Source: Symbiodinium natans
Taxonomy: Eukaryota > Sar > Dinophyceae > Suessiales > Symbiodiniaceae
Direction of reading: 5' to 3'
NCBI GenBank assembly: GCA_905221605.1
Contig: CAJNDS010000032.1
Location: 33,501 to 97,500, forward strand
Length of the DNA: 64,000 nt
Both the position numbers and the translations under genes were made by a program. The number at the start of each line of letters is the position of its first letter. The first letter of the stretch is position 1. Below, piece after piece: positions 1 to 64,000 of the stretch. Below the pieces are notes generated by a model. The model did not search any database. It was not told where the DNA came from and saw only the letters and a program-made list of their open reading frames with translations.

Positions 1-122
1 TGAGACACCTTGTCTTACTTAGCTACCTTTTGCAACCTTCTTGTTTTCTGAGCGAGGTTTTCTTAGTTTGTGAGCTACTTTTTATGATTTTCCGAGTTTT
101 ATGTCATGAACTTTTGCGTTTG

Positions 123-786
123 AGCCACAATCCTAAACCGAAGCTGCAGATTCAGCGTACAGCGCAAACGTGATAATTCTCCGTTTTTCGCCACTGGTGA
201 GGGGCGTTTGAGACAATTTCGTCACGTTTTGAGCTCTGAGCCGCAATCCTAAACCCAATTTGCAGGTTTCCAAAACCTCATAAAAATCGAGCGCGCCGCA
301 TAAATACGGACACACGAGCAAGCATATGGAAAACATGGGCAAAATCGCCATTTCACTTCTTGGAGCCAAGGCTTCTTACATGGAGTTTAAGCCTTTCAGA
401 GACGGCGTTTCACCTTTTGGGGTTTAGGATGCAGCGCGCAGCGCAAACGCGATAATTCTCCGTTCTTCGCAACCAGTGAGGGGCGTTTGAGACAATTTCG
501 TCACGTTTTGAGCTTTGAGCCACAATCCTAAACCCAATTTGCAGGTTTCCAAAACCTCATAAAAATCGAGCGCGCCGCATAAATACGGACACACGAGCAA
601 GCGTATGGAAAACATGGGCAAAATCGCCATTTCACTTCTTGGAGCCAAGGCTTCTTACATGGAGTTTAGGCCTTTCAGAGACGGCGTTTCACCTTAGGAT
701 GCAGCGCGCAGCGCAAACGCGATAATTCTCCGTTCTTCGCAACCAGTGAGGGGCGTTTGAGACAATTTCGTCACGTTTTGAGCTTT
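123..786. repeat. tandem repeat, about 275-bp unit, 2.3 copies
   Basis: The motif GCGCAAACG(T/C)GATAATTCTC recurs at 162, 441 and 711, giving unit lengths of 279 and 270 bp; the third copy breaks off near 786. Each unit also carries CACAATCCTAAACC and an identical CATGGGCAAAATCGCCATTT stretch. Two minus-strand open frames of about 75 codons inside the units are near-identical only because the DNA is repeated; I do not call them genes. Confidence 0.9.
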
Positions 787-1438
787 AATGATTCTATCCT
801 CCCACCACGGTTTTGCAGGACCGCCCTCCCCACATTGCAGTCTGGCGTTCAGCTAGGTCCTGCGTGGTCCTTTCAGCCCCTTTTGCCCCTGGGAAGGTGC
901 TCAGAGAAGGGTCCTGCTGCGTTCCTGGTGGGTTCTGTGGTACGATCAGTACTGCGTGTCACGGGAAGTGTCAGCGTGTTGCTTTGGCTTACTTGTTTGT
1001 TCTGCCGGCTGCCGATCAGTACAGCCGATAGTTTATCAAAGTCCCGCCCGCTCCGGGTGAACTGATGGTGCAGCGGAGCTGCTGCGGAGGAGGAGCTGTT
1101 GCACCCATGTGTGCTTCTCCAATTGGAGTCCTTGAAGCAGCGGCCTGGGGTCGAGTGACGATAGGCAGGCTGGGCCCTGCCCAGCTACTTGCTGCCAAAA
1201 GTGTGTCCGCGTGTGATGGCTGAAGTAGAGCTTATTCAGCGCAGCCCACATGAGCAGCCCCGCCCTCACTGCTCAGAGCCCCCGCTGCCCCAAGAGGCTC
1301 AGGACCGAAGAGCCGCAGCGCAGTCCTAAACCTCACCGCTCTCACCGCCGAACGTTACAAGCAACAATTCCTTTGCACTGCCAACGTGCAACCAGCAAAA
1401 TTAGTAATTCAGGCCTTGCATTTTGCAAGCCTTGAGCC
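787..1438. other. non-coding flank upstream of the Rep-like gene
   Basis: Short overlapping open frames exist on both strands, but none has recognisable protein content. The segment CGATCAGTAC occurs twice (about 943 and 1013). I looked for a geminivirus/circovirus-type origin nonanucleotide (TAGTATTAC or TAATATTAC) on a stem-loop and saw none. An origin could differ in this lineage, so its absence is weak evidence. Confidence 0.4.
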
Positions 1439-2899
1439 ATGGAGCCCAACAAGAGGCGACGGCTGTGTGGCAAGCAAGCTCCGATTGAAGGCCTCAACAC
1501 AAGGGACACCCGAAACGCATTGCAGACTTTCATCCGGGACAGGTGGGTAGCGCAACAAATGACAGCTCGGAATCTGCGTGGACATGAGCAACGGCAGCGG
1601 CTGAGGGTGGAATTCAGCAGCAAACCGGACAAAAGCGCCGTTTTGGAAGGTATGCGAGACCAGGTCCCGCAGAACTTGCGAGCAGCGGCCCGCTCCCTCC
1701 TGGCAAGCTGGACGATAGAAACACCCATCGTCCAGGAACCCGTGTTGTTGTCATATCGTGGATGCGGCACCATGTTTCGCTACAGTGGGTCTTGGTCGAA
1801 GATTGAGGATGCTTCTATCACCTTGCTTTTGACGGACCAGAAGCCATCAATTGATGAGGTCTGCCAATTGCTACGTGCAAATGCAGAGGTCCTGCGTTTG
1901 TGGTCTGACTTTCAGGACTTTGTGAAGGACTTGCAGCGTCGCTTTCACTTGGATCGCGCCACAGCTGCCTTGGAGCTCCACAGCCAAGTGAGTCTTGAGC
2001 GGAAGCAGGCGGCTGTGCACTTGCATCTGATGTGGGACAGCAGAAAAAGTGTGTCCATGGGCAAAGGTGATGTCGTCTTTCGTGGGGCGCCGCCCCACAT
2101 GTCTGTGGACTGTGCGCAGGCTCGCGGGAGATCCTGTCGCAAGGCCTGGGATCAGGGACACTACTATCTGCAATGCCCCAAGATCGGTGCAATTTACATG
2201 ACAACCACGGCCGCGTGCTACACATGCTTTGGGGTGTCGCCCGAATGGGTGACTTCTCTGTGGCAAAGCTGCAAGATCACCAAAGAGACGGCCGAGAAAG
2301 AATATGTGAAGTGCAAAAAACACGTCCGGGCGTACCTGGAGAATGTGAAATTTCACACCCAGTGTGTTCGTGCCGATGCTGTGGCTGAACGACAGGCAGC
2401 TGCCTTGCGTGACTTGCAGCCCTTGATGAGAGACCCCATTCGAGTACAGCAGGTGGAGTCCGATTTTCTGCCACAATTCAGACGGCCAATGTTTCGGCGC
2501 AAGTTTCTTGTCTTGACAGGCCCTACAAGATTGGGAAAGACTATTTATGGCCGTGGCTTGTTTGGGCATGATGCCACTCTGGAGCTCAACTGCTCCGGCG
2601 TCCTTCATCCGGACTTGCGTGAGTACGACCCACTTCGCCACAAAGCAATCCTTTTCGACGAGGCCTGCTGCCAGATGGTTTTGGCCCACAGAAAGCTTTT
2701 CCAGGGCCCTGTCGAGGAAGTCACTTTGGCCCATAGCTCCACGAACATGTACAGCTACTCGGTCTTCGTGTATGGTGTGGCCATGATTACCTCTAACTCC
2801 TGGCGCACAGAGCTGCAAGATTGCAGTCCGGAAGACCAGGAATGGCTTCGTGGAAATTCGATATGCATCGATTGCGATGTGCCTCTGTACAAGCCGTGA
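1439..2899 (+). CDS. Rep-like protein: HUH-type motif plus SF3 helicase
   Basis: Intact intronless 486-residue frame, ATG to TGA. The C-terminal third has the three superfamily-3 helicase motifs in order: Walker A GPTRLGKT (361-368), Walker B AILFDEA (403-409) and a motif C-like MITSNSW ending in the sensor Asn (449-455). Upstream, VHLHLMW (193-199) resembles the metal-binding H-U-H motif II of rolling-circle initiators, and GHYYLQCPK (240-248) lies at the right distance to hold the catalytic Tyr (motif III), though the usual YxxK spacing is not exact. This order (endonuclease, then SF3 helicase) is that of Rep of CRESS-DNA viruses and related algal plasmids. In an episome such a protein nicks the origin and unwinds DNA; here it sits in chromosomal-looking DNA without a capsid gene. 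The absence of stop codons over 1.46 kb suggests recent capture or selection. A domesticated or transposon-borne helicase is the alternative. Confidence 0.72.
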   Translation: MEPNKRRRLCGKQAPIEGLNTRDTRNALQTFIRDRWVAQQMTARNLRGHEQRQRLRVEFSSKPDKSAVLEGMRDQVPQNLRAAARSLLASWTIETPIVQEPVLLSYRGCGTMFRYSGSWSKIEDASITLLLTDQKPSIDEVCQLLRANAEVLRLWSDFQDFVKDLQRRFHLDRATAALELHSQVSLERKQAAVHLHLMWDSRKSVSMGKGDVVFRGAPPHMSVDCAQARGRSCRKAWDQGHYYLQCPKIGAIYMTTTAACYTCFGVSPEWVTSLWQSCKITKETAEKEYVKCKKHVRAYLENVKFHTQCVRADAVAERQAAALRDLQPLMRDPIRVQQVESDFLPQFRRPMFRRKFLVLTGPTRLGKTIYGRGLFGHDATLELNCSGVLHPDLREYDPLRHKAILFDEACCQMVLAHRKLFQGPVEEVTLAHSSTNMYSYSVFVYGVAMITSNSWRTELQDCSPEDQEWLRGNSICIDCDVPLYKP

Positions 2900-3010
2900 G
2901 CGTGCAAAAAGTCGCTTTTGCCCGACCGCAGGACGGGACCCCTGCCCTGAAAGCCTCAAGATCATGTCTTCTGTTTTCAGTTTGGGTGGCCCCGTTCTGC
3001 GACCAAGCGT

Positions 3011-3835
3011 GTTTCGGGTCAGGCTGCCCTCAGAAGCTGCAACTCACACCTTCTGCTTACCTGCAGAAGACTTCCTGAAAGTGTCTGGTCTGTATCGGCG
3101 CAGAAGGAACACCAAAGTGGCCAGTCTGTGTCAGCACTGGAGGAAAGCCCCCAGTAAGGCTGTGCTGCAACCTCAGATTTTTCGTGGGAAGCAAAGACCG
3201 CGGGGAGGCCACGCTGCAACCAAGATTTTTTGGGGGAGGCTGAGAAGCTGCCCCTAAGGCTTCTGCCTATGTGCAGAAGCCTTGCTGAAAGTATCCGGTC
3301 TGTGTCGGCACGGAATGAACACCAAAGTAGCCGGTCGGTGCAAATGAACCTGGCAGGCGTAGTCGGTCTATATCGACCCCTGGATTTTGCCTGAAAGCCG
3401 CAAAAGTACGCGGTTGTGTTTGGTGAGCAAGGAAAAACTCCGAGGAGGGGGCTGGACGCGTGCCCGCGCGCGGGGGACCGCGCTGCCGTTATTCTTTTGG
3501 GTGAGGCTGCAGCCTCAGAATTTTGGGTCTGGTGGGAAGCAGAGATTTCGGCTGCTGTGTTATTCCATGGAGAGTGTTTCACCCGTCACTACGAGCGAAT
3601 CGGCTTGGAGACAGACTCACTGTGCTGCTGATGCGGTAAACGAGCTAGCTTCAAAAAAAAAAAAGGGAAGCAAAGATTCCGGGGAGGCTGTGCTGCAGCC
3701 TCAGAATTGTCGGTCAGGTGGGAAGCAAAGATGCCGAAGAGGGCGTGCTGCAGCCAAGGATTTGTTGTTCTCTGTTTCTGCCTATCCGCAGAAGCTTGAC
3801 TGAAGGAAACCTGTCTGTGTCGGCGCAAAAGGAGT
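3011..3835. repeat. degenerate short repeats downstream of the Rep-like gene
   Basis: Two motifs alternate in diverged form. One is GCTGTGCTGCA(A/G)CCTCAGA followed by a TGGGAAGCAAAGA-type end (near 3161, 3506, 3689, 3743). The other is CTGCAGAAG...CTGAAAG...GGTCTGT(A/G)TCGGC (near 3060, 3280, 3790). The resulting open frames (for example minus 3019-3582) are Ser/Ala-rich and repetitive, so I leave them out. The array starts about 110 bp after the Rep-like stop codon and could be part of the same inserted unit. Confidence 0.6.
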
Positions 3836-4382
3836 CGTGGGAACTGCTAGCTGGAGGCTCAAAAATGTGTACATGTCGGTCTACATTCGGACTTGGGCAA
3901 TCTTGCCAATGCAATCTTGCTCGACTCGAAGGTCCTGAAAGTAGATGCCCGAAACTGGCAGAAAACCCGAGGCCCTATGTGGTGACCTCCACAGTATCTT
4001 GCATGCTGAGCAAAGTACCAGCATCCAAAGGAAGGAACAAGCAAGCATTGCTGTAAAAACCCAGCAACAAAGTCTCACACCAAGAACTCCAGGCTTTTCC
4101 ATGGAAAGCTGTGCTGCCTTTGGCTAACTTTAGCTACGGACTTCAGATTCTTTCTTCTTTGCAGAGTTAACGTTCCAGGTCTTTCTGCTGTGCAGCAAAC
4201 CACAGCCTGCAGTCTAATACAACTGCTTCTCTGCTAAGAGCCTTCTTGCCAGACTTCAGACTACGTGCTAAATGTTAGGACAGCTACAGAAGTAACCTTC
4301 TTTTTTCTCGTCCAAGACAGCTTTTCAAGAAGCTTCCAAACATACTGTTTGTGCAGTGTATCTCTTCCAAGAAACCTTGCAG
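3836..4382. other. no gene recognised
   Basis: Mixed-composition DNA with short open frames on both strands and no protein similarity, tandem repeat or stem-loop that I could support. Confidence 0.4.
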
Positions 4383-4575
4383 CGTTGCAGTCCAAGTTCA
4401 GCCGGTGCGTGGTTTGTGGTCTGCAAAGCCCGGAGTGGGCTTCATACTGGGGAATGCCCTTTGTACCGCTAAACGGTCAACCGTCCAGCTTTAACAAGGG
4501 GCCAAAGAGCGTCGCAAGAAGCTTTCCAAGTAGCTGTCTGCAAGAAGGGCTTTTGCAATGCACGTTACCCGGATT
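4383..4575 (+). repeat. dispersed repeat family R, copy A (5' part)
   Basis: Aligns with 9366-9560: both have GTTG(C/T)AGTCCAAG, then CAGCCGGTGCGT, GGAGTGGGCTT, AAACGGTCAACCGTCC, a GGGGCC(C)AAA stretch and GAAGGGCTT(C/T)TGCAA. This copy is diverged and lacks the later part of the element. Confidence 0.65.
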
Positions 4576-4789
4576 AAACACTTTTGGTCTGACGCAGTTC
4601 CCAGCCAACATCTTTTGTTCTGCCAAGAATTTGATTTTCTGTTCTAAACAGATTTTCCAAAAGTACCAAAATCAAACAGAACCAAAACTTGAAAGACACG
4701 CAAAATTCAGAGATTTCAATCAAGCTCCAAGCTTTGAGAACAAAGTCTCGAATCATGTTTCAAGTTGGACTTTGGGAAAGCTTGGAGGT

Positions 4790-5090
4790 GTTGAAATGAG
4801 TTTTAGAGTTTTGAAGTTAGAGTTTTTGGTTGAAGTGGTGAGTTTTGGAGTTAAGCTTTTGGGGTTTGGAGTTATTTTTGGGCTTTTTTGGAGTTGGAGT
4901 TTTGGGATTAGAGGTTTGGGTTAGTTTCAGGGTTTGGAGTTTTGGATTGGAGTTTTGGATTGGAGAGGTTGGTTAAAGTTATTTTTAGTTAGATTTTCAA
5001 GTTTTGGGGGTTAATTTCGGGGTTTGAGTCAGAGTTTTGGGTCTTTGGAGTCAAAGTTTTGGGGTTAGAGCGAGCTGCGGTGATGCCAAA
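4790..5090. repeat. G/T-rich degenerate GAGTTTTGG repeat
   Basis: Irregular repetition of GAGTTTTGG, GGTTTGGAGTT and related words. It grades downstream into AAGGGCCTCTAAGGGCAG-type repeats (about 5280-5460) and then the telomere-like array. No coding content. Confidence 0.6.
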
Positions 5091-5275
5091 TTGAAAAACT
5101 GGTTTTTGGGGACTTTTTGGAAAGTTTTGCACAGAGAAGCAGTGGAGTTTGGAGAAGCCGTGCTTCTCAAGATTTTTTGCATAGAAAAGCAACGGGGGGT
5201 TTTGTAATTTTTAGCACAGAGAAGCAGCTTTCGAAGCTTCGAGAAGAAGTTTCGAAAAACTGTGCTTCTATTAGG

Positions 5276-5606
5276 TAAAGGGCCTCTAAGTGGGCTAAGG
5301 GTAGTAGGGCAAGAGTTTTTGGGCTAAGGGCTGTGAAGGGCAGTTCTAAGGTTCTCTGGGCTAAGGGCAGTGAAGGGCAGTGAAAGGCCTCTAAGGGCCT
5401 CTAAGGGTCTCTGGGCTAAGAGTGAAGGGCAGTAAGGCTTCTAAGGGTCTCTGGGCTGGTTCAAGGTTTCGGTTAAGGGTTTTGGGTTAAGGGTTTTGGA
5501 AGGTTTCGGTTGAGAGTTTTGGGTTAAGGGTTTTGGGTTAAGGGTTTTTGGATTAAGGGTTTTGGGTTTAGCGTTTGGGGTTTAGGGTTTAGGGCTTAGG
5601 GTTGAA
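5276..5606 (+). repeat. degenerate telomere-like (TTTAGGG-related) array
   Basis: Begins with CTAAGGG(C/T)CTCT repeats and becomes GGTTAAGGGTTTTGGGTTAAGG, ending with GGGTTTAGGGTTTAGGGCTTAGGG near 5575-5605. TTTAGGG is the telomere repeat reported for dinoflagellates and plants. The degeneracy and internal position point to an interstitial relic rather than a live telomere. Confidence 0.65.
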
Positions 5607-5721
5607 GGCAAGCCCAGTGCAGGCCCGGCAAACGCTCACCGCAGGCAAGCCTCTCGCAGAGGCAGGAGCTGCGGCCATTCACCTGTGCAGGCAAGCGCCG
5701 CCACCACCAGAACCGCGCGTT

Positions 5722-6093
5722 ATTCCTGCAATGCCCGGCAATGTTGCAGCAAGGTCCGTGCAAACATCTTGGATGCTACAGCGCCATTAATGCTTTGCGG
5801 TAATGTGCCCGATTGGCGTCCAAAATGCGCGGTTTCCGGCTTCGTTTTTGGAGTTGTTTTCTGGGCATTTCTTCATGCCAGCAGCAGCCAGGGCACAGAA
5901 TTTTGCGGCCCGCGCCGTGGGCGCAGTTTCGGAACTCCACCAGAATTTTCGTTATTGGGGTCGTGCTTTTGGCTCCACGTATTTGTTTATTTGGCGGGCT
6001 GCTTTGTCTTCCCGCCCCGGCGACCAGTTTTCGTCCCATTTTGGTGGTCGGGTTTCCGGCCCGCTCGGCGGGCCCAAAAAGCTGATCCAGGCA
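5722..6093 (+). repeat. dispersed repeat family R, copy B (3' part)
   Basis: From TGCCCGGCAATGTTGCAGCA to CCAAAAAGCTGATCCAGGCA. It contains ATCTTGGATGCTACAGCGCC, CAAAATGCGCGGTTTCCGGC and the distal block CAGAATTTTGCGGCCCGCGC. The same blocks recur in copies C and D. Overlapping open frames on both strands are repeat-derived. Confidence 0.85.
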
Positions 6094-6132
6094 CAGTATC
6101 GCAAGGATGCCATCAGGCAAGTAGCATGATCG

Positions 6133-6281
6133 AATTGTCTGCAAGAAGGGCTTCTGCAACGCCCGGCAATGTCACAGCAAGGTCCGTGCAAACATCTTGG
6201 ATGCTACAGCGCCATTAATGCTTTGCGGTAATGTGCCCGATTGGCGTCCAAAATGCGCGGTTTCCGGCTTCGTTTTTGGAG
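6133..6281 (+). repeat. dispersed repeat family R, copy C, left half
   Basis: Runs from CTGCAAGAAGGGCTTCTGCA to CGTTTTTGGAG, where it stops abruptly at mitochondrial-type sequence. The missing continuation is found 2.26 kb downstream, at 8544. Confidence 0.85.
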
Positions 6282-6728
6282 GAAATGGAAATAGAAAATG
6301 AAAGACAAAGAACCTCTTTAATGTTGGATTGTAAATATAATGTCCTCCACAAAGCCATTCTATTAAAGATGGAAATGGAGATAATGGGTTCCCATTAAGA
6401 AGAAGTAAATAATAATTCCAGAAAACCAAGTATTTGGATTATAAAAATATGAAGCATAAGATATAGCTCTTCCAAGATGAAGAAATATAAAAAGAAAGAC
6501 AAATGATACACCATTAGAATGAAGATAACGTAAACACCATCCATAATATATTTCTCTAATTAAAAAGAAAAGAGAAAAATATGCTGAATTAATATCTGAT
6601 GTATAATGTAAACCTAAGAAGATTCCTGTAATAATTTGTAATAAAATAGTAATTCCTAATAAAAAACCAATATTCCAAAAATAATTTATGATCAAAGGAC
6701 AAGGATATGATTGTAAATGAGATTTCAT
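6282..6728 (-). pseudogene. cob: cytochrome b fragment, internally deleted and truncated
   Basis: Cytochrome b is the core membrane subunit of respiratory complex III. The minus strand reads from a probable start, MKSHLQSYP (6728), through LHYTSDINSAYFS, a haem-ligand-region stretch containing YLHSNG, and NTWFSGIIIYFFLMGT (ends at 6387). The frame then shifts: NPLSPFPSLIEWLCGGHYIY, followed by NPTLKRFFVFHFLFPF, continues in another frame from 6390 to the insertion edge at 6282. The roughly 20 residues normally joining these parts (the Qo-site region with the conserved G-x-V-L-P-W-G stretch) are absent, as is everything C-terminal. It cannot encode a working protein. Deletion after transfer to the nucleus and a pre-existing mitochondrial gene chimera are both possible; the latter are common in dinoflagellates. 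Confidence 0.88.
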
Positions 6729-6917
6729 TAGTAATACAAAATATGCTGCATTCACTTTGTTTTGCGTTTCATGCGTACGGACACCAAGAACGGGCGAATG
6801 AGGCTCATGGTGGTTCCTTTCCTAGTGCTTTTAGTTCCTTTTCCAGTATCTTGACACCCTAACCTCTGTCTCTAGGAGTTAATCTGTTGAGTCGTGAAGG
6901 TAACAGCCAGGATGGGA

Positions 6918-6981
6918 GAATGAGGGTGAAAAGGGCCAAATAATAAGTCCTTTAAAGGGGCCCTTTTCATCTCCCTCATTC
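6918..6981. repeat. inverted repeat/hairpin in mitochondrial insert
   Basis: GAATGAGGGTGAAAAGGGCC (6918-6937) pairs with GGCCCTTTTCA plus CCCTCATTC (6959-6981), with a three-base bulge and a loop of about 21 bases. Stable inverted repeats of this kind are characteristic of dinoflagellate mitochondrial intergenic DNA. Confidence 0.8.
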
Positions 6982-7351
6982 GTGCCCCCTTTTTAATACT
7001 ATTATTGCGTCCGTGCTTTCATTACGACGCAATTATATTATTACAAAGGGGATTCGTTCGTACACTCACTCCTTATTATTATTAGTACGAAGAGAACAGT
7101 ATTAATGAAGTTATAAGTGAGCTTGCGAGTGCATGAACTTTATTAATACGTGAACGAAGTGGGGCGCTTTCTTCTCTTTCTTATTTTGTAGCGCCCGTAC
7201 AATTACTAATAAAATTACAGTTTTTTCTTTTCTTCGTTCACTGCGGTGCGTGCGTCGTTCACAAGTTCACTTCTTACCACCTTCATTCACTAGTTGTAAT
7301 ATTATTAAAGGTGGTAAAGGGGCTAATTTAGTATATTAAGTGAAGATATGA

Positions 7352-7395
7352 ACGGCCCGTATTTTATCTATTTTATGCCCTTTTCCTCGGGCCGT
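7352..7395. repeat. inverted repeat/hairpin in mitochondrial insert
   Basis: ACGGCCCG (7352-7359) and CGGGCCGT (7388-7395) form a perfect 8-bp GC stem around an AT-rich loop, within DNA that is otherwise mostly A and T. Confidence 0.7.
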
Positions 7396-8116
7396 CTTAA
7401 TAATATTCTTTATGCAAAAGACTTCATTCATTAGGTTTACAAAGGGTTTTAACGGGGCTTTTATCTAATTTATTTAATGTGAAGATAATAAGCTAATAAG
7501 GAACGAAATACACGAACGCATGAAATATTATATTGTAATGAGTGCGTGAGGAAAGCCTTCACTGCCCCCTTCATTCAATTCCTGCAGCATTTTAATATAA
7601 AATACCAGGAATTCTATTGCACATGCACCCTTTATTTGGATTATTAAGTTCATACGCTCTTCAATCACTATTTGTAAGGGTGTACGAAAAGACCCTTGAA
7701 AGTCAATGAATGATTGTGCACATGAACGATATTATGTTGGCAAAGCCCCTATTTTAATGGTGTATTCGTTCACCTATAGAAACCGTATTATTAGCTGGTT
7801 TTGTGGACGCGAGGAATTCACGGACGCCAATTATATTTTATTGTCGCGCAGCATTTCATTCTCAAATTTCTACATTAAATGCACTTTTCTTCATTTTAAT
7901 TGCATTTCATGCGCTTTCTTGTAATTCTATTCATAACGGCTTTCTTGTAAATTTAATAATGAATTTCTGTAATTTAGAAAGTTGTATTCATTGCGCTCAT
8001 TTGTTATTCATTCGCTAGAACTTATTAGAAGCGAGTAAAATGAATGAAAAAAGCTGTAGAAAAGAGGATTTCATTAATAAATTTCCTAATCCTTTTTCTC
8101 TCTTCTTTCTATTAAT

Positions 8117-8156
8117 ATTAAAGGGCCTTATTATAATATTCACTGGCCCTTTTAAT
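8117..8156. repeat. inverted repeat/hairpin in mitochondrial insert
   Basis: ATTAAAGGGCC (8117-8127) pairs with GGCCCTTTTAAT (8145-8156), with one bulged base. It shares the GGGCC core with the hairpins at 6918 and 7352. Confidence 0.7.
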
Positions 8157-8543
8157 CTTATTTTCGTTTCTTTGCTTGGTTTTCGTGCGTCTTTCATTCA
8201 CTACGTTCTTTCACTCCTTATAAAACTAAGCGAATAAATGCATGAACTTGTGAAGAGAACGTAACCACTAATCTTGTCTGGTTCTAAGAGCTTATGATTC
8301 ACACTCTGAGACTCATTATTAGGGCCTTTGACTCGCGAATCTCTGATCTTGGCGGTCTCACTTCGTTCTCACCTTATTATTGAATTCATGCGCTCTCTTG
8401 TTTCACGCGTTCACTTATAATTCAATAATAATGTGTTCTCTTCGTAGTACATTCAATCACTTATTCTACAGGAAAGCTTGGGATCTTCCTCACAGCGGTA
8501 ACACTCATAATGGGGCTTCAAGTTTAGGAAAGAAGCACACGGT

Positions 8544-8786
8544 CTGTTTTCTGGGCAGCTTTCTTCATGCCAGCAGCCAGGGCACAGAATTTTGCGGCCC
8601 GCGCCGTGGGCGCAGTTTTGGAACTGCAGAATTTTCGTTTTTGGGGTCGTGCTTTTGGCTCCAAGTATTTGTTTCTTTGGCGGGCTGCTTTGTCTCCACC
8701 CCGGCGACCAGTTTTCGTCCCATTTTGGTCGTCGGGTTTCCGGCCCGCTCGGCGGCCCAAAAAGCTGATCCAGGCACATTCAGGGC
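8544..8786 (+). repeat. dispersed repeat family R, copy C, right half
   Basis: Resumes with CTGTTTTCTGGGCAGCTTTC and continues through CAGAATTTTGCGGCCCGCGC, CCCATTTTGGTCGTCGGGTT and CCAAAAAGCTGATCCAGGCA, matching copy B almost base for base. Confidence 0.88.
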
Positions 8787-8959
8787 CCATCACGCTGAAG
8801 CTCACTCTGCGACCGGAATCCGGCTTGCAAACCTGGCCCCGGAAATCGTGCTTTTAAGCAACCTAAACCAGCTTAAGAGATGAGTTAGCTGTTCGGCAGC
8901 GCGGACACTTGGCACGTCACTCATAGCGTTTTTCTTCTCAAAAGCGCTAAGCTTCTATG

Positions 8960-9300
8960 AAACCACGTGGCGCCCGCGTTCTTCTGCACGAGAGCACACT
9001 GGGTTTCGGTGGGACCCGCGTTCTTCTGCGTGGGAATGCACTAAAATTCGGCGGGGCCCGCGTTCTTGTTCTTCTGCGTGGGACCGTACCTGGTAAAACC
9101 CGTCTTCTGCGTGGGACCGTGCCGGCTTTCGGCGGACCCGCGTTCTTCTGCGTGGGACCGAACTGGGTTTCGGGGAGGCCCGCGTTCTTCTGCGTGGGAC
9201 CGTGCCTGGTTTCGGTGGGGGACCGCGCTGGGTTTCGGTGGGACCCGCTAAATCGCTCCATTCTTCTGCGTGGGACCGTGGGACCGTACACCCCGTTTGG
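8960..9300 (+). repeat. tandem array with TTCTTCTGCGTGGGACCG core
   Basis: About seven diverged units of roughly 45-50 bp. Each has CCCGCGTTCTTCTGCGTGGG(A) followed by a variable ACTGGGTTTCGG(T/C)GGG stretch. Open frames on both strands follow from the repeat (Arg/Pro-rich one way, Gly/Val-rich the other) and are not called as genes. Confidence 0.85.
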
Positions 9301-9362
9301 GTTATACAAGGCTAATTAAGGGAAGGGGAGGGCCCCGCTGGACCACTTTTTCGTGTAGTTGT

Positions 9363-9690
9363 AGCGTTGTAGTCCAAGCGCCTGCCCAGCCGGTGCGTTG
9401 GTGTGTGGTCTGTAAAGCGCGGAGTGGGCTTGCCATATGGGTGGGCTTGCTTTTCGTACCGCGAAACGGTCAACCGTCCGGCTTCAACATGCTTCAACAC
9501 GAGGGGCCCAAATGTCTGCGAGAAGGGCTTCTGCAACGCCCGGCAATGTCACAGCAAGGTCCGTGCAAGCATCTTGGATGCTACAGCACCATTAATGCTT
9601 TGCGGTACTGTGCCCGATTGGCGTCCAAAATGCGCGGTTTCCGGCTTCGTTTTTGGAGCTGTTTTCTGGGCAGCTTTCTTCATGTTGCAG
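9363..9690 (+). repeat. dispersed repeat family R, copy D
   Basis: The longest uninterrupted copy. It joins the 5' part seen in copy A (GTAGTCCAAG, CAGCCGGTGCG, AACGGTCAACCGTCC) to the middle part seen in B and C (CCCGGCAATGTCACAGCAAG, CAAAATGCGCGGTTTCCGGC) up to GCAGCTTTCTTCATG, then diverges. It supplies the intact reference for the insertion site in copy C. Confidence 0.85.
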
Positions 9691-10370
9691 TCAGGAGCAT
9701 TCCGGTTGCTACTGAATGCCTATTGAATCCTCTGTCTGCGTGCCCGAAATCATCAAAGGTTGCAGGTTCTGTGGTCCGGGCTTTAACAGTTCAAAGTTGA
9801 GTAACAAAGCCTTTGATCATTTTCGGACTAGCAGCTGTGGCTTTCCGAGCGCGGGATTTCTGGGTTTTGGTAGAGATCGGGAGATATTATATCTTGTTTC
9901 CTTGTTGTGGCAAACTCTTTAGGGTAGCGTCGTTAGACTCCTTTTCCTATCAGCTGCGTCTCCGGGGTTTCCATTCTACTTCGTACTGAATTCCTATCAA
10001 CTTCGCCCGAAAAAGCATAAAGGTTGCGATGACATCCTTGGTTGCCCGCATGAAGGGAAGATTAACGTGGGATGTCGGAATGTTCCCACAGTTCTTATGC
10101 GTAGGGGCTTGAACAAAGGAACCTTTTCTGGTTCGGTTTTTCTACGGTTTCGTACACGGTTCAGCAAGGGGCCGTTCTGGGCTCCAGTGCTTCAGGCCTA
10201 AACCCCAATCTCTGAACCCTAATCCCCCGCGCGCCCACCCTCCACCCACCCCCCCCCCTCCAACACTCACACACACATATGTAAATAAAGCAACAGCAAA
10301 CAAACAACCCAGAGCACACACGCACACATGTAAAACAAAGCAAAACAGCAAACAAACAACCCAGAGTGGA
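9691..10370. other. no gene recognised; short A/C-rich repeat at its end
   Basis: No coding content supported. At 10220-10370 the DNA becomes C- then A-rich, with CAGCAAACAAACAACCCAGA present twice (about 10295 and 10348) and a CACACACA tract. Confidence 0.45.
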
Positions 10371-11561
10371 GGGTCTTGTTAGAGGCGGTGGCTGTGGATG
10401 CCTGTGGCGGTGTGGACTCTCCGATTCTTGATTCGAAATCTGTTGCGGAATATTTTTGACCATTGCAATGTAGAATTTATAAGTATTCATGGCGGAATAG
10501 GTTGTATGTGGAATTGGATTTGTCATTACTTGTATTTCGGAGGGGTTTGCAATAACACATTACCTGCCAAAACATGTTTTGCAGAAACAAGCATGTGCGT
10601 GAAATAGATCTGTGTGTGAGATATTTAGAACCCATGGTTTTTGAAATTTTGCACTATCACAATGTACTGGCTGCAAAGACTGAGGTTACAAGCTCACCGG
10701 GCAAATGCATTGGCCACACACTGCCACAACCACGAAGACCAGCAGATATTTTGACATGCGTGCCCGGCGCCTTCACCAAAATTGTTCGAAAGACAGGCAA
10801 GTCGATTTCCTCTTCAAGAAAATGTCGACAGTTGCCAACCTGGGATTTGGAAACATCTGGAAATCAAAGCGTTGCCTAATTTGTGTTTAGCTGGATGTTG
10901 AAAGGTTTGCACACAGATGGTAAATGTTCATTGTCTGTTTCGGATTGTGGGCAATGAATGGGATTAGCAGCCTCTGCATGGGTCGGTGGCCAATTTCCGC
11001 AACCAAACGCAATGTTGAAGTTTGTTAAATTGGGTGGAATTGTCCATCTTACATCTTCAATGGCTGGCATCTTCGTTGCTCGCAGACTGGTTCCGAGTGA
11101 CAATTCTGGTATGGTTGTGGTAGTTGGCTCCTTGTACCTGTTGCAAGGCAAGCTCTATGTGTTATGTGCACGTTCAGTGTGTAAGCTGCCTGATGTTGGA
11201 GCATTGGGATGAACAACAAGCAGAGGATCGTCACAAAGCTTGCCAATTCGCGTGTCATGTGGGCCCCCTTGCAAAAAGTTGTCTTTGCTTCGTTTTTTAG
11301 TACGACATGTTTTTGTTGACCCTGCATCGCAGGAACTTTTCTTTCATCTGGATCGGCGTGGTCGAGGCTATCTGGGAGCTGGCAAGGCCACATTGCAGCA
11401 ACGTCCATATGATATGGAGCTAACTTTCCTAGAGCTTTGGACTCATTAGACAGCTGCGTCACACAGCGTTACGCTGTTTGCTAGGTTGTCCTTTTGCGGC
11501 AGGAAGACGTATCATGACCGCACGTGTTGTTCAGTAAGCATCCTCCCTGCATGCAGCAGAG

Positions 11562-11793
11562 TGTTTGGTGCAGGTTATTCGCCTTCTCTGCTCCGATGTG
11601 TTGGCGGAGTGTCACGAGCTTTGCGATCACTGGCATCACTTGTCTGCAGACATGTTACCCAATCGTGCATTCCTGTTTGTCAAAGCTGCTCGGTCCTCTT
11701 GTCAAGTTCTGGGGTACGAGCTGCGCCCACCAAGCAAGGACATGTTATTTGATTTGTTTCGATCAGTTGCTGGCGCGCGGTGCTTCATGCTCT
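11562..11793 (+). CDS. candidate exon, unidentified protein
   Basis: An open plus-strand stretch of about 75 codons with an alternating hydrophobic/polar pattern (VIRLLCSDVLAECHELCDHW...), preceded by GTGCAG at 11570, which could be an intron end. I do not recognise it. The surrounding 10.4-12.5 kb also holds minus-strand open stretches with protein-like composition (12.46-12.12 kb and 12.05-11.87 kb), so strand and gene number are uncertain. Confidence 0.25.
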
Positions 11794-12550
11794 GAGCTAC
11801 AGTCGTTTCTGCCCGGCTTGCAGATTTTGCCCTGAGACCATCAACGTGACAACAATCCTGCACAGAGGAGGACTATGGACCGAAGAATAAAAACAAATCT
11901 CGTCTAGCATCAGAGGAGGTTCCACAAACAGCAAGCAGAACTTCCGCCGATCTGAGCCATTTGCTTGTCTGGCGAGTTGTGGACTCGCAGAAGTGGTTCT
12001 GCAGGAATGTTGCCTGGCAGCACTGAAATTCATACCAACGTTCGTACTTGTGCAATGATGCAGTAAACTGGGATGGGCATTTCTGTGCTCTTCAACATGT
12101 CTAACATCCTTGTGATTTACAGGGTTTCACGCTGTTTCACAGCGTTTCCCTCCCCGAACTGTTCACACATTGCCAAAGTTATGGGCAAGCTGACAAGCCG
12201 TTTGAGGGTTTGTCCAGGAAGCTGACCCTGTGATGTTCGTACAGTATCCTTCGCCAAATCTGTGTAGAAGTAAGACGAGCTTTTGATCATCATTTTGTGC
12301 CATGGAATGAAGGGGGGTGCTACAGAATGAGTGCAAGTGTGTATCGAAAAGAGAACAAGCGTCGAGTTCTGCAGCATTTGCAATGGGCTCCTGATGGATC
12401 CTGATCACTTGCACGGCAACAATACCGTAGAGCGCATACAGCTTTTGTGTAGACATATCACTATCATTTCGAGAGCTAAGCGCGCATCACTCTGTAAGAC
12501 AGATTGATCTTGGCGGAACTGTTGTTGTTCATCAAGCATGATCCTCGAGC

Positions 12551-13324
12551 ATGTCGGCCGTTTCGTCTCCCGAGCTTCTGCGCCAGCTTTTGACTTTGCT
12601 GGAAACCGTTGATGTCTCTTTCCTATGTGCATCATCCAGGATCCAACGAGACCAGCTCAAGTTTCTCGATGCATTTGCTGTAAGATTCAGGCGCGATGTC
12701 CTGGTGGAGGAGGATTCAGTGGATTCAATTCAGAAGGCCTTAGCCAGCTTTCAGAATGTACAAATCTTCTCCCTTGGTTTGGCATACCAGACCGATCTGT
12801 CTCGGAGCATTTGTCAGCTAGTTAACAGCCTTTACACACACAGACTAACCAGTTTGACCCTCGATTTGCGACATTGCGGGCTTGGGGATGCCGGTGTGCA
12901 AGCGTTGGCAAGATCCTTAGCCGTCTTGCGACTTCAGCATCTCGCGCTGCGTCTCAGCTTCAACAAGATCTCAAACAGAGGTGCAGATGATTTGTCACAG
13001 GCACTTGGGTCTTCTCTTGTTGATGTCGCCTTGCACATGGACATCAATCTCATTGGTGAGAGCGCCCCGAAGTTGCTTGGTGCAGTTCTGGCTGCGCAGC
13101 AAGTGCAGCAAGCGCACATTGATTTGGCGCACTGTCGGCTTGGTGATGCGGTGGCTTTACGTCTGGCAGATATGCTGGAGTCTCATGCATCTCGCTGTCT
13201 GACCTCCCAACGGCTACACGTTGATTTGCGCGGAAACAACCTGTCTGAAACCAAAGAGCGTATCATTAAAGCTCTGGCTTGCCTCAATGCTACAAAGTGC
13301 AAGTGCCTCATCGAACTTGACTGA
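12551..13324 (+). CDS. leucine-rich-repeat protein (RNI-like), intronless
   Basis: A 257-residue frame from ATG to TGA, with an in-frame TGA (12539) just upstream that fixes the start region. From about residue 98 it holds four to five ribonuclease-inhibitor-type LRRs of 28-32 residues: LTLDLRHCGLGDAGVQALAR, LALRLSFNKISNRGADDL, a diverged one around ALHMDINLIGESAPKLL, AHIDLAHCRLGDAVALRLAD and LHVDLRGNNLSETKERI. The N-terminal 95 residues are helical-looking with no recognised domain. There is no signal peptide or transmembrane segment, so it is probably a cytosolic scaffold binding unknown partners; LRR proteins are abundant in dinoflagellates. The next gene (CIAO2) begins only about 36 bp after the stop codon. 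Confidence 0.72.
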   Translation: MSAVSSPELLRQLLTLLETVDVSFLCASSRIQRDQLKFLDAFAVRFRRDVLVEEDSVDSIQKALASFQNVQIFSLGLAYQTDLSRSICQLVNSLYTHRLTSLTLDLRHCGLGDAGVQALARSLAVLRLQHLALRLSFNKISNRGADDLSQALGSSLVDVALHMDINLIGESAPKLLGAVLAAQQVQQAHIDLAHCRLGDAVALRLADMLESHASRCLTSQRLHVDLRGNNLSETKERIIKALACLNATKCKCLIELD

Positions 13325-13359
13325 GTATTGACTTGCAGTGTTTCACACGCGTGTTTTCC
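13325..13359 (+). promoter_or_regulatory. possible trans-splice acceptor between LRR and CIAO2 genes
   Basis: The only DNA between the LRR stop and the first CIAO2 ATG contains TTGACTTGCAG (AG at 13337-13338). In dinoflagellates, tandem genes can be transcribed together and each mRNA capped by spliced-leader trans-splicing at such an AG. This is inferred from the spacing; no RNA evidence is available here. Confidence 0.35.
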
Positions 13360-15877
13360 ATGAGCAGTTCTGACGTTTGTTCTGCTGCAGACGCAAAAGG
13401 CACCAGGTGTGGTCAGCGGGTTACACTTCCCTTTAGGCCCTATCCCCTCCTTTCTCCTCTCCAAGCGTGCAACGTAAGGAGTGCGGAGGACAACCCCAAT
13501 CCCGTCGTGTACGGAAGCGGACAGACAATCCAATTCAGGTCGCTGCAGGACATCTATTGTGGTCAGATCGGACAATTCTGTGCTGGTTGCGGTGTACATT
13601 CGGCCTGTGCATCAACATGCAGGAGCTTTTGGAAATCACAGACTTGCAAGATGAGTTGACCCCACAGGAGAAGATTGTCCACCAATAGTCCCGCGTGTTT
13701 TCTGATGAGCTCCGGCGCTCTAGGGGTTCTGCTTGCAATATGAGTTTGGGCCCTTTAGGCATTCGCTTGCATCCTGATGCATGGTTGCTATAAATAGAAC
13801 GGCAAGAGATGTAAACTCCCCTCGTGATTTGTTGCGTTCTTCAGGAGATCTTCGAGAGCTTGCGGCACTTGACAGATCCCGAGCATCCAAACCTGTCCCT
13901 GGAGCAGTTGAAGCCACTTGACGTCTACGGGATCATGTGAGTTTTAGCCTCAACTTAATCAAAAGGGTACAATCTGCACTCCCACACGTCATCAATCGTC
14001 ATGACGCTGGTTCTTTCTGGCCTTTTCTAGCCACTGCCAATGCCAGGGTGGTTGAGTCTGGCCATGTCTGGGTTGACGACAAGACCAATACGGTCTTTGA
14101 GTCTTGGAAGCATGAGCCGTGGGAATTTTGCTGTCAAGAGATTCAAGAGGTCGGCTCAATCCTGGTCAAGCTCTGAGGTGCGCTTCACACCAACCGTCCC
14201 AACTTGCAGTGTGGCGACTTTGATAGGCCTCACCATCAAGGCAGTGCTGCACTCAAAGTCAACAAGCTTAGACCGTGTTTTTCTTGCTTATTCATTTTCG
14301 GCTTTTCGTCTTGGTCTCTGGAAACAGAGGGACCATGAAAGAAAGAAGGCAAGGACACAAGAACGAAGTTGATAAACGTTTTCTTTATCATCCTTTGAGG
14401 GCCCTCTACCCGACAGGCTTGGCTCTGATTGCCCCTAAGCTCGGCAGGCCATCTGCCAACACGAAAAACTGAGTACTTAAACAGTACTCGCACGCAAGCT
14501 TCCACCCCTACAGCCGCCGGCCAAACGCGGGGAGTAGCAACTTCAGCCGCCGGCGCATCCTTCGCTCAGACGCAGGTTTCCACTCAGCGCAGGCTTCCAC
14601 AACTGCAGCTGCCCCTGCATCCCTCGCCAAGCAATGCCCAAACTCAAAGTTCCGCAACCGCAGCCGCCGCGCTCTGGGACTCGCAATTCTTCGCAGACGC
14701 TTCGTGAACGCTTCACGAACATTTTGGCAACGGCTTTGGAGACTTCGTCCACCTTAGGCCTCAACGTTGTAAACGGGAACCTTTCTGCGGGTGCAGGAAA
14801 AGCCCTAAGCCCAAGCAGAGTCATGTCGAGACCGTGTCGCTTCAGGGGCATGCCCTGCCCTAAACCTGACAAGAGAAATCTGAAAGAAAGAGGGCGAAGA
14901 AGAAGGATGGAGAGCCCAAACCCTAAACCATGAACCACATTCCCTGAACCGGTAAGGCCCAAAACCCTAGCACATAAGTCCGACATACCTAACCTCAACC
15001 TTACAGCAACAAATGTGCACAACAAAATATAGAGAGCAAAAACCCGGCTCTCAACGCAATCTGCTATGGTGATATACTGGCCATTATTGGCCATTATTTG
15101 CCTCGTGCAGTCCAGAAAAAACTTGCCACAACCAAGCTTTGAGCTTTTACTGCGGTGTCAAGGCAAACTGGCGAATTGGGAAAGTCGGAAATCGCGCTTG
15201 TTGGACTGGAATCTAGACTGCCGGGACGGTTTTGAGGCCGCACAGGTTCTTAGATTCTTATGCAAATGCACACCGTACTTCCATGTGTTTCCCTTTCGCA
15301 ATGTTGCTGCGCTCCGGCGTTGGGAACCTTATCATGTCATGACCGCTGCTTGATATTGTCTTGCGAAGTTCCTTGGACAATGTGTATTCTTTCTCTGCTT
15401 TGGGTTTTGCTCTTTTGCGGGAATCTCTAAATCGGCGCCAGCTTAACTTACGCATGGGAAACGACAGGCCAAGCTTCTGCGTTCACTTCCTCGTCGACAC
15501 TTGAACTTGAATTTGTCCTGGTTGAGAACATGTGACGCGCAATGGGTACGAGCTCCGGTCCTTGCTGAGGATACAAGATTGATGTGGAAATCACACCTGG
15601 AACGCACAACTCTGAAGACCAGGACCCGACTCGGGAGGGTTGGGGGCTATGACTTCGCAATTGCAAGTGACGGCACAGGTGAACAAACAGTGACTGGATG
15701 GCATCAGGACATGTTTCTTCCACACACATAATCAAGGGCTACCAGGTAAACAGAATGCACTTATGGCTCAGTGCGAAGTCAAGGCTTGCAGATAAAGAAC
15801 GAGTTGCAGCCGCTCTGGAGAATCCAGCTTTGCGAAATCTCATCAACAACGGTATTGCCCGATGCTTAGATGTTTAG
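13360..15877 (+). CDS. CIAO2: CIAO2/MIP18-family cytosolic Fe-S assembly protein, multi-exon
   Basis: CIAO2 (FAM96/MIP18) belongs to the CIA targeting complex that hands Fe-S clusters to cytosolic and nuclear apoproteins. Exons traced by phase: first exon from ATG 13360 with NPNPVVYGSG; a short exon near 13610-13690 (ELLEITDLQDELTPQEK); 13845-13936 (EIFESLRHLTDPEHPNLSLE...); 14047-14092; 14178-14274 (VRFTPTVPTCSVATLIGL, holding the conserved reactive Cys); 15570-15622 (YKIDVEITPGTHNSEDQ); and 15746-15877, ending LADKERVAAALENPALRN...CLDV and TAG. Donors are GT at 13937, 14093 and 14275, and apparently GA at 15623. The last exon has a 9-residue insert before LADKER (see findings). All family landmarks are in order, so the gene is probably functional. 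The joins around the second exon are the least certain. Confidence 0.88.
14275..15569 (+). other. large intron of CIAO2 (1.3 kb)
   Basis: GT at 14275 and AG at 15568-15569 bring GAC C and GA TAC AAG together in frame. The intron holds scattered CCCTAAACC/CCCTAG words near 14920-14970, the complement of the telomere-like motif seen elsewhere, and no other recognisable gene. Open frames in it are Ser/Ala/Arg-rich and look non-coding. Confidence 0.75.
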
Positions 15878-16850
15878 AAGCTGTCTCACTGTTGCCGATC
15901 ACAACGCAAATGGCAAAACTGTTGAAGATGTCAGGCCGGCACTGACAGGCCTGACGCTACGCTCCTGCTTGCGTGAGCACCGCGGGACAATGGTCGTCTT
16001 GCCGCGCGGTGTCGGCGTGGTGTGCTATTGGCCTGCGATGCTAGTCGATTGTAGATCTGGCTAGCATTCACAATATGCGAGGCAATGTAGAACAGTAGAT
16101 GACCCCGTGTCTTGTTTGCATCACGGAGGCGATACCCATATGTCTTGTTGCAGAGAGCATCAGGACACAAAAGCGGAAAAGGAAGCCTATTGCAGGATAC
16201 TGCAGGTTGTTCAGATTCTGTCCAACCCGACAGTTGAGTGCATCAGCAGAGTCGGGCTCAGGTCCAGAAGGTGCTCGCGCAATAGCAACTGCTTCGGACC
16301 AACTCTCAGCAGCAGCATGTGTTCAGAGTATGCTCAGAGTATGCTCAGCATCAGCATTCGAGTGCGAGACGCTTTTGTGGTGCCGCCCCACTTTGAATGG
16401 AAGTGTGTGTTCTGGAGCTCCATGTGAATTGGATGAGTTTTCATGCTTGTTTGGTGCCCATCTGGTGGTGTGATCTGAGGTTCGAGCTCCTGGAGGTCGA
16501 TTGGAAAAAGAGGCCGTGTGACATTTCCGTGACATAAGAATACAGTACCGACGGGCTCAAGTTCCGTCATGTGGAGTCTAACGTGAAAGGCATTTGTGAC
16601 AGCTCTCCTTGCTGCCAAGTCCGGCCAGTGTGGGGCCAGGATATGAAGTAGCCGTCGCTCCTCATCCAATCCAGTTCATTCGATTTTTTGTACTTCAGTG
16701 CACTTGACGCCAAGATCGGCTACATCAGAGGCCAGCTTCTGCTTTGTAATTGTAAACGCTTGCGCGCGCCGCCTCGGCAGCCGGGCCCCAGGACAGGAAA
16801 GGAGGAAAGAGGGTTTCGCAAAAAAAGGGAGGAAGGGCAGAGGGTGGGGT

Positions 16851-16851
<1 letters not shown>
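15878..16851. other. unresolved; weak minus-strand open stretches
   Basis: Open minus-strand stretches at 16669-16334 and 16170-15931 have protein-like composition, but no start codon, splice-consistent partner or family match. The short direct repeat CAGAGTATGCTCAG lies near 16324-16345. I call no gene. Confidence 0.3.

Positions 16852-16897
<46 letters not shown>
16852..16897 (+). repeat. 46-base poly(G) run
   Basis: Uninterrupted G from 16852 to 16897, then CGG and more G. A second 14-base G run lies at 17003-17016. Such tracts can form G-quadruplexes and are prone to length error in sequencing. The Gly-rich (plus) and Pro-rich (minus) open frames across it are artefacts of composition. 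Confidence 0.95.
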
Positions 16898-17204
16898 CGG
16901 GGGGTTTTTGAGGCACTCCCCTGTAGGAGCCACCGACAAGCGGGACCCTCCACGGCATCGGTTTGCAGCTCCTCCAAGGGATTGGGGGGGGTCCCACAGG
17001 GCGGGGGGGGGGGGGGTGGCGTCAGAAAATTTGGCATGGGGGAAGGGTTGGGTTAGGGGGAAGGAGGCCCGATCCGGGTCTGCTTGTTCCAGACGCTTCT
17101 CCGGCAGGAAGCCGAGGCGAATTTGACGGGCTTCAAAAAGTCCAGCGCTTGTAAGGATGTGCCGACTTTGCGCGTGAGGCTGTCAGTGGCTCAACATGTA
17201 GTTC

Positions 17205-18125
17205 TTGCAGTGCGTTCGAATCATGGAGAAGCTTCGGCAAGCTAGGTGCGACCTTTTCGATTCTGCTGGTCACGACAGATTCAGTCGAGGTCCACCCAAA
17301 CCGATTCTTGCAGCGATCGCTGAAGCTTTCTTGCTCGCTGTTTGCCCACCACATTTAGCAAGTTGTTTGCGTGACACTTCAATTGTCGCTGTTGATTCGG
17401 AAGATGTACAGAGACTGTAGTGCTTTCTGAGCTTTCGTGTGGACGGTTCTACCTCGATGTTGCACTTGACGATGCAAGTTGTTATGCTGTTCTGTCCAGT
17501 GATGTGTGACGATATACTCATAGAACACTCCCTCCATGTGATACCATCAAGCCGTTACCAGAACTCTTCAACAGAAGGAAGGCAACATACACGTTGAAAC
17601 AACCGGTGCCCCTATCTGCAAGGCAGGCAGCCTACTGTGGCCTCCCTCAGGCGTCATGCACAGGCATCGGTTCATTTTTGCTGCATGGGATTGCAAGATG
17701 CAGGGATCTTGGATGCTAAGCTCCCACATAAGCTGGTAGCACAAGCGGAAGATAACTTGTTCCTCAGTTTCAATGTGGCGGGTTTTTTGGAGGGATCTTG
17801 GATGGTTTCCCTAATCATTCAGCAGCCTTAGACATATTCTCCGCGGTTCTTATGATACCGTGATGTTGGGAGTTTGCAGTAGATTTCACTCCCTTGATGC
17901 ATGCTTGTGGGTCGACCTTGCAAGCATCTGGAGCATGAGCTGCTTTTTGACACTGGAGAACGCTTAGATATGTTGTTGCTCAGTGAAAGCACATACCATC
18001 ATGAAGGTGCACGGGCCTGGAAACTTGCCTGGTCACGGATGCCGCCTAGAGACTGCGAGAGGTAGAGCAGGATGTCCTTCTTGCCTGTGCAGGAAGACAA
18101 GGCTCCCAACTCTGGTGTTGCCTTG
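17205..18125 (+). CDS. candidate exons of an unidentified gene
   Basis: Successive plus-strand open stretches have protein-like composition: 17223-17420 (EKLRQARCDLFDSAGHDRFS... ending EDVQRL), 17428-17506 (LSCGRFYLDVALDDASCYAV), 17559-17660 (ELFNRRKATYTLKQPVPLSA), 17690-17790 (KLPHKLVAQAEDNLFLSFNV) and 17912-18066 (HELLFDTGERLDMLLLSEST). They lie in different frames, as expected for exons split by short introns, but I did not resolve the joins and do not recognise the family. Confidence 0.35.
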
Positions 18126-18175
18126 GAGGTGCGCACAGCAAGGGGTTCCAGGGGTAGGGACAGGGAGAGAAGAGG

Positions 18176-18235
18176 GTTTAGGGAGAGGGAGAGAAGGGTT
18201 TAGGGCTAGGATGGGCTAGGGTATAGGGTTAAGGT

Positions 18236-18274
<39 letters not shown>

Positions 18275-18278
18275 GGTG
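18176..18278 (+). repeat. telomere-like GGGTTTAGG / TGAGGGT array
   Basis: GGGTTTAGGG words are followed by seven or so copies of TGAGGGT (18233-18278). It resembles the arrays at 5.5 and 21.1-21.5 kb and is probably an interstitial, mutated telomere-type repeat. Confidence 0.7.
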
Positions 18279-18899
18279 CGAGAGAGCGGGAGTTCAATGT
18301 ACGTTGTCTCGAAAAGTCGTGTGCCCCAGGTGCCGGGTTTCACATTCGCACAGACACCGGTTCGGGGCTCTGTAGGAGGACCGGCAAACGATTTTAATGT
18401 TGTGCCATGTGCATGCCCCCCGTGACGGAACTGATGGCACAATTCGAGGGCGCATGTTGTTCCCTCACACTTTCCTGACAGTTGTAGTTCGACTGCGATG
18501 AGGAGAGGAGGGGATGCGAGATGATGCGAGGGATGTGAGGCGCGCAAAGGTACGGGACCATCAACGGTTGGAGCGAAAAGGTCAGAGAATGTGGAAGAGA
18601 GGGGTCAATGTGGGTTATCGAGACGACGCTTAAGCTGGGAGCATGTGGGAGCCCGAGCGTCTTAGTTGCATTTTGGTGAGGGGGCATCATGCTGCCTGCG
18701 TGGAAATTCCGAGGTTTTCGTTCGTTTGTCTGACCAGAGCAACGTGGAAAATCCCGATAATTGGGACCATTTGGGCTTCCGAAATCTATTGCGAAGCACA
18801 TGTCTGAAATCCCGGAGGCGGCAACACTTCGCGTCTGAAATTTGCATCGCACTCAAAGGAGACGAAAGAACAGAGAGAATGAGCAGCCAAGGGAAGCGG

Positions 18900-19176
18900 G
18901 CTCGTCAACAACTGCTGAAGAGCGGCCCGAAGAAAAGCAGAGGAAATGTGAGAGACGGGAAGGGACAATGTGAGAGGGGCTCCATCATCAGGAGGCACAT
19001 GTCAACAGATCCCAAGACCTACTGTAGGGGCACTTGCAATTGTCAAGAAAAGGCCCTCACAGGCTCTAGTGTCTCTTACAAATTCTCACGAGTTCTGTCA
19101 GGCATGGGCGTCGCAGCACTTTTTTGAGCAGCTCCGGGAAGCTGTGCCTCGCCCAGATTTTGTTACGTGTGATTAG
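18900..19176 (+). CDS. candidate exon, unidentified
   Basis: The plus-strand stretch ending at 19176 (PTVGALAIVKKRPSQALVSL... EFCQAWASQHFFEQLREAVP) has an amphipathic, protein-like pattern. An overlapping frame from 18666 is Ser/Arg-rich. Further exon-like stretches follow at 19380-19500 and 19495-19640. No family recognised and joins not resolved. Confidence 0.3.
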
Positions 19177-19989
19177 CTGCTGCCGATGTTGTGCTTTGGT
19201 TGAGTTAGTGGATGTTAGTGTTCTTGTATGCTGCTCACTGGTGCGCCATATTGCTGCGGCACACAGAAACGATGGTTCCATTGCTTCCACGGTGCGCTTG
19301 AGTGGAACGCTGTCGAGCGCCATGTTTAGATGCACGACATGGGAAAGCGGATCTTGCAGTCTCGTCAAGCCTAGTCCTTTCAGCGTGGCTTCCAAGGCCC
19401 TTGCAAACTTGCGTTTATCTCAGGCCCCTTTGCCTCGAAAGCCCGAATCCCAGACCAAGCTCAGTCTTTTGTGCAATGAGTTGCGCGAGCGATGCATATT
19501 GCTGTTGTGACAGGCACCGGAAGCAGGCGGTTTGTCGACCAGGCAAGGAAGGCCAACAGTGGTTTGCATAGGGCCTTGTCGATGCTGTCACGTGCAAAGG
19601 TTCTTCTGAGCAAAGCAGAAAAGGCATTGCAGCCCAGCTCTGCAGCATTGGGCTCGATGAACGTGGATCACAACTTCACAACAGAACACATACACATACG
19701 CGCACACCTTGGAAGGCCCGAGAACCTGAGCTTGCCACCAGTCACGTGCGAGCATTTCTGAACATCTCCAGTTGCAAGGATCACAGTAGTGATTAATCTC
19801 CATCTGTCATTTTGCGTTTGGTAGATTTGCACACTGGTGGGACAGCGTGGGTGCTAGTCTCAGCGAGAGGCAGCTTCCTGTTTTTCGCTTTTTGGGTTCT
19901 GAGAGCGGCTTAGAGCATAGCCGAGGTCCCATCCGAACGATGGCAGCCAAGGCGCCGATATGTTGTCAGATGTTGTCAGTGCATTTCAA

Positions 19990-20041
19990 GAATCTAAACA
20001 ATCTACACAATCTAAACAATCTAAACAATCCAAACAATCCA
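19990..20041 (+). repeat. 9-bp microsatellite AATCTAAAC, about six units
   Basis: AATCTAAAC and one-base variants (AATCTACAC, AATCCAAAC) repeat without gaps. In one plus-strand frame this reads as an Asn/Leu-rich repeat, NLNNLHNLNNLNNPNNP; whether it is translated is unknown. Confidence 0.9.
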
Positions 20042-20869
20042 CAGCATAGTGTGGACAAGGCACTAGAGTCACTGGAGACTCTGGAAAGTCTCGTTGAGGG
20101 CACTACTCCATGAATATTCAGGGCTCTTACGGATCTGGCATAAGAAACCTGCGAAAGTCGATGCAAAGGTTCGGCGCTGGTGGGGTTTAAGAAGCGGGTG
20201 TGGAAGTCTGTCGGTTATTTGCACAGTGGAAGGCCTTCACATTAAAAGTCCTTGAACACAGTAGCAGCAAGAGGAGGACCAAGAAGCGGCAAAGAAGTCT
20301 GGATACACGCCGGGAGCTGAATCAAAAAACGTCCGGCGTTGCCTGTATTGAGTCACTTGAATCTATTCCCCCCCCAGGTACTGGAAGCGGGATATTGATG
20401 ATGCCCACGTTCTTCCGGACAACCGTCCGCAGAAGCTTGACGGAGACCAGCCAGCCGAGGTGGAAATTGCACACGCGTTTTGCCGAGGATTTAACCAAAC
20501 ATGTCAGCTTCTTTTCCGTCATACCTTGCCAGGCTCTGCCCAAGGCAGATTCTGTGAGCTCCAGGCAGGAAGTCTTGCATGCATCAGTATCATCAGTGTC
20601 TACATCATCTGCTCTTCTCTAGCTTTGATGTTTAGTCTTTGCCTTGGCTGCAGTTGGAACTCTGCCGGAACATGGGAGGAGAAGGCTCGACCAGTGGCAC
20701 CAGTGTCCATAGCGGAAGAGAGTGACATCACTGTGCATTCGATGTGTGTTTTTGTTATGGTGCAGTTTGTGAAGGACATGAGTGTGGCTGCCCGAGCCGA
20801 GCTCGAGAAGGCAAGTGAAATGTGCCTTCGCCACATTTCGCTACTTCAAGGTCGCCTGCTCACGTGCCG

Positions 20870-21020
20870 TGCGACTCCGATTCAAGCACGAACGGCAAGG
20901 GCGGTTCGAGCATGGCGTGAGTCAACCACTCGCGATTCAGGCACCGCACCGGTTCAAGCACACGTGATTCAAGCACGACTCCTGATTCAAGCATGTGCGA
21001 TTCAAGCACCAATTGGAGCG
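20870..21020 (+). repeat. degenerate GATTCAAGCAC repeat
   Basis: About eight spaced copies of (C/G)(A/G)(T)TCAAGCA(C/T) between 20879 and 21010, at variable intervals of 11-30 bp. Confidence 0.6.
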
Positions 21021-21127
21021 CGCGCGATGGCGGTTTCGGCTTTGCAACCATCACTCACCATCACAGCAAATTCCGACTCACTCGCGATTTTGCCCCCTGC
21101 CACCCCGGTTAAATTTTCGACTATACA

Positions 21128-21510
21128 GGTTAGGGTTTTCCCGTGCTGAGGGTGGTTTCTTGGGGCTTAAAAGGGTTTCAGGCTGTACATAGGGTTCAGG
21201 GGTGTTGCATGCACGCCAATCAAGGTTTTGAGGGCTGAGGGTTTTCTTGGTCCAGGGTGTTTAGGGTTTTTAGGTTTTAGACACCTTTGAGGGTTAAGGC
21301 TTCTTAAACCCGCAGAGCCCCAAGTGTCCAGGCTTCTTTGCTGGACTTCAGAGCTGAGGGTTTTCATGGAGGGTTTTAGGCTTGAGGGCTTTAAGGGTTT
21401 AGGACTTAGTGCTGTCAGAGTCAGGGTTCAGGGCTTAGGGGTCTGAATGCGTCAAAGGGTAGGATTTAGGGTTTTCTAACCTTGAGGGTTTAGGGTTTTT
21501 GCGCGGCAAA
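21128..21510 (+). repeat. degenerate telomere-like GGGTTT/GAGGGTTT stretch
   Basis: Dense GGGTTTTAGG, GAGGGTTT and AGGGTTC words without strict periodicity. Immediately after it (21520-21650), GGTGC(A/G)CGAA recurs several times. Confidence 0.55.
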
Positions 21511-22321
21511 TCTCGCCAGTGCGACAAACCACCGGTGCACGAATTTGCCGTATCAGTGCGGGGGTGCTGTTTCGGTGCGCGAATCCGCGGCGTTCACTGC
21601 GCGAATTCGCGGTGCGCGAACCTGCATTTAGTGCACGAAGCTGGTCCGAGCAGTGCATTGCACGAAGCTCCACTCTCCTACACTTTCTGCAGATCCTGGG
21701 TGACGAGAACTTCTTCCTCCTCCAGGTTCATCAAGATGCTATACTGGAATTGCAAGATTGCACTCTGGTTCTTTGTGATATTCTCGGATGCTTGCGCAGG
21801 TGTCGGATGAGAAGAACAAGGCTCCCTCCTGCCACGTTGCCATCGCGATGCTTCTTGGGGAGTTGCCGAGGTTCACGCCACGAAGGTGACGGTGACCGGA
21901 GATTCGTCCGCATACCACATTCGTGGCAGGCTGGGCCAAGACTTGGGGACTCGCAAAGCGTGGGTCGTGGGATGTCGTGGGTGTTTCTGGAGTGCGGCAG
22001 CTGCTCAGGCCCCGGCTTGGTTTCGAGTTCACCGTGTGAACCTCGGCATTTGCTACGTACGCTCGGCGCGGTGCAGCACATCGCAACTGTCTCAGTCTCA
22101 GCTAACAGCCCTAACAGTCCGAACAGTTCTAACATCCTGTGTCGGGGTCATGTTCGATGGATGTTCGGGAGGAAGCGTCTTGGCCTTAGCCAGATCTTTT
22201 GGCCCACGTTGCTTCCCGTAACCAGCAACGGCACAAAAACACAAGGCACTTTTGATTTGGTAGAAGGGGTACCAGTGGTGTCATAGAGCCGCCACGGGAT
22301 GCAAGCACAGGTCTTGTGCTT

Positions 22322-22474
22322 TTCTGATCAACAGACTCATTGCTCATCACGTCAGAGACGACCTGGCAAAGCAGCTTCCAGAGGGCCAAAGATCACGAAG
22401 CAAGTTTGACCCCCGGCAGCTGCAGATCATCAACAGGCTGGAGGCAAACTGCAAGAATCTAGAAGCTGGCACAC
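22322..22474 (+). CDS. candidate exon, unidentified
   Basis: About 50 codons open on the plus strand with a strongly protein-like helical sequence (LINRLIAHHVRDDLAKQLPE... RQLQIINRLEANCKNLEAG). A second plausible stretch lies at 22785-22920 (VQVKLSWKGHFEGEEVLGEM). I cannot assign a family or confirm that they belong together. Confidence 0.35.
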
Positions 22475-23865
22475 CTTCCAACCAGACTTAGCCTCATAAT
22501 CCTCAATATGCCCACTTAGCTTCACAATGAGAATCAAGTTCGCTCCAGCAGGAAAGTTTCATGGTGCTTCGATAGGGGCAGCCAGGAGGCAGGTTTACCG
22601 TTGAAGCCAAAAACTGTCAAATTATTAAAAAACTTGGGAATCGACCAGCCCAAGCATTTGGTTGAGCCTGGTCTTGCGTTGCCTGCACACTCATCCCCAC
22701 AAGCCGGTTAAAGTTCAGAAGCTCGCCAAAACGTGCTGCCGTGTCGTCTGTCAGCATCCAGGGTCGAGTGCCGCGCCCCGATACGGAAGCCGGGAATGCA
22801 TTCTGGGCACCGCGCAGCCATCCGCGTTCAGGTGAAACTTTCATGGAAAGGCCATTTCGAGGGAGAAGAGGTGCTGGGCGAAATGGACGTTCAGGACAGG
22901 GTCTCCGATCTGGTTGGGTAAATTGGGTCAAGAGGCCCCATGGAGTCCATCGCTGAGTTGCCAGGACTTAGACTCCAGTGATCTGGATGGTTTCGAGATC
23001 AGGCAAGCTTTTCGCATGTTGCCAAATTGTGGTGTTCTTTTGCGTTAATTCACGAGGCCGAAGCCCAAGACAGGTGAGGCTTCCAAGCGGGCAGCAGCAG
23101 CTTTGAAAGACGGCGCAAGGCCGTGGCGCCAAAGTCTCTTCAACTTGTGAGTCCTTGCAACACCGTGCAAAAACGTCTGTACCTTGTGAGTCCAGAGCAA
23201 GACACCGGGTGTGTTTTGCCACTTTCTTTGTGTTAGTGTATTTATGTGGAGAGAGCTTAATACTGTATACGGCCTTGTGAGTGGAGAGCAAATTTTTCGT
23301 TCTCAAAGAGCAGCTTGCTTGGAGTGCAGAGGCCAGCCATCAAAAAGGCGGTGGAGTTATTGAGCCAGCGGCTGTTAACGAGGCCCTCCAGGGAGAGTGC
23401 CTCGTGACGTCGTGTACCCATGACATGCTCTCCATTCTGTCTCCATGCTGTCTCCATGCTGTCTGCATGCTCCCTTCCCGTCCTCCCGTGACTCTCTGCC
23501 ATGCTCTCTCATTTTTGCTCGCTCCGTTTTTGCTCTTTTGCTCACTGCAGGTGATGAGAGTCGCGTATGTGACCTCCTTGACACTAAGTGGGTAGGACTT
23601 GGTAGGACTGCCTTCGTAGTCGCAGAGACCGGCACGTTAAACCGACGAACTAGAATTCATGCGGTAGAAAGCAAGGCCACTTGCAGTTGCTGCTTCACAA
23701 ATGCTGTTCCACAACTGCTACACGGGGCTGTGGCGGGAACATGCGAGAGATTCCGAGCACAGGCGGGCACAGGCAGGCGCAGACGGCAGGTAGTGGCTCA
23801 AGCTGTGGCTGCGAGTAGTTGACCCCCCTTCTCGCATTTTCTCGCCACGGCATCTCGTAGCCAAG

Positions 23866-25927
23866 ATGATGTTCACTCCGCAACAACTTACTGGGGGCCC
23901 CAAGTACCACCACAAGACTCGCATCGGCAACTGGAGTGAGGCAGGCTGCCTTGCAAGGATATGTATATGCGAAGTTACGGACCAAAGTGGCACCAACATC
24001 CAGCCCTGAGGACCTGGAACTTGAAGAGATCAAGCTGAAAGACTACTTGAAAAAGAAGGACTGATCACTCTGTGTCCGGGCGTCAAGCATCTGTGATATG
24101 CACCAATGATGTAACCAGGAAACAGGTAGCCTCATCGTCACTGCCAAGCAACTCGGATACACAACATTCCGAATGTGCTTACGAATGTGCCCATGGGTAC
24201 TATGAGAAGCTGCATGGAACGAAGCCAGTGCCAGCATTAAGACAACCAGTCAACTAGGACTGAACGGTGAGAAACAACTGCGACCCGCTGTCGGAGACCT
24301 CCGCATGTTTTTTTGGATCGTTTCTGTAAGATACGCATGTCGTGTGTAGTACTGAATCGCTGATCTTGGTCGTCCGCGTTCGCTTTGGCTTCAAGGCAGC
24401 GACAGTTGGAGTCTTCCCTACAAGCCGATGAGGCCAGGCGTCCCGTCATACCATGCGCAACTGTAGCTGAGCCGATCAAAACTTTCGTCAGTCATTGTCA
24501 AGTCATGAGATGTCATGTGAGTCATCAGCGCATGCAGTTAGGATGTTGCTTTTGTTGCTTTGCCCGGCAGCTCTCCTCATCGCCCGATGGCTTCCTTCAC
24601 TTCGGCATGAAAGTGATGCTGGTGAATCATCAGTCCAAGGGCGTTCTGCTGTAGCCCAAGCTTGTTTTTGATTTCTTCAGTAACATTTGTCAAAGTGTCA
24701 GTTCGCACTTTGCATCGCCAAGGAGCGCGAATCCATTTGACGTTGTCACCAAGTCCTCTCCTGCCAGGGTCTCTTTGTGTTGAGCTCTTCGAGCGTTGTT
24801 GTTGTGAATCACGTCAAGCCGTCTCTGGCTGCAGGCTTATATGATCACTTCCAGTCCGGTTGGCAGCCCCTGCGTGCGGAATGTGTTCGTCATAGAACGC
24901 GCAGATCCACAAGATGGCCTTGTGCACAGAGTACAAATTGAGAAGGAAATTTGCCAGCTTCTTTTCTGTACGTCACTTCGCAAAGTTGAACAGGCTTCGA
25001 GGATGACATAGTGCACTACGGCCAGAATATGCGCATCAAGCTGTGCCCGTTTTCAGAGTCTGCAGCCGAGACCTGCCATGCTGGGCTTTGCCACTTTCAT
25101 AAAGTTAAACTTTCACTGGTTAATTCAGGATCAAGACGGATGCTTACCTGCACAGCGAGATGGTCACCGGACTTGCAGCCGCAAAATTCTCTAGGCACCC
25201 TGTGTTTCTCATGGTTTCTCTCTCTTCCGTTGAGAGTCAGAGAGACATATGATTTCATGTTCGCACTTGGCGGGCGAGAAAACGTCCCGAGGCATCAGGA
25301 AGTGACGGCGCTGACGGCACCAATCGGTGAGACGAAATGGCAGGCGATTGTCACCGATTGTCCCTACTGCAGCAGAAACGAGTGAGGGTGTGAGTTTAGC
25401 TGCGCGGTGTCAGGCTCTTTATCCGGATACGCAAGCTCGGTTTGAGATGGATGGTGAAGCAGTGCCCCGCTCATGCTGTGAACCTGTTGGAGTAGAGATT
25501 GGAGAAGAAACATGCTTATGCTACATATGCAACATTGTACTGTAGGTCCAAGCGGGAAGCCCGCTTGTGCTTCGCCATGTCCAAACAGGCACAATCGGAG
25601 CCGTTGTCGGGTAACATTTTTCTAAGCTCCAAAGAGGCCCTATGCCAGTTGGATGGGTTGGATCGTGAATGTTGTGCTGGCTTCCTCACCGTTCCTCACT
25701 CGTCGAGGCTCGTTTCTGGCTTCTGACGAGATCCCTTATCACAACCTCTTTGGCGTCGAGTTTGAGGTTCACTGCTTTTGGCACCTGTGCAGTTGGCTTC
25801 ACGGAACATTGACAGTGCCAGATAGTACCAGGTCCACTGCTTTCACTACTTCTCTCTGGGCAAGTCGCAGAACTTGGTTGGAGAAATGAAGGGCGAGATC
25901 ACCGGGCAGCATGTTCACGTTTGCTGA
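23866..25927 (+). CDS. CFAP161: CFAP161, axonemal microtubule inner protein, ~12 exons
   Basis: CFAP161 is a structural protein inside the A-tubule of ciliary doublet microtubules; here it would serve the flagella. The family N-terminus, GGPKYHHKTRIGNWSE then DLELEEIKLKDYLKKKD, is split between 23866-23940 and 24011-24061. Later exons follow the family order: 24571-~24650 (SPDGFLHFGMKVMLVN), 24835-24916 (CVRNVFVIERADPQDG), 24994-~25057 (FEDDIVHYGQNMRIKLCP), ~25131-25194 (AYLHSEMVTGLAAAKFSR), 25292-25349 (HQEVTALTAPIGETKWQAI), 25414-25461 (YPDTQARFEMDGEA), 25546-25588 (VQAGSPLVLRHVQT), 25708-25766 (FLASDEIPYHNLFGVEFE) and 25832-25927 (FHYFSLGKSQNLVGEMKGEI, then a stop). Phases agree at seven introns, four with GC donors. 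The segment after KKKD (one or two small exons, perhaps including 24396-24424) and the extreme C-terminus are unresolved. Confidence 0.88.
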
Positions 25928-26732
25928 TGGTCTTGCTTCCCTTTGCTCTGTGAAATTTTGCGCGAGTCGGTTGAGCTGAGAGCTGCCACAAGCAATATGC
26001 AAGGGACTATGCCTTGCGAAAGCACGGCTTGCCCAACATTTGGAGCATGATTGCTGACAGCGGTGAGATGGCCCTCGCCTCAGTTGCATCGCATGCCTTG
26101 CTTGTCATGCCTTTTCGTTGTGTGATTAAGGAGGGCGACAAAACTGCGACGCCGGAACAAGGCTGACCGATCACGAGCAGAGCTATGGCGACAATCTGAG
26201 ATTTCGTTTCCTGTTTTGTTCTTACCGTTTGGCTGATTTAGCTAGTGATGGCAGTGTGGCACACATCCAGGTCAGAAGCTGCAGGATCTGGAATTCGGTA
26301 GCTGAGTCGGAAAAGCGAATTCGGATGTACCGGCAGGCAGGCCAATCCGGGCCACCTAGAATCTAGAATGGAGGGTGAAATTTCAGGCCCCCGCACCAAA
26401 TGAATCGTTGCAAGTTTCACAGTTTCACAAGGAGCTGGATGTCAGAAAGTGACCTCTTTCAAAAATGCAATGTATTCTGGGCAAGACCGCTCATGTGATA
26501 CCATCGCCTTGGACCCATCACCATGTGCCAATTTGCAGATTTGCTGTGAGAGGGTGGAGGATGGTGACTTTGAATTTGGCTCAGCTTGACGTGTGCTGTA
26601 AAACACTTGCACATGCATTTCCATGACTTCACCGGCTGTCCTGCTCGCTGGACCCTGAGTGCCCTGGAGTGGAGAGCACACTGAAATGCAGTGATGTGAA
26701 TGTCAGATATCATGTTTAGAGAGATCTTGTGT

Positions 26733-27780
26733 TCAAAGTGAGGCCGTGATCGCTACAAGGCTCCAAGGCACCAGCGCCTTGGACTTCGGACATGGACGAG
26801 TGGTCGTCGATGCCAAGGCAAGGGTAGTCGACCCTGTGACTAGTCTGGTGCATGAAAGACCGCACATCTTGCAGGGGCACGCAGCCGCTGAAGGCAGTGT
26901 CGGCAAGCGGCTTCTCGGTTTATCTGGTTGGATGTACCACGATGTTCCATGCACAGTTTCCGGACCTGGCTGATTCTGGTGGAAGCTGGGGATCACATTG
27001 AGAGCCTTTGAGCACGCCTTGCCTTTTATCCGGAGGAACCCTGCGATGCTACACTCTCACGCTCTCCGTTCGCCGGCTGCTGGCTGCTCTTCGCAGTCTA
27101 GCTTGGTGCATCGCCTGCGCCACAGCAGGACTCGACGAGCTGCTTGAGCTGTGTTTGTGTGAGCGGAGTTAAGCGGATTACATGGCACCCGGTCAGCCAC
27201 AACAGATGTAAGCCATCGTAGTGGGCTGCCATGAGAACAGGAGACATGCCAGTTTGGACAACACTCCGCTGAGCTTCATGCATCTGGGACCTCAAGCTGG
27301 GCACATGGCGACACAGCAGGCCTTGATGGCCTCCCACAGAATTCCATCAATCCCTCGGAGATGCCGTCAGGTTGGCTTCCCTGAAGCTCTGTTATCTGTT
27401 GAAGGACCGGTTGTCAAGTTAATTCCGTTCGGCCAGATGGCCATCAGCTGGCAACTGATGTTCTTCAGGAAATCTGAGGAAGAAAGAAGATTCACGTTTT
27501 CCACCCGAAAACGACAAACATATCAAGCGTCGAGAAGTTGGCACATCTGCATTCATCCAAATCCAGGGGCGGAATCAAGCGACTGCTAGTGTATTGAATA
27601 TCGGTGCGGGTGCACGAAGTATTTTCTTGTTCAGAAAGTCGAGTGAAGGTCAACGTCGCTTTTGAGGTTCCACGACATGTTTCAGTGCGCAGAGAAATTC
27701 TCGATAGGGTGTAAGAGTCCAAGAGTATCTTGGAACCGATCGGCACTTGCGCTTTCAAGGCTCATGTTAAAACATGTTTA
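26733..27780 (+). CDS. candidate exons, unidentified gene
   Basis: Plus-strand stretches with protein-like composition: 26749-26970 (ALDFGHGRVVVDAKARVVDP...), 27350-27520 (LLSVEGPVVKLIPFGQMAIS, MFFRKSEEERRFTF) and 27640-27712 (RVKVNVAFEVPRHVSVRREI). A minus-strand stretch at 27758-27492 is also open, so strand is not proven. The motif FFRKSEEERRF is echoed at 27610-27655 (FLFRKSSEGQRRF), hinting at a small internal duplication. No family recognised. Confidence 0.3.
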
Positions 27781-28389
27781 AAAAGTGTTTGGTTTGTTTG
27801 TTTTATGTGCTTCCTGTGTGGCTGCGGTAGATGCCGGTTTCAGACTCAAGGCTTGCATGCATCATTTGGGAGGCTCTGCCACTTTCCACTTGGTTCACTG
27901 GTTCACTGCAGCATCCTGCCCGCTCTTGACCGCCCCTCTCGGATTTTGAGGGTGCACGTTTTCACATGGGTGCGTGGCACCGCGGGCAGAAGCAATATAT
28001 TGGAACGGCAATGCACGGCAGATATGTTGGTCAGGTTGGCTTGCCCTTAGCTTCCCGGAACGTCCCCCCCCCCCCCGGCCCTCCCGACATTTACTTTACG
28101 GCAGAGGGCAGAGATAGGCAAATCCTGTGGGATGCACGCTTTCGCTGTAGGATTTGGCCTGCTTGTGTCAGAGCAAGAAGGTGTTATTTCTGAGTGGGCA
28201 AGATGCAAACCGCTGCAAGCACTGTATTGCGCATGCAAGTTGATGGAGTCGAGCAGGGTGTTGACAAAACCGCCTTCCAGCTGTTCTGCTGAATGTTGGA
28301 CGGTTCGTGTCGCTCTATTCATCTGCGGAGTTGTCAGATTTCCCTCGCGCTCTTCAACCTCCTGGAGCATCATACCGAGTCCAGAGCAA

Positions 28390-29244
28390 GCCTGGGGAAG
28401 GACCTGCCGTGAACAACTGGACAGAGACTCGATGTCCCTCTTTCGCTGTTTGCAGAAGCCTCTCCTGACCGAGTTCCGTCGCAGTTTCGCAGAGGACCAT
28501 GCAGACTTCCTTCGACCATTGCTTCCTGTCATTGGTGCCTGGCGAGAGAAGTGCGCGGATTCAGATGGCAAGCTTCTGCTACTACTGCCAGGTGACCTTG
28601 ATGCAGACGTTGCGTACGCAAACATGTGCATGATTGGAACACTTAGGCCGATCCAATCGTACCGAGCCTTCGAAATAGCAATCTCCGGCATTTCGTAGGG
28701 GTGACAGCATCCTATCATTTTTTATCAGCACACCAGCTCGCACTCCCAGGTACTTCGGTGTCTCACGATGCTTCCTTGTGGGAAACGATGGCAGCAGAGT
28801 TCTCTGCTTACCTCGTTAAGAAGGTGCTGAGGATTCGTCCGGAAGATGTTGAAATTTCCCGCCCGGCAGAAGAGCCTCAGATGGGTTCTGGAATATTGAG
28901 GCGTGCTCTTCAAGTGGTACAGGCCTAGATGAGGAAGGCATGAGGATGGGAAACTCACGCGTCAACCTGCCACAGTCTTAGGATGACGATGCGGCGGACG
29001 GCTTGCTCTCCTTGCTGCCGTTCCGATCCTTGATCCGTCGAGAGGAACGGACATGGACAGACTGACAGACTGGGAGTGTTCACTCTCGAGTTGTCCCCTG
29101 TTTCGGATGTTCGGTCTCCCGTTGCAGGCACCGTGCTACAGCGCCATGGCTGTGCTTCGTGGGGATGCCTTTGCTAAGGCATGGCGGCAGCATTTCCGAT
29201 GCAATGTGCAGGCGCGAAAGAAATCGAATGGGATGGTGCTATAG
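28390..29244 (+). CDS. candidate 3' exons of an unidentified gene
   Basis: Four consecutive plus-strand segments look coding: about 28400-28690 (LLTEFRRSFAEDHADFLRPL, GKLLLLLPGDLDADVAYANM), 28750-28928 after CCCAG (SVSHDASLWETMAAEFSAYL, VLRIRPEDVEISRPAEEPQM), about 28980-29060 (DDDAADGLLSLLPFRSLIRR) and a last exon 29128-29244 after GTTGCAG ending in TAG. The product would be a soluble, mainly helical protein. I do not recognise the family. The minus-strand frame over 28047-28718 is Ser/Arg-rich and looks like a shadow. Confidence 0.42.
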
Positions 29245-30230
29245 CACATACATAGAGGTAGAACACACACAAATACACACACTAGGAAAATGGACATTGG
29301 CTACAACCACACGGACTGGTTGTACCCACACATAAATCTATACAAAACCTCTACTAATGGTTATTAATTGATTTCGGCTAGCCCTTTTTACAGGAAAACT
29401 AGCCACTATTATCATAATTACTTTTGTTGGGACATCGGTTGTCCCAGTACCTGTCCTGATTCTCTTCCAAATTCCCGTTCAAGCAGTTTTTACCTTAAAG
29501 TAATAGTTGACCTCCAAATACATGAATTCGAACTTATCCGAGCTATTTGCATTTTTTCACTTGAAGGCGGTCTCCCACTGTTCATGAAGCCAGTGACAAT
29601 AATTATATTTCCTTTTTTAGCTAGATGAGGCCAGTCATTATGAAGAACCAATTGCGAAATGTGCATAGCTGTGTGTCAAGGACAAGTTTGAGAATCAGGA
29701 AAGATCAAAGGCTTATCAACTTTCCATTCAGTTACGCAGTTGGGCCCAGCTGTATGCATTGCAACAACAACAACAACAACACGAACGCACCATGGCCTTT
29801 AAGCTAAGACATATTCTGCTTTATCGCAGGTCATGATTCCAGTCGCTATAAACAAAGAATTCAATTGTTAAACAATTGCTACATGCACATAGCTGAATAG
29901 CTGGGTTATCATGAACCATCAAAGGCTCGTCAACTTTCAAGTCGAATTCATGATGGTGGCCATGGCTAGTTCGTTTTCGTAACTAGGGGCCTAGGTATAT
30001 GACTGCAACAACCTAAAGAAAAGGCCGACGGCTTTTGAACAGTTGAGCGGGGAATATTTCGTTGCTAGAACCACAGGCGCAGGTTACAACCATGCATCTG
30101 CCCCTTTGTTATAATGCAGCCGAGGCGTGACAAATAGCACTTAGTTCAGGATCCAAGCAGTATGTAGTTATCGGATTTCTTTCATTAGTCTTGCTTGTCT
30201 GTGGTCTTCGGTGTTTGAAATTTGGTTTCA
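29245..30230. other. AT-richer intergenic DNA, no gene
   Basis: Lower GC than the flanks. It contains short palindromes (GGCTAG...CTAGCC near 29376-29405; TGGGACA...TGTCCCA near 29428-29446) and a CAA microsatellite at 29761-29780. Possibly an old, small transposable element; no terminal repeats were found. Confidence 0.45.
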
Positions 30231-31336
30231 ATGCGTATTAGTGTCCCCGAACAGGGCCAACACTAGGGGTTTGTACGTTCAGCGTAAAAGGGGCGTTAGA
30301 TTGAGTTGCTTGCGCCCCGCGAGCGAGATGCGCACGAAACACACGCGAGATGCACAGACGGTATTCCTCGAGCGGTGGTCGATACTCGTACTTGTACCAC
30401 AGTGCCCGTGCCGTCTCTGATGTCGTGGGGCCTCGAAACATCGCAAAGTACTGGACCTCCGTCCTCCAAACCCACCAGCGACGACCGACGACAGTGCAGC
30501 GTTTGGCGAACCCCGACGTCCAAATCGTGGTGAACCCTGAGGTCCAAGAGCAACGACAGTTACGAGGATGGCGAGGTCGATGTGCACGGCGCCTAGGCAG
30601 GAGAAAATTCCAACATCGCGAATTGCAAATCCCTTAAGTCTGGCCGCACGCAGCGAACCCTTCCAAACGCAGGATTCCAAGCACCTGGCACGTTTTCACG
30701 ACACGGAGCAATGCAGGACTCCAAAATGGCAGCGGGACCTAGGCGGAGAGCACATTTTCCTCCCATAAACAGGCCAGGATGTCCACAGGTCCAGTGGCTC
30801 CAAAAGTCGACTTTTGTAGATGAAACGTAGGAGGACGTCTGGAACACCGGTGTGCTCCTGGTGTCTTGGTGTATGGTTGGAGGACCCTTGGAGTGCTCTT
30901 GCGTTTCCACTGGTCTCTCACTGGTTGGGGGTTCAGCATAAGACCGATATATATTCAATGTGCATACATATATATACATATACATGTATTGTATCCACAC
31001 TTTTCAGCACGCAGCCACCGTCTTGCCACACTCAGAGTTAGTATGATCACTGGGCTCGCTAAACGGACTGCTTCTTGCTTCTCGGCTTGAGTATCCTTTC
31101 GCGGGCACCCGTCTGCAGGATGGACGCTTAGTTCGCCATTTCGCCACTCGGACAGGAACTTATTGTAGCATTGTAGTGTGTTCAATTGGTTTATCCTTTG
31201 AAGTGGTGCCTGTGTTGGTTCGAGGGCAGGCTTGGATGTGCTTGGATGTGCTTGGCTTGTTGCATCATGTTGCTACGTTCTTCATGTGGCGATGGCTTGG
31301 TTGGCTCCCGCTTTGCACTTTGTGCATCCGTCTCAG
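30231..31336. other. unresolved region, no gene supported
   Basis: GC-rich from 30240 to 30650, with open frames in several overlapping frames on both strands and none convincing; then mixed DNA. A short ATATATAC microsatellite lies at about 30947-30985. Confidence 0.35.
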
Positions 31337-32372
31337 GTGAATGGTTTCATGCGTGACCACGGAGGAGCGTCTGCTCAGACTGTCGTCAGCGAGAAGGCGC
31401 AGGCAGGCCATTTCTTCAATGAGGCGACATCTTCCACACTTGCTACTTTCGTTGACGACCTCTGACCACCTCTGCACAGGTCTGCTACCACAGGCCGCCG
31501 CTTTCGAAGGACCTGGATACTTTGCGGCAGTGCCGATTGCAGGGCAAGGAGATCGATCTGAAGGTGCGGAAGACACCATGACGATCCATGATGTGTTTCA
31601 AGCGACAGCAAGGACGTCAACGAAGCATAACGAAGCTCCAAAAGTTTCTTTTGCATACAGTGCAGGCTGGGTAGAGCTTGCAGTGGTCACAGGTGCTGTC
31701 CCATTCTGCCACAGCAGCGGATGTCGCTCGCTGCACGGTGTTGCTGCATTGGCCGCGAGCTGGCGCTACACCGAGCGGTGCGGAGCGCCTTTGCCGGCAC
31801 GTTGCGGATGTCGTGGCATAGGTAGGACGAAAGTTCCTCCATATCCAAGTCCTTTAGTACATGAAGCCGATACAAGTCTCTGTCCCCCTTCCCTCGAAGA
31901 CTCATGGCACACCCCGTGCTTCACTCGTACAGATTAACTGGACATATTGAGTTACCATCCACGACCTTGCAAGGCTTTGGATCCAGCCCTCGGTGATTCT
32001 TGTGGAGGTCTTGGACAAGCGGCTTGGCAGGTCTTGGCTGGTGATTGTAACTGGATGATGCAGGCAAGGAGCAACCATGAGGCAGCCATCCGCGTACTCA
32101 GAAAACTTGGCGCTGCTGACCGGCGCAAGCCACTTCACCATCAGATTGGCGCAGGATCCGCACACTCTTCCAATGACCAGCAGTGGCACGGCATTAGCAA
32201 GTACATCTGCTGTGAGAGGAAGGCGACAAGCTGTTACGGTCAGCATCGCGCGCCATATACGTTGCTTGGCGCGACCGAGCAGATTTTCAGACTGTTCAAT
32301 TGCTCTGTTGTGGGCTCGGAGTTTGCATGGATGGAGCTGAAGGGTGAGAGCACAAGCGTGGTGCTCGACTAG
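31337..32372 (+). CDS. candidate multi-exon gene, unidentified
   Basis: The exon-like series starts after CGTCTCAG at 31337 (VNGFMRDHGGASAQTVVSEK), resumes after TGCACAG at 31480 (LLPQAAAFEGPGYFAAVPIA, DTMTIHDVFQAT), again after GTCACAG near 31693 (VLSHSATAADVARCTVLLHW), then about 32060-32260, and ends with NCSVVGSEFAWMELKGESTS...VLD and a stop at 32370-32372. Each segment follows a plausible intron AG. I cannot name the family, and the phases of the middle exons are not all reconciled. Confidence 0.4.
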
Positions 32373-32726
32373 AAGACAAAAATACTTGGTCCCGAGCTTG
32401 TGGAGGAAACGCGGAAGATCGGAAGATACATGCTACAATCATTGCACGATGCAGAAAAATCTGCAAGGCAACGCTCACGCTTCTCCGATCACACGATAGC
32501 TCTATCAGCCCAAATAATTCCCCTCAACAACGCTCATAGATGATCGAAGCTCGACTAAGGGTTCTTGCCGCGCCAAGAGCTTGTAGTAAATGGTCTTTTC
32601 TCCACCTTCTTACATGCACTAGCATGGATGGTTCTTGGTGGGGGGGTGGGGGTGGGGGGGGAGCTTGAGTTTGTGAAATGTTGAAAATGATCTAAGGCCT
32701 TGAATCACCGGGCGCCAACCGACGGA

Positions 32727-33144
32727 ATGTCGTTGGATGAAATTGCGGATGCATCAGAACTGGAAGGTGCGCGACCGATTTGGACCGACTGCCTGGCGTT
32801 TGCATGGTTCTGGTCAAAGTTTTGAGTGTGAGTGAAGCAGGTTGTGAGGAATTCTATCATCCTGTTGATGGCTGGACAGACGGCTGGAGAGACGTTGCCA
32901 AGAATCTGAAATCAGCACAGTGGCTTCTCTGCAAATACTTTGCTGTGCAGGGGTCATCACACAGTCCGTGGCGTTGTGTTCAAGCGATGAGTGCCCAGGA
33001 CCTGATGCAGACAGCTCAAATCAGCACACTCTAGACGGGGCTATTTTCAAACTGCCCTCGTCTTGTCTCGAAGCTGGAGCTGGTTTCAAGCTTCCAGAGA
33101 GCTTCACAAGTCAACCTGTGCTGAGCTATGCTGAGCTGATCTGA
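32727..33144 (+). CDS. candidate exons, unidentified
   Basis: A short open stretch from ATG 32727 (MSLDEIADASELEGARPIWT...) and an overlapping one from about 32820 (GCEEFYHPVDGWTDGWRDVA KNLKSAQWLLCKYF) look protein-like. They are in different frames with no resolved join. A G-rich tract precedes them at 32640-32661. Confidence 0.28.
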
Positions 33145-36100
33145 GCTGCATTTCGAGAGCCGAATCGCCGAAATGCCTTTGCAATCCTTTGCATCTTTAT
33201 ACAGTTCCGCTGTTCTGCGCCTGGGTCCAAGCCCTCAGCAAAACAGTGCAACTGCTTGCATGCAATGCAGCTTTTGTTGATTTTGCTGCGGCATTCGGCA
33301 GGACGATGCGTCCATGTCCCATGCGATCCCAACATGTCAGGCTGGAAACACGATGTTTGCGAGTCCTGCGGTTGCTACTGCGATGCAGGCGGGATGCATA
33401 AAGGTGCGTCTGCTGAGAGTAGATGAGCTCCCGGTCCTTTGTGTTTGTAGGCGACGATTGGAGCCAAAGGCAGGCAGCGGTAACCAGAGTGGCATATGGC
33501 CACACATTGCTTGGCTGTGACTTGCGACTTTTTGCAGATGGTTGTGGCTGAGTTGTTTGGCCGACGGAGGAGCTTCAACAAAAGCCAATGCCCAAGCAGA
33601 GCAAGCGGCTGTCAGAGCTCGGAGCCGAAAGGGGGCAATGTTGCATCAATGTCGCATACAGCATTTTGTTGAATGTTGCATACAAATTGTGCTTTTGGAC
33701 TCTTCTGCGTGCGCATAGTCTTCGCACGCAGCCGCTTAGATTTTCTATCTGAGGCTGGGCGGAGAGCCTTCGCAACCCTGCGGGTTGGCACTACTTTGAC
33801 TTCGGCACAGAACCGTACCGCTGCCATTCATTCATATCCTTCTCTCTGCGGGACAGTGGGGTGACTGCTTTGATGTTGAACGTGTTTTTTTGGTTTGTGC
33901 AGCGGCGCAATCTTCAGAGCCAGTTCTTTTCCCGAAGTTACAAATCTTCTTTGTCGACCCCTCTTAGTTACTGTGCCATATTATGGACCACAGACTACGA
34001 CCGCGCCTAATGTGGAAATGGCACGAACAAAGTATTCTTCAGCTTTTCGAGCGCAGCGAGAGCTTTCGGCCTCGAAACGCGCTCGAGGCGATGCACAATA
34101 AATGTGGTCTTGCATTCGGAGAAAGCTATTTGAAACGGATAAAGTTCTAAAGCTGCCTTTGCAGTAGAATGTGTACAAGCGGATTAAGTAAATTCAAAGC
34201 AAGAATGAAAAGGGAGCTCAAGCAAGTTGAAAGACTACAGACAGCAAAGTTGCGTTTCAATCTTGTAGCTTGTCTGACTCCAGAGGCTTTGAAGCATAAT
34301 TCGCGAGGCGGGGGAAGGCTTGCTGGTCATGGAATTGTAAAGCAGGATTTTGCAAGTTGATGGCGAAAACATGAAGTTTCAGTCAGTCGCTTGAAGATGG
34401 CGAATGACACATGTTTATGCAAATGGAACGTTTTAGTTTTTTGACTGATGACATTAGATTGGCTTTCGAACATCATTCGAGCAAGGGGGATGGAACGTGT
34501 AAAGCCAGATGGCAAGGGAACTTAGACAACAAAGAAATTCGAGCTTACGTAAGCTTAAAAAGTGCCAACAACAGAACTTTAGGTAGCTTGAACTTGTAAT
34601 CTTGTAGGGCGTCGCCTCACAGGAGGTCGCTGCCAGCGCCCTTCCCTCATCCCCCGCCGAGGAGCCGGCAGGCGTAGAAGATGCAACCGAAGACGAAAAC
34701 ACAGCTAGGAGGCTACGAAAGCAAAGCTCAGAGGTGGAAGCGTGCAAAAATTGTGTTTCACGACGGCGCGAGGAATTGCTTCCAAACTCATGTCTGATTT
34801 GACCCCTTTTCAAAACATGCTTGCAAATGAGGGGGCGGGTTGCGGTTGCACCCCCGCCGCCTTTTCTTTTAACGCCGTGACCGTGAGGTTTTCACATTAA
34901 AGCCAGGAGCAAAATTTCTTGCGGTCGTATTCATATGACGAACTACAGGCAAATTAGAGAGCAAACAGACGGTTTTGTGTGATATTCGTGTTTCGTTTGA
35001 GAATAGCAAAGCGGCACGGCTCGCGCAAACACCGAAACGGCCGACGCAAAACCAGGAACAAGAAGTTTTACTTGTTTTCGTGTCTGGACATGCCACATGA
35101 TGCCTGGCACGAGCTATCCGTCATGCGTTTATCGATGTTCAAGCTTCCCACCCTCCTCACTGCCAACTTGTCGTGCAAAGAACGATCATGGCGAGCTTTG
35201 TCAACTGGCTTGGGGCTTGGATGTGCGCAGCTGAGTGCTTCACAAGATTGACATCTTGCCATGAAAAAGAGTTGGTGTTAAGTGAGTGCATAAAGGAAGG
35301 CATTTCGCATCCTTTGTCGTTGCGAGTACGCTCGAATTGTGCGTGTGAGTCTGTATACCATCCGTCCTCCGTGCTACTGGCGATAGACAAGGTTCAGAGC
35401 GGACTTTCCGAACGTTATTGTCCACACTGACTGAGCCATCTACCGATGCGCCGGCCCAGTATGGCCCAGTGCAGCATTGAGGATGACACATTGGTCAAGC
35501 TCCTCCATCCTGGCCAAGCAGCGGCCAACCCTGAGTAAATTCTTCAGATTTTTTTTACAATGTGGCGACAACCCTCACACCTGGAAAGGTGAGCCCAACT
35601 TGGAGATTCGGAGAATCAGTGTGCCTGCATCACATTGAAAATGTCTTCGCGACTGCGAGCGTTTGTTGTCAAGTTTTATACTCACCTCTATTGTAGCTTT
35701 CGGATTCTACGCCCCCTTTCGCCCTAGAAGCCATGCTGGACCATTTCTTCTCCTCTCAAGAAACAGTTGTGTCCCGAAGCTTCTCCATATGTGCCATGTC
35801 TAGTTAGCTACATGCATCCGCCACGTGCATCCGCCAGAGCTCATTCACAGATCATCGGCATGGCTCCACAGAATGCCAGCAGCGGTTTGATTGCTCTGCG
35901 TGGATGTCATCAGACCTCCTGGGCACTTCAAGACCTTCCCTGTGCTCAAGTGCACTAAGAGCTTCTCACACGACCTTAACCACCTGGCTACGAAAGCCTA
36001 GAACACAACTAAACGACAGCAAGATGTTCCACATGGAAGCCTTTTGTGACGGCCAGGCATCTGCCACTGCGTCCTGTCGGACGGTGGAAATCACCATCAT

Positions 36101-36380
36101 CCACTGAAGAGCTGGTTGATTGCAGGAGGTCAGAGGATGCGGAAGTGCTGACTTCGAAGCCTGGCAGCCAGCTTGGGTCCAAAGTGACGCCAGCTCCTGG
36201 CATGTTCAGTGCGCCAGGAGAAGCTTCCCGAAACATGCTTGCTTGAGTGGCTGGGAGGGCTCACATGCTGCATAGAGCTACGAGCTGCCAATGTGAGGTG
36301 TTGTGCATTCCTTCCGAGCTGAGTGTCACTGCTGCCAGGAAGTAAACAACACAGGTACTGCATAAGTATGCTAAACATTG
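33145..36380. other. unresolved region with no recognised gene
   Basis: Many short open frames occur on both strands, several overlapping in all three frames, without a family match. The most exon-like is 36046-36243 plus (GRWKSPSSTEELVDCRRSED...). 34.3-35.1 kb is AT-richer. I saw no repeat arrays or strong inverted repeats. Confidence 0.35.
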
Positions 36381-36383
36381 CTA

Positions 36384-36452
36384 AACAACATCACGCAACA
36401 TCACACAACATCACGCAACGTCACACAACATCACGCAACATCGCGCAACACC
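36384..36452 (+). repeat. 10-11-bp minisatellite CAACATCAC(A/G)
   Basis: Six to seven units of CAACATCACGCAACATCACA type between 36384 and 36452, with one CAACGTCACA and one CAACATCGCG variant. Confidence 0.9.
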
Positions 36453-37094
36453 ACACCAGACTTTGACTCGGCACCTGTGCCATTCTCAAAGTCTTACAAA
36501 CTCGATGCCTTCAGCCAACGCACAACATCTGCAAGGAACCCTAGGCTTCGATCATACCCTAGTTGACCCATATTACCAACTCCTGAAGTTCTGTGGGTTT
36601 TCAGAAGCTTGCAATACCGACTGCCTGGGGCTCGTCTCCAGGCACAGCTGCGATTTCATCATCGTTGTTTGTCTTTCCAGACGTCCATGATAAGTGTGGT
36701 GAACGTGCTTGTTCCAAGTAGTTGAGAACTGCTTTGAGAACATGTCTTTGTTGCAGATGCCTGCAGCTTACCAGCACCCGGCGCCGCAGTATCCGCGTCT
36801 GCCGGGGTCTCGGGAAGGATAGAGCCTTGCGTTTGACGCATGGCACGTGTCGAACGTAGCTGCATAGCAGTGTGCATAGCTGCGCGACAGTTTGCGCAAT
36901 GCATATCATAGCCATGGCAGTAGCACCGTAGCATGGCACGCCTCAAAGGCAACATTGGGAGTGTGGCTCTATTCTCTGAACAGTTGCACAGACCAGAGGT
37001 CGGCCGAGGAGGCCGCAAGTCGTGCGGAAGATCACGGACGGAAAGTGCACGAGCGGCATTCTCGGCTTCCTGATGCTTCCTGCTTGGCGTAACG

Positions 37095-37152
37095 CAATGT
37101 AACGCAGTGCACAAGCACTGCAAAAGCACTGCAAAAGCACTGCAAAACACTG
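37095..37152 (+). repeat. GCACTGCAAAA short tandem repeat
   Basis: GCAGTGCACAAGCACTGCAAAAGCACTGCAAAAGCACTGCAAAACACTGC: four to five units of an 11-bp motif. Confidence 0.85.
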
Positions 37153-37392
37153 CATGGCCATGCGTAGCAAGATAGCAATAGCAACCGCACCATGCAACGA
37201 TATGCAATTGCGCACATGCGCTCCCCAAGACTGCTCGCGGATGATTTGCGTCGGTATTTTTAGATTCCGTAAAACTATTTGGGGGGTGGGAAAAGGGGTG
37301 GGGGGAGGCCTGGGTCTACTGGAAGCAAGAATGCAGTCTGAGGTTGCGCTGGCTTTACCTGGATAGTGTCGGTCAGGACATTGTAAGTTTGC

Positions 37393-37875
37393 ATGTGGGC
37401 TGAGCACAGGCTTGGTTTGGCTCTCTCGCTCATGTTTCTTTTGTGTTCGTGGCAGTTCGTGCATGCAAATCTGGAAGCGAGGAGTTTGGACCTCTCCCAG
37501 CTGATACAATGCAAGAGGCCGTTTCTTGAAAGTTCAAGGGCACCTCATCCGACATGTGTAGCCTGCGCAGTGGCTGACGATGGGCCGCTTTCCCGTGGGG
37601 CTGGACCTTCGTGTTCGATTGCCCGAGCTCCCTCCTTAGAATGCCGGCCGCAAAGCAGCGATCAGTTATCCGTGGGATTTCTGCAGCTCAGACATCTAGA
37701 AGTGTGCCAGTGCGTATGGCAGCCAAAGAGGCTCAAGACATGTCGCAGTGTGAAATCCAAGTCGCGCCGTTGTGGGCGCCAGGCCTCCATGCACGTTTGT
37801 CGTAAACGCCGTCTCCTCGCAGCGTGTGCAGGGGGCTCCGCAGTGATCCGCAGTGGACTCTGCGGTCCTCCGTAG
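37393..37875 (+). CDS. open frame with signal-peptide-like start, Cys-rich
   Basis: A 160-codon frame from ATG. The N-terminus has a hydrophobic run (LGLALSLMFLLCSW) followed by VHA, a possible signal-peptidase site, and the rest is Cys- and basic-rich. Against it: no family match, and an overlapping plus frame (37641-37803, KQRSVIRGISAAQTSRSVPV...) is equally protein-like. I list it because it is among the longer ATG-started frames here. Confidence 0.22.
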   Translation: MWAEHRLGLALSLMFLLCSWQFVHANLEARSLDLSQLIQCKRPFLESSRAPHPTCVACAVADDGPLSRGAGPSCSIARAPSLECRPQSSDQLSVGFLQLRHLEVCQCVWQPKRLKTCRSVKSKSRRCGRQASMHVCRKRRLLAACAGGSAVIRSGLCGPP

Positions 37876-38640
37876 GGCTGTGATGACTTGTGCAAACGAA
37901 GCATGTGCATGCGTCCTCTTGCAAACGTTTGCAAACTTCAAACTGTTGCCTGCCAACATCCCATGTCCTCGTGTGTTTTCACATTCCATGTGCAGGAAAG
38001 AATGCATGTAGCGCTGTGTGCGCTGGCGATTGTTTGTGACGCTGCGCGCGATCCATCTGAGCAGTGCGTGGCTAAGTCAGGAGAAGGCACTAGGTCCAAG
38101 GATACTGAAAGTTTGGACAGTTAAGGAGCCTTCGAGAAGATCCGTGGGCTTTCCTGGAGACAGGCATGGATGTTGCCGCGCGAAATGTTTGTGCTAAATG
38201 GCCGATCTACCTGGCCAGATGTCTTGTGATTGCTGGAGGCCATTCCTTTTGGGGACGTGCTCTGAGTCTGGATGCGGAGAAGGTGCAGCTATGACCTATG
38301 GACATACATGGATATGTAAGTTGACAGTGTAAAGATCTGTAGAGTGCTGAAGCCCGATGCCTTGCATGCCACGTTTGCTCATATGCTCACGTCTTGAGGC
38401 GGAGCGTGAAAAGAGTCGGAAGACCCGTCGGAAGAGTCTTTGTTACAAGTACAGTTGTCGTCGTGTTCGGAGGAGTGTGAGCCGTGCAGTTTTGCGGGAA
38501 GAGAGCTTCCGAGGACTGCGGAGCTTCGGAATTTGGTGACTGACCCCCCCAGTGCAGAGGACCAGGGGTTACGAAGGCCAACAACACATTGACATGCGTA
38601 TCATGCTGCGCTTGCTAAACTGAGCCTGTTAAGAAGGCCC

Positions 38641-39529
38641 ACGCTCTGTTCTTCAGCCGAGCGTCAGAGGACGGCTCGGACGGCAACGGCCTTGACGAAG
38701 ATGAAGAGGAGGACTGGCAGATTGTTTTTGGCAGATTGTTTTTATCACTGAGTTCCTCCTTTTCCTTCGTCTGGGAGGACGTCGAGAAGCGGTACCAGGC
38801 GCATGCCGCAGCCAAATGCAGCCAATAATCCAAGATGTCGGCTGTCGAAGTGGCAGGCAATCGGAGTTACACTGGTGTGACCTCACGTCGCAGGATCTGC
38901 CTGACCTGAGCGAGGAGACCTTCAACAAGTACAATGTCGGCTGGCCGCACTTCATGCAGGTCTTTTGTAACTTTAGTGCCCATGCATACCGGCCTTTGTG
39001 CAGGAACTTGCCGCAGAGAATGGGCCTGTTTCTGAAGCTATTACTGGAGCGGAAGCGGCAGCTGTCACTGCAACCAAGTTGCATATCATTCCATACTTCT
39101 AGGCCGGCCATGCCCGCCCCAATTCGGGCAGTCTTCTCCGTGAGGTGAAAGAGTCAGCGGTGGTGTGGAAGATGACCGAGGAGGTGCACTACTAAGCTAA
39201 GCTGCCATTTGTGCATCATTTGTGCTATTGTGTGTTGCTGTAGCATTTTTGCAGATGCGATTTCTGGCAAGGGCCTTCAGAAAGCAGCGGAAAATGTCAG
39301 TGAAGCAACCAAGAAGTCCGAAGAAGAGCGGCGCTCGGGCCAACACCCGCATTTCCATGTCGCGTGTACATTGTGTACAGTGTGTACATTGTGTACATTG
39401 TGTACAGTGTGTACAGTGTGTACAGTGTGTAGACTTGCCCACTTGCCGAGGACGTGCAGCGGGGAGACCGCATCTTGTATGACATGAAGGTGCCCGTCAC
39501 CCGATGGTACTTGGAGGTTCATGGTACTT
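38641..39529 (+). CDS. candidate multi-exon gene with acidic segment, unidentified
   Basis: The exon-like segments are 38641-38829 (ASEDGSDGNGLDEDEEEDWQ, FVWEDVEKRYQAHAAAK), about 38893-38958 (LPDLSEETFNKYNVGWPHFM), 39010-39095 after TGTGCAG (ELAAENGPVSEAITGAEAAA), 39256-39350 after TTGCAG (DAISGKGLQKAAENVSEATK, EEERRSG) and 39442-39529 (LAEDVQRGDRILYDMKVPVT RWYLEV). Most follow AG acceptors, and all read as soluble, charged protein. A 10-bp microsatellite (39362-39431) separates the last two segments, and an inverted repeat overlaps the end. No family recognised. Confidence 0.4.
39362..39431 (+). repeat. 10-bp microsatellite TGTGTACA(T/G)(T/T)G
   Basis: Seven to eight units of GTGTACATT or GTGTACAGT repeat without gaps. 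In one frame they read as a Cys-Thr-rich string and on the minus strand as Tyr-Thr- or Val-His-rich strings; these frames are repeat artefacts. Confidence 0.92.
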
Positions 39530-39649
39530 ATTAACCAATTTTAACTGTACGTATCACTGTACTTATGACTATGTGTGGGCACTTACGGGGCGTTTAAGTC
39601 GGTTAGAGGTACAGTTATAACTGGTTAACAATTATCGTGAATCTCCAAG
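39510..39649. repeat. 41-bp imperfect inverted repeat with 58-bp loop
   Basis: 39510-39550 and the reverse complement of 39609-39649 agree at 34 of 41 positions, with a near-perfect core TTAACCA(A/G)TT(T/A)TAACTGTAC. It would fold into a long hairpin. Its left arm starts inside a probable coding exon (YLEV codons), so it may be a hairpin-type intron or a MITE-like insertion. Confidence 0.7.
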
Positions 39650-41050
39650 TTGAAAGCAGTCAGAACAGTCGGAAGAGTGTGAAGAGTCGGCTTGCCGCAG
39701 TCATGATGCATCATGATATCGTCAGTGTGCACGGTGCTCGGAGGCAAAGCCTGGAAGAGAAGTCAAAAAGGAGGTGGAGGAAGCACAAATTCAGAGAGTT
39801 GCCCAAGCGTGGAAAGTCTTATGAAGTGTGCTGAAGCGGGCAGGACAATTTGGCGCAAATGCAGGAAAAAGTTGGCGATGTGCAGCCTGGCTACAAGATG
39901 CTACAAGTAGCGAGTTCTCAGAGTGTTGGGTGGCTTTGGGTGGATGGTTCAGTATCCCCGTGTGAAAAAGGTCATCAACGACTGACAAGGCTGAAGATGG
40001 CTGAAGGTTGGATGAGGGTCGCGCTATGTGGGTGTGTGGATGTGTGTGTCGTGTGCAGTCCTGTGCGTCGTGTGTGATGCTGTCCGGAAGTGGCCTCTGC
40101 TGTAGCTTTGCCATGCGCAGGCCACTCGTGAGCCACAGCATTGGAGAAGCTGGTGCTACCGCGGAAAATGGCTGGCTGCTGCTACTTCTTACACTGCACG
40201 GCTACACTTGACTGCTGCAAAACAGCTGTCAAACATGTGCATGAGCGCGCTAAGAACTCTCTTCGTCTTCGCGTGTCAGAGGTGGGACCAGCACCTCCCG
40301 TTGCGCAAGCTTCAGCCACAGTTTTTGCGAGCCGGAGAGCTGCTTGCAGCTCGATCCGGCTCGTTTGTTTGTCGAAGGGGATGGTAGGGGACGACAGGGA
40401 ACAATGAGATTGGCGTACGGGTCTGGACATGTCTGTTACGTTCCTGTACTTTCCATGAACTGAGGATATACCCGGATCTTTCAGCAGCCTTTCGACTGCC
40501 CCCAGCCTGGCCGCAGGCACTGCGATCGCTTGCCATAACTTTCTTCATTTTCCCACGTTGGTGCTTGAAGACTTGATAGGGTTCTTGTCACGAAAGGCCT
40601 TGGGAGCTTGCGATCGTTTTTGTTTACCATGTCTCTTCTTGGGTTAATGGGGGTACGATTACTGTTGTCAATTCCAGAGTCCTGCTTTCTCCCGCCCAAA
40701 ACGACTTCCCCCTTTGTTGGAGACAGCAGGTACCCTTGCAAGCTCTTCACTCCCCGGCCCTCCTGTCCACTAGATTCGATTTCGTTGTCCTGGTCTCAAG
40801 TCATGACCTGGTGGACCGCACATTCAGAACCCTGCGCGAAAAGACCAAAAATAGAGAGAGAGAGAGAGAGATAGACCCCAGACTGACACAAGAACCGCTT
40901 GGCCGTCGCGGCCTGGGCGCCTCCCCAAGGGGGCCCTCCTAAGCGTGGAGAAGAAGAAGAAGAAGAAGAAGAAGAAGAATAGATAGACAGATAGATGGGT
41001 AGGTACTTCGCAGCGACGCGTGAGTGCCTAGAAGTAATGAATATGCGCGA
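39650..41050. other. unresolved; microsatellites, no recognised gene
   Basis: There is a (GA)n run at 40853-40870 and a (GAA)n run at 40948-40979. Open plus stretches at 40210-40405 and 40740-40850 and a minus stretch at 40750-40481 (GEVVLGGRKQDSGIDNSNRT...) look protein-like, but strands conflict. The minus frame may be a fragment of a repetitive element; I cannot confirm it. Confidence 0.35.
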
Positions 41051-41071
41051 TGCGGCTCTTGATGCTGACGT

Positions 41072-41536
41072 TTGCGTGATGTCAACGAAGCGAGCACACG
41101 GTTAACTCCCAGGGAGGCGCTGAAAGTGCTACAGAGACGGACAGATGCAGGCAGTCGAATTCCGCGCCTGCAAAGACTGAATAGCATCACCCCTCGGCCG
41201 GGTCGCGGCCACTGTGGCCACCGCAGTCGTGACATGTCGTTGCCGAGCATCTCGAGTCCAAGGCCGAAGGCAGTGTGTTCTGATTGTCTCGGCCTCGAGT
41301 AATGTGTCCAACACAGAAGACTTGCCTGCAGAGACACTTGGCACCCGATAGCCAGTGCACGGGTCCACGGATATCTGAACGGCGTCGGACACGTCACACG
41401 ATCGGATGGCCAGCAGTGATTACGAACTCGACGTGGGAAAGCATGCAGCGTCCATGCAGCAGCAAAACGGATGCCCGGTGATGAACATCAACGTGTTCAG
41501 TCATGTTCCAACGTTTCAGTTTGACCTCAGTTAATG
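41072..41536 (+). CDS. candidate exons, unidentified
   Basis: An open plus stretch from about 41072 (VNEASTRLTPREALKVLQRR) ends at a possible donor near 41150. A second, 41404-41536, reads MASSDYELDVGKHAASMQQQ... NVFSHVPTFQFDLS and ends in TAA. A third, 41578-41703 (LAVQKWRPAGHEDAAVMQRV), follows. Composition is protein-like; no family recognised. Confidence 0.33.
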
Positions 41537-42529
41537 ACAGCTTGGTGAAGCGCACTGGAGGTTTGCCAAGATGGCAAGTCCATGGGCTTTGGCAGTCCAG
41601 AAGTGGAGGCCAGCTGGTCATGAAGATGCAGCAGTCATGCAGCGTGTATTGGATGATGGTTTTCTGCGCATGGCAGGAGCTTCGGACATCTATACGTCTT
41701 GATCTAAGCGTTCCTGGCTTCCCGCGCCTTGTGATGTTGCTCGCGTCGGTCTGCGCTCTCCGAAAGAGACACCAACGCCATACCCTGTTTCCGGGGCATG
41801 CGTTTCAACAAGCTGCAAGGTGAGTCTGGACGCCTGAGTGTCGAACTTAGTGCGTTTTTCAAGCCACGTGAAGGAGTTGGGCGATGTCGCTTGCAGTCAC
41901 TCTGCGCTTTCTGACTGGCAGGTGGGCCATTTCACAATTGTGTGTCAAGCAGGTGGGTGCAGGGTGACATCAGTGTGACGTAAGTTCGGCAGTTCACATG
42001 CTGTTTTTAGAGTCCTTCTGGCTGCCAAAGTTATCGCATGCTAACACTGAATTCAAGCCCCGTCTTTATGACTGACAAACCTCGCAAGAAGGGAAGCTTT
42101 TTTGTCTGAGTCTGAGCCGTGTTTGTGCCCTTTCGGCAAGCACTACGGCACTGTGCTGTGCTGTACAAGCGACACTGAACACAACACAACCATTGTTTGG
42201 TTGCAGCTCCTCGGCGGTGCAAAGTGCACCAGCTGTGCCAGGCTCAGTGTGTGATTTGAACACCTGCTGTGCAGTGTTCGGTATTGTTGAGCTGCAGATA
42301 GAACTGCAAGCCTTTCGTGCGAGCAGCTTGGAATGTGGCAGTGTCGGGAGTCTGAAGTTGGCAATGCAGCCAGGATCATCGCATGGGGGTGAGGTGTGGG
42401 TGTAGGCTGGCGCTGGAGTCATCTGAAATTGGGTAGGAGGGACGGTGGGGGTGGCGAGAGCGGCAAAGACGAGTGAGAGCGCTGGGAGGTTCTGGCCTTT
42501 TTTGAAGAATTTCTGATTAATTTTTTGCC

Positions 42530-42808
42530 ATGATACTGCACATCACGGCCATAGATTCCTGTATTGAATTGCTCTCACTTGTGCCAAGCAAAGTGGTCAA
42601 CACAGCTACGAATCACAATATTCGCCCTGTGACCCCCCTTCGAAGGCCAGACGTTTGTCGGGAGCACTATGTTCTTTGTGTCGGGGCCGAGGCTATCCCG
42701 TCCGTCGCCAGCTCCTCCGTTTCCTTTGCCCCTTCTGCCGGGACCTTACTAGACGATGTCTGTGTGATGGATGATGGGACGCTGGAAATTCTAGGCCGAG
42801 GCGGTTAG
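42530..42808 (+). CDS. hypothetical 92-residue protein
   Basis: ATG-to-TAG frame with mixed composition (CIELLSLVPSKVVNTATNHN, DVCREHYVLCVGAEAIPSVA, LLDDVCVMDDGTLEILGRGG). No signal peptide, membrane segment or known domain. The acidic, ordered-looking C-terminus makes it more convincing than most frames of this size, but it may be one exon of a larger gene. Confidence 0.3.
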   Translation: MILHITAIDSCIELLSLVPSKVVNTATNHNIRPVTPLRRPDVCREHYVLCVGAEAIPSVASSSVSFAPSAGTLLDDVCVMDDGTLEILGRGG

Positions 42809-42885
42809 CGGTGCTGCGGGTGCAAAGGCTTGGCAGCTAGACCGCGTGTGCTTCTCATGCCCGGTGATGCTGCAAGGTGTGTATG

Positions 42886-42891
42886 CGTGTG

Positions 42892-42922
<31 letters not shown>

Positions 42923-43438
42923 CGCTTATTCAAGTTGAGTTTAAGTTTGTTGAATATCACGAAAGCTAGCTCCTTGGAGCTCGCGAGAGTTGTCGTTTAC
43001 AAGAATTCTCTCCAGTGTTCAGCTGGGTCAACAAGCGACCCCGACCCTTAAGTGGTATGAAAATCAAAGGGATAAAGGGCTGTGGAGGGGGGGGGGTGGG
43101 GGCCCCCCCCTCCCCCCCTTAAAGGATGACAGAATCAATCTTAAGGTGTCCCCCCTCCCCCCCCCCCCTTTCAGGGTCGCCTTAATTGATTTCTGGGGAG
43201 GGGGGGGGGGGCCCCCCCCCCCCTTTTTCCCCCCCCCCCCCCCTCCCCCTTTTCAGGCCCTGCTGTCGACCTGTACTGCGCCCGCACTTCTCCTGCCTGA
43301 CTCAAAAAAAGCTTGTCAGCCGCGCTTCTAGCTTTCGTGGCCCCGATCTCAAGTCTGTACATAATATAGACTATATATATACATATATATATATATATGC
43401 ATATATATATATATGTATATGCATATATATATATATAG
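42886..43438 (+). repeat. cluster of simple repeats: (GT)n, poly(G)/poly(C), (AT)n
   Basis: (GT)n with interruptions at 42886-42922; alternating long G and C runs at 43084-43256, some directly abutting (for example G-run then C-run near 43200-43224) and so self-complementary; and (AT)n with interruptions at 43371-43437. The open frames crossing them (Gly/Pro-rich or Ile/Tyr-rich) are compositional artefacts. Confidence 0.9.
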
Positions 43439-43595
43439 ACGACGTACTGCGATGTCGGTATTCGGGTATACGCAATCTGGGAAATCGGTGTTTCTCGCAT
43501 TTAGTTGTCAAAGTCTCTGATCGCCTTGTGCTTCTCAAGTCCCTCGCTGACACTGCAAGGAGATTGTCAGTACTTGTACTTGGTTGAACATTGCC

Positions 43596-44301
43596 GGCAT
43601 GGCTGTGAATGTAATGCCTCTGGCTTTGTTCCAGGTGAGCCGGCCGGAGAGAAACAAGATCCCGACAGCTGAGCAAGCGAGGCTGGCTACGGGAAGCCTT
43701 GGCGGTGCCATGCCATTTTCTTTGCTTATGTGAAGGAGCCTCCGATTAGTTGTGCAAGGACCCTTGCCGTGTTTTGTCTCCACATGCTAGCTTCTGTCAC
43801 CACTGTTCGAGAGTTTTTCTTTCAAGGTTTCGGGTTCCCGAAGGCTTCATAGCCTCGACTTGTCCCCAACTTCTCCCAAACTCATCCTTGAAAGCCACTG
43901 AGACTCAAGAGCTCGGTTGCCATGAAAGTTTCACAAAGGCTTGGGACTGAGGCAGAGGACAGCAAGCCAATGAGGACAGAAAGCCTTAGCTTGTCACAGC
44001 TTTTCTCGGTTGGCAGGGATCCGGCGAATATGAAGCTCCCGTCCTTGCCCAAGCTGTTGATACGGCGCATACTTTGTTTAGTGCACCAAGTCATTTACTG
44101 CAGACTTCGATTTCAATGAGGGTGCTTGTTTGCCTGATTTGCCTCTGAGTTACTTGCAATCATGCACAGTACATGTGATCTCTTTCCTTGTCAGGGACCC
44201 GCTGCCAGCACCACTGCGCGAGTCAATCATTATTGACAGGCCGCGGGAGTTCACGCTTGGTGACACCTCACAAAACCACTCCAACATACTCCGAAAACCT
44301 T
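43596..44301 (+). CDS. candidate multi-exon gene, unidentified
   Basis: Exon-like stretches: 43598-43733 (MAVNVMPLALFQVSRPERNK, IPTAEQARLATGSLGGAMPF), about 43828-43900 (RVPEGFIASTCPQLLPNSSL), 44016-44130 (GEYEAPVLAQAVDTAHTLFS) and 44193-44301 after TTGTCAGG (DPLPAPLRESIIIDRPREFT ... NILRKP, stop). The last ends in TAG and could be the gene's 3' end. No family recognised; joins not verified. Confidence 0.35.
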
Positions 44302-44699
44302 AGCGGAATCTGGTGCGGACTTTTGCTAAGTAAGTTCTCTGCTGCGCCCAGGGATGAACTACCACCACTTCCGAAGGCCCAGTCGGTGCTGGAAAGGCCA
44401 CGCTCGCACTTTAAGTCGATCATCAGGCTCGTGTCATCACATGTTCTGAATTGTTGCGATTGTTTTGGAGCATGGTGCAGGTATGCCAGGTATGCATCAA
44501 TTTTCTGACCGCGTTTGACAGTCGTCGAGCAGACAAACGACTTTGTCTTTCACAGTGTCTCAGTGCCAGGCTGCTGCAACCGGAGAAGCAAGAGGCTGCT
44601 GGGACTCAGAGTTTAGAGTTGGGGTTTTTCCGTCTTGAGTCCAGAGTCCAGAGCGTGCCTTGTGATTCCCAAATCCGAACCCTAAACGCTGAACCCATT

Positions 44700-45085
44700 G
44701 GTATGTCCACATTGAAGCCAGATTGTCCCGCTCAATGCTAGACGGAGATGCCTTGATACATTGTTGGCTGGCAACCTGCCACGCGCAGTTGCGGCTGGCT
44801 TGCCAGATGAACGGCCAGACGAAGGACACCGGCAGACTTTTCCTTGAAAAGGCGACTTTGGACTTGACAGGTTTGATTCCCTGCACCTCCATGCACCTCC
44901 CACCTGTGGCAACTTCTTTCTTATGAGAGATGGTCTGCACTACTTTCAGCATGTGATTTTGCTCCAGGTTGCCAGAGGCACGTCTCACAAGGTCAATGGA
45001 ACCAATGGGACCCACGGGACCAATGGGACCAATGGCAAGGTGGAGGCAGGGCACAAGAAAGTGTTGCTTATACATGCCACGAAAG
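44700..45085 (+). CDS. candidate exons incl. NGT-repeat segment
   Basis: After TGCTCCAG (44975) the plus strand reads VARGTSHKVNGTNGTHGTNG TNGKVEAGHKKVLLIHATK. The central Asn-Gly-Thr repeat is encoded by a 9-bp DNA repeat (AATGGGACC, 44994-45036). An upstream stretch at 44741-44925 (CLATCHAQLRL...) is less convincing. Unidentified. Confidence 0.28.
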
Positions 45086-45124
45086 TTAGCACTTGTTGCT
45101 TTTGTTTTGCCAGCTCTCACGCTC

Positions 45125-45262
45125 TTTCTCCTCGTCCGTCCCCTCCCTCCCCCCCCCTCCCCCCCTCCCCCCTCCCCCTCTCCCCCTACCCCCACAGGCA
45201 CACACCTTCCCCATACCTCTGTCTCCGTCCTCCCTCCTTGCCTTCCTCCTCCTCCCTCCCGT
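45125..45262 (+). repeat. polypyrimidine (C/T) tract
   Basis: Almost only C and T for nearly 140 bases (CCCTCCC words). It could be an expanded intron pyrimidine tract or simple sequence. Pro/Ser-rich and Gly/Arg-rich open frames across it are artefacts. Confidence 0.85.
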
Positions 45263-45469
45263 CCCCGTCCCGCACAGCACCAAACAAGTAGTGCGTCGAT
45301 CCCTCCCTAACAGCCGGTAACACTCTGGTCGGTGCTGATTCAGTCTTCGTCATCCATTGTGATCCATTGTGATGAGATGCCAAAGGCCTTGCAAAGCAGA
45401 TTGGAACCCCATTGTGGCTTGTAAGATCAGGGTAGCATGTTTTCTTTTTCAATGGTGGTGGCATCTTGT

Positions 45470-45889
45470 GGCAGCCTCCCTGAAGGCCGACCGGCTTGCC
45501 CAGACCAACGGAAATGGAACAGTCGTTGCACTGCTTCAGGAGTAGATGTTCCGTGGGCAATCGGCAGACGGTTCTCGGCACAGCAGGTTCGATTGGTTGG
45601 TTGTTTGGAGGTGACCTTTAGTTGGGAGATGTTGGACTTGATAATCGTACGCAGTGCTCGACCTGCCTGACGAACTGCTTCGTTCCAGAACCTTGTCCAT
45701 GAGAAAAGGTACACATCATGAGGCTGGATGAAGCCCTGCATGCAATCGAGATGCTCAGAAGAGGGGGAGATCCCCTCCTCATGGCGTGTATCAAACATAG
45801 AGGCGAACTCCTCTTATCGCGCTGCTGTGATGAACGGCGGGTGTCACCAGAAGCCATGAGGTGCTTTGCAAGCAACAGGCCTGTTTGAG
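45470..45889 (+). CDS. candidate exons, unidentified
   Basis: After TGTGGCAG the stretch 45474-45543 reads SLKADRLAQTNGNGTVVALL QE and stops. A longer one, 45719-45889, starts with ATG and reads MRLDEALHAIEMLRRGGDPL LMACIKHRGELLLSRCCDER RVSPEAMRCF..., an amphipathic helical sequence ending in TGA. The minus strand is also open there. No family recognised. Confidence 0.33.
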
Positions 45890-46502
45890 CTGCGCCTTTG
45901 TTCCCTCAGAACATGATTTAGCAAGTGTTGCGTCTGATACTTCCTTCGTGATTGCAATGTGCAAGCGTTTCTGCATAGATATGCATTCTGGGCATGCACT
46001 TGTTTGGATATGTGTACTGACCTGTGCAAATCAGGCCTGGCCATGTGAATCCAACATGGCAAGTCAAAAGAGGTCGCTCATTTGGCGACTTCAGACTGTT
46101 ATGACTGTTGCAGATGCAGCACTCTTTTCCCACCGTGCTCGTGATGTCCAGTGCAGGTAAGACCACTCGCAGTGAGCTTGCTCTTGCCAATTGCTGGATA
46201 CAATCACTGTCGGTGCCAAGGCAGTCATGCATAACTCAGTTGCCGTCTCCAAGTACTACATCAGTTTGTTGGTAAAATCTCAGCGGGCAAGCGTGTGGTA
46301 CAGGAGCAAGCCCAAGAATTCTTTGGTTGCGCAGTTCCGTTTCTGTATGTTTCTGTGCCAGCAGCGACCACGGCATCGCCTCCTCAGGGCAGCAGGCTTC
46401 TGATAAAGCTCATGCCACGTACGCCTTAGATGATTTAGATTCCTCAAATGCTAAGAGTACAATGTCACAACGTTCTCGGTATCCGAACTGGTAGAGGGTG
46501 CG

Positions 46503-47270
46503 TCAGTGAGGTGGTTCTGGAATGATTCTTGAGCGTGGTACGTTGAAATTGCAGTCAATGCCGAGCAGGTTGTGGCCCACAAAAAGGAGCAGAACCGCAT
46601 CTATGTGATTTGATGGAGCATGATGGAACTTCGTTGCAAGAAATTCTTTCAGGCGCTCTGGCACAACACGATTAGGGTTCAACTGGCATGGAGAAACCGA
46701 CACTTATCACAAGAGATCGGAAAAGTTTGCAAGGTGTAGTCAGTTTTGTTTCCCCCCCTAGTTGATTGGGGTGGGCTGGCCCTTGAGTTCTCTTGCAAAT
46801 TCCTTTGAAGTTGCAAAAGGAGCAGGGAGGAAGAGCAAACACCATGTTTTGGTGGATGTGTGGTTCTAGGCAGGACACGTCCAGTGGGGCACGCTGAGTG
46901 CGCATCCTCGCGCGAATGCGGCAGCTGAAGCGGAACTACACCGCTGCTCTGCGGCCAGGCCAGCATGAGTCGGGTAGCCAATCCCGGCAGTGCAAGGCGA
47001 TGTCTTGTTTTGACTAGTTTCGACGTTCTTCGCGATCTCGGATCATCAGACCAGAACTGAACTCCGTCTGCCACATCCAAGAAACGTGAACAAATCGCTT
47101 TCATGGTGTTTTTGGGACCCAAAACTTCTCCAAAACAAGCACAGAGCGGGCAAACATATTTGCCGAGATCCAGTATATTAAAACTCGACTGTTTCCTCAT
47201 TTCTGGTGACTCTTGACTCGTGCTGTCCTGCTTTCTGACTGTCGAGCCCACGCAGTTTTCTCGATTCATT
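46503..47270 (-). CDS. candidate minus-strand gene, unidentified
   Basis: On the minus strand, an ATG at 47270 opens a frame (MNRENCVGSTVRKQDSTSQE, SFNILDLGKYVCPLCACFGE, CSRFLDVADGVQFWSDDPRS) with a C-x2-C motif. A last exon-like stretch, 46690-46503 (NRVVPERLKEFLATKFHHAP SNHIDAVLLLFVGHNLLGID), ends in TGA and is strongly protein-like. The middle frame turns Ser/Pro-rich after about 100 codons, suggesting an intron. This is the only sizeable minus-strand candidate in the right half of the window. Confidence 0.38.
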
Positions 47271-47290
47271 TTTCCCAAAGAACCGGTCAC

Positions 47291-49400
47291 TGGGGAGTCT
47301 CAACTTTCCTGTGGATGGTCTTTTTTCTGACAATGCTGGAAGTTCCGAGACCTACAGAAGTGACACGCTGGATGACATGATTTGCCTGTGCTGTGCCTCG
47401 CGAGTGCAGTGTCAGCAAAGGGAGAAAGAACAACAGCACATGTTTTGCTGCACTTCAAATCCACTTCTGTATGCGGCTAAGTAAATGTTTGCCTCTGTGA
47501 TGCACCAATCGACTTGTCTTGGCAGGTGAGTGTTCGACGGATGACCAGGTCAGGCTCGCTTCAGGTGATCTTTCCGACGTTCGGTAGTTGTGTCGCTGAA
47601 AGCAACGATTTGCCTTTCATTGGAACCGAGCACTAGCCGCTGCTAGCCCGCAGCGCATTTCGACGCGCAGACATCCTACATGACAGGAGACAACTGAAGC
47701 ATGTGTGTTTTCTTCTGGTTTTGGCAGCTTGCCCTGATTGGGGTATAATTTGAAGAGTCTCCTTCACATGGCGTGTTTGCAGATGAATGCATCTCCGCAC
47801 CGGACGCCGTTGCGTGTACCTCGAATGCCCAACTTGGACCAGGCGTGAACGTTGCAGTATGCAGCAATCGTCCACTGTCGTCCGATCGGGCCGAATCCGG
47901 CAGGACACGACAGAGCAGCGATGCATTGCAACCCCAGCCAGGCCAGGTTTCAAAAGAGGGCTTGAGGCGGCTTCGGAATTCGGGGCTCCCACGAAGCGCA
48001 GGCCTTGCAAAGCCCGCAGATCGCCGCGAGAGCAATCGAGGAGACGGCCGAAATCTGCTGAGTTTTTGTCAGTCTAATTGGTGTCGTTGATCGTTGGCAT
48101 CGCTTACAGCATCTTGACCTCTGCTTCCAAGTCAGGATTCTCGTCGAGCGTGTGCAGTGGCCTTAGTGGCCTTAGTGAAGTCTTCTACCACAAGAGATGC
48201 ATCGTGCAGTTGGAAGTGCAACGCCCATCAGAGCCTGCTTCTTGGAACGTGCCAAGAACAACCAAACTGACATCCTGACGGTCCTAACGCTTCATTTCGC
48301 TAAGCTCCGAGGAATACATTGCCGTCCTTCCTGGTTTGCAGTTTATGCAGTCTTCTGTCCTTGGCCTCCGATATGACCTTGCCCCTGTGCCTGGCCGTGC
48401 TCTCGCCCTTCGACTTCCCCGCTGCAGTGTGCGGACTGGGAAGAGCACGGCCCTGTACAATGACGTGCTTATGGCACAACAGTCCAGATGTTAAGTTTGA
48501 CGTTTTCGGAGTCGTCCTGCGCTTGCAAAGGTCATGGACAGAACTGGTGGCGTCACAGGCCACGACAAAGCTGTCCCGTTCCATGGAGTCATGTCGCAGT
48601 TTCGTTCTGATGTTTGAATTCAATCTTTAATCTTTGCCCGTTGAGGGCACACCCTACAAAACCCCCTCGCCCTCGTGCTATGATTTTCTGAGCTTGTCCC
48701 CGCGACTGCGCTGCCTCTGTTTTCTCAATGAGCACCTCTAACGTACCATAGGGAATCTGCGCACGCGTCTTGTTTCACGTCTGGGCAGGAGCTGCGCCCA
48801 TCACCGAGCTCACCGCGAACGATGGGACCTCAGACTAGCTCACAATCCCAAATGGCACGGATGCATCATCTTAGACGAGCTTGGTTCCCCTGACTCGCCG
48901 AGACCTGGCTTTCGCATGCGCCCAACCACTCCACCAAGTCGTGCAGAGTGGCGCCGTGCGCCAGAAGAGTCAGAGCAGCTGTGAAGCACAAAGACGCAGT
49001 GCACCATAATGTAGCCTCAGTGTTGGACAGAGTCCTACAGACTAATGTAGGGAGGGAATTTTCTGGGCTTGATCGAAGAGTTGGAGATCTGAAACATGCT
49101 TGGTGTCTCCATTTCCTGACCTCCGCTCGCCAGAGTCTTGACGTTCAAGATTGAGAGCATGGCTCATTGGCTCATTTTGCTGATATCCTTGCGCGTTTGT
49201 CCAAACTGCCATGCAACATGCAACTCATGAGTCAGTGAGTCGCATTACGTGGGAAATGATGTGCTCCGAGGCCGGACATGAACGAAGGCTGGTGCATGTG
49301 TGAGCAGCTGTGACATGCACAGAGACTGCTTGTGCCATCGCAAAACTTAACAAACCACTTGATGGATCCTAAGCATGGAGCATGAAGCCTTGACAGTTGG
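47291..49400. other. unresolved; overlapping open stretches, no recognised gene
   Basis: Plus-strand stretches at 47773-48090 (low complexity, Ser/Arg/Gln), 48319-48630 and 48975-49154 (KHKDAVHHNVASVLDRVLQT NVGREF) and minus-strand 48623-48300 are open. The 48.3-48.6 kb stretch is open on both strands with reasonable composition each way, so I assign neither. Confidence 0.35.
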
Positions 49401-49410
49401 TCAGGTCGAT

Positions 49411-50065
49411 TGAGGCGCGAATTCTGTGAGATTCAGCAGATTGGCAAAGGCCCCGATGAAAAGAGTCTTTTGTTACAGCCATTGGGCATCACCAAGCAGC
49501 TTTCAGAGGATGAGCATTATGTGTTTTTTTTCTTTTAAGTTTCTGTTGCCTGCAACCGAATTGCAGCTGGCAAACAACGTAGCGAGAAACCTTCAGCAAA
49601 AGTACTGTCACAGTCTTTTCCTTGCAGTGCCAAAGGTTGAGTTGCTCCTTGTTGCAGATGCAGTTGAAAGGGGATGTGGTATTGGACCGGCTGGTCGGAT
49701 TGGGGGGGGTGGTTCCATTCTGGCAAAATCATACGTGATCCTTCTCAAGCCTTCGCTCTTGATGCCAGAAGTCCCTTAGAGTGCCATGAGAGACAGGCCA
49801 TGCGTGGAAAATGCTACGGCGGTTACACCAATTCTTATCTGGGAAAGGTTGACAGGGCCTGGCTTGCCAGTTCAAGAACAAGACTTGCGGTTTGTGTGGC
49901 CGCTTTTGAACATTTTGCATGTCGCTTGTCTTTCGACGTGTTTGCATCACAGCTTAACAACCAATGGCTCTGGACCAGGACGCTCTGTGATTTGTTCGAC
50001 TGTTTTGGTATGGTGTCGCTGCATTCTGGCAGGTCAATTCTCCACTGTCTACAAGGCTTGCAGTT
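49411..50065 (+). CDS. possible protein kinase, glycine-loop exons only
   Basis: 49413-49449 reads RREFCEIQQIGKG up to a GC donor at 49450. An AG at 50031-50032 and GTCAATTC... continue in the same phase as QFSTVYKA. Joined, this gives I-G-K-G-Q-F-S-T-V-Y-K-A, the subdomain I nucleotide-binding loop of Ser/Thr protein kinases, closest in style to NEK-type kinases. I could not find the VAIK lysine, the HRD loop or DFG downstream, so this may be a fragment, a gene with long introns, or chance. Exon-like stretches inside the 583-nt intron (49440-49540 continuing in frame, 49570-49700) complicate the model. Confidence 0.4.
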
Positions 50066-52425
50066 CTTACAAGTCGTGTGGCACCACCTGCTCAAGCAAT
50101 GTTTAACAGCCTTGATCTCCAGTGCCCTCAACATCATTGATATTCGCGACTGGTGTGCAATGTCCCCTCGACATGAATACTGTAAGGAAGTCCTACGGTG
50201 GAACCCCACAATTTTTCAAGCCCCACCGAGCTTCCGGGGAACGGGACCTCATTGCTTGAATATGCTTGACTGCTTGACCCTGACATCAGATTGCGGCCCC
50301 AGTCGAACATCCGGGTGTGGCAGGTTGTTGAGCTTGGGGGAAGGTTCGGAAAGTGAGATTACATGATTACATCCTGATCTGCTCCTGACGCTTGTCGGGT
50401 GGAGAGGCCGAAGCGAATGATGTTGCATTAACATCTTTACTACGGAGTTTAAGAGTGACAGGTGATTTTTCACCTTCAGAACACGACAATGTGTTTCAGT
50501 TCTTCTCCGACATAGCCCCTCCGCATCGCACAGTGTCAACCTGCCAAAGCAAGCCTGCAGCACCCCGTCGACATTCTGAAGTTCGTGTCCTCGTCACATG
50601 AGTCCAGCTACAAGCTGCTACGGGTAATTGGCGCACTGATTCTAGCTCTTTGCTCATCCACTCAGCTGCTGTTCCCAGGCTCAGAATCGTGTGGACAGGT
50701 GCAATTACGCAGCCGGCTTGCCCAGTACGATTTTGACGCAGATCTTGCAATGCCAGCAGCTCCAAGTTGTTTGGCGCCTGCTGGTGGAGAACGAATCAAG
50801 CCCTGAAGCTACCCATACCCATTGCATGACATTGCTGCCTCTTTCTGTCGCAGCATTTGCTCAGTGCAGTAATCAGGAGCCGTTGTGTTTATCAAAAGCG
50901 GCATTAAACAGTAAGCAGTGTTGATACGCTGGGTCAACTTTCGCGGTATCTCTGCCTAGCTTCAGAGCTTGCCTCTAGCCATACCCAGACGACATGTCAT
51001 TGTCCAGACAACCAGATGACTTGATAAAGAGAAAGCTAATCCGCATCTCTCAGGGCCGTGCCATGCCACCCGCGGATGCCATGGCATCGCATGATCTGGA
51101 GGCCACGGTTCACGCATGGACTTTTGAGGAGTGTGGTGAGTTTCATGGCATTCTCGCACCAACAAGCATGTCCCTCCCACTGTGATTTGCTTCTGCGGGC
51201 TGCACGCTTCTTGCAGGCATGCACTGCTGTGGTCCCTATGGATCGGCTGTGCAGCGCAGCACGCAGCGCAGCACGCAGCGCACCACGTGGTGCAGCGCGG
51301 CAATTCCTCGTTGAGGCCTGTCACATGTTGCGGTTCGGTATCGTGACCCTGGAGCGCTGGTTGTCTTGCGACATATACAAACTTGCATCAGGCCCGAACA
51401 GCTGGCTTTCGTCGAGGCGGGTTGCCACGGTGGCATACGGTGGTCATAATCATGAATGATGTCTTCTATCTTTGGCATGAGAACTTTGATGAAATCTGGA
51501 AAGAGAATCGCAAACGAGATTGGCGCATTTGACCTTGATTTCATGTAGGACCATTGGCATTTCGGCGCGGCGCAGGCTGCACAGGCTGCTATGGGACACC
51601 GAAAGGTTTTTTTAAATATTGACACATCTTTTCAAGTGCACTGACCAGGTCTTCTACGAGTTGCCACAGCTGATAGGCGCAGTCAACTTGTCATGATTGA
51701 CATCTCGCAATCCCGGAGCGTTCAGTGGGGGCTGGAGTATACAAGTCTTTCAACCGGGAGCAGACAGCTAGAGTTTCAATGGTCGCTGCTTTGCACTTTG
51801 CAGGCCCACGCTTTTACCGTGATGGCCGTCAGCTGCAGAGCATGGAGCTCGCCCTGCAAGAGAATTGGGATTTCCCCGTTGGTACTAGACGCTTGCCTCT
51901 GTGCGCTCATGCCATTTTTTTCTGCTTTTTAGTTCAGAGGTTCTTGGAGTGCCTACCCGAAAAATCGTACACCCCGACCCCTGACAATCCCGCACAGAAT
52001 CCTGCAAAGGTTCCTGCAGGGATGCTCTTCAGACACTCTTCAGATACTCTTGCATAGAATCCTGCTCAGTATTCTTGGGGTGCCACACCAAGATATCTCT
52101 AATCCCATTCGGCAGAGTATCCCTCGAGTGCCAATTTAGAGATCCAGGCATCGTGCTTATTGTTTTTGTTTGGGATGTTTGAAGGAAGTCAGACGCACTT
52201 CCCCGCTGTGCAGCGAAGGTCTTGGTTTTCAAAGCATACTTTTCCCAGACGCCTTTGGAAGCGGCGCCTTATCTTCTGCAACTTGGCACGGGAAGGTCCT
52301 TCGTTTTCGTTGATGCATGGATGGATGTCGTGATGGATGGCGTGATGCACAGCGTGATGCATGTCGTGGTACCTGGTAGTTGTATGTTTAAAGGGGTCTG
52401 CGGGACCCACCCCGCCTCGTCAAAA
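50066..52425 (+). other. unresolved; several exon-like stretches
   Basis: Protein-like plus-strand stretches include 50549-50700 (LQHPVDILKFVSSSHESSYK LLRVIGALIL), 50718-50800 (TILTQILQCQQLQVVWRLLV), 50995-51108 (DDLIKRKLIRISQGRAMPPA), 51340-51440 and 51733-51930 (GPRFYRDGRQLQSMELALQE). They might be later exons of the kinase-like gene or a separate gene; no kinase motifs are present. A (GCAGCGCAGCAC)n microsatellite lies at 51250-51301. Confidence 0.3.
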
Positions 52426-52429
52426 TCGC

Positions 52430-52745
52430 GCTGGCGCGTGGAGCCTGCGCGAAATTTTTGGCCCGAATGACAGTCCTCTCCATGCTCGCGGGGCGTCGCG
52501 ACGTTGGGCGTGGAGCTTCCTCGACACTTTTTGTGCGAACGACAATCCTCTCGGTGCTTGCAGGGCGTCGCGACGTTGGCGCGTGGAGCTTCCTGGACAT
52601 TTTTGGTGCGCATGGAGCGTCCTCGAAGTTTTTGGGCACGAACGACCCTCTCATGGGACGCGGCGTGTCGCGAAAAATCATGCGGGCACGTGGGGTGTCC
52701 TCGAACGACAACCCTCTCGGTGGACGCGGTGTGTCGTGACGCGGT
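52430..52745 (-). repeat. tandem array, family T, orientation 1
   Basis: Four to five diverged units of about 70 bp: GCGTGGAGCTTCCT(C/G)GACA, then TTTTTG(T/G)GCGAACGACA(A), CCTCTCGGTG, then GGCGTCGCGACGTTGG. The same unit appears reverse-complemented at 53388-53692. Arg/Val-rich open frames in all directions are repeat artefacts. Confidence 0.85.
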
Positions 52746-53064
52746 TATGACCTCGTGAGACTTGTAAGTTTCAGCAAGACGAACATTTGGAAGACGATAC
52801 GACGACACGGTTCATCTGAGACATTATCCATTCCGTCATCGAAGTAAGGCGTGCCCACGACGAGGCGGGGCCGTTACACTTACTAGACGTGGACTTTCGC
52901 CAACGTGCAGAAGGTGTTTTTCCACGCCATTGTCCCACCTCCCGGACGTGCGTCCGGACATGCCGCGAGCACCGGTTGTCGTTTGCTCCCAGATCATCAT
53001 CCCAGCCATCATCCCAGGCATACCCTTCAAGGTTTTTTCAAAACTTTTCAGCTTGGTGCCCGTA

Positions 53065-53365
53065 CACCTAAGCTTCTTGAAGCCCCGAAACTCTTGAGGC
53101 CCCTAAAAACTCCGTTACAGTACATCAACTTCGTGAGAAAAGCATCTAGGCTTCTTTGGGCCCCTAAACTCCCTTAAGGTCTCTAAGCTTCTTGATGCCC
53201 TTAACTCCTTCAAAGCTTGAAAGACTCTTGCTGCCCCTAGCCCCCTTATTTTAACGTCTTAATGTCTCTAAGCTCCTTGAAGCCCCTAAATTCCCTTAAA
53301 GTTTGAAAGCTTCTTGCGGCCCCTAAGCCCTAAGCCCCCTTAAAGTCTTTAAGCTTCTCCACAGA
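53065..53365 (+). repeat. degenerate repeat CTTCTTGAAGCCCCTAAACTCC
   Basis: Six or more units of about 45-55 bp with TAAGCTTCTTG(A/C)(A/G)GCCCCTAA and CCCTTAAAGT(C/T)T. It lies between the two oppositely oriented family T arrays. Confidence 0.75.
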
Positions 53366-53387
53366 GAAGGTCGTCGCTTGAGCCCAG

Positions 53388-53692
53388 AATTTCGAGAACG
53401 CCCCACGCACCAGCGCCACGACACGCCGTGTCATTCGGGAGGGTTGTCGTTTGCGGACAAAATTTCGAAGACGCTCCACGCGCCAGCGTCACGACATGCT
53501 GCGTCCACCTAGTAGGTTGTCGTTTGCGAGCAAAATCTCAAGCGTCAAGACATGCCGCGACCACCGAGAATGCGCGTCGCTCGCCCCCAAAACTTCGAGC
53601 ACGCTCGACGCGCCAGCGCCCGCGACATGCTGCGTCCACCGAGAAGGTTGTCGTTCATGCCAGTTTCGAGGACGCCCCACGCGCCCACGCCT
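53388..53692 (+). repeat. tandem array, family T, orientation 2
   Basis: Four units: GTTGTCGTT(T/C)GC(G)GA(C)CAAAA then TTTCGA(A/G)(G)ACGC(T/C)CCACGCGCCAGCG and ACGACATGCTGCGTCCACC. The reverse complement of the array at 52430-52745 gives the same word order, so the two arrays form a large imperfect inverted pair around about 640 bp. Confidence 0.85.
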
Positions 53693-53814
53693 CTCAAAAA
53701 CGTTTGCTTCCGTTCTCTAGTCTGTTCATTATGCCCCCCAACTGCCACTTCTGCATACTTCTGCAGTCTGCTGTGATATGAGACTTGCATGCAACTTGCA
53801 AGAAGCGAGTCAAC

Positions 53815-54062
53815 TCACGCGAGGTCGGCATATCGGTTCTGGCTGGCTACAAGTACAGCTCTGTGCACGTGGAGGTTCCCTCCGATTATGAGTTTGGCAT
53901 CGATCACCAGGAGCTCAGTCACATGTCACTATGCCTTGCTCTTGGAAAGTCATCGCTAACCTGCGTTATCTTGCGTTCGAGCGATTGCGCGTTGCTCCTG
54001 CAGGAAGCGATTGTGAAATTAGTTTATTCTGACGCTACCCGCGAGTCTTGCGCAAGAGCAGA
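53815..54062 (+). CDS. candidate exons, unidentified
   Basis: 53818-53985 reads REVGISVLAGYKYSSVHVEV PSDYEFGIDHQELSHMSLCL ALGKSSLTCVI, strongly protein-like; after TCCTGCAG a second stretch reads EAIVKLVYSDATRESC. Either the 5' end of the large gene that follows or an independent gene. Short TGGCATGTGT repeats (54146-54200) come next. Confidence 0.35.
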
Positions 54063-54570
54063 CTACAACGTTCCCATGGCTCTGACCCAAAACAGCTCCG
54101 TAGCATCCACCCTCGGGCGGCCACCTCAGTTGTTTGGCCTCCAATGGTGTTGGCATATTTGGCATGTGTTGGCATGTGTTGGCATGTGTTGGCCCATGTT
54201 GAACATGTTGACCAGTTGTTGACCCGTCCCCGATCGCATCCGGACAACGTCATGAGGTTCGCATCCTGTGAGCAATCTCACGCTTGTTGCAAACGTTCCG
54301 CCAACGTTCCGCCAACGTTTGGAATGTTGGGCTCTGCAAGCAAACCAGCATCACAAGACAAAAGAGCATCACCCAGACCATGTTACTGTTGAACTACGTT
54401 GAACTGTTGGGCTCTGCGGGCCGAGGCCATCGCCTCTGGCTTCAGGGTCTGTGCTGAGTGTGCCAACTGCGGGCTCCAACGTGCCTTGGTGCCAGCTGCT
54501 CTTCCAATGTAGGTAAGTGTCTGTCAGATTGGTCCCGAAAACGTTTAGGTCAGTCTATGTCAGTCTACTA

Positions 54571-57500
54571 GGAGCCCGCCGAGATTTGCTGAGGCGTTGC
54601 TTCGGGAGGTTCAGTGGCCGCACCTGACATTTATGCACGGTGGCTCATACGAGTTGTGCTATTCTCCGGACGGCTCGTTCGAAGGCGATGAATGGAAAAA
54701 CAACATTGTGCCAGTTCAAGTCATAGTGGTCGGTGTGTCCTCCGAATGCCTCTCAGATGGCTGCTTGGCCAGGGAGCGCTGGGATTGCTACCTTTTTTAC
54801 GGAGGTGAGGACATCAGCTCCTGCCGCATTGACTTTCGGCTGTTTGGCGGAGGCCGGGAGGGCTGGTCCGTTCAGCTAGGCGGCGCGAGCCGCATCAGTT
54901 GGTCCGAGAGCTGGGGCGACGACACCTATGTTGCTGGCGAGTTCGTCCCAGCGACCCGCGTGGAGTGCTCCAACGTGATCACGGGGCAAAGCATCCAACC
55001 GGAGACCCAGCTCTTCCAGTCCTTCTCCTGGGCACCCCCTTCGGGCTCCGGGCTCAACGCAGACGCGTCGACGGCAGCCACGCTGCCGGGCCTGAAGCCG
55101 GAGTTTGCCACCAAGAGCTTCACCCTCACTGCATGTTACTGTCCCAACTACGATGGCCCTGACCCCACAACGGATGCCTGTGACGATGCAGGTGAGTTTA
55201 TCCAGCCAATCGGTGTAGTCTATTACTGGATGATTCGTATTTGCGATATTGACACATACGCGTCGTGTGGCTCATCAAGCAATCCACCCTTCATGCGAGT
55301 TCTTCCCCAGCAGCCTTTTGTATTGAGAGTCGAGTGCCCTCCTGGGGGCACGTCCTGCTCGCCTACCAACAATAATCGCCTCAAACTCCTACCTGGAATT
55401 CCACCTGCAGGTGCGCAGGTGTGCCGAGCTTGTATGATGTGTATGCTACGAAAACATGTCTTGGAGCATTCTTCTTGAGCTGACCGAATGCGCAGGTCCG
55501 GATGGCATCGTACGGATCGAGGTGCCGGAGAGGGCCATCTGGGAGCCACAGTCGCGGTGCAAAATCGAGACCAGCATGAAACCTGGCCCGTTTGGTGCGG
55601 TGATGGTAGGTGCACAGTCGCGTACCTCAAGCCTTGGGGTGACCCGAATCCTGTCAACCTTTGAGTATTAGCTGCCAGCTAGATCATGATGGGAGCCTGG
55701 ATCTTGTTGCCATCTGCATACAATACAGACGTACATAAAACCAAAGCCCTGTCAAATTGTCATGAATCATGAATCCAGCTGCATGTTGTGATTTTTCTCG
55801 CTGGCATGCTGCAGTGCTGCAGGCTTGCTTCCGCACATCAATGTATTTCATGCTTGCATTATGCCCACTCACCTCGGTCAGCGACAGCTGAGGACGGGTG
55901 ATATTGGTTGGTTCCCGCCCTTGGAGTTCGATGATTTCGGCCTTCTCATAGGCGGTGATGCGTACCTTCGGGGTGGCAGCTTGGACTCTACCTTTTGCGT
56001 GTGCTCATGCTTGGGGCTTACCATATCGTGAATCGGCTTTGTAAGGACTCTGGCGACTAAATAGCTTAGAACATATGTGCAATGCAGATATGCAGGAACT
56101 TGTACTGGCTGGCGCTGTAGTCACAATATGTGCAGGTGACCGTCGTGACTACAAATTCTGGGCAAATCCAGCAATGATGGGACTCATGCCGATGGCGAGC
56201 AAGGTGGAAGTCTGCTACTGTGATGAAAACTGCGGGAACTCCTTCAACTATTTCAAGGCCTGTGACCCTCTCGGGGTGCATGAGTACTCACGTGGCAGCA
56301 GAGGAAGGAAGGAGGGAAGGAAGGAGGGAAGGAAGGAAGGAGGGAAGGAGGGAAGGAGGGAAGGAGTTGAAGGAAGGAAGGAATTGAAGGAAGGAAGGAA
56401 GGAAGGAGTTGAAGGAAGGAAGGAAGGAAGGAAGGAAGGAAGGAGTTGAAGGAAGGAAGGAATTGAAGGAAGGAAGGAAGGAGTTGAAGAAGGAAGGAAG
56501 TAGAGGATGTTGCGGACTGCAGAGGGCCATAGAGGCCCCACAATGCAGGCCCGTGAGGGCTAGAGCCTAGGGGATTGCTATCACAGGTGGAGAGGGCTGA
56601 GAGTTTAGGAATGTTTAAAGCGACTTTAGGACCTTTCAAGATCCTACGTCACGGCTCCTGCGCTGAAGTCGGCTTGAAGTGGAGCAACTGTGCGAAGCAA
56701 ACGAATACTCAACGGTCATCAGCTGTCAGGTGGGCGAAATACGGGCGGCGGAGTCAGCAGGGATTGCACGCTGGACTAAGCCGCCGAACCAGGGAGGTGC
56801 CAGATGAGACGCGTGCAGTTAAAGATGGTGAAATCTGAAAGCAGCTGTTCCATGGAAAGCTTCTGTCTTTGTCGCCAAGTTACCTTGCGAGGCCTTATCC
56901 AGGAGATCGAGTCACTTCAATATGTGACCTGTTCTGCAACCGCTTCTGTGTTACCTTCAGTCGCACTTCAAAGTCTGAGGTGAAACGTCCCCTACTTTAA
57001 TGTAGAGGGCTGGGGACGGGGGTTGGCGTCTGGCATGTTTTCGAATGTTTGGTTCTTCGAGCTTCAAAAGAGAAGGTGATTACTAGCTCCTCATCATGGT
57101 ATTAATATCATCATTGACCTCGTGTGCGAATATGGGCTCATGAATCCTTCGAACGGGGGGTGTAAACGGTATAAACCTTACTCTGTGAACTTTAAGACAC
57201 AGGAATTCTCTTATTCCAACCACGGTTTGCCTGACACATTAAGATTGGAAAGTGAGGAAGTTGTTGTAATGGGGTTTCGCGATGCTCTAAGACTCCAAGG
57301 TGACCAAGCAAGGGGCCTTGACGCTATACGGAGGCATCCAGTCCGACTTTGCAGATGGAATGCACCCGTACGACAGCATACCTTGGCGAAAGAAGACGAC
57401 GCTGAAACTCGTTCCCTTTGACAACTGGGCAGCCTACACGGACGCGAGCGGGGGCCAGGCAGCGTGTAGCAGTGTAGAACTTTCCAGAGGCTCTTGCTTG

Positions 57501-60500
57501 CGCGGGGTCGGTTTCGCTGTTGCCGGCAGGTAACACTTGAGCGGTCCCTCAATCTTGACCGCGTTGACACAGAGGATTCCCCAAGGGGGAGCATGGGAAC
57601 CAAGGGAGCCCGTGCAGTTCAGAGATCCACGAGGTTCTTTCCTTTCAGCGACTGAACAGACGTAACACTGGACTGTCATCCACCTTAGCTCACATTCGCA
57701 TCTGGACTCAGGGGTTTGGGTTTCAGGATTCTTGATATGTGTATTTCACAAGGCCTCTTAATTTCCCAAGATTGGGCAGATGAAGAGGTTTATGTATGAA
57801 AACCGTCAGCTTGGAAAGCATTCAAACGAGTGAAAGGTTACTGGGGGCTTTTGCGGGAGAATGTCCGTCGCGAGTTTCCAGGTTCACGATATCAACATGA
57901 GTTCTTTGCACATTATGTAAAATAGCTAAAGCAACTTCATTTCCAGTTGTCCTATCTTTTCCTTCGCTACTACTCATAGCTTTCCAGAAGGCTTATAAAC
58001 AGAAGCTAGAACAACACAACTTGTCCCTCATAGTTTTCTCCTTTCTTTCTGCCTGCTGCCTTCAACATTCAATCCTTAATGGCTCAAACAAACAGCCTTA
58101 ATATTTAACTTTTAACGAGGGAGCAAGGACAGCATCGATTGAAAGAAGAGAACGAGCGTGGGCTCTCTTCGTTGACGATTTTGACAAGGCTTGAATACAA
58201 TGAACGAACTCGCCAGTCTGAAGAAGATACCGGGGTCATGTGAGCACATGTGTGAACACGGCGAATTCCTTGGCCTAGAGCTTTCGATCAACAGGAACCC
58301 TTCATATCGGCTTGGAAGATCTTGAACTTGGGGTTTCACATGAGGGGAGGTGCTTGAGGCTAGATGAGACTCTGGGGCCAGGGGCCTGTAGTGTGGAGGG
58401 CATGTACCTGGTTGGAGTCTGCCTTGAGAGTTTCATGATGTTTCATGTTCTCTTTTGGTTTGCGGGTTCACGAGTGAGGAGAGCCGCCAAGCTTTGAACG
58501 ATGCTTGCGTCAACGGCACCTTCAATGCCGAGTACTACAATGGGCCCAGTACCATGCTCAAGTCAGAGTGTACACTGTTGGACTCACATGCAGTGGCTTT
58601 AGTTCTACCCGATTTTATCCTGCACTGCACTGCACTGCACTGCACTGCTGTTTCTGTGCATGTTATGGAGTGAGTGTGACTCCCAGGTTCAGCTGATCTG
58701 GCGAGGGAGTTTCTCGCCTGGGTTGAACCTGGCCCCTCGAACTACTTGCCCTTCAGTGGTGTCGAGAATGACCAGAGCTTCAACGCATGGAAATCTGGCA
58801 TTTTTCTTGTGTGCTACTGTGCGATGCTTGATGCCGAAGACTTGTGTCAGAGCCCCGTCTACTATATCAACGCAGCGCGTCTGATGTTTCGGGGTCCTAT
58901 GACCGATATACAGCTTGACCTGCCTTCCAATTTCGTGGTGCGTATCGATCTAGAAGGCTGGGGCTTCTCAGATACAGACTCCATCCGTCTTATCAGCATG
59001 ACACAAACCTGCAGAGAGAATGCAAACGACCCTCGCGGGGTTGATGTCTACCGGCTCGGATGCCCTGGATTTAACAGCTCAAGCTGCCGCAAGCCCGATG
59101 TGAAAGAAGACATTCCTGTTCATGTGATTTCAGCTGATCGCACGGGGGTTTACATCACGGACATCTCCATAGGAGATTCTCAGTCCATACTGACCTTCAG
59201 TGGCGACATCACTGCCGAACTGTTAGATGGTGATGCAATCACCATAGATGAGTCGTCCATCATTTTGAATAACAAGAACCATACCACCTGGACCATTGCT
59301 GAACAGCACGTGGTGTCAAAGCTGTCTGGCTTCTACGGCTATGCTGATGAGCCCAGTGTCAAACGGATGCTTTGGAATCGGGTGTCCTACGTTTCAGGAG
59401 AGACCAACAAGCTTCTTATCCGAGCAAGCATGTGTTGGTTGATACTCAACGCTTTGAGTCCAGGGTCTCTTGGGTCCATTGGGTCGTTGGTTACTTGCAG
59501 GATCGGAGATGGCTTGGAGCTTCGCTTCTGTCACGAGCTACTTATGCTTATCTGCTATCTAAAGGCTTCACTGAGTACGCAAGGATCCAAGCAGGACTGA
59601 CCAGTCTATATTATTATGATTATCATTATTATTATTGAAGTACAAGATCGACAAGCATGGTACTGTACCTTTTGCATGTGACAAGAAGCTCAGAGCATTG
59701 AAGACACGGAAGGTTCCCAAATTGTTTGAACATGGCCTTTGCTGCTGCTGAGGTTGAGTATACCTGTGGGTTGGGTCAGCAACACGGAAGATGGCAGTGA
59801 TATCCCGCAGTTCAGATTCGTTCAAAACAAGGGCCGTTGGGCTCGTCGCAATCGGCTCCAGACGAAGGACGGACTTGCTCCACAAGGTTTTTTGTCAGGT
59901 CAGGAGGACCGTTGGCATTTGCAGGATTTTCGAAAGTGCACACGTGATTGCAATCATAGTTATTGATGGAGCTCCTGCCGCGCACGACTGATAGTCAGCA
60001 AGGCACTCCTGTCCTGCAGGAAGAGATCAAAGTTGACTTCGCAGCAATGGTGAAGATATGTTGGGGAGCGTTTGATGAGGGTCGCCAACAATACTACGGA
60101 GAAGCGGGAGTCCTGCAGTTTTCCAGTCCCACCTTCATGGCAGATGCAGGAGTGTATCTGACAACAAGATTGCAAGGAGGAGTAGGTCAGGCGGTCTTGT
60201 CATTTTCCCCTTCAACTGGAACAACTTTTTACAAAGCTTTCCACACCCCTTTGGTTGTCGCTTGGTCGGATGGATTTTGCGTGGCAATGTCATGGCATCA
60301 TTGCCTGTGAATGATGTTCATTCAATCTGCAAGCAAAACCAAGGTCAGGCTTCTTTTCAAAGAGGTGGACTTCATGCTGGAGCCCCTCCTTGCGGGAGCG
60401 ATTGAAAAGCCGGAAGAGCTTGAGGCCATGCCGGAAGACTTTCAAGTGGCTATGGAGAGACTTGCCTCTATCAAATCAGGGCCCAGATTCTGCAGCTCGC

Positions 60501-62544
60501 TCTCTGGCCTCAATGTTTTGTCGAGCGACAATGCTCGACAATGCTGTTTCATGACAAACCTTCAAGCAGCCTTAACGTTGTCATTTCAAGGGCCCAGACT
60601 AAACCAGAGAACTTGGCAACTAGTCGATGAATCTGACCATAATGTCCATTATACTCTTCTGCAAGCGAAGATTTGAAGATCCTGCCGCTCTAAGTCCAGG
60701 CTTGGAGCAGAGGTATATAGTTTGTGAAGCCCATGTCGCGATGCTTCACGCTGCTTTACAATGCTTCACAATGCTTCAATGCTTTTGCTACAGACGGTCG
60801 AAAGGAATGCAACGCAAGCGATTTGTGGGCAGCTTTTCACGGAGATGTGGACCAACGATGACTCAGGCAGCTTAGAGAGTTTAAGTGCAGGCAGCAAGGG
60901 TGGCAGAACAGTGGAAGCAGTTTGCAAGGTCGCAGTCTGTGGCAAGTGCAGAGTTTAGAACGGGGCTGGGGCGGGGGGAGGGGGTGAGATCATGTAAGAA
61001 GTCGTGCAGGTTGTGCAGTTGTGTTTCCTGGATCAACTGCATGTGCACGTCCGCCGAGGCTTTCCTCTTCCGCGTGGATGCTACTATGGACCGCTCTACA
61101 CAGATGTGGTTGCTGACAATGAGCCAGCACGCCCGTCCTACAGGGAATACTTCATCATATTTGAACCAAAGGCTTCGGGCCACTCTTGAAGTCAATTCGC
61201 GTAGGCGTGCTGCGATTTGCGCTCAGTTTGTTTTTGAGTTTGGGAGGCCGGTCTCAAGGACGTCTGTACCCTCAATGACCAGTTCGGGTCGAGGACGGCA
61301 CCCTGTGTCTACCAGTGGCTTGGCTCGATAGTCCGATAGAATCGTGCTGGTTAGCTTGGAATTTCTTATGGCAAGGCCACAGGGGAGCACTTCTAGGCAG
61401 AGCTGTCTATCAATGAAGACTGGTGCTGTGAATTTCATGTCGCACTTTCAAAAGTCAGCACACCAGTGGCGAGTCATCGAGTTAGTCATGCCTTCCGAGT
61501 ACTTCGGAAGTAACTTTTGCACCACCGTAGCCATGAGTTGGCATGAAATACAGACACGGAGAGTGTTGGAAACAGATACGTGTGTGTATATACAGATAGA
61601 GCAGCTGGACGTGCGTACACATCTTACATGGAGAGATGTGCTTCCTCCAGGCCTAGGTATGTGCGGGCGATGCATGTGACATGATGGGACGTGCTTGGGT
61701 CCCAAGGCTGGCATTCAATGCACGTGCGGGTGAAATTGGCATGGTAAACCCCCGGGAAGTTATTGGCATCTACACGCAGTGCGCTGGCAAATCTGGATCA
61801 GCAACGGCCCCTTGGCTTCGTGAATACTCTCTTTCAATCGACGACCAGCCGAAATTGGCAATAAACGCCGCATATGCACGTGTTTGCACATCTGACTTGA
61901 CAAATCTTGACAAGCCATTCTCGAATTGAGTTCAGGTATGTGGCCCGCGCTACAGCGTACTAGAGTACGGCCCAGCTTACGCGACTGCTTCAACAATGCT
62001 GCCAGAGGTTGGAAGTTGCTTGAACCTCTTTTTCCCCTTCTTACATCTCTTTGATTCAGTGCGGGTCGATTCGCCACCAGCTCGAAGTGAGTGCCCGACT
62101 TGGTGCAGGAAAATCATACTCAGCTGGATCGTGTTGAAATGCTTCCTTGGCCTCAAGCTCGCGCCTTGCTGGCATGTTATACGCTTTGATGTGGCGGTCG
62201 TGCAAGGTCGCAGGTGTGCGGCAGAAGGCACGCCAGAAATACGCCACACTTGACCTTTCGATTTCCCAGTGTTTCCATTGTGCCACAAGGCTTGTTGAGC
62301 TCGCTGGGTCTTCGGGCACTGAGCAAGGAGGCCGCCGAGGAGGCTGGATGGCATTGCGCGTGGAGCTCCATGGCAACGTGCGCGTTTCGTTTCAAGTTTC
62401 GCAAGTGTGTCGCAAGTGTTTCGCAAGTGTTTCGCATGTTCTGCTTCTCCTTGAGCTTCCGAGAGGTGCTGGAGCTTCAGCCCACGCTGACCAACGAGGA
62501 TGGTGGTGTTGTTGAGGACCCCTTCAGACTCGTGCTGAGCGAAA
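54571..62544 (+). CDS. multi-exon gene, Cys-rich protein with C-Y/W-C modules
   Basis: Exons with matching phases: 54571-55410 (SYELCYSPDGSFEGDEW; LTACYCPNYDGPDPTTDAC), 55496-55605 (PDGIVRIEVPERAIWEPQSR), 55882-~56003 (GWFPPLEFDDFGLLIGGDAY, TFCVCS), 56136-56275 (KVEVCYCDENCGNSFNYFKA C) and 57300-~57455 (GALTLYGGIQSDFADG). Then about 58460-58605 (NDACVNGTFNAEYYNGPS), 58687-~59427 (FLVCYCAMLDAEDLC, LMFRGP) and one from 60020 (VKICWGAFDEGRQQYYGEAG VLQFSSP). Each module pairs an (E/K)xC(Y/W)C strand with a following G-x-L-x-F-x-G/S-P strand, a pattern I associate with large extracellular-looking alveolate proteins of unknown role. Exon-like pieces at 60.3-60.7, 61.02-61.19, 61.7-61.93 and 62.46-62.54 kb (the last before a good GTAAGT donor) may continue it or belong to neighbours. 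Secretion is inferred from cysteine content only; no N-terminus was found. Confidence 0.6.
56301..56501 (+). repeat. GGAAGGAAGGAG / GGAGTTGAAGGAA microsatellite in intron
   Basis: About 200 bp of GGAAG units with periodic GAGTTGAA interruptions, inside the intron that starts at 56276. Lys/Glu/Gly-rich (plus) and Phe/Leu/Pro/Ser-rich (minus) open frames over it are artefacts. Confidence 0.93.
58618..58648 (+). repeat. (CTGCA)n pentanucleotide repeat
   Basis: Six copies of CTGCA/TGCAC between two exons of the Cys-rich gene, apparently intronic. Confidence 0.92.
60311..60676 (+). CDS. candidate exon(s), unidentified helical protein
   Basis: A 121-codon open stretch whose first half (KVRLLFKEVDFMLEPLLAGA IEKPEELEAMPEDFQVAMER LASIKSGPRF) is clearly protein-like. 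It may be a continuation of the Cys-rich gene or a separate gene, since it lacks the C-Y-C module. ATG at 60311 is possible but not preferred over a splice acceptor near 60340. Confidence 0.35.
   Translation: MMFIQSASKTKVRLLFKEVDFMLEPLLAGAIEKPEELEAMPEDFQVAMERLASIKSGPRFCSSLSGLNVLSSDNARQCCFMTNLQAALTLSFQGPRLNQRTWQLVDESDHNVHYTLLQAKI
61004..61189 (+). CDS. candidate exon, unidentified
   Basis: A plus stretch (LHVHVRRGFPLPRGCYYGPL YTDVVADNEPARPSYREYFI IFEPKASGHS) ending in TGA. Composition is convincing for an extracellular or beta-rich segment. It could be the terminal exon of the upstream gene. Confidence 0.35.
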   Translation: MQVVQLCFLDQLHVHVRRGFPLPRGCYYGPLYTDVVADNEPARPSYREYFIIFEPKASGHS

Positions 62545-62880
62545 TGTAAGTAGATATGTTTATCAACATGCAAGGGCCCAGGCACTACCAGAGGGCGCAC
62601 ATCAGCAACAACAGCGGTTGCGAAGCAATGAACATTGCAGGTACGTAGGGAAAGTGCCCCCTCTTCCTATATCCGAGTGAGCTGCCGCGAGCTTCGTTGT
62701 GCGCATTTGTGCGCTGCAAAGCAGTCCCTTGGTGCAGCCCTGCATCAGAGGAAAGCCCCTAACATGAGGACTTTGTAGATCTTTACAAACAAGTGCGATG
62801 CACAGCTTCCGCAACAGATCACAAGGGGTATATCTTTGTTGGCGCAAAAACTACAGCGCACTGAGCTGTGTCTGTACCCT

Positions 62881-63020
62881 TGGTAGTAGGGTCCCCCCCC
62901 CCCCCCCAAACACACACACGCGCACACACGCGCACACCGCGCACACACGCGCACGCACGCGCACGCACGCGCACACACGCGCACACACGCGCACACACGC
63001 ACACGCGCACACGCGCGCAC

Positions 63021-63065
<45 letters not shown>

Positions 63066-63325
63066 CAGACACACAGACACACACACAGACAGACACACAG
63101 ACAGAGACACACACAGACACAGACACAGACACAGACACAGACACAGACACAGACACAGACACACACACAGACACACACACAGACACACACACAGACACAC
63201 ACAGACACACACAGACACACACACACACAGACAGACACACACACACACACACACAGAGACACACACACACACACACACCACAGACACACACACACACACA
63301 CACACACACAACACACACACACACA

Positions 63326-63356
<31 letters not shown>

Positions 63357-64000
63357 CCACACGGACCCACACGGACCCACACGGACCCACGGACCCACAC
63401 GGACCCACACGGACGGACGGACCCCACGGACACGGACCCACACGGACACACACACGGACCCACACACACGGACCCCACACGGACCCACACGGACCCACAC
63501 GGACCCACACGGACCCACAGGACCCACACGGACCCACACGGACCACACGGACCCACACACACCACACGGACCCACACGGACCCACACGGACCCACACGGA
63601 CCCACACGGACCCACACGGACCCACACGGACCCACACGGACCCACACGGACCCACACGGACCCACACGGACCCACACGGACCCACACGGACCCACACGGA
63701 CCCACACGGACCCACACGGACCCGCACGGACCCACACGGACCCACACGGACACACACGGACCCACACGGACACAACACACACACGGACACAACACACACA
63801 CGGACACAACACACACGGACACAACACACACGGACACAACACACACGGGGACAACACACACGGGGACACCACACACGGGGACACACACACACGGGGACAC
63901 ACACACACACACACACACACACGGGGACACACATACACGGGGACACACACACACACACACAAGGGACACATACGGGGAACCAGGGGACACACACGGGGAC
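62881..64000. repeat. satellite: (CA)n grading into (CACACGGACC)n, to window edge
   Basis: After a 15-base C run (62884-62907 region), sub-arrays succeed one another: ACACACGCGC (62910-63060), CACAGACA (63060-63240), CA (63240-63350), a 10-bp ACACGGACCC unit with dozens of copies (63350-63770), ACACAACACACACGG (63770-63850) and CACACACGGGGACA (63850-64000). The minus strand is open in all three frames for about 380-415 codons because no repeat register contains a stop; these Cys/Val-rich frames are artefacts. Confidence 0.95.

What the first reader, a model, noticed from the sequence alone, without database searches (positions are those of the whole stretch)
1439..2899. Intact CRESS-type Rep-like gene in dinoflagellate nuclear DNA
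A 486-codon uninterrupted frame carries Walker A (GPTRLGKT), Walker B (AILFDEA) and motif C-like MITSNSW of SF3 helicases, with an upstream HLHLMW that resembles HUH motif II. Seen directly: frame and motifs. Established: this two-part order is that of Rep of CRESS-DNA viruses and some algal plasmids. Inference: an endogenised or episome-derived replication gene kept open by recency or selection. Motif III spacing is atypical, so it may be a divergent lineage.
Basis: partly seen in the sequence, partly recalled or inferred. Interest (0 to 1): 0.8.

Follow-up and report, generated by a model that had tools for sequence, protein, structure and literature searches.

The report
Dinoflagellate transposon with two DNA engines
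The gene is a virus-like DNA replication enzyme that sits inside a jumping gene of a coral-symbiont-type alga, next to a second, cut-and-paste enzyme, so the element seems able both to copy itself as circles and to paste itself into chromosomes.

The parts
1..3994 (+). Distal part of the second Rep arc (R, 6,268 bp) of the array C32:20312-37494; the arc begins at C32:31227, 2,274 bases before the window
   Evidence: 98.9-99.1% identity to the matching parts of copy 1, which has 2.6 kb more between them; boundaries and inverted ends
1439..2899 (+). Rep gene, 486 codons, one open frame
1730..2338 (+). HUH endonuclease domain as folded alone (aa 98-300); HLH of motif II at 2018-2026, putative catalytic Tyr243 at 2165-2167, Lys248 at 2180-2182
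   Evidence: model pLDDT 89.9, pTM 0.87; six best VIA matches are CRESS Rep endonuclease domains; positions
2426..2896 (+). SF3-type helicase domain (aa 330-486); Walker A 2519-2542, Walker B 2645-2665, motif C region 2783-2803 with one residue fewer than in relatives
149..786 (+). Direct repeats upstream of Rep, spaced 270-279 bp (two copies of 268 nt plus a third partial one); function unknown
   Evidence: repeats of 279-282 bp spacing also upstream of Rep in copy 1 and C280
3985..3994 (-). Right terminal inverted repeat ACCTCCACAG (inverse of CTGTGGAGGT at C32:20312 and 31227)
3995..3996 (.). TA flanking the right end; the left end of the array (C32:20312) is preceded by TA

Best explanation
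The gene is the replication initiator of a two-enzyme DNA transposon. A DDE transposase (pogo/Tc5-like PF03184 in the window family; Tc1/mariner-like PF13358 in another) recognises short inverted repeats and inserts the element at TA (shown: ends, TA flanks, transposase motifs; inferred: activity). The HUH-SF3 Rep nicks an origin inside the repeated terminal arc and amplifies the unit by rolling circle (inferred from conserved catalytic residues and array structure). The genomic form is (arc-rest)n-arc, with one extra terminal arc in each array read to both ends, so two copies of the same arc flank each unit. Two origins flanking one unit would let Rep release unit circles without excising the chromosomal copy, as geminivirus partial dimers do (recalled). 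Rolling-circle concatemers could then be pasted by the transposase using any left end and any downstream right end, giving n=0 solo arcs and n=1, n=3 and n=4 arrays.
Against: No circle, nick, transcript or movement was observed. No stem-loop origin was found near the window Rep. Each window-family copy read in this assembly carries a change in or near a motif or a break: window copy one residue short before motif C, copy 1 three extra residues in the HUH motif and C280 a substitution of Tyr243, C1882 a stop and frame break. Nine of 52 Rep places lack a listed DDE gene within 10 kb. One of 19 outer boundaries (C1882) is not TA. Several array pieces break off inside units, not at a TIR: C1056 and C2205 have internal breaks, C280 lacks recognisable outer ends. 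Ends of family B (C1223/C1001) and of C653 and C855 were not established. Foldseek E-values for the HUH domain alone are weak (8.2e-3 at best), and the helicase domain's VIA scores are tied with Lon and Clp AAA+ proteins. Head-to-tail arrays can also arise by unequal crossing-over, and the C2105 array is a mosaic of two haplotypes, so homologous recombination is at work.
Confidence: 0.66

Rival explanations
1. Ordinary DDE (pogo and Tc1) transposons that captured Rep genes from ssDNA viruses or plasmids as passengers; transposition is cut-and-paste and arrays grow by unequal crossing-over, with Rep doing nothing for mobility.
For: TA-flanked TIR ends are sufficient for DDE transposition; tandem derivatives without a Rep hit exist (C1165 with a 7.5-kb period; X array at C1369); mosaic haplotypes show recombination.
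Against: Rep and DDE genes of different families are paired again and again; the putative catalytic residues of Rep are conserved in all covered rows but two, P0001 and P0023; arrays read to both ends keep one extra arc at exactly the TIR boundary. Rep-less arrays can equally be amplified in trans.
Confidence: 0.2
2. Endogenous viral element: a CRESS-like DNA virus or plasmid of dinoflagellates integrated into the genome.
For: Rep architecture and fold are those of CRESS Reps; unit sizes of 3.6-6.3 kb are virus- or plasmid-like.
Against: TIR ends with TA and linked transposases; ten further ORFs of the window-family and C2292 units gave no Pfam hit, so no capsid was recognised; no relative confirmed in IMG/VR viral contigs with two Rep alignments.
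Confidence: 0.08
3. Host gene domesticated from a mobile element and kept in tandem arrays, as many dinoflagellate genes are.
For: Open frame, low pN relative to pS, homologues in several Symbiodiniaceae genera; tandem arrays of ordinary genes are common in dinoflagellates (recalled).
Against: Non-coding DNA of units is about 99% identical between copies and ends at TIRs with TA; transposase genes ride along; copies decay differently.
Confidence: 0.05

Closest known systems
Geminivirus-like transposon of Tuber melanosporum (Liu et al. 2011, PMC3198968; passages read)
   Same: Rep-like gene plus transposase ORFs inside a TIR element; 42 Rep genes or remnants in the genome.
   Different: There the reconstructed copy has an interrupted Rep ORF and two broken transposase ORFs, 37-bp TIRs and no obvious TSD, and the word 'tandem' does not occur in the text. 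Here most frames are open, TA flanks are exact, transposases of two Pfam families are paired with Reps, and arrays have terminal redundancy.
CRESS-DNA virus Reps (Genomoviridae, Redondoviridae Vientovirus, geminiviruses, circoviruses)
   Same: HUH endonuclease followed by SF3 helicase; structural matches to both domains.
   Different: Motif III is Y-x4-K instead of YxxK; about 100 extra N-terminal residues; no Pfam hit for the window protein; no capsid recognised; chromosomal TIR/TA boundaries.
pogo/Tc5-like (PF03184) and Tc1/mariner-like (PF13358) DNA transposons
   Same: TA flanks, short TIRs, DDE transposase; HTH domains of Tc5 and Tc3 type, mostly below Pfam cut-off.
   Different: They do not carry a rolling-circle Rep or form (unit)n plus one arc arrays (recalled).
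Helitrons and Replitrons (recalled; one search listed three papers that hold the word replitron, none opened)
   Same: Eukaryotic transposons that use an HUH enzyme; tandem copies occur in Helitrons (recalled).
   Different: No SF3-type CRESS Rep with a DDE partner, and Helitrons have no TIRs or TA duplication (recalled).

Membership tests
CRESS-type Rep (HUH + SF3) | HUH endonuclease fold | tested here: met
CRESS-type Rep (HUH + SF3) | Motif II HxH | tested here: met
   H194 and H196, 21 of 22 rows
CRESS-type Rep (HUH + SF3) | Motif III YxxK | tested here: not met
   Y243-x4-K248; Tyr and Lys conserved but spaced two residues wider
CRESS-type Rep (HUH + SF3) | Motif I UUTUNN | tested here: inconclusive
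   MFRYSG in close relatives, LMTWNG, LLTFNG or TTYN in distant ones
CRESS-type Rep (HUH + SF3) | SF3 Walker A, B and motif C | tested here: met
CRESS-type Rep (HUH + SF3) | Pfam Rep profile above cut-off | tested here: not met
   0 families for the window protein; Gemini_AL1 15.4-18.5 bits against 24 in relatives
CRESS-DNA virus | Capsid gene in the unit | tested here: inconclusive
   No Pfam hit in 10 further ORFs; divergent capsids are not excluded
CRESS-DNA virus | Stem-loop origin | tested here: inconclusive
   No inverted repeat of 12 nt or more within 600 nt in window 1-1450; one pair with a 178-nt gap in 2890-4010; other families not searched for hairpins
Tc1/mariner/pogo-type DNA transposon | TIRs with TA target duplication | tested here: met
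   8 of 8 two-ended sites, 18 of 19 outer boundaries
Tc1/mariner/pogo-type DNA transposon | DDE transposase in the element | tested here: met
   PF03184 and PF13358 above cut-off in arrays; the window's own terminal arc shows none, its array has one between the arcs
Rep-bearing TIR transposon (Tuber type) | Rep and transposase in one TIR element, multicopy | tested here: met
   sequence relatedness to the Tuber element not tested
Rolling-circle replicon | Circular intermediate / nick at origin | not testable with these tools
   needs reads or biochemistry

The most novel reading that the evidence does not exclude
Dinoflagellates host a distinct class of mobile element that splits the work between two enzymes: a CRESS-type Rep copies the unit out of a terminally redundant chromosomal array as rolling circles, and a DDE transposase pastes monomers, multimers or bare terminal arcs into TA. 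The repeated arc is both origin and transposon end, so it also spawns Rep-less satellites (269-bp solo arcs, an 11-copy 326-bp array) driven in trans. One branch has a J-domain Rep (J, HUH, SF3), the domain order of polyomavirus large T (recalled), raising the question of whether such elements stand near the origin of small DNA tumour viruses.
Probability: 0.42. Interest if true: 0.86.

Novelty: new variant of a known kind. Interest (0 to 1): 0.74.

Why it matters
Rolling-circle Reps and DDE transposases are usually seen as separate ways to move DNA. An element with open frames for both, exact ends and more than one independent pairing makes the old idea that ssDNA replicons and DNA transposons trade machinery directly testable. 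It also offers a mechanism for some of the head-to-tail arrays of dinoflagellate genomes, including satellite-like arrays, and it suggests that unnamed Symbiodiniaceae gene models such as those, and at least one named 'Chaperone protein DnaJ' (P0030), are mobile-element proteins.

Tried and rejected
Sequence profiles: Pfam, PHROGs and PDB sequence searches of the window Rep gave nothing convincing; the weak PDB rows (nitrile hydratase, cytochrome c oxidase, E 0.94 and 1.4) and two unnamed PHROGs (E 0.051 and 0.17) were rejected as chance. VIA on the whole model was filled by AAA+ proteins over residues 330-482, so the HUH domain was folded alone. Viral contigs: no relative confirmed with the window-type or J-type Rep alignment. 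The antisense 364-aa ORF of the window has no Pfam hit and is rejected as a shadow of the Rep frame. C1001 was fetched for its ends, but the right side runs into N and no TIR was seen. For C653 the TA/TIR scan only re-found its long inverted repeat. A genome-wide count of PF03184 was never obtained, nor a search with the C855 SF3-like protein (service busy each time). The mosaic pattern of C2105 could not be turned into a choice between recombination and template switching. dN/dS within the window family rests on too few changes to mean much.

Full report
OBSERVATION. The frame 1439-2899 (+) is open for 486 codons; 200 shuffles of the first 6 kb gave at most 232 stop-free codons. Pfam finds no family, PHROGs and the PDB sequences only chance-level rows. 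The protein search finds 23 proteins (only the 7997 candidates sharing most words were scored). Those with organism names come from Durusdinium, Symbiodinium, Cladocopium and Effrenium; the others carry no name. In the alignment of the window protein with 21 of these 23 the putative catalytic residues are nearly invariant: H194 and H196 in 21 of 22, Y243 in 20 of 21, K248 in 21 of 21, K367 in 20 of 21, D407 and E408 in 21 of 21, N453 in 20 of 20 covered rows. The changed rows are P0001 (Tyr) and P0023.

GENOME CONTEXT. The window is C32:33501-97500 of a 759-Mb genome. A protein named Symbiodinium natans (P0004) is identical at 283 of 284 aligned residues to another Rep family of this genome, so the host is probably that species. 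There are 81 matches, in several subfamilies, many at regular spacing (counts of repeats are lower bounds). Self-comparison shows head-to-tail repeats, mostly 98-99.9% identical: about 3.62-kb units (C1056, C1535, C2105, C2205), 6.34-kb units (C2292, C1972), 11.3-kb units (C1223), and the window's own pair. The sequences on both sides of the window's array (7.3 kb left, 20 kb right) have no blastn match to it.

THE SECOND ENZYME. The units also encode DDE transposases. In the window family the gene lies at C32:29294-31209, between copy 1 and the window's copy 2, and again at C280; Pfam DDE_1 scores 31.8 and 32.1 bits against a cut-off of 22. In C2292 it scores 50.4, in C653 43.5, in C855 42.4. 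In C1223 and C1165 it is below cut-off (15.5 and 15.6), with a sub-threshold Tc5-type HTH in the N-terminal ORF (19.9 against 22.2). The 3.62-kb units instead carry a DDE_3 transposase (45.1 against 28.6) with a sub-threshold Tc3-type HTH. C855 has yet another protein with SF3-like motifs and a SAM domain next to its DDE_1 gene. Of 52 Rep places, 43 have one of these genes within 10 kb. Of 28 Rep contigs, 20 do, while 53 of 2543 contigs carry such a gene (hypergeometric about 1e-29, ignoring contig lengths). The counts of places are not independent, because arrays hold many copies. Nine places have none listed nearby; one of them, C1882, has a fragment of the DDE unit upstream, and another, C1524, lies near a contig end.

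ENDS. Window family: CTGTGGAGGT at C32:20312 and 31227, ACCTCCACAG at 29160 and 37494 (= window 3994). The array as a whole reads TTA|CTGTGG ... CCACAG|TATC, while the inner junctions read CCACAG|TTAG and CCTTAA|CTGTGG. C2292 family: TA|CTGAGAAGG ... GACCTCCCCGG|TA at both sites with two ends (C2292, C1972), inner junctions AA and TT; C1524 shows the same left flank as C1972 and is not counted. 3.62-kb family: the C1990 copy sits inside a (TTTAGGC)n repeat as TTTA|CTGCGCC ... GGGGGTG|TAGGC, and C2105 is likewise flanked by TA. Including the solo arcs below, 8 of 8 sites read at both ends have TA on both sides, and 18 of 19 independent outer boundaries do; the exception is C1882. Breaks inside units (C1056, C2205, C280) are not counted as outer boundaries.

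ARCHITECTURE AND A PREDICTION. The arrays read to both ends are (arc-rest)n-arc: 5 Rep arcs and 4 DDE arcs in C2292, 2 and 1 in C1972, 2 and 1 in C32. In the 3.62-kb family the arc is a 269-bp sequence X with inverted ends, identical over 269 bases at the two ends of C1990, four copies in C2105, and the rest carries Rep and transposase. From this I wrote down that solo arcs with TA should exist. The search with X listed 50 full-length copies (248 candidates, 40 scored): 20 on the five Rep-array contigs and 30 on other contigs, including 11 copies at exactly 326-bp spacing on C1369. Of five of those 30 fetched, three are solo X with TA on both sides (C2303, C2446, C1125), and two have the internal-junction flanks, so they seem to lie inside other arrays. 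C1165 is a 7.5-kb-period relative of the C1223 unit that lacks the Rep part.

OTHER SPECIES. The J-domain Rep of the 3.62-kb family has 307 relatives at E up to 1e-3 among the candidates scored (120 listed), including Polarella, Durusdinium, other Symbiodinium species and a Karenia brevis entry of EukProt. Two S. necroappetens gene models join this Rep to the HTH_Tnp_Tc3_2 transposase domain, at 25.8 and 33.5 bits against a cut-off of 31.5, and a Cladocopium model joins a window-type Rep to a stretch similar to the N-terminal ORF of the DDE_1 protein (Tc5-type HTH only E 0.06). So the pairing is not private to this genome.

STATE OF THE WINDOW COPY. All putative catalytic residues are present, but it is one residue shorter just before motif C than the 19 other covering rows. 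Copy 1 has three extra residues at the HUH motif, C280 a changed Tyr243, and C1882 a stop and a frame break. The window family may thus be decaying here, while a relative of 87% identity (P0002) shows none of these changes. Against family B the frame has been under constraint: pS 0.87 and pN 0.25 over 281 codons, synonymous sites saturated.

MECHANISM. Shown: ends, TA flanks, linkage, array order, solo arcs, predicted folds. Inferred: that Rep nicks the arc, that circles form, that the transposase pastes concatemers. The terminal redundancy is what replicational release from a partial tandem dimer would need (recalled from geminivirus work). The passenger-Rep rival with unequal crossing-over explains arrays and solo arcs too, but not the repeated pairing of two Pfam families of DDE enzyme with conserved Reps.

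PRIOR ART. Liu et al. 2011 (PMC3198968, passages read) describe a Tuber melanosporum element with an interrupted Rep, two broken transposase ORFs and 37-bp TIRs; the word dinoflagellate does not occur there. Nor does it in Kazlauskas et al. 2019 (PMC6668415, passages read). Searches showed no paper on dinoflagellate Rep-DDE elements among the titles and abstract starts listed (some lists were cut at 12 to 20 rows; open-licence PMC texts only). Hence 'new variant of a known kind'.

Noticed in passing
window 6366-6755 (-): Fragment of cytochrome b (PF00033, 94.3 bits) in nuclear DNA about 2.4 kb beyond the element end: probably a mitochondrial insertion.
   Followed up: partly
L020:4156-5814, L028:2204-3454 and relatives P0029, P0037, P0115, P0140: Reps with an N-terminal J-domain-like stretch before HUH and SF3 (DnaJ 17.2 and 22.7 bits in the window genome, up to 39.3 in relatives, cut-off 27.8): the domain order of polyomavirus large T (recalled). 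307 relatives, one named 'Chaperone protein DnaJ' (P0030).
   Followed up: partly
G000 C1369:758290-761818: Eleven copies of the 269-bp arc X at exactly 326-bp spacing on a contig absent from the Rep and DDE lists: a satellite-like array apparently derived from the element.
   Followed up: no
G000 C2105:388165-399273: The array is a mosaic of two haplotypes; both ends match the C1990 type, and tracts of the other type span two unit junctions.
   Followed up: partly
L033:2460-5106 (C855): A different HUH-like and SF3-like pair of ORFs (HYHV; GQQGNEGKS; FFDDY) with a SAM domain next to a DDE_1 gene; DDE matches on this contig recur at about 10 kb.
   Followed up: partly
L028 (C653:73667-83000): Two J-domain Rep arms of 3.5 kb in inverted orientation (99.1%) around a DDE_1 gene.
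   Followed up: no
L026:6183-7826: Family B Rep genes are interrupted, probably by an intron, at about codon 203 of the window protein, which reads through there. The annotated S. natans protein P0004 also reads straight across the site.
   Followed up: partly
window 5460-5600: Degenerate telomere-like repeats (TTAGGG/TTTAGGG type) inside the contig; another family's copy (C1990) is inserted in (TTTAGGC)n.
   Followed up: no
window 62900-64000: Long (CA)n and CACACGGACC microsatellite that explains the extreme AT skew of the last kilobase and its long spurious antisense ORFs.
   Followed up: no
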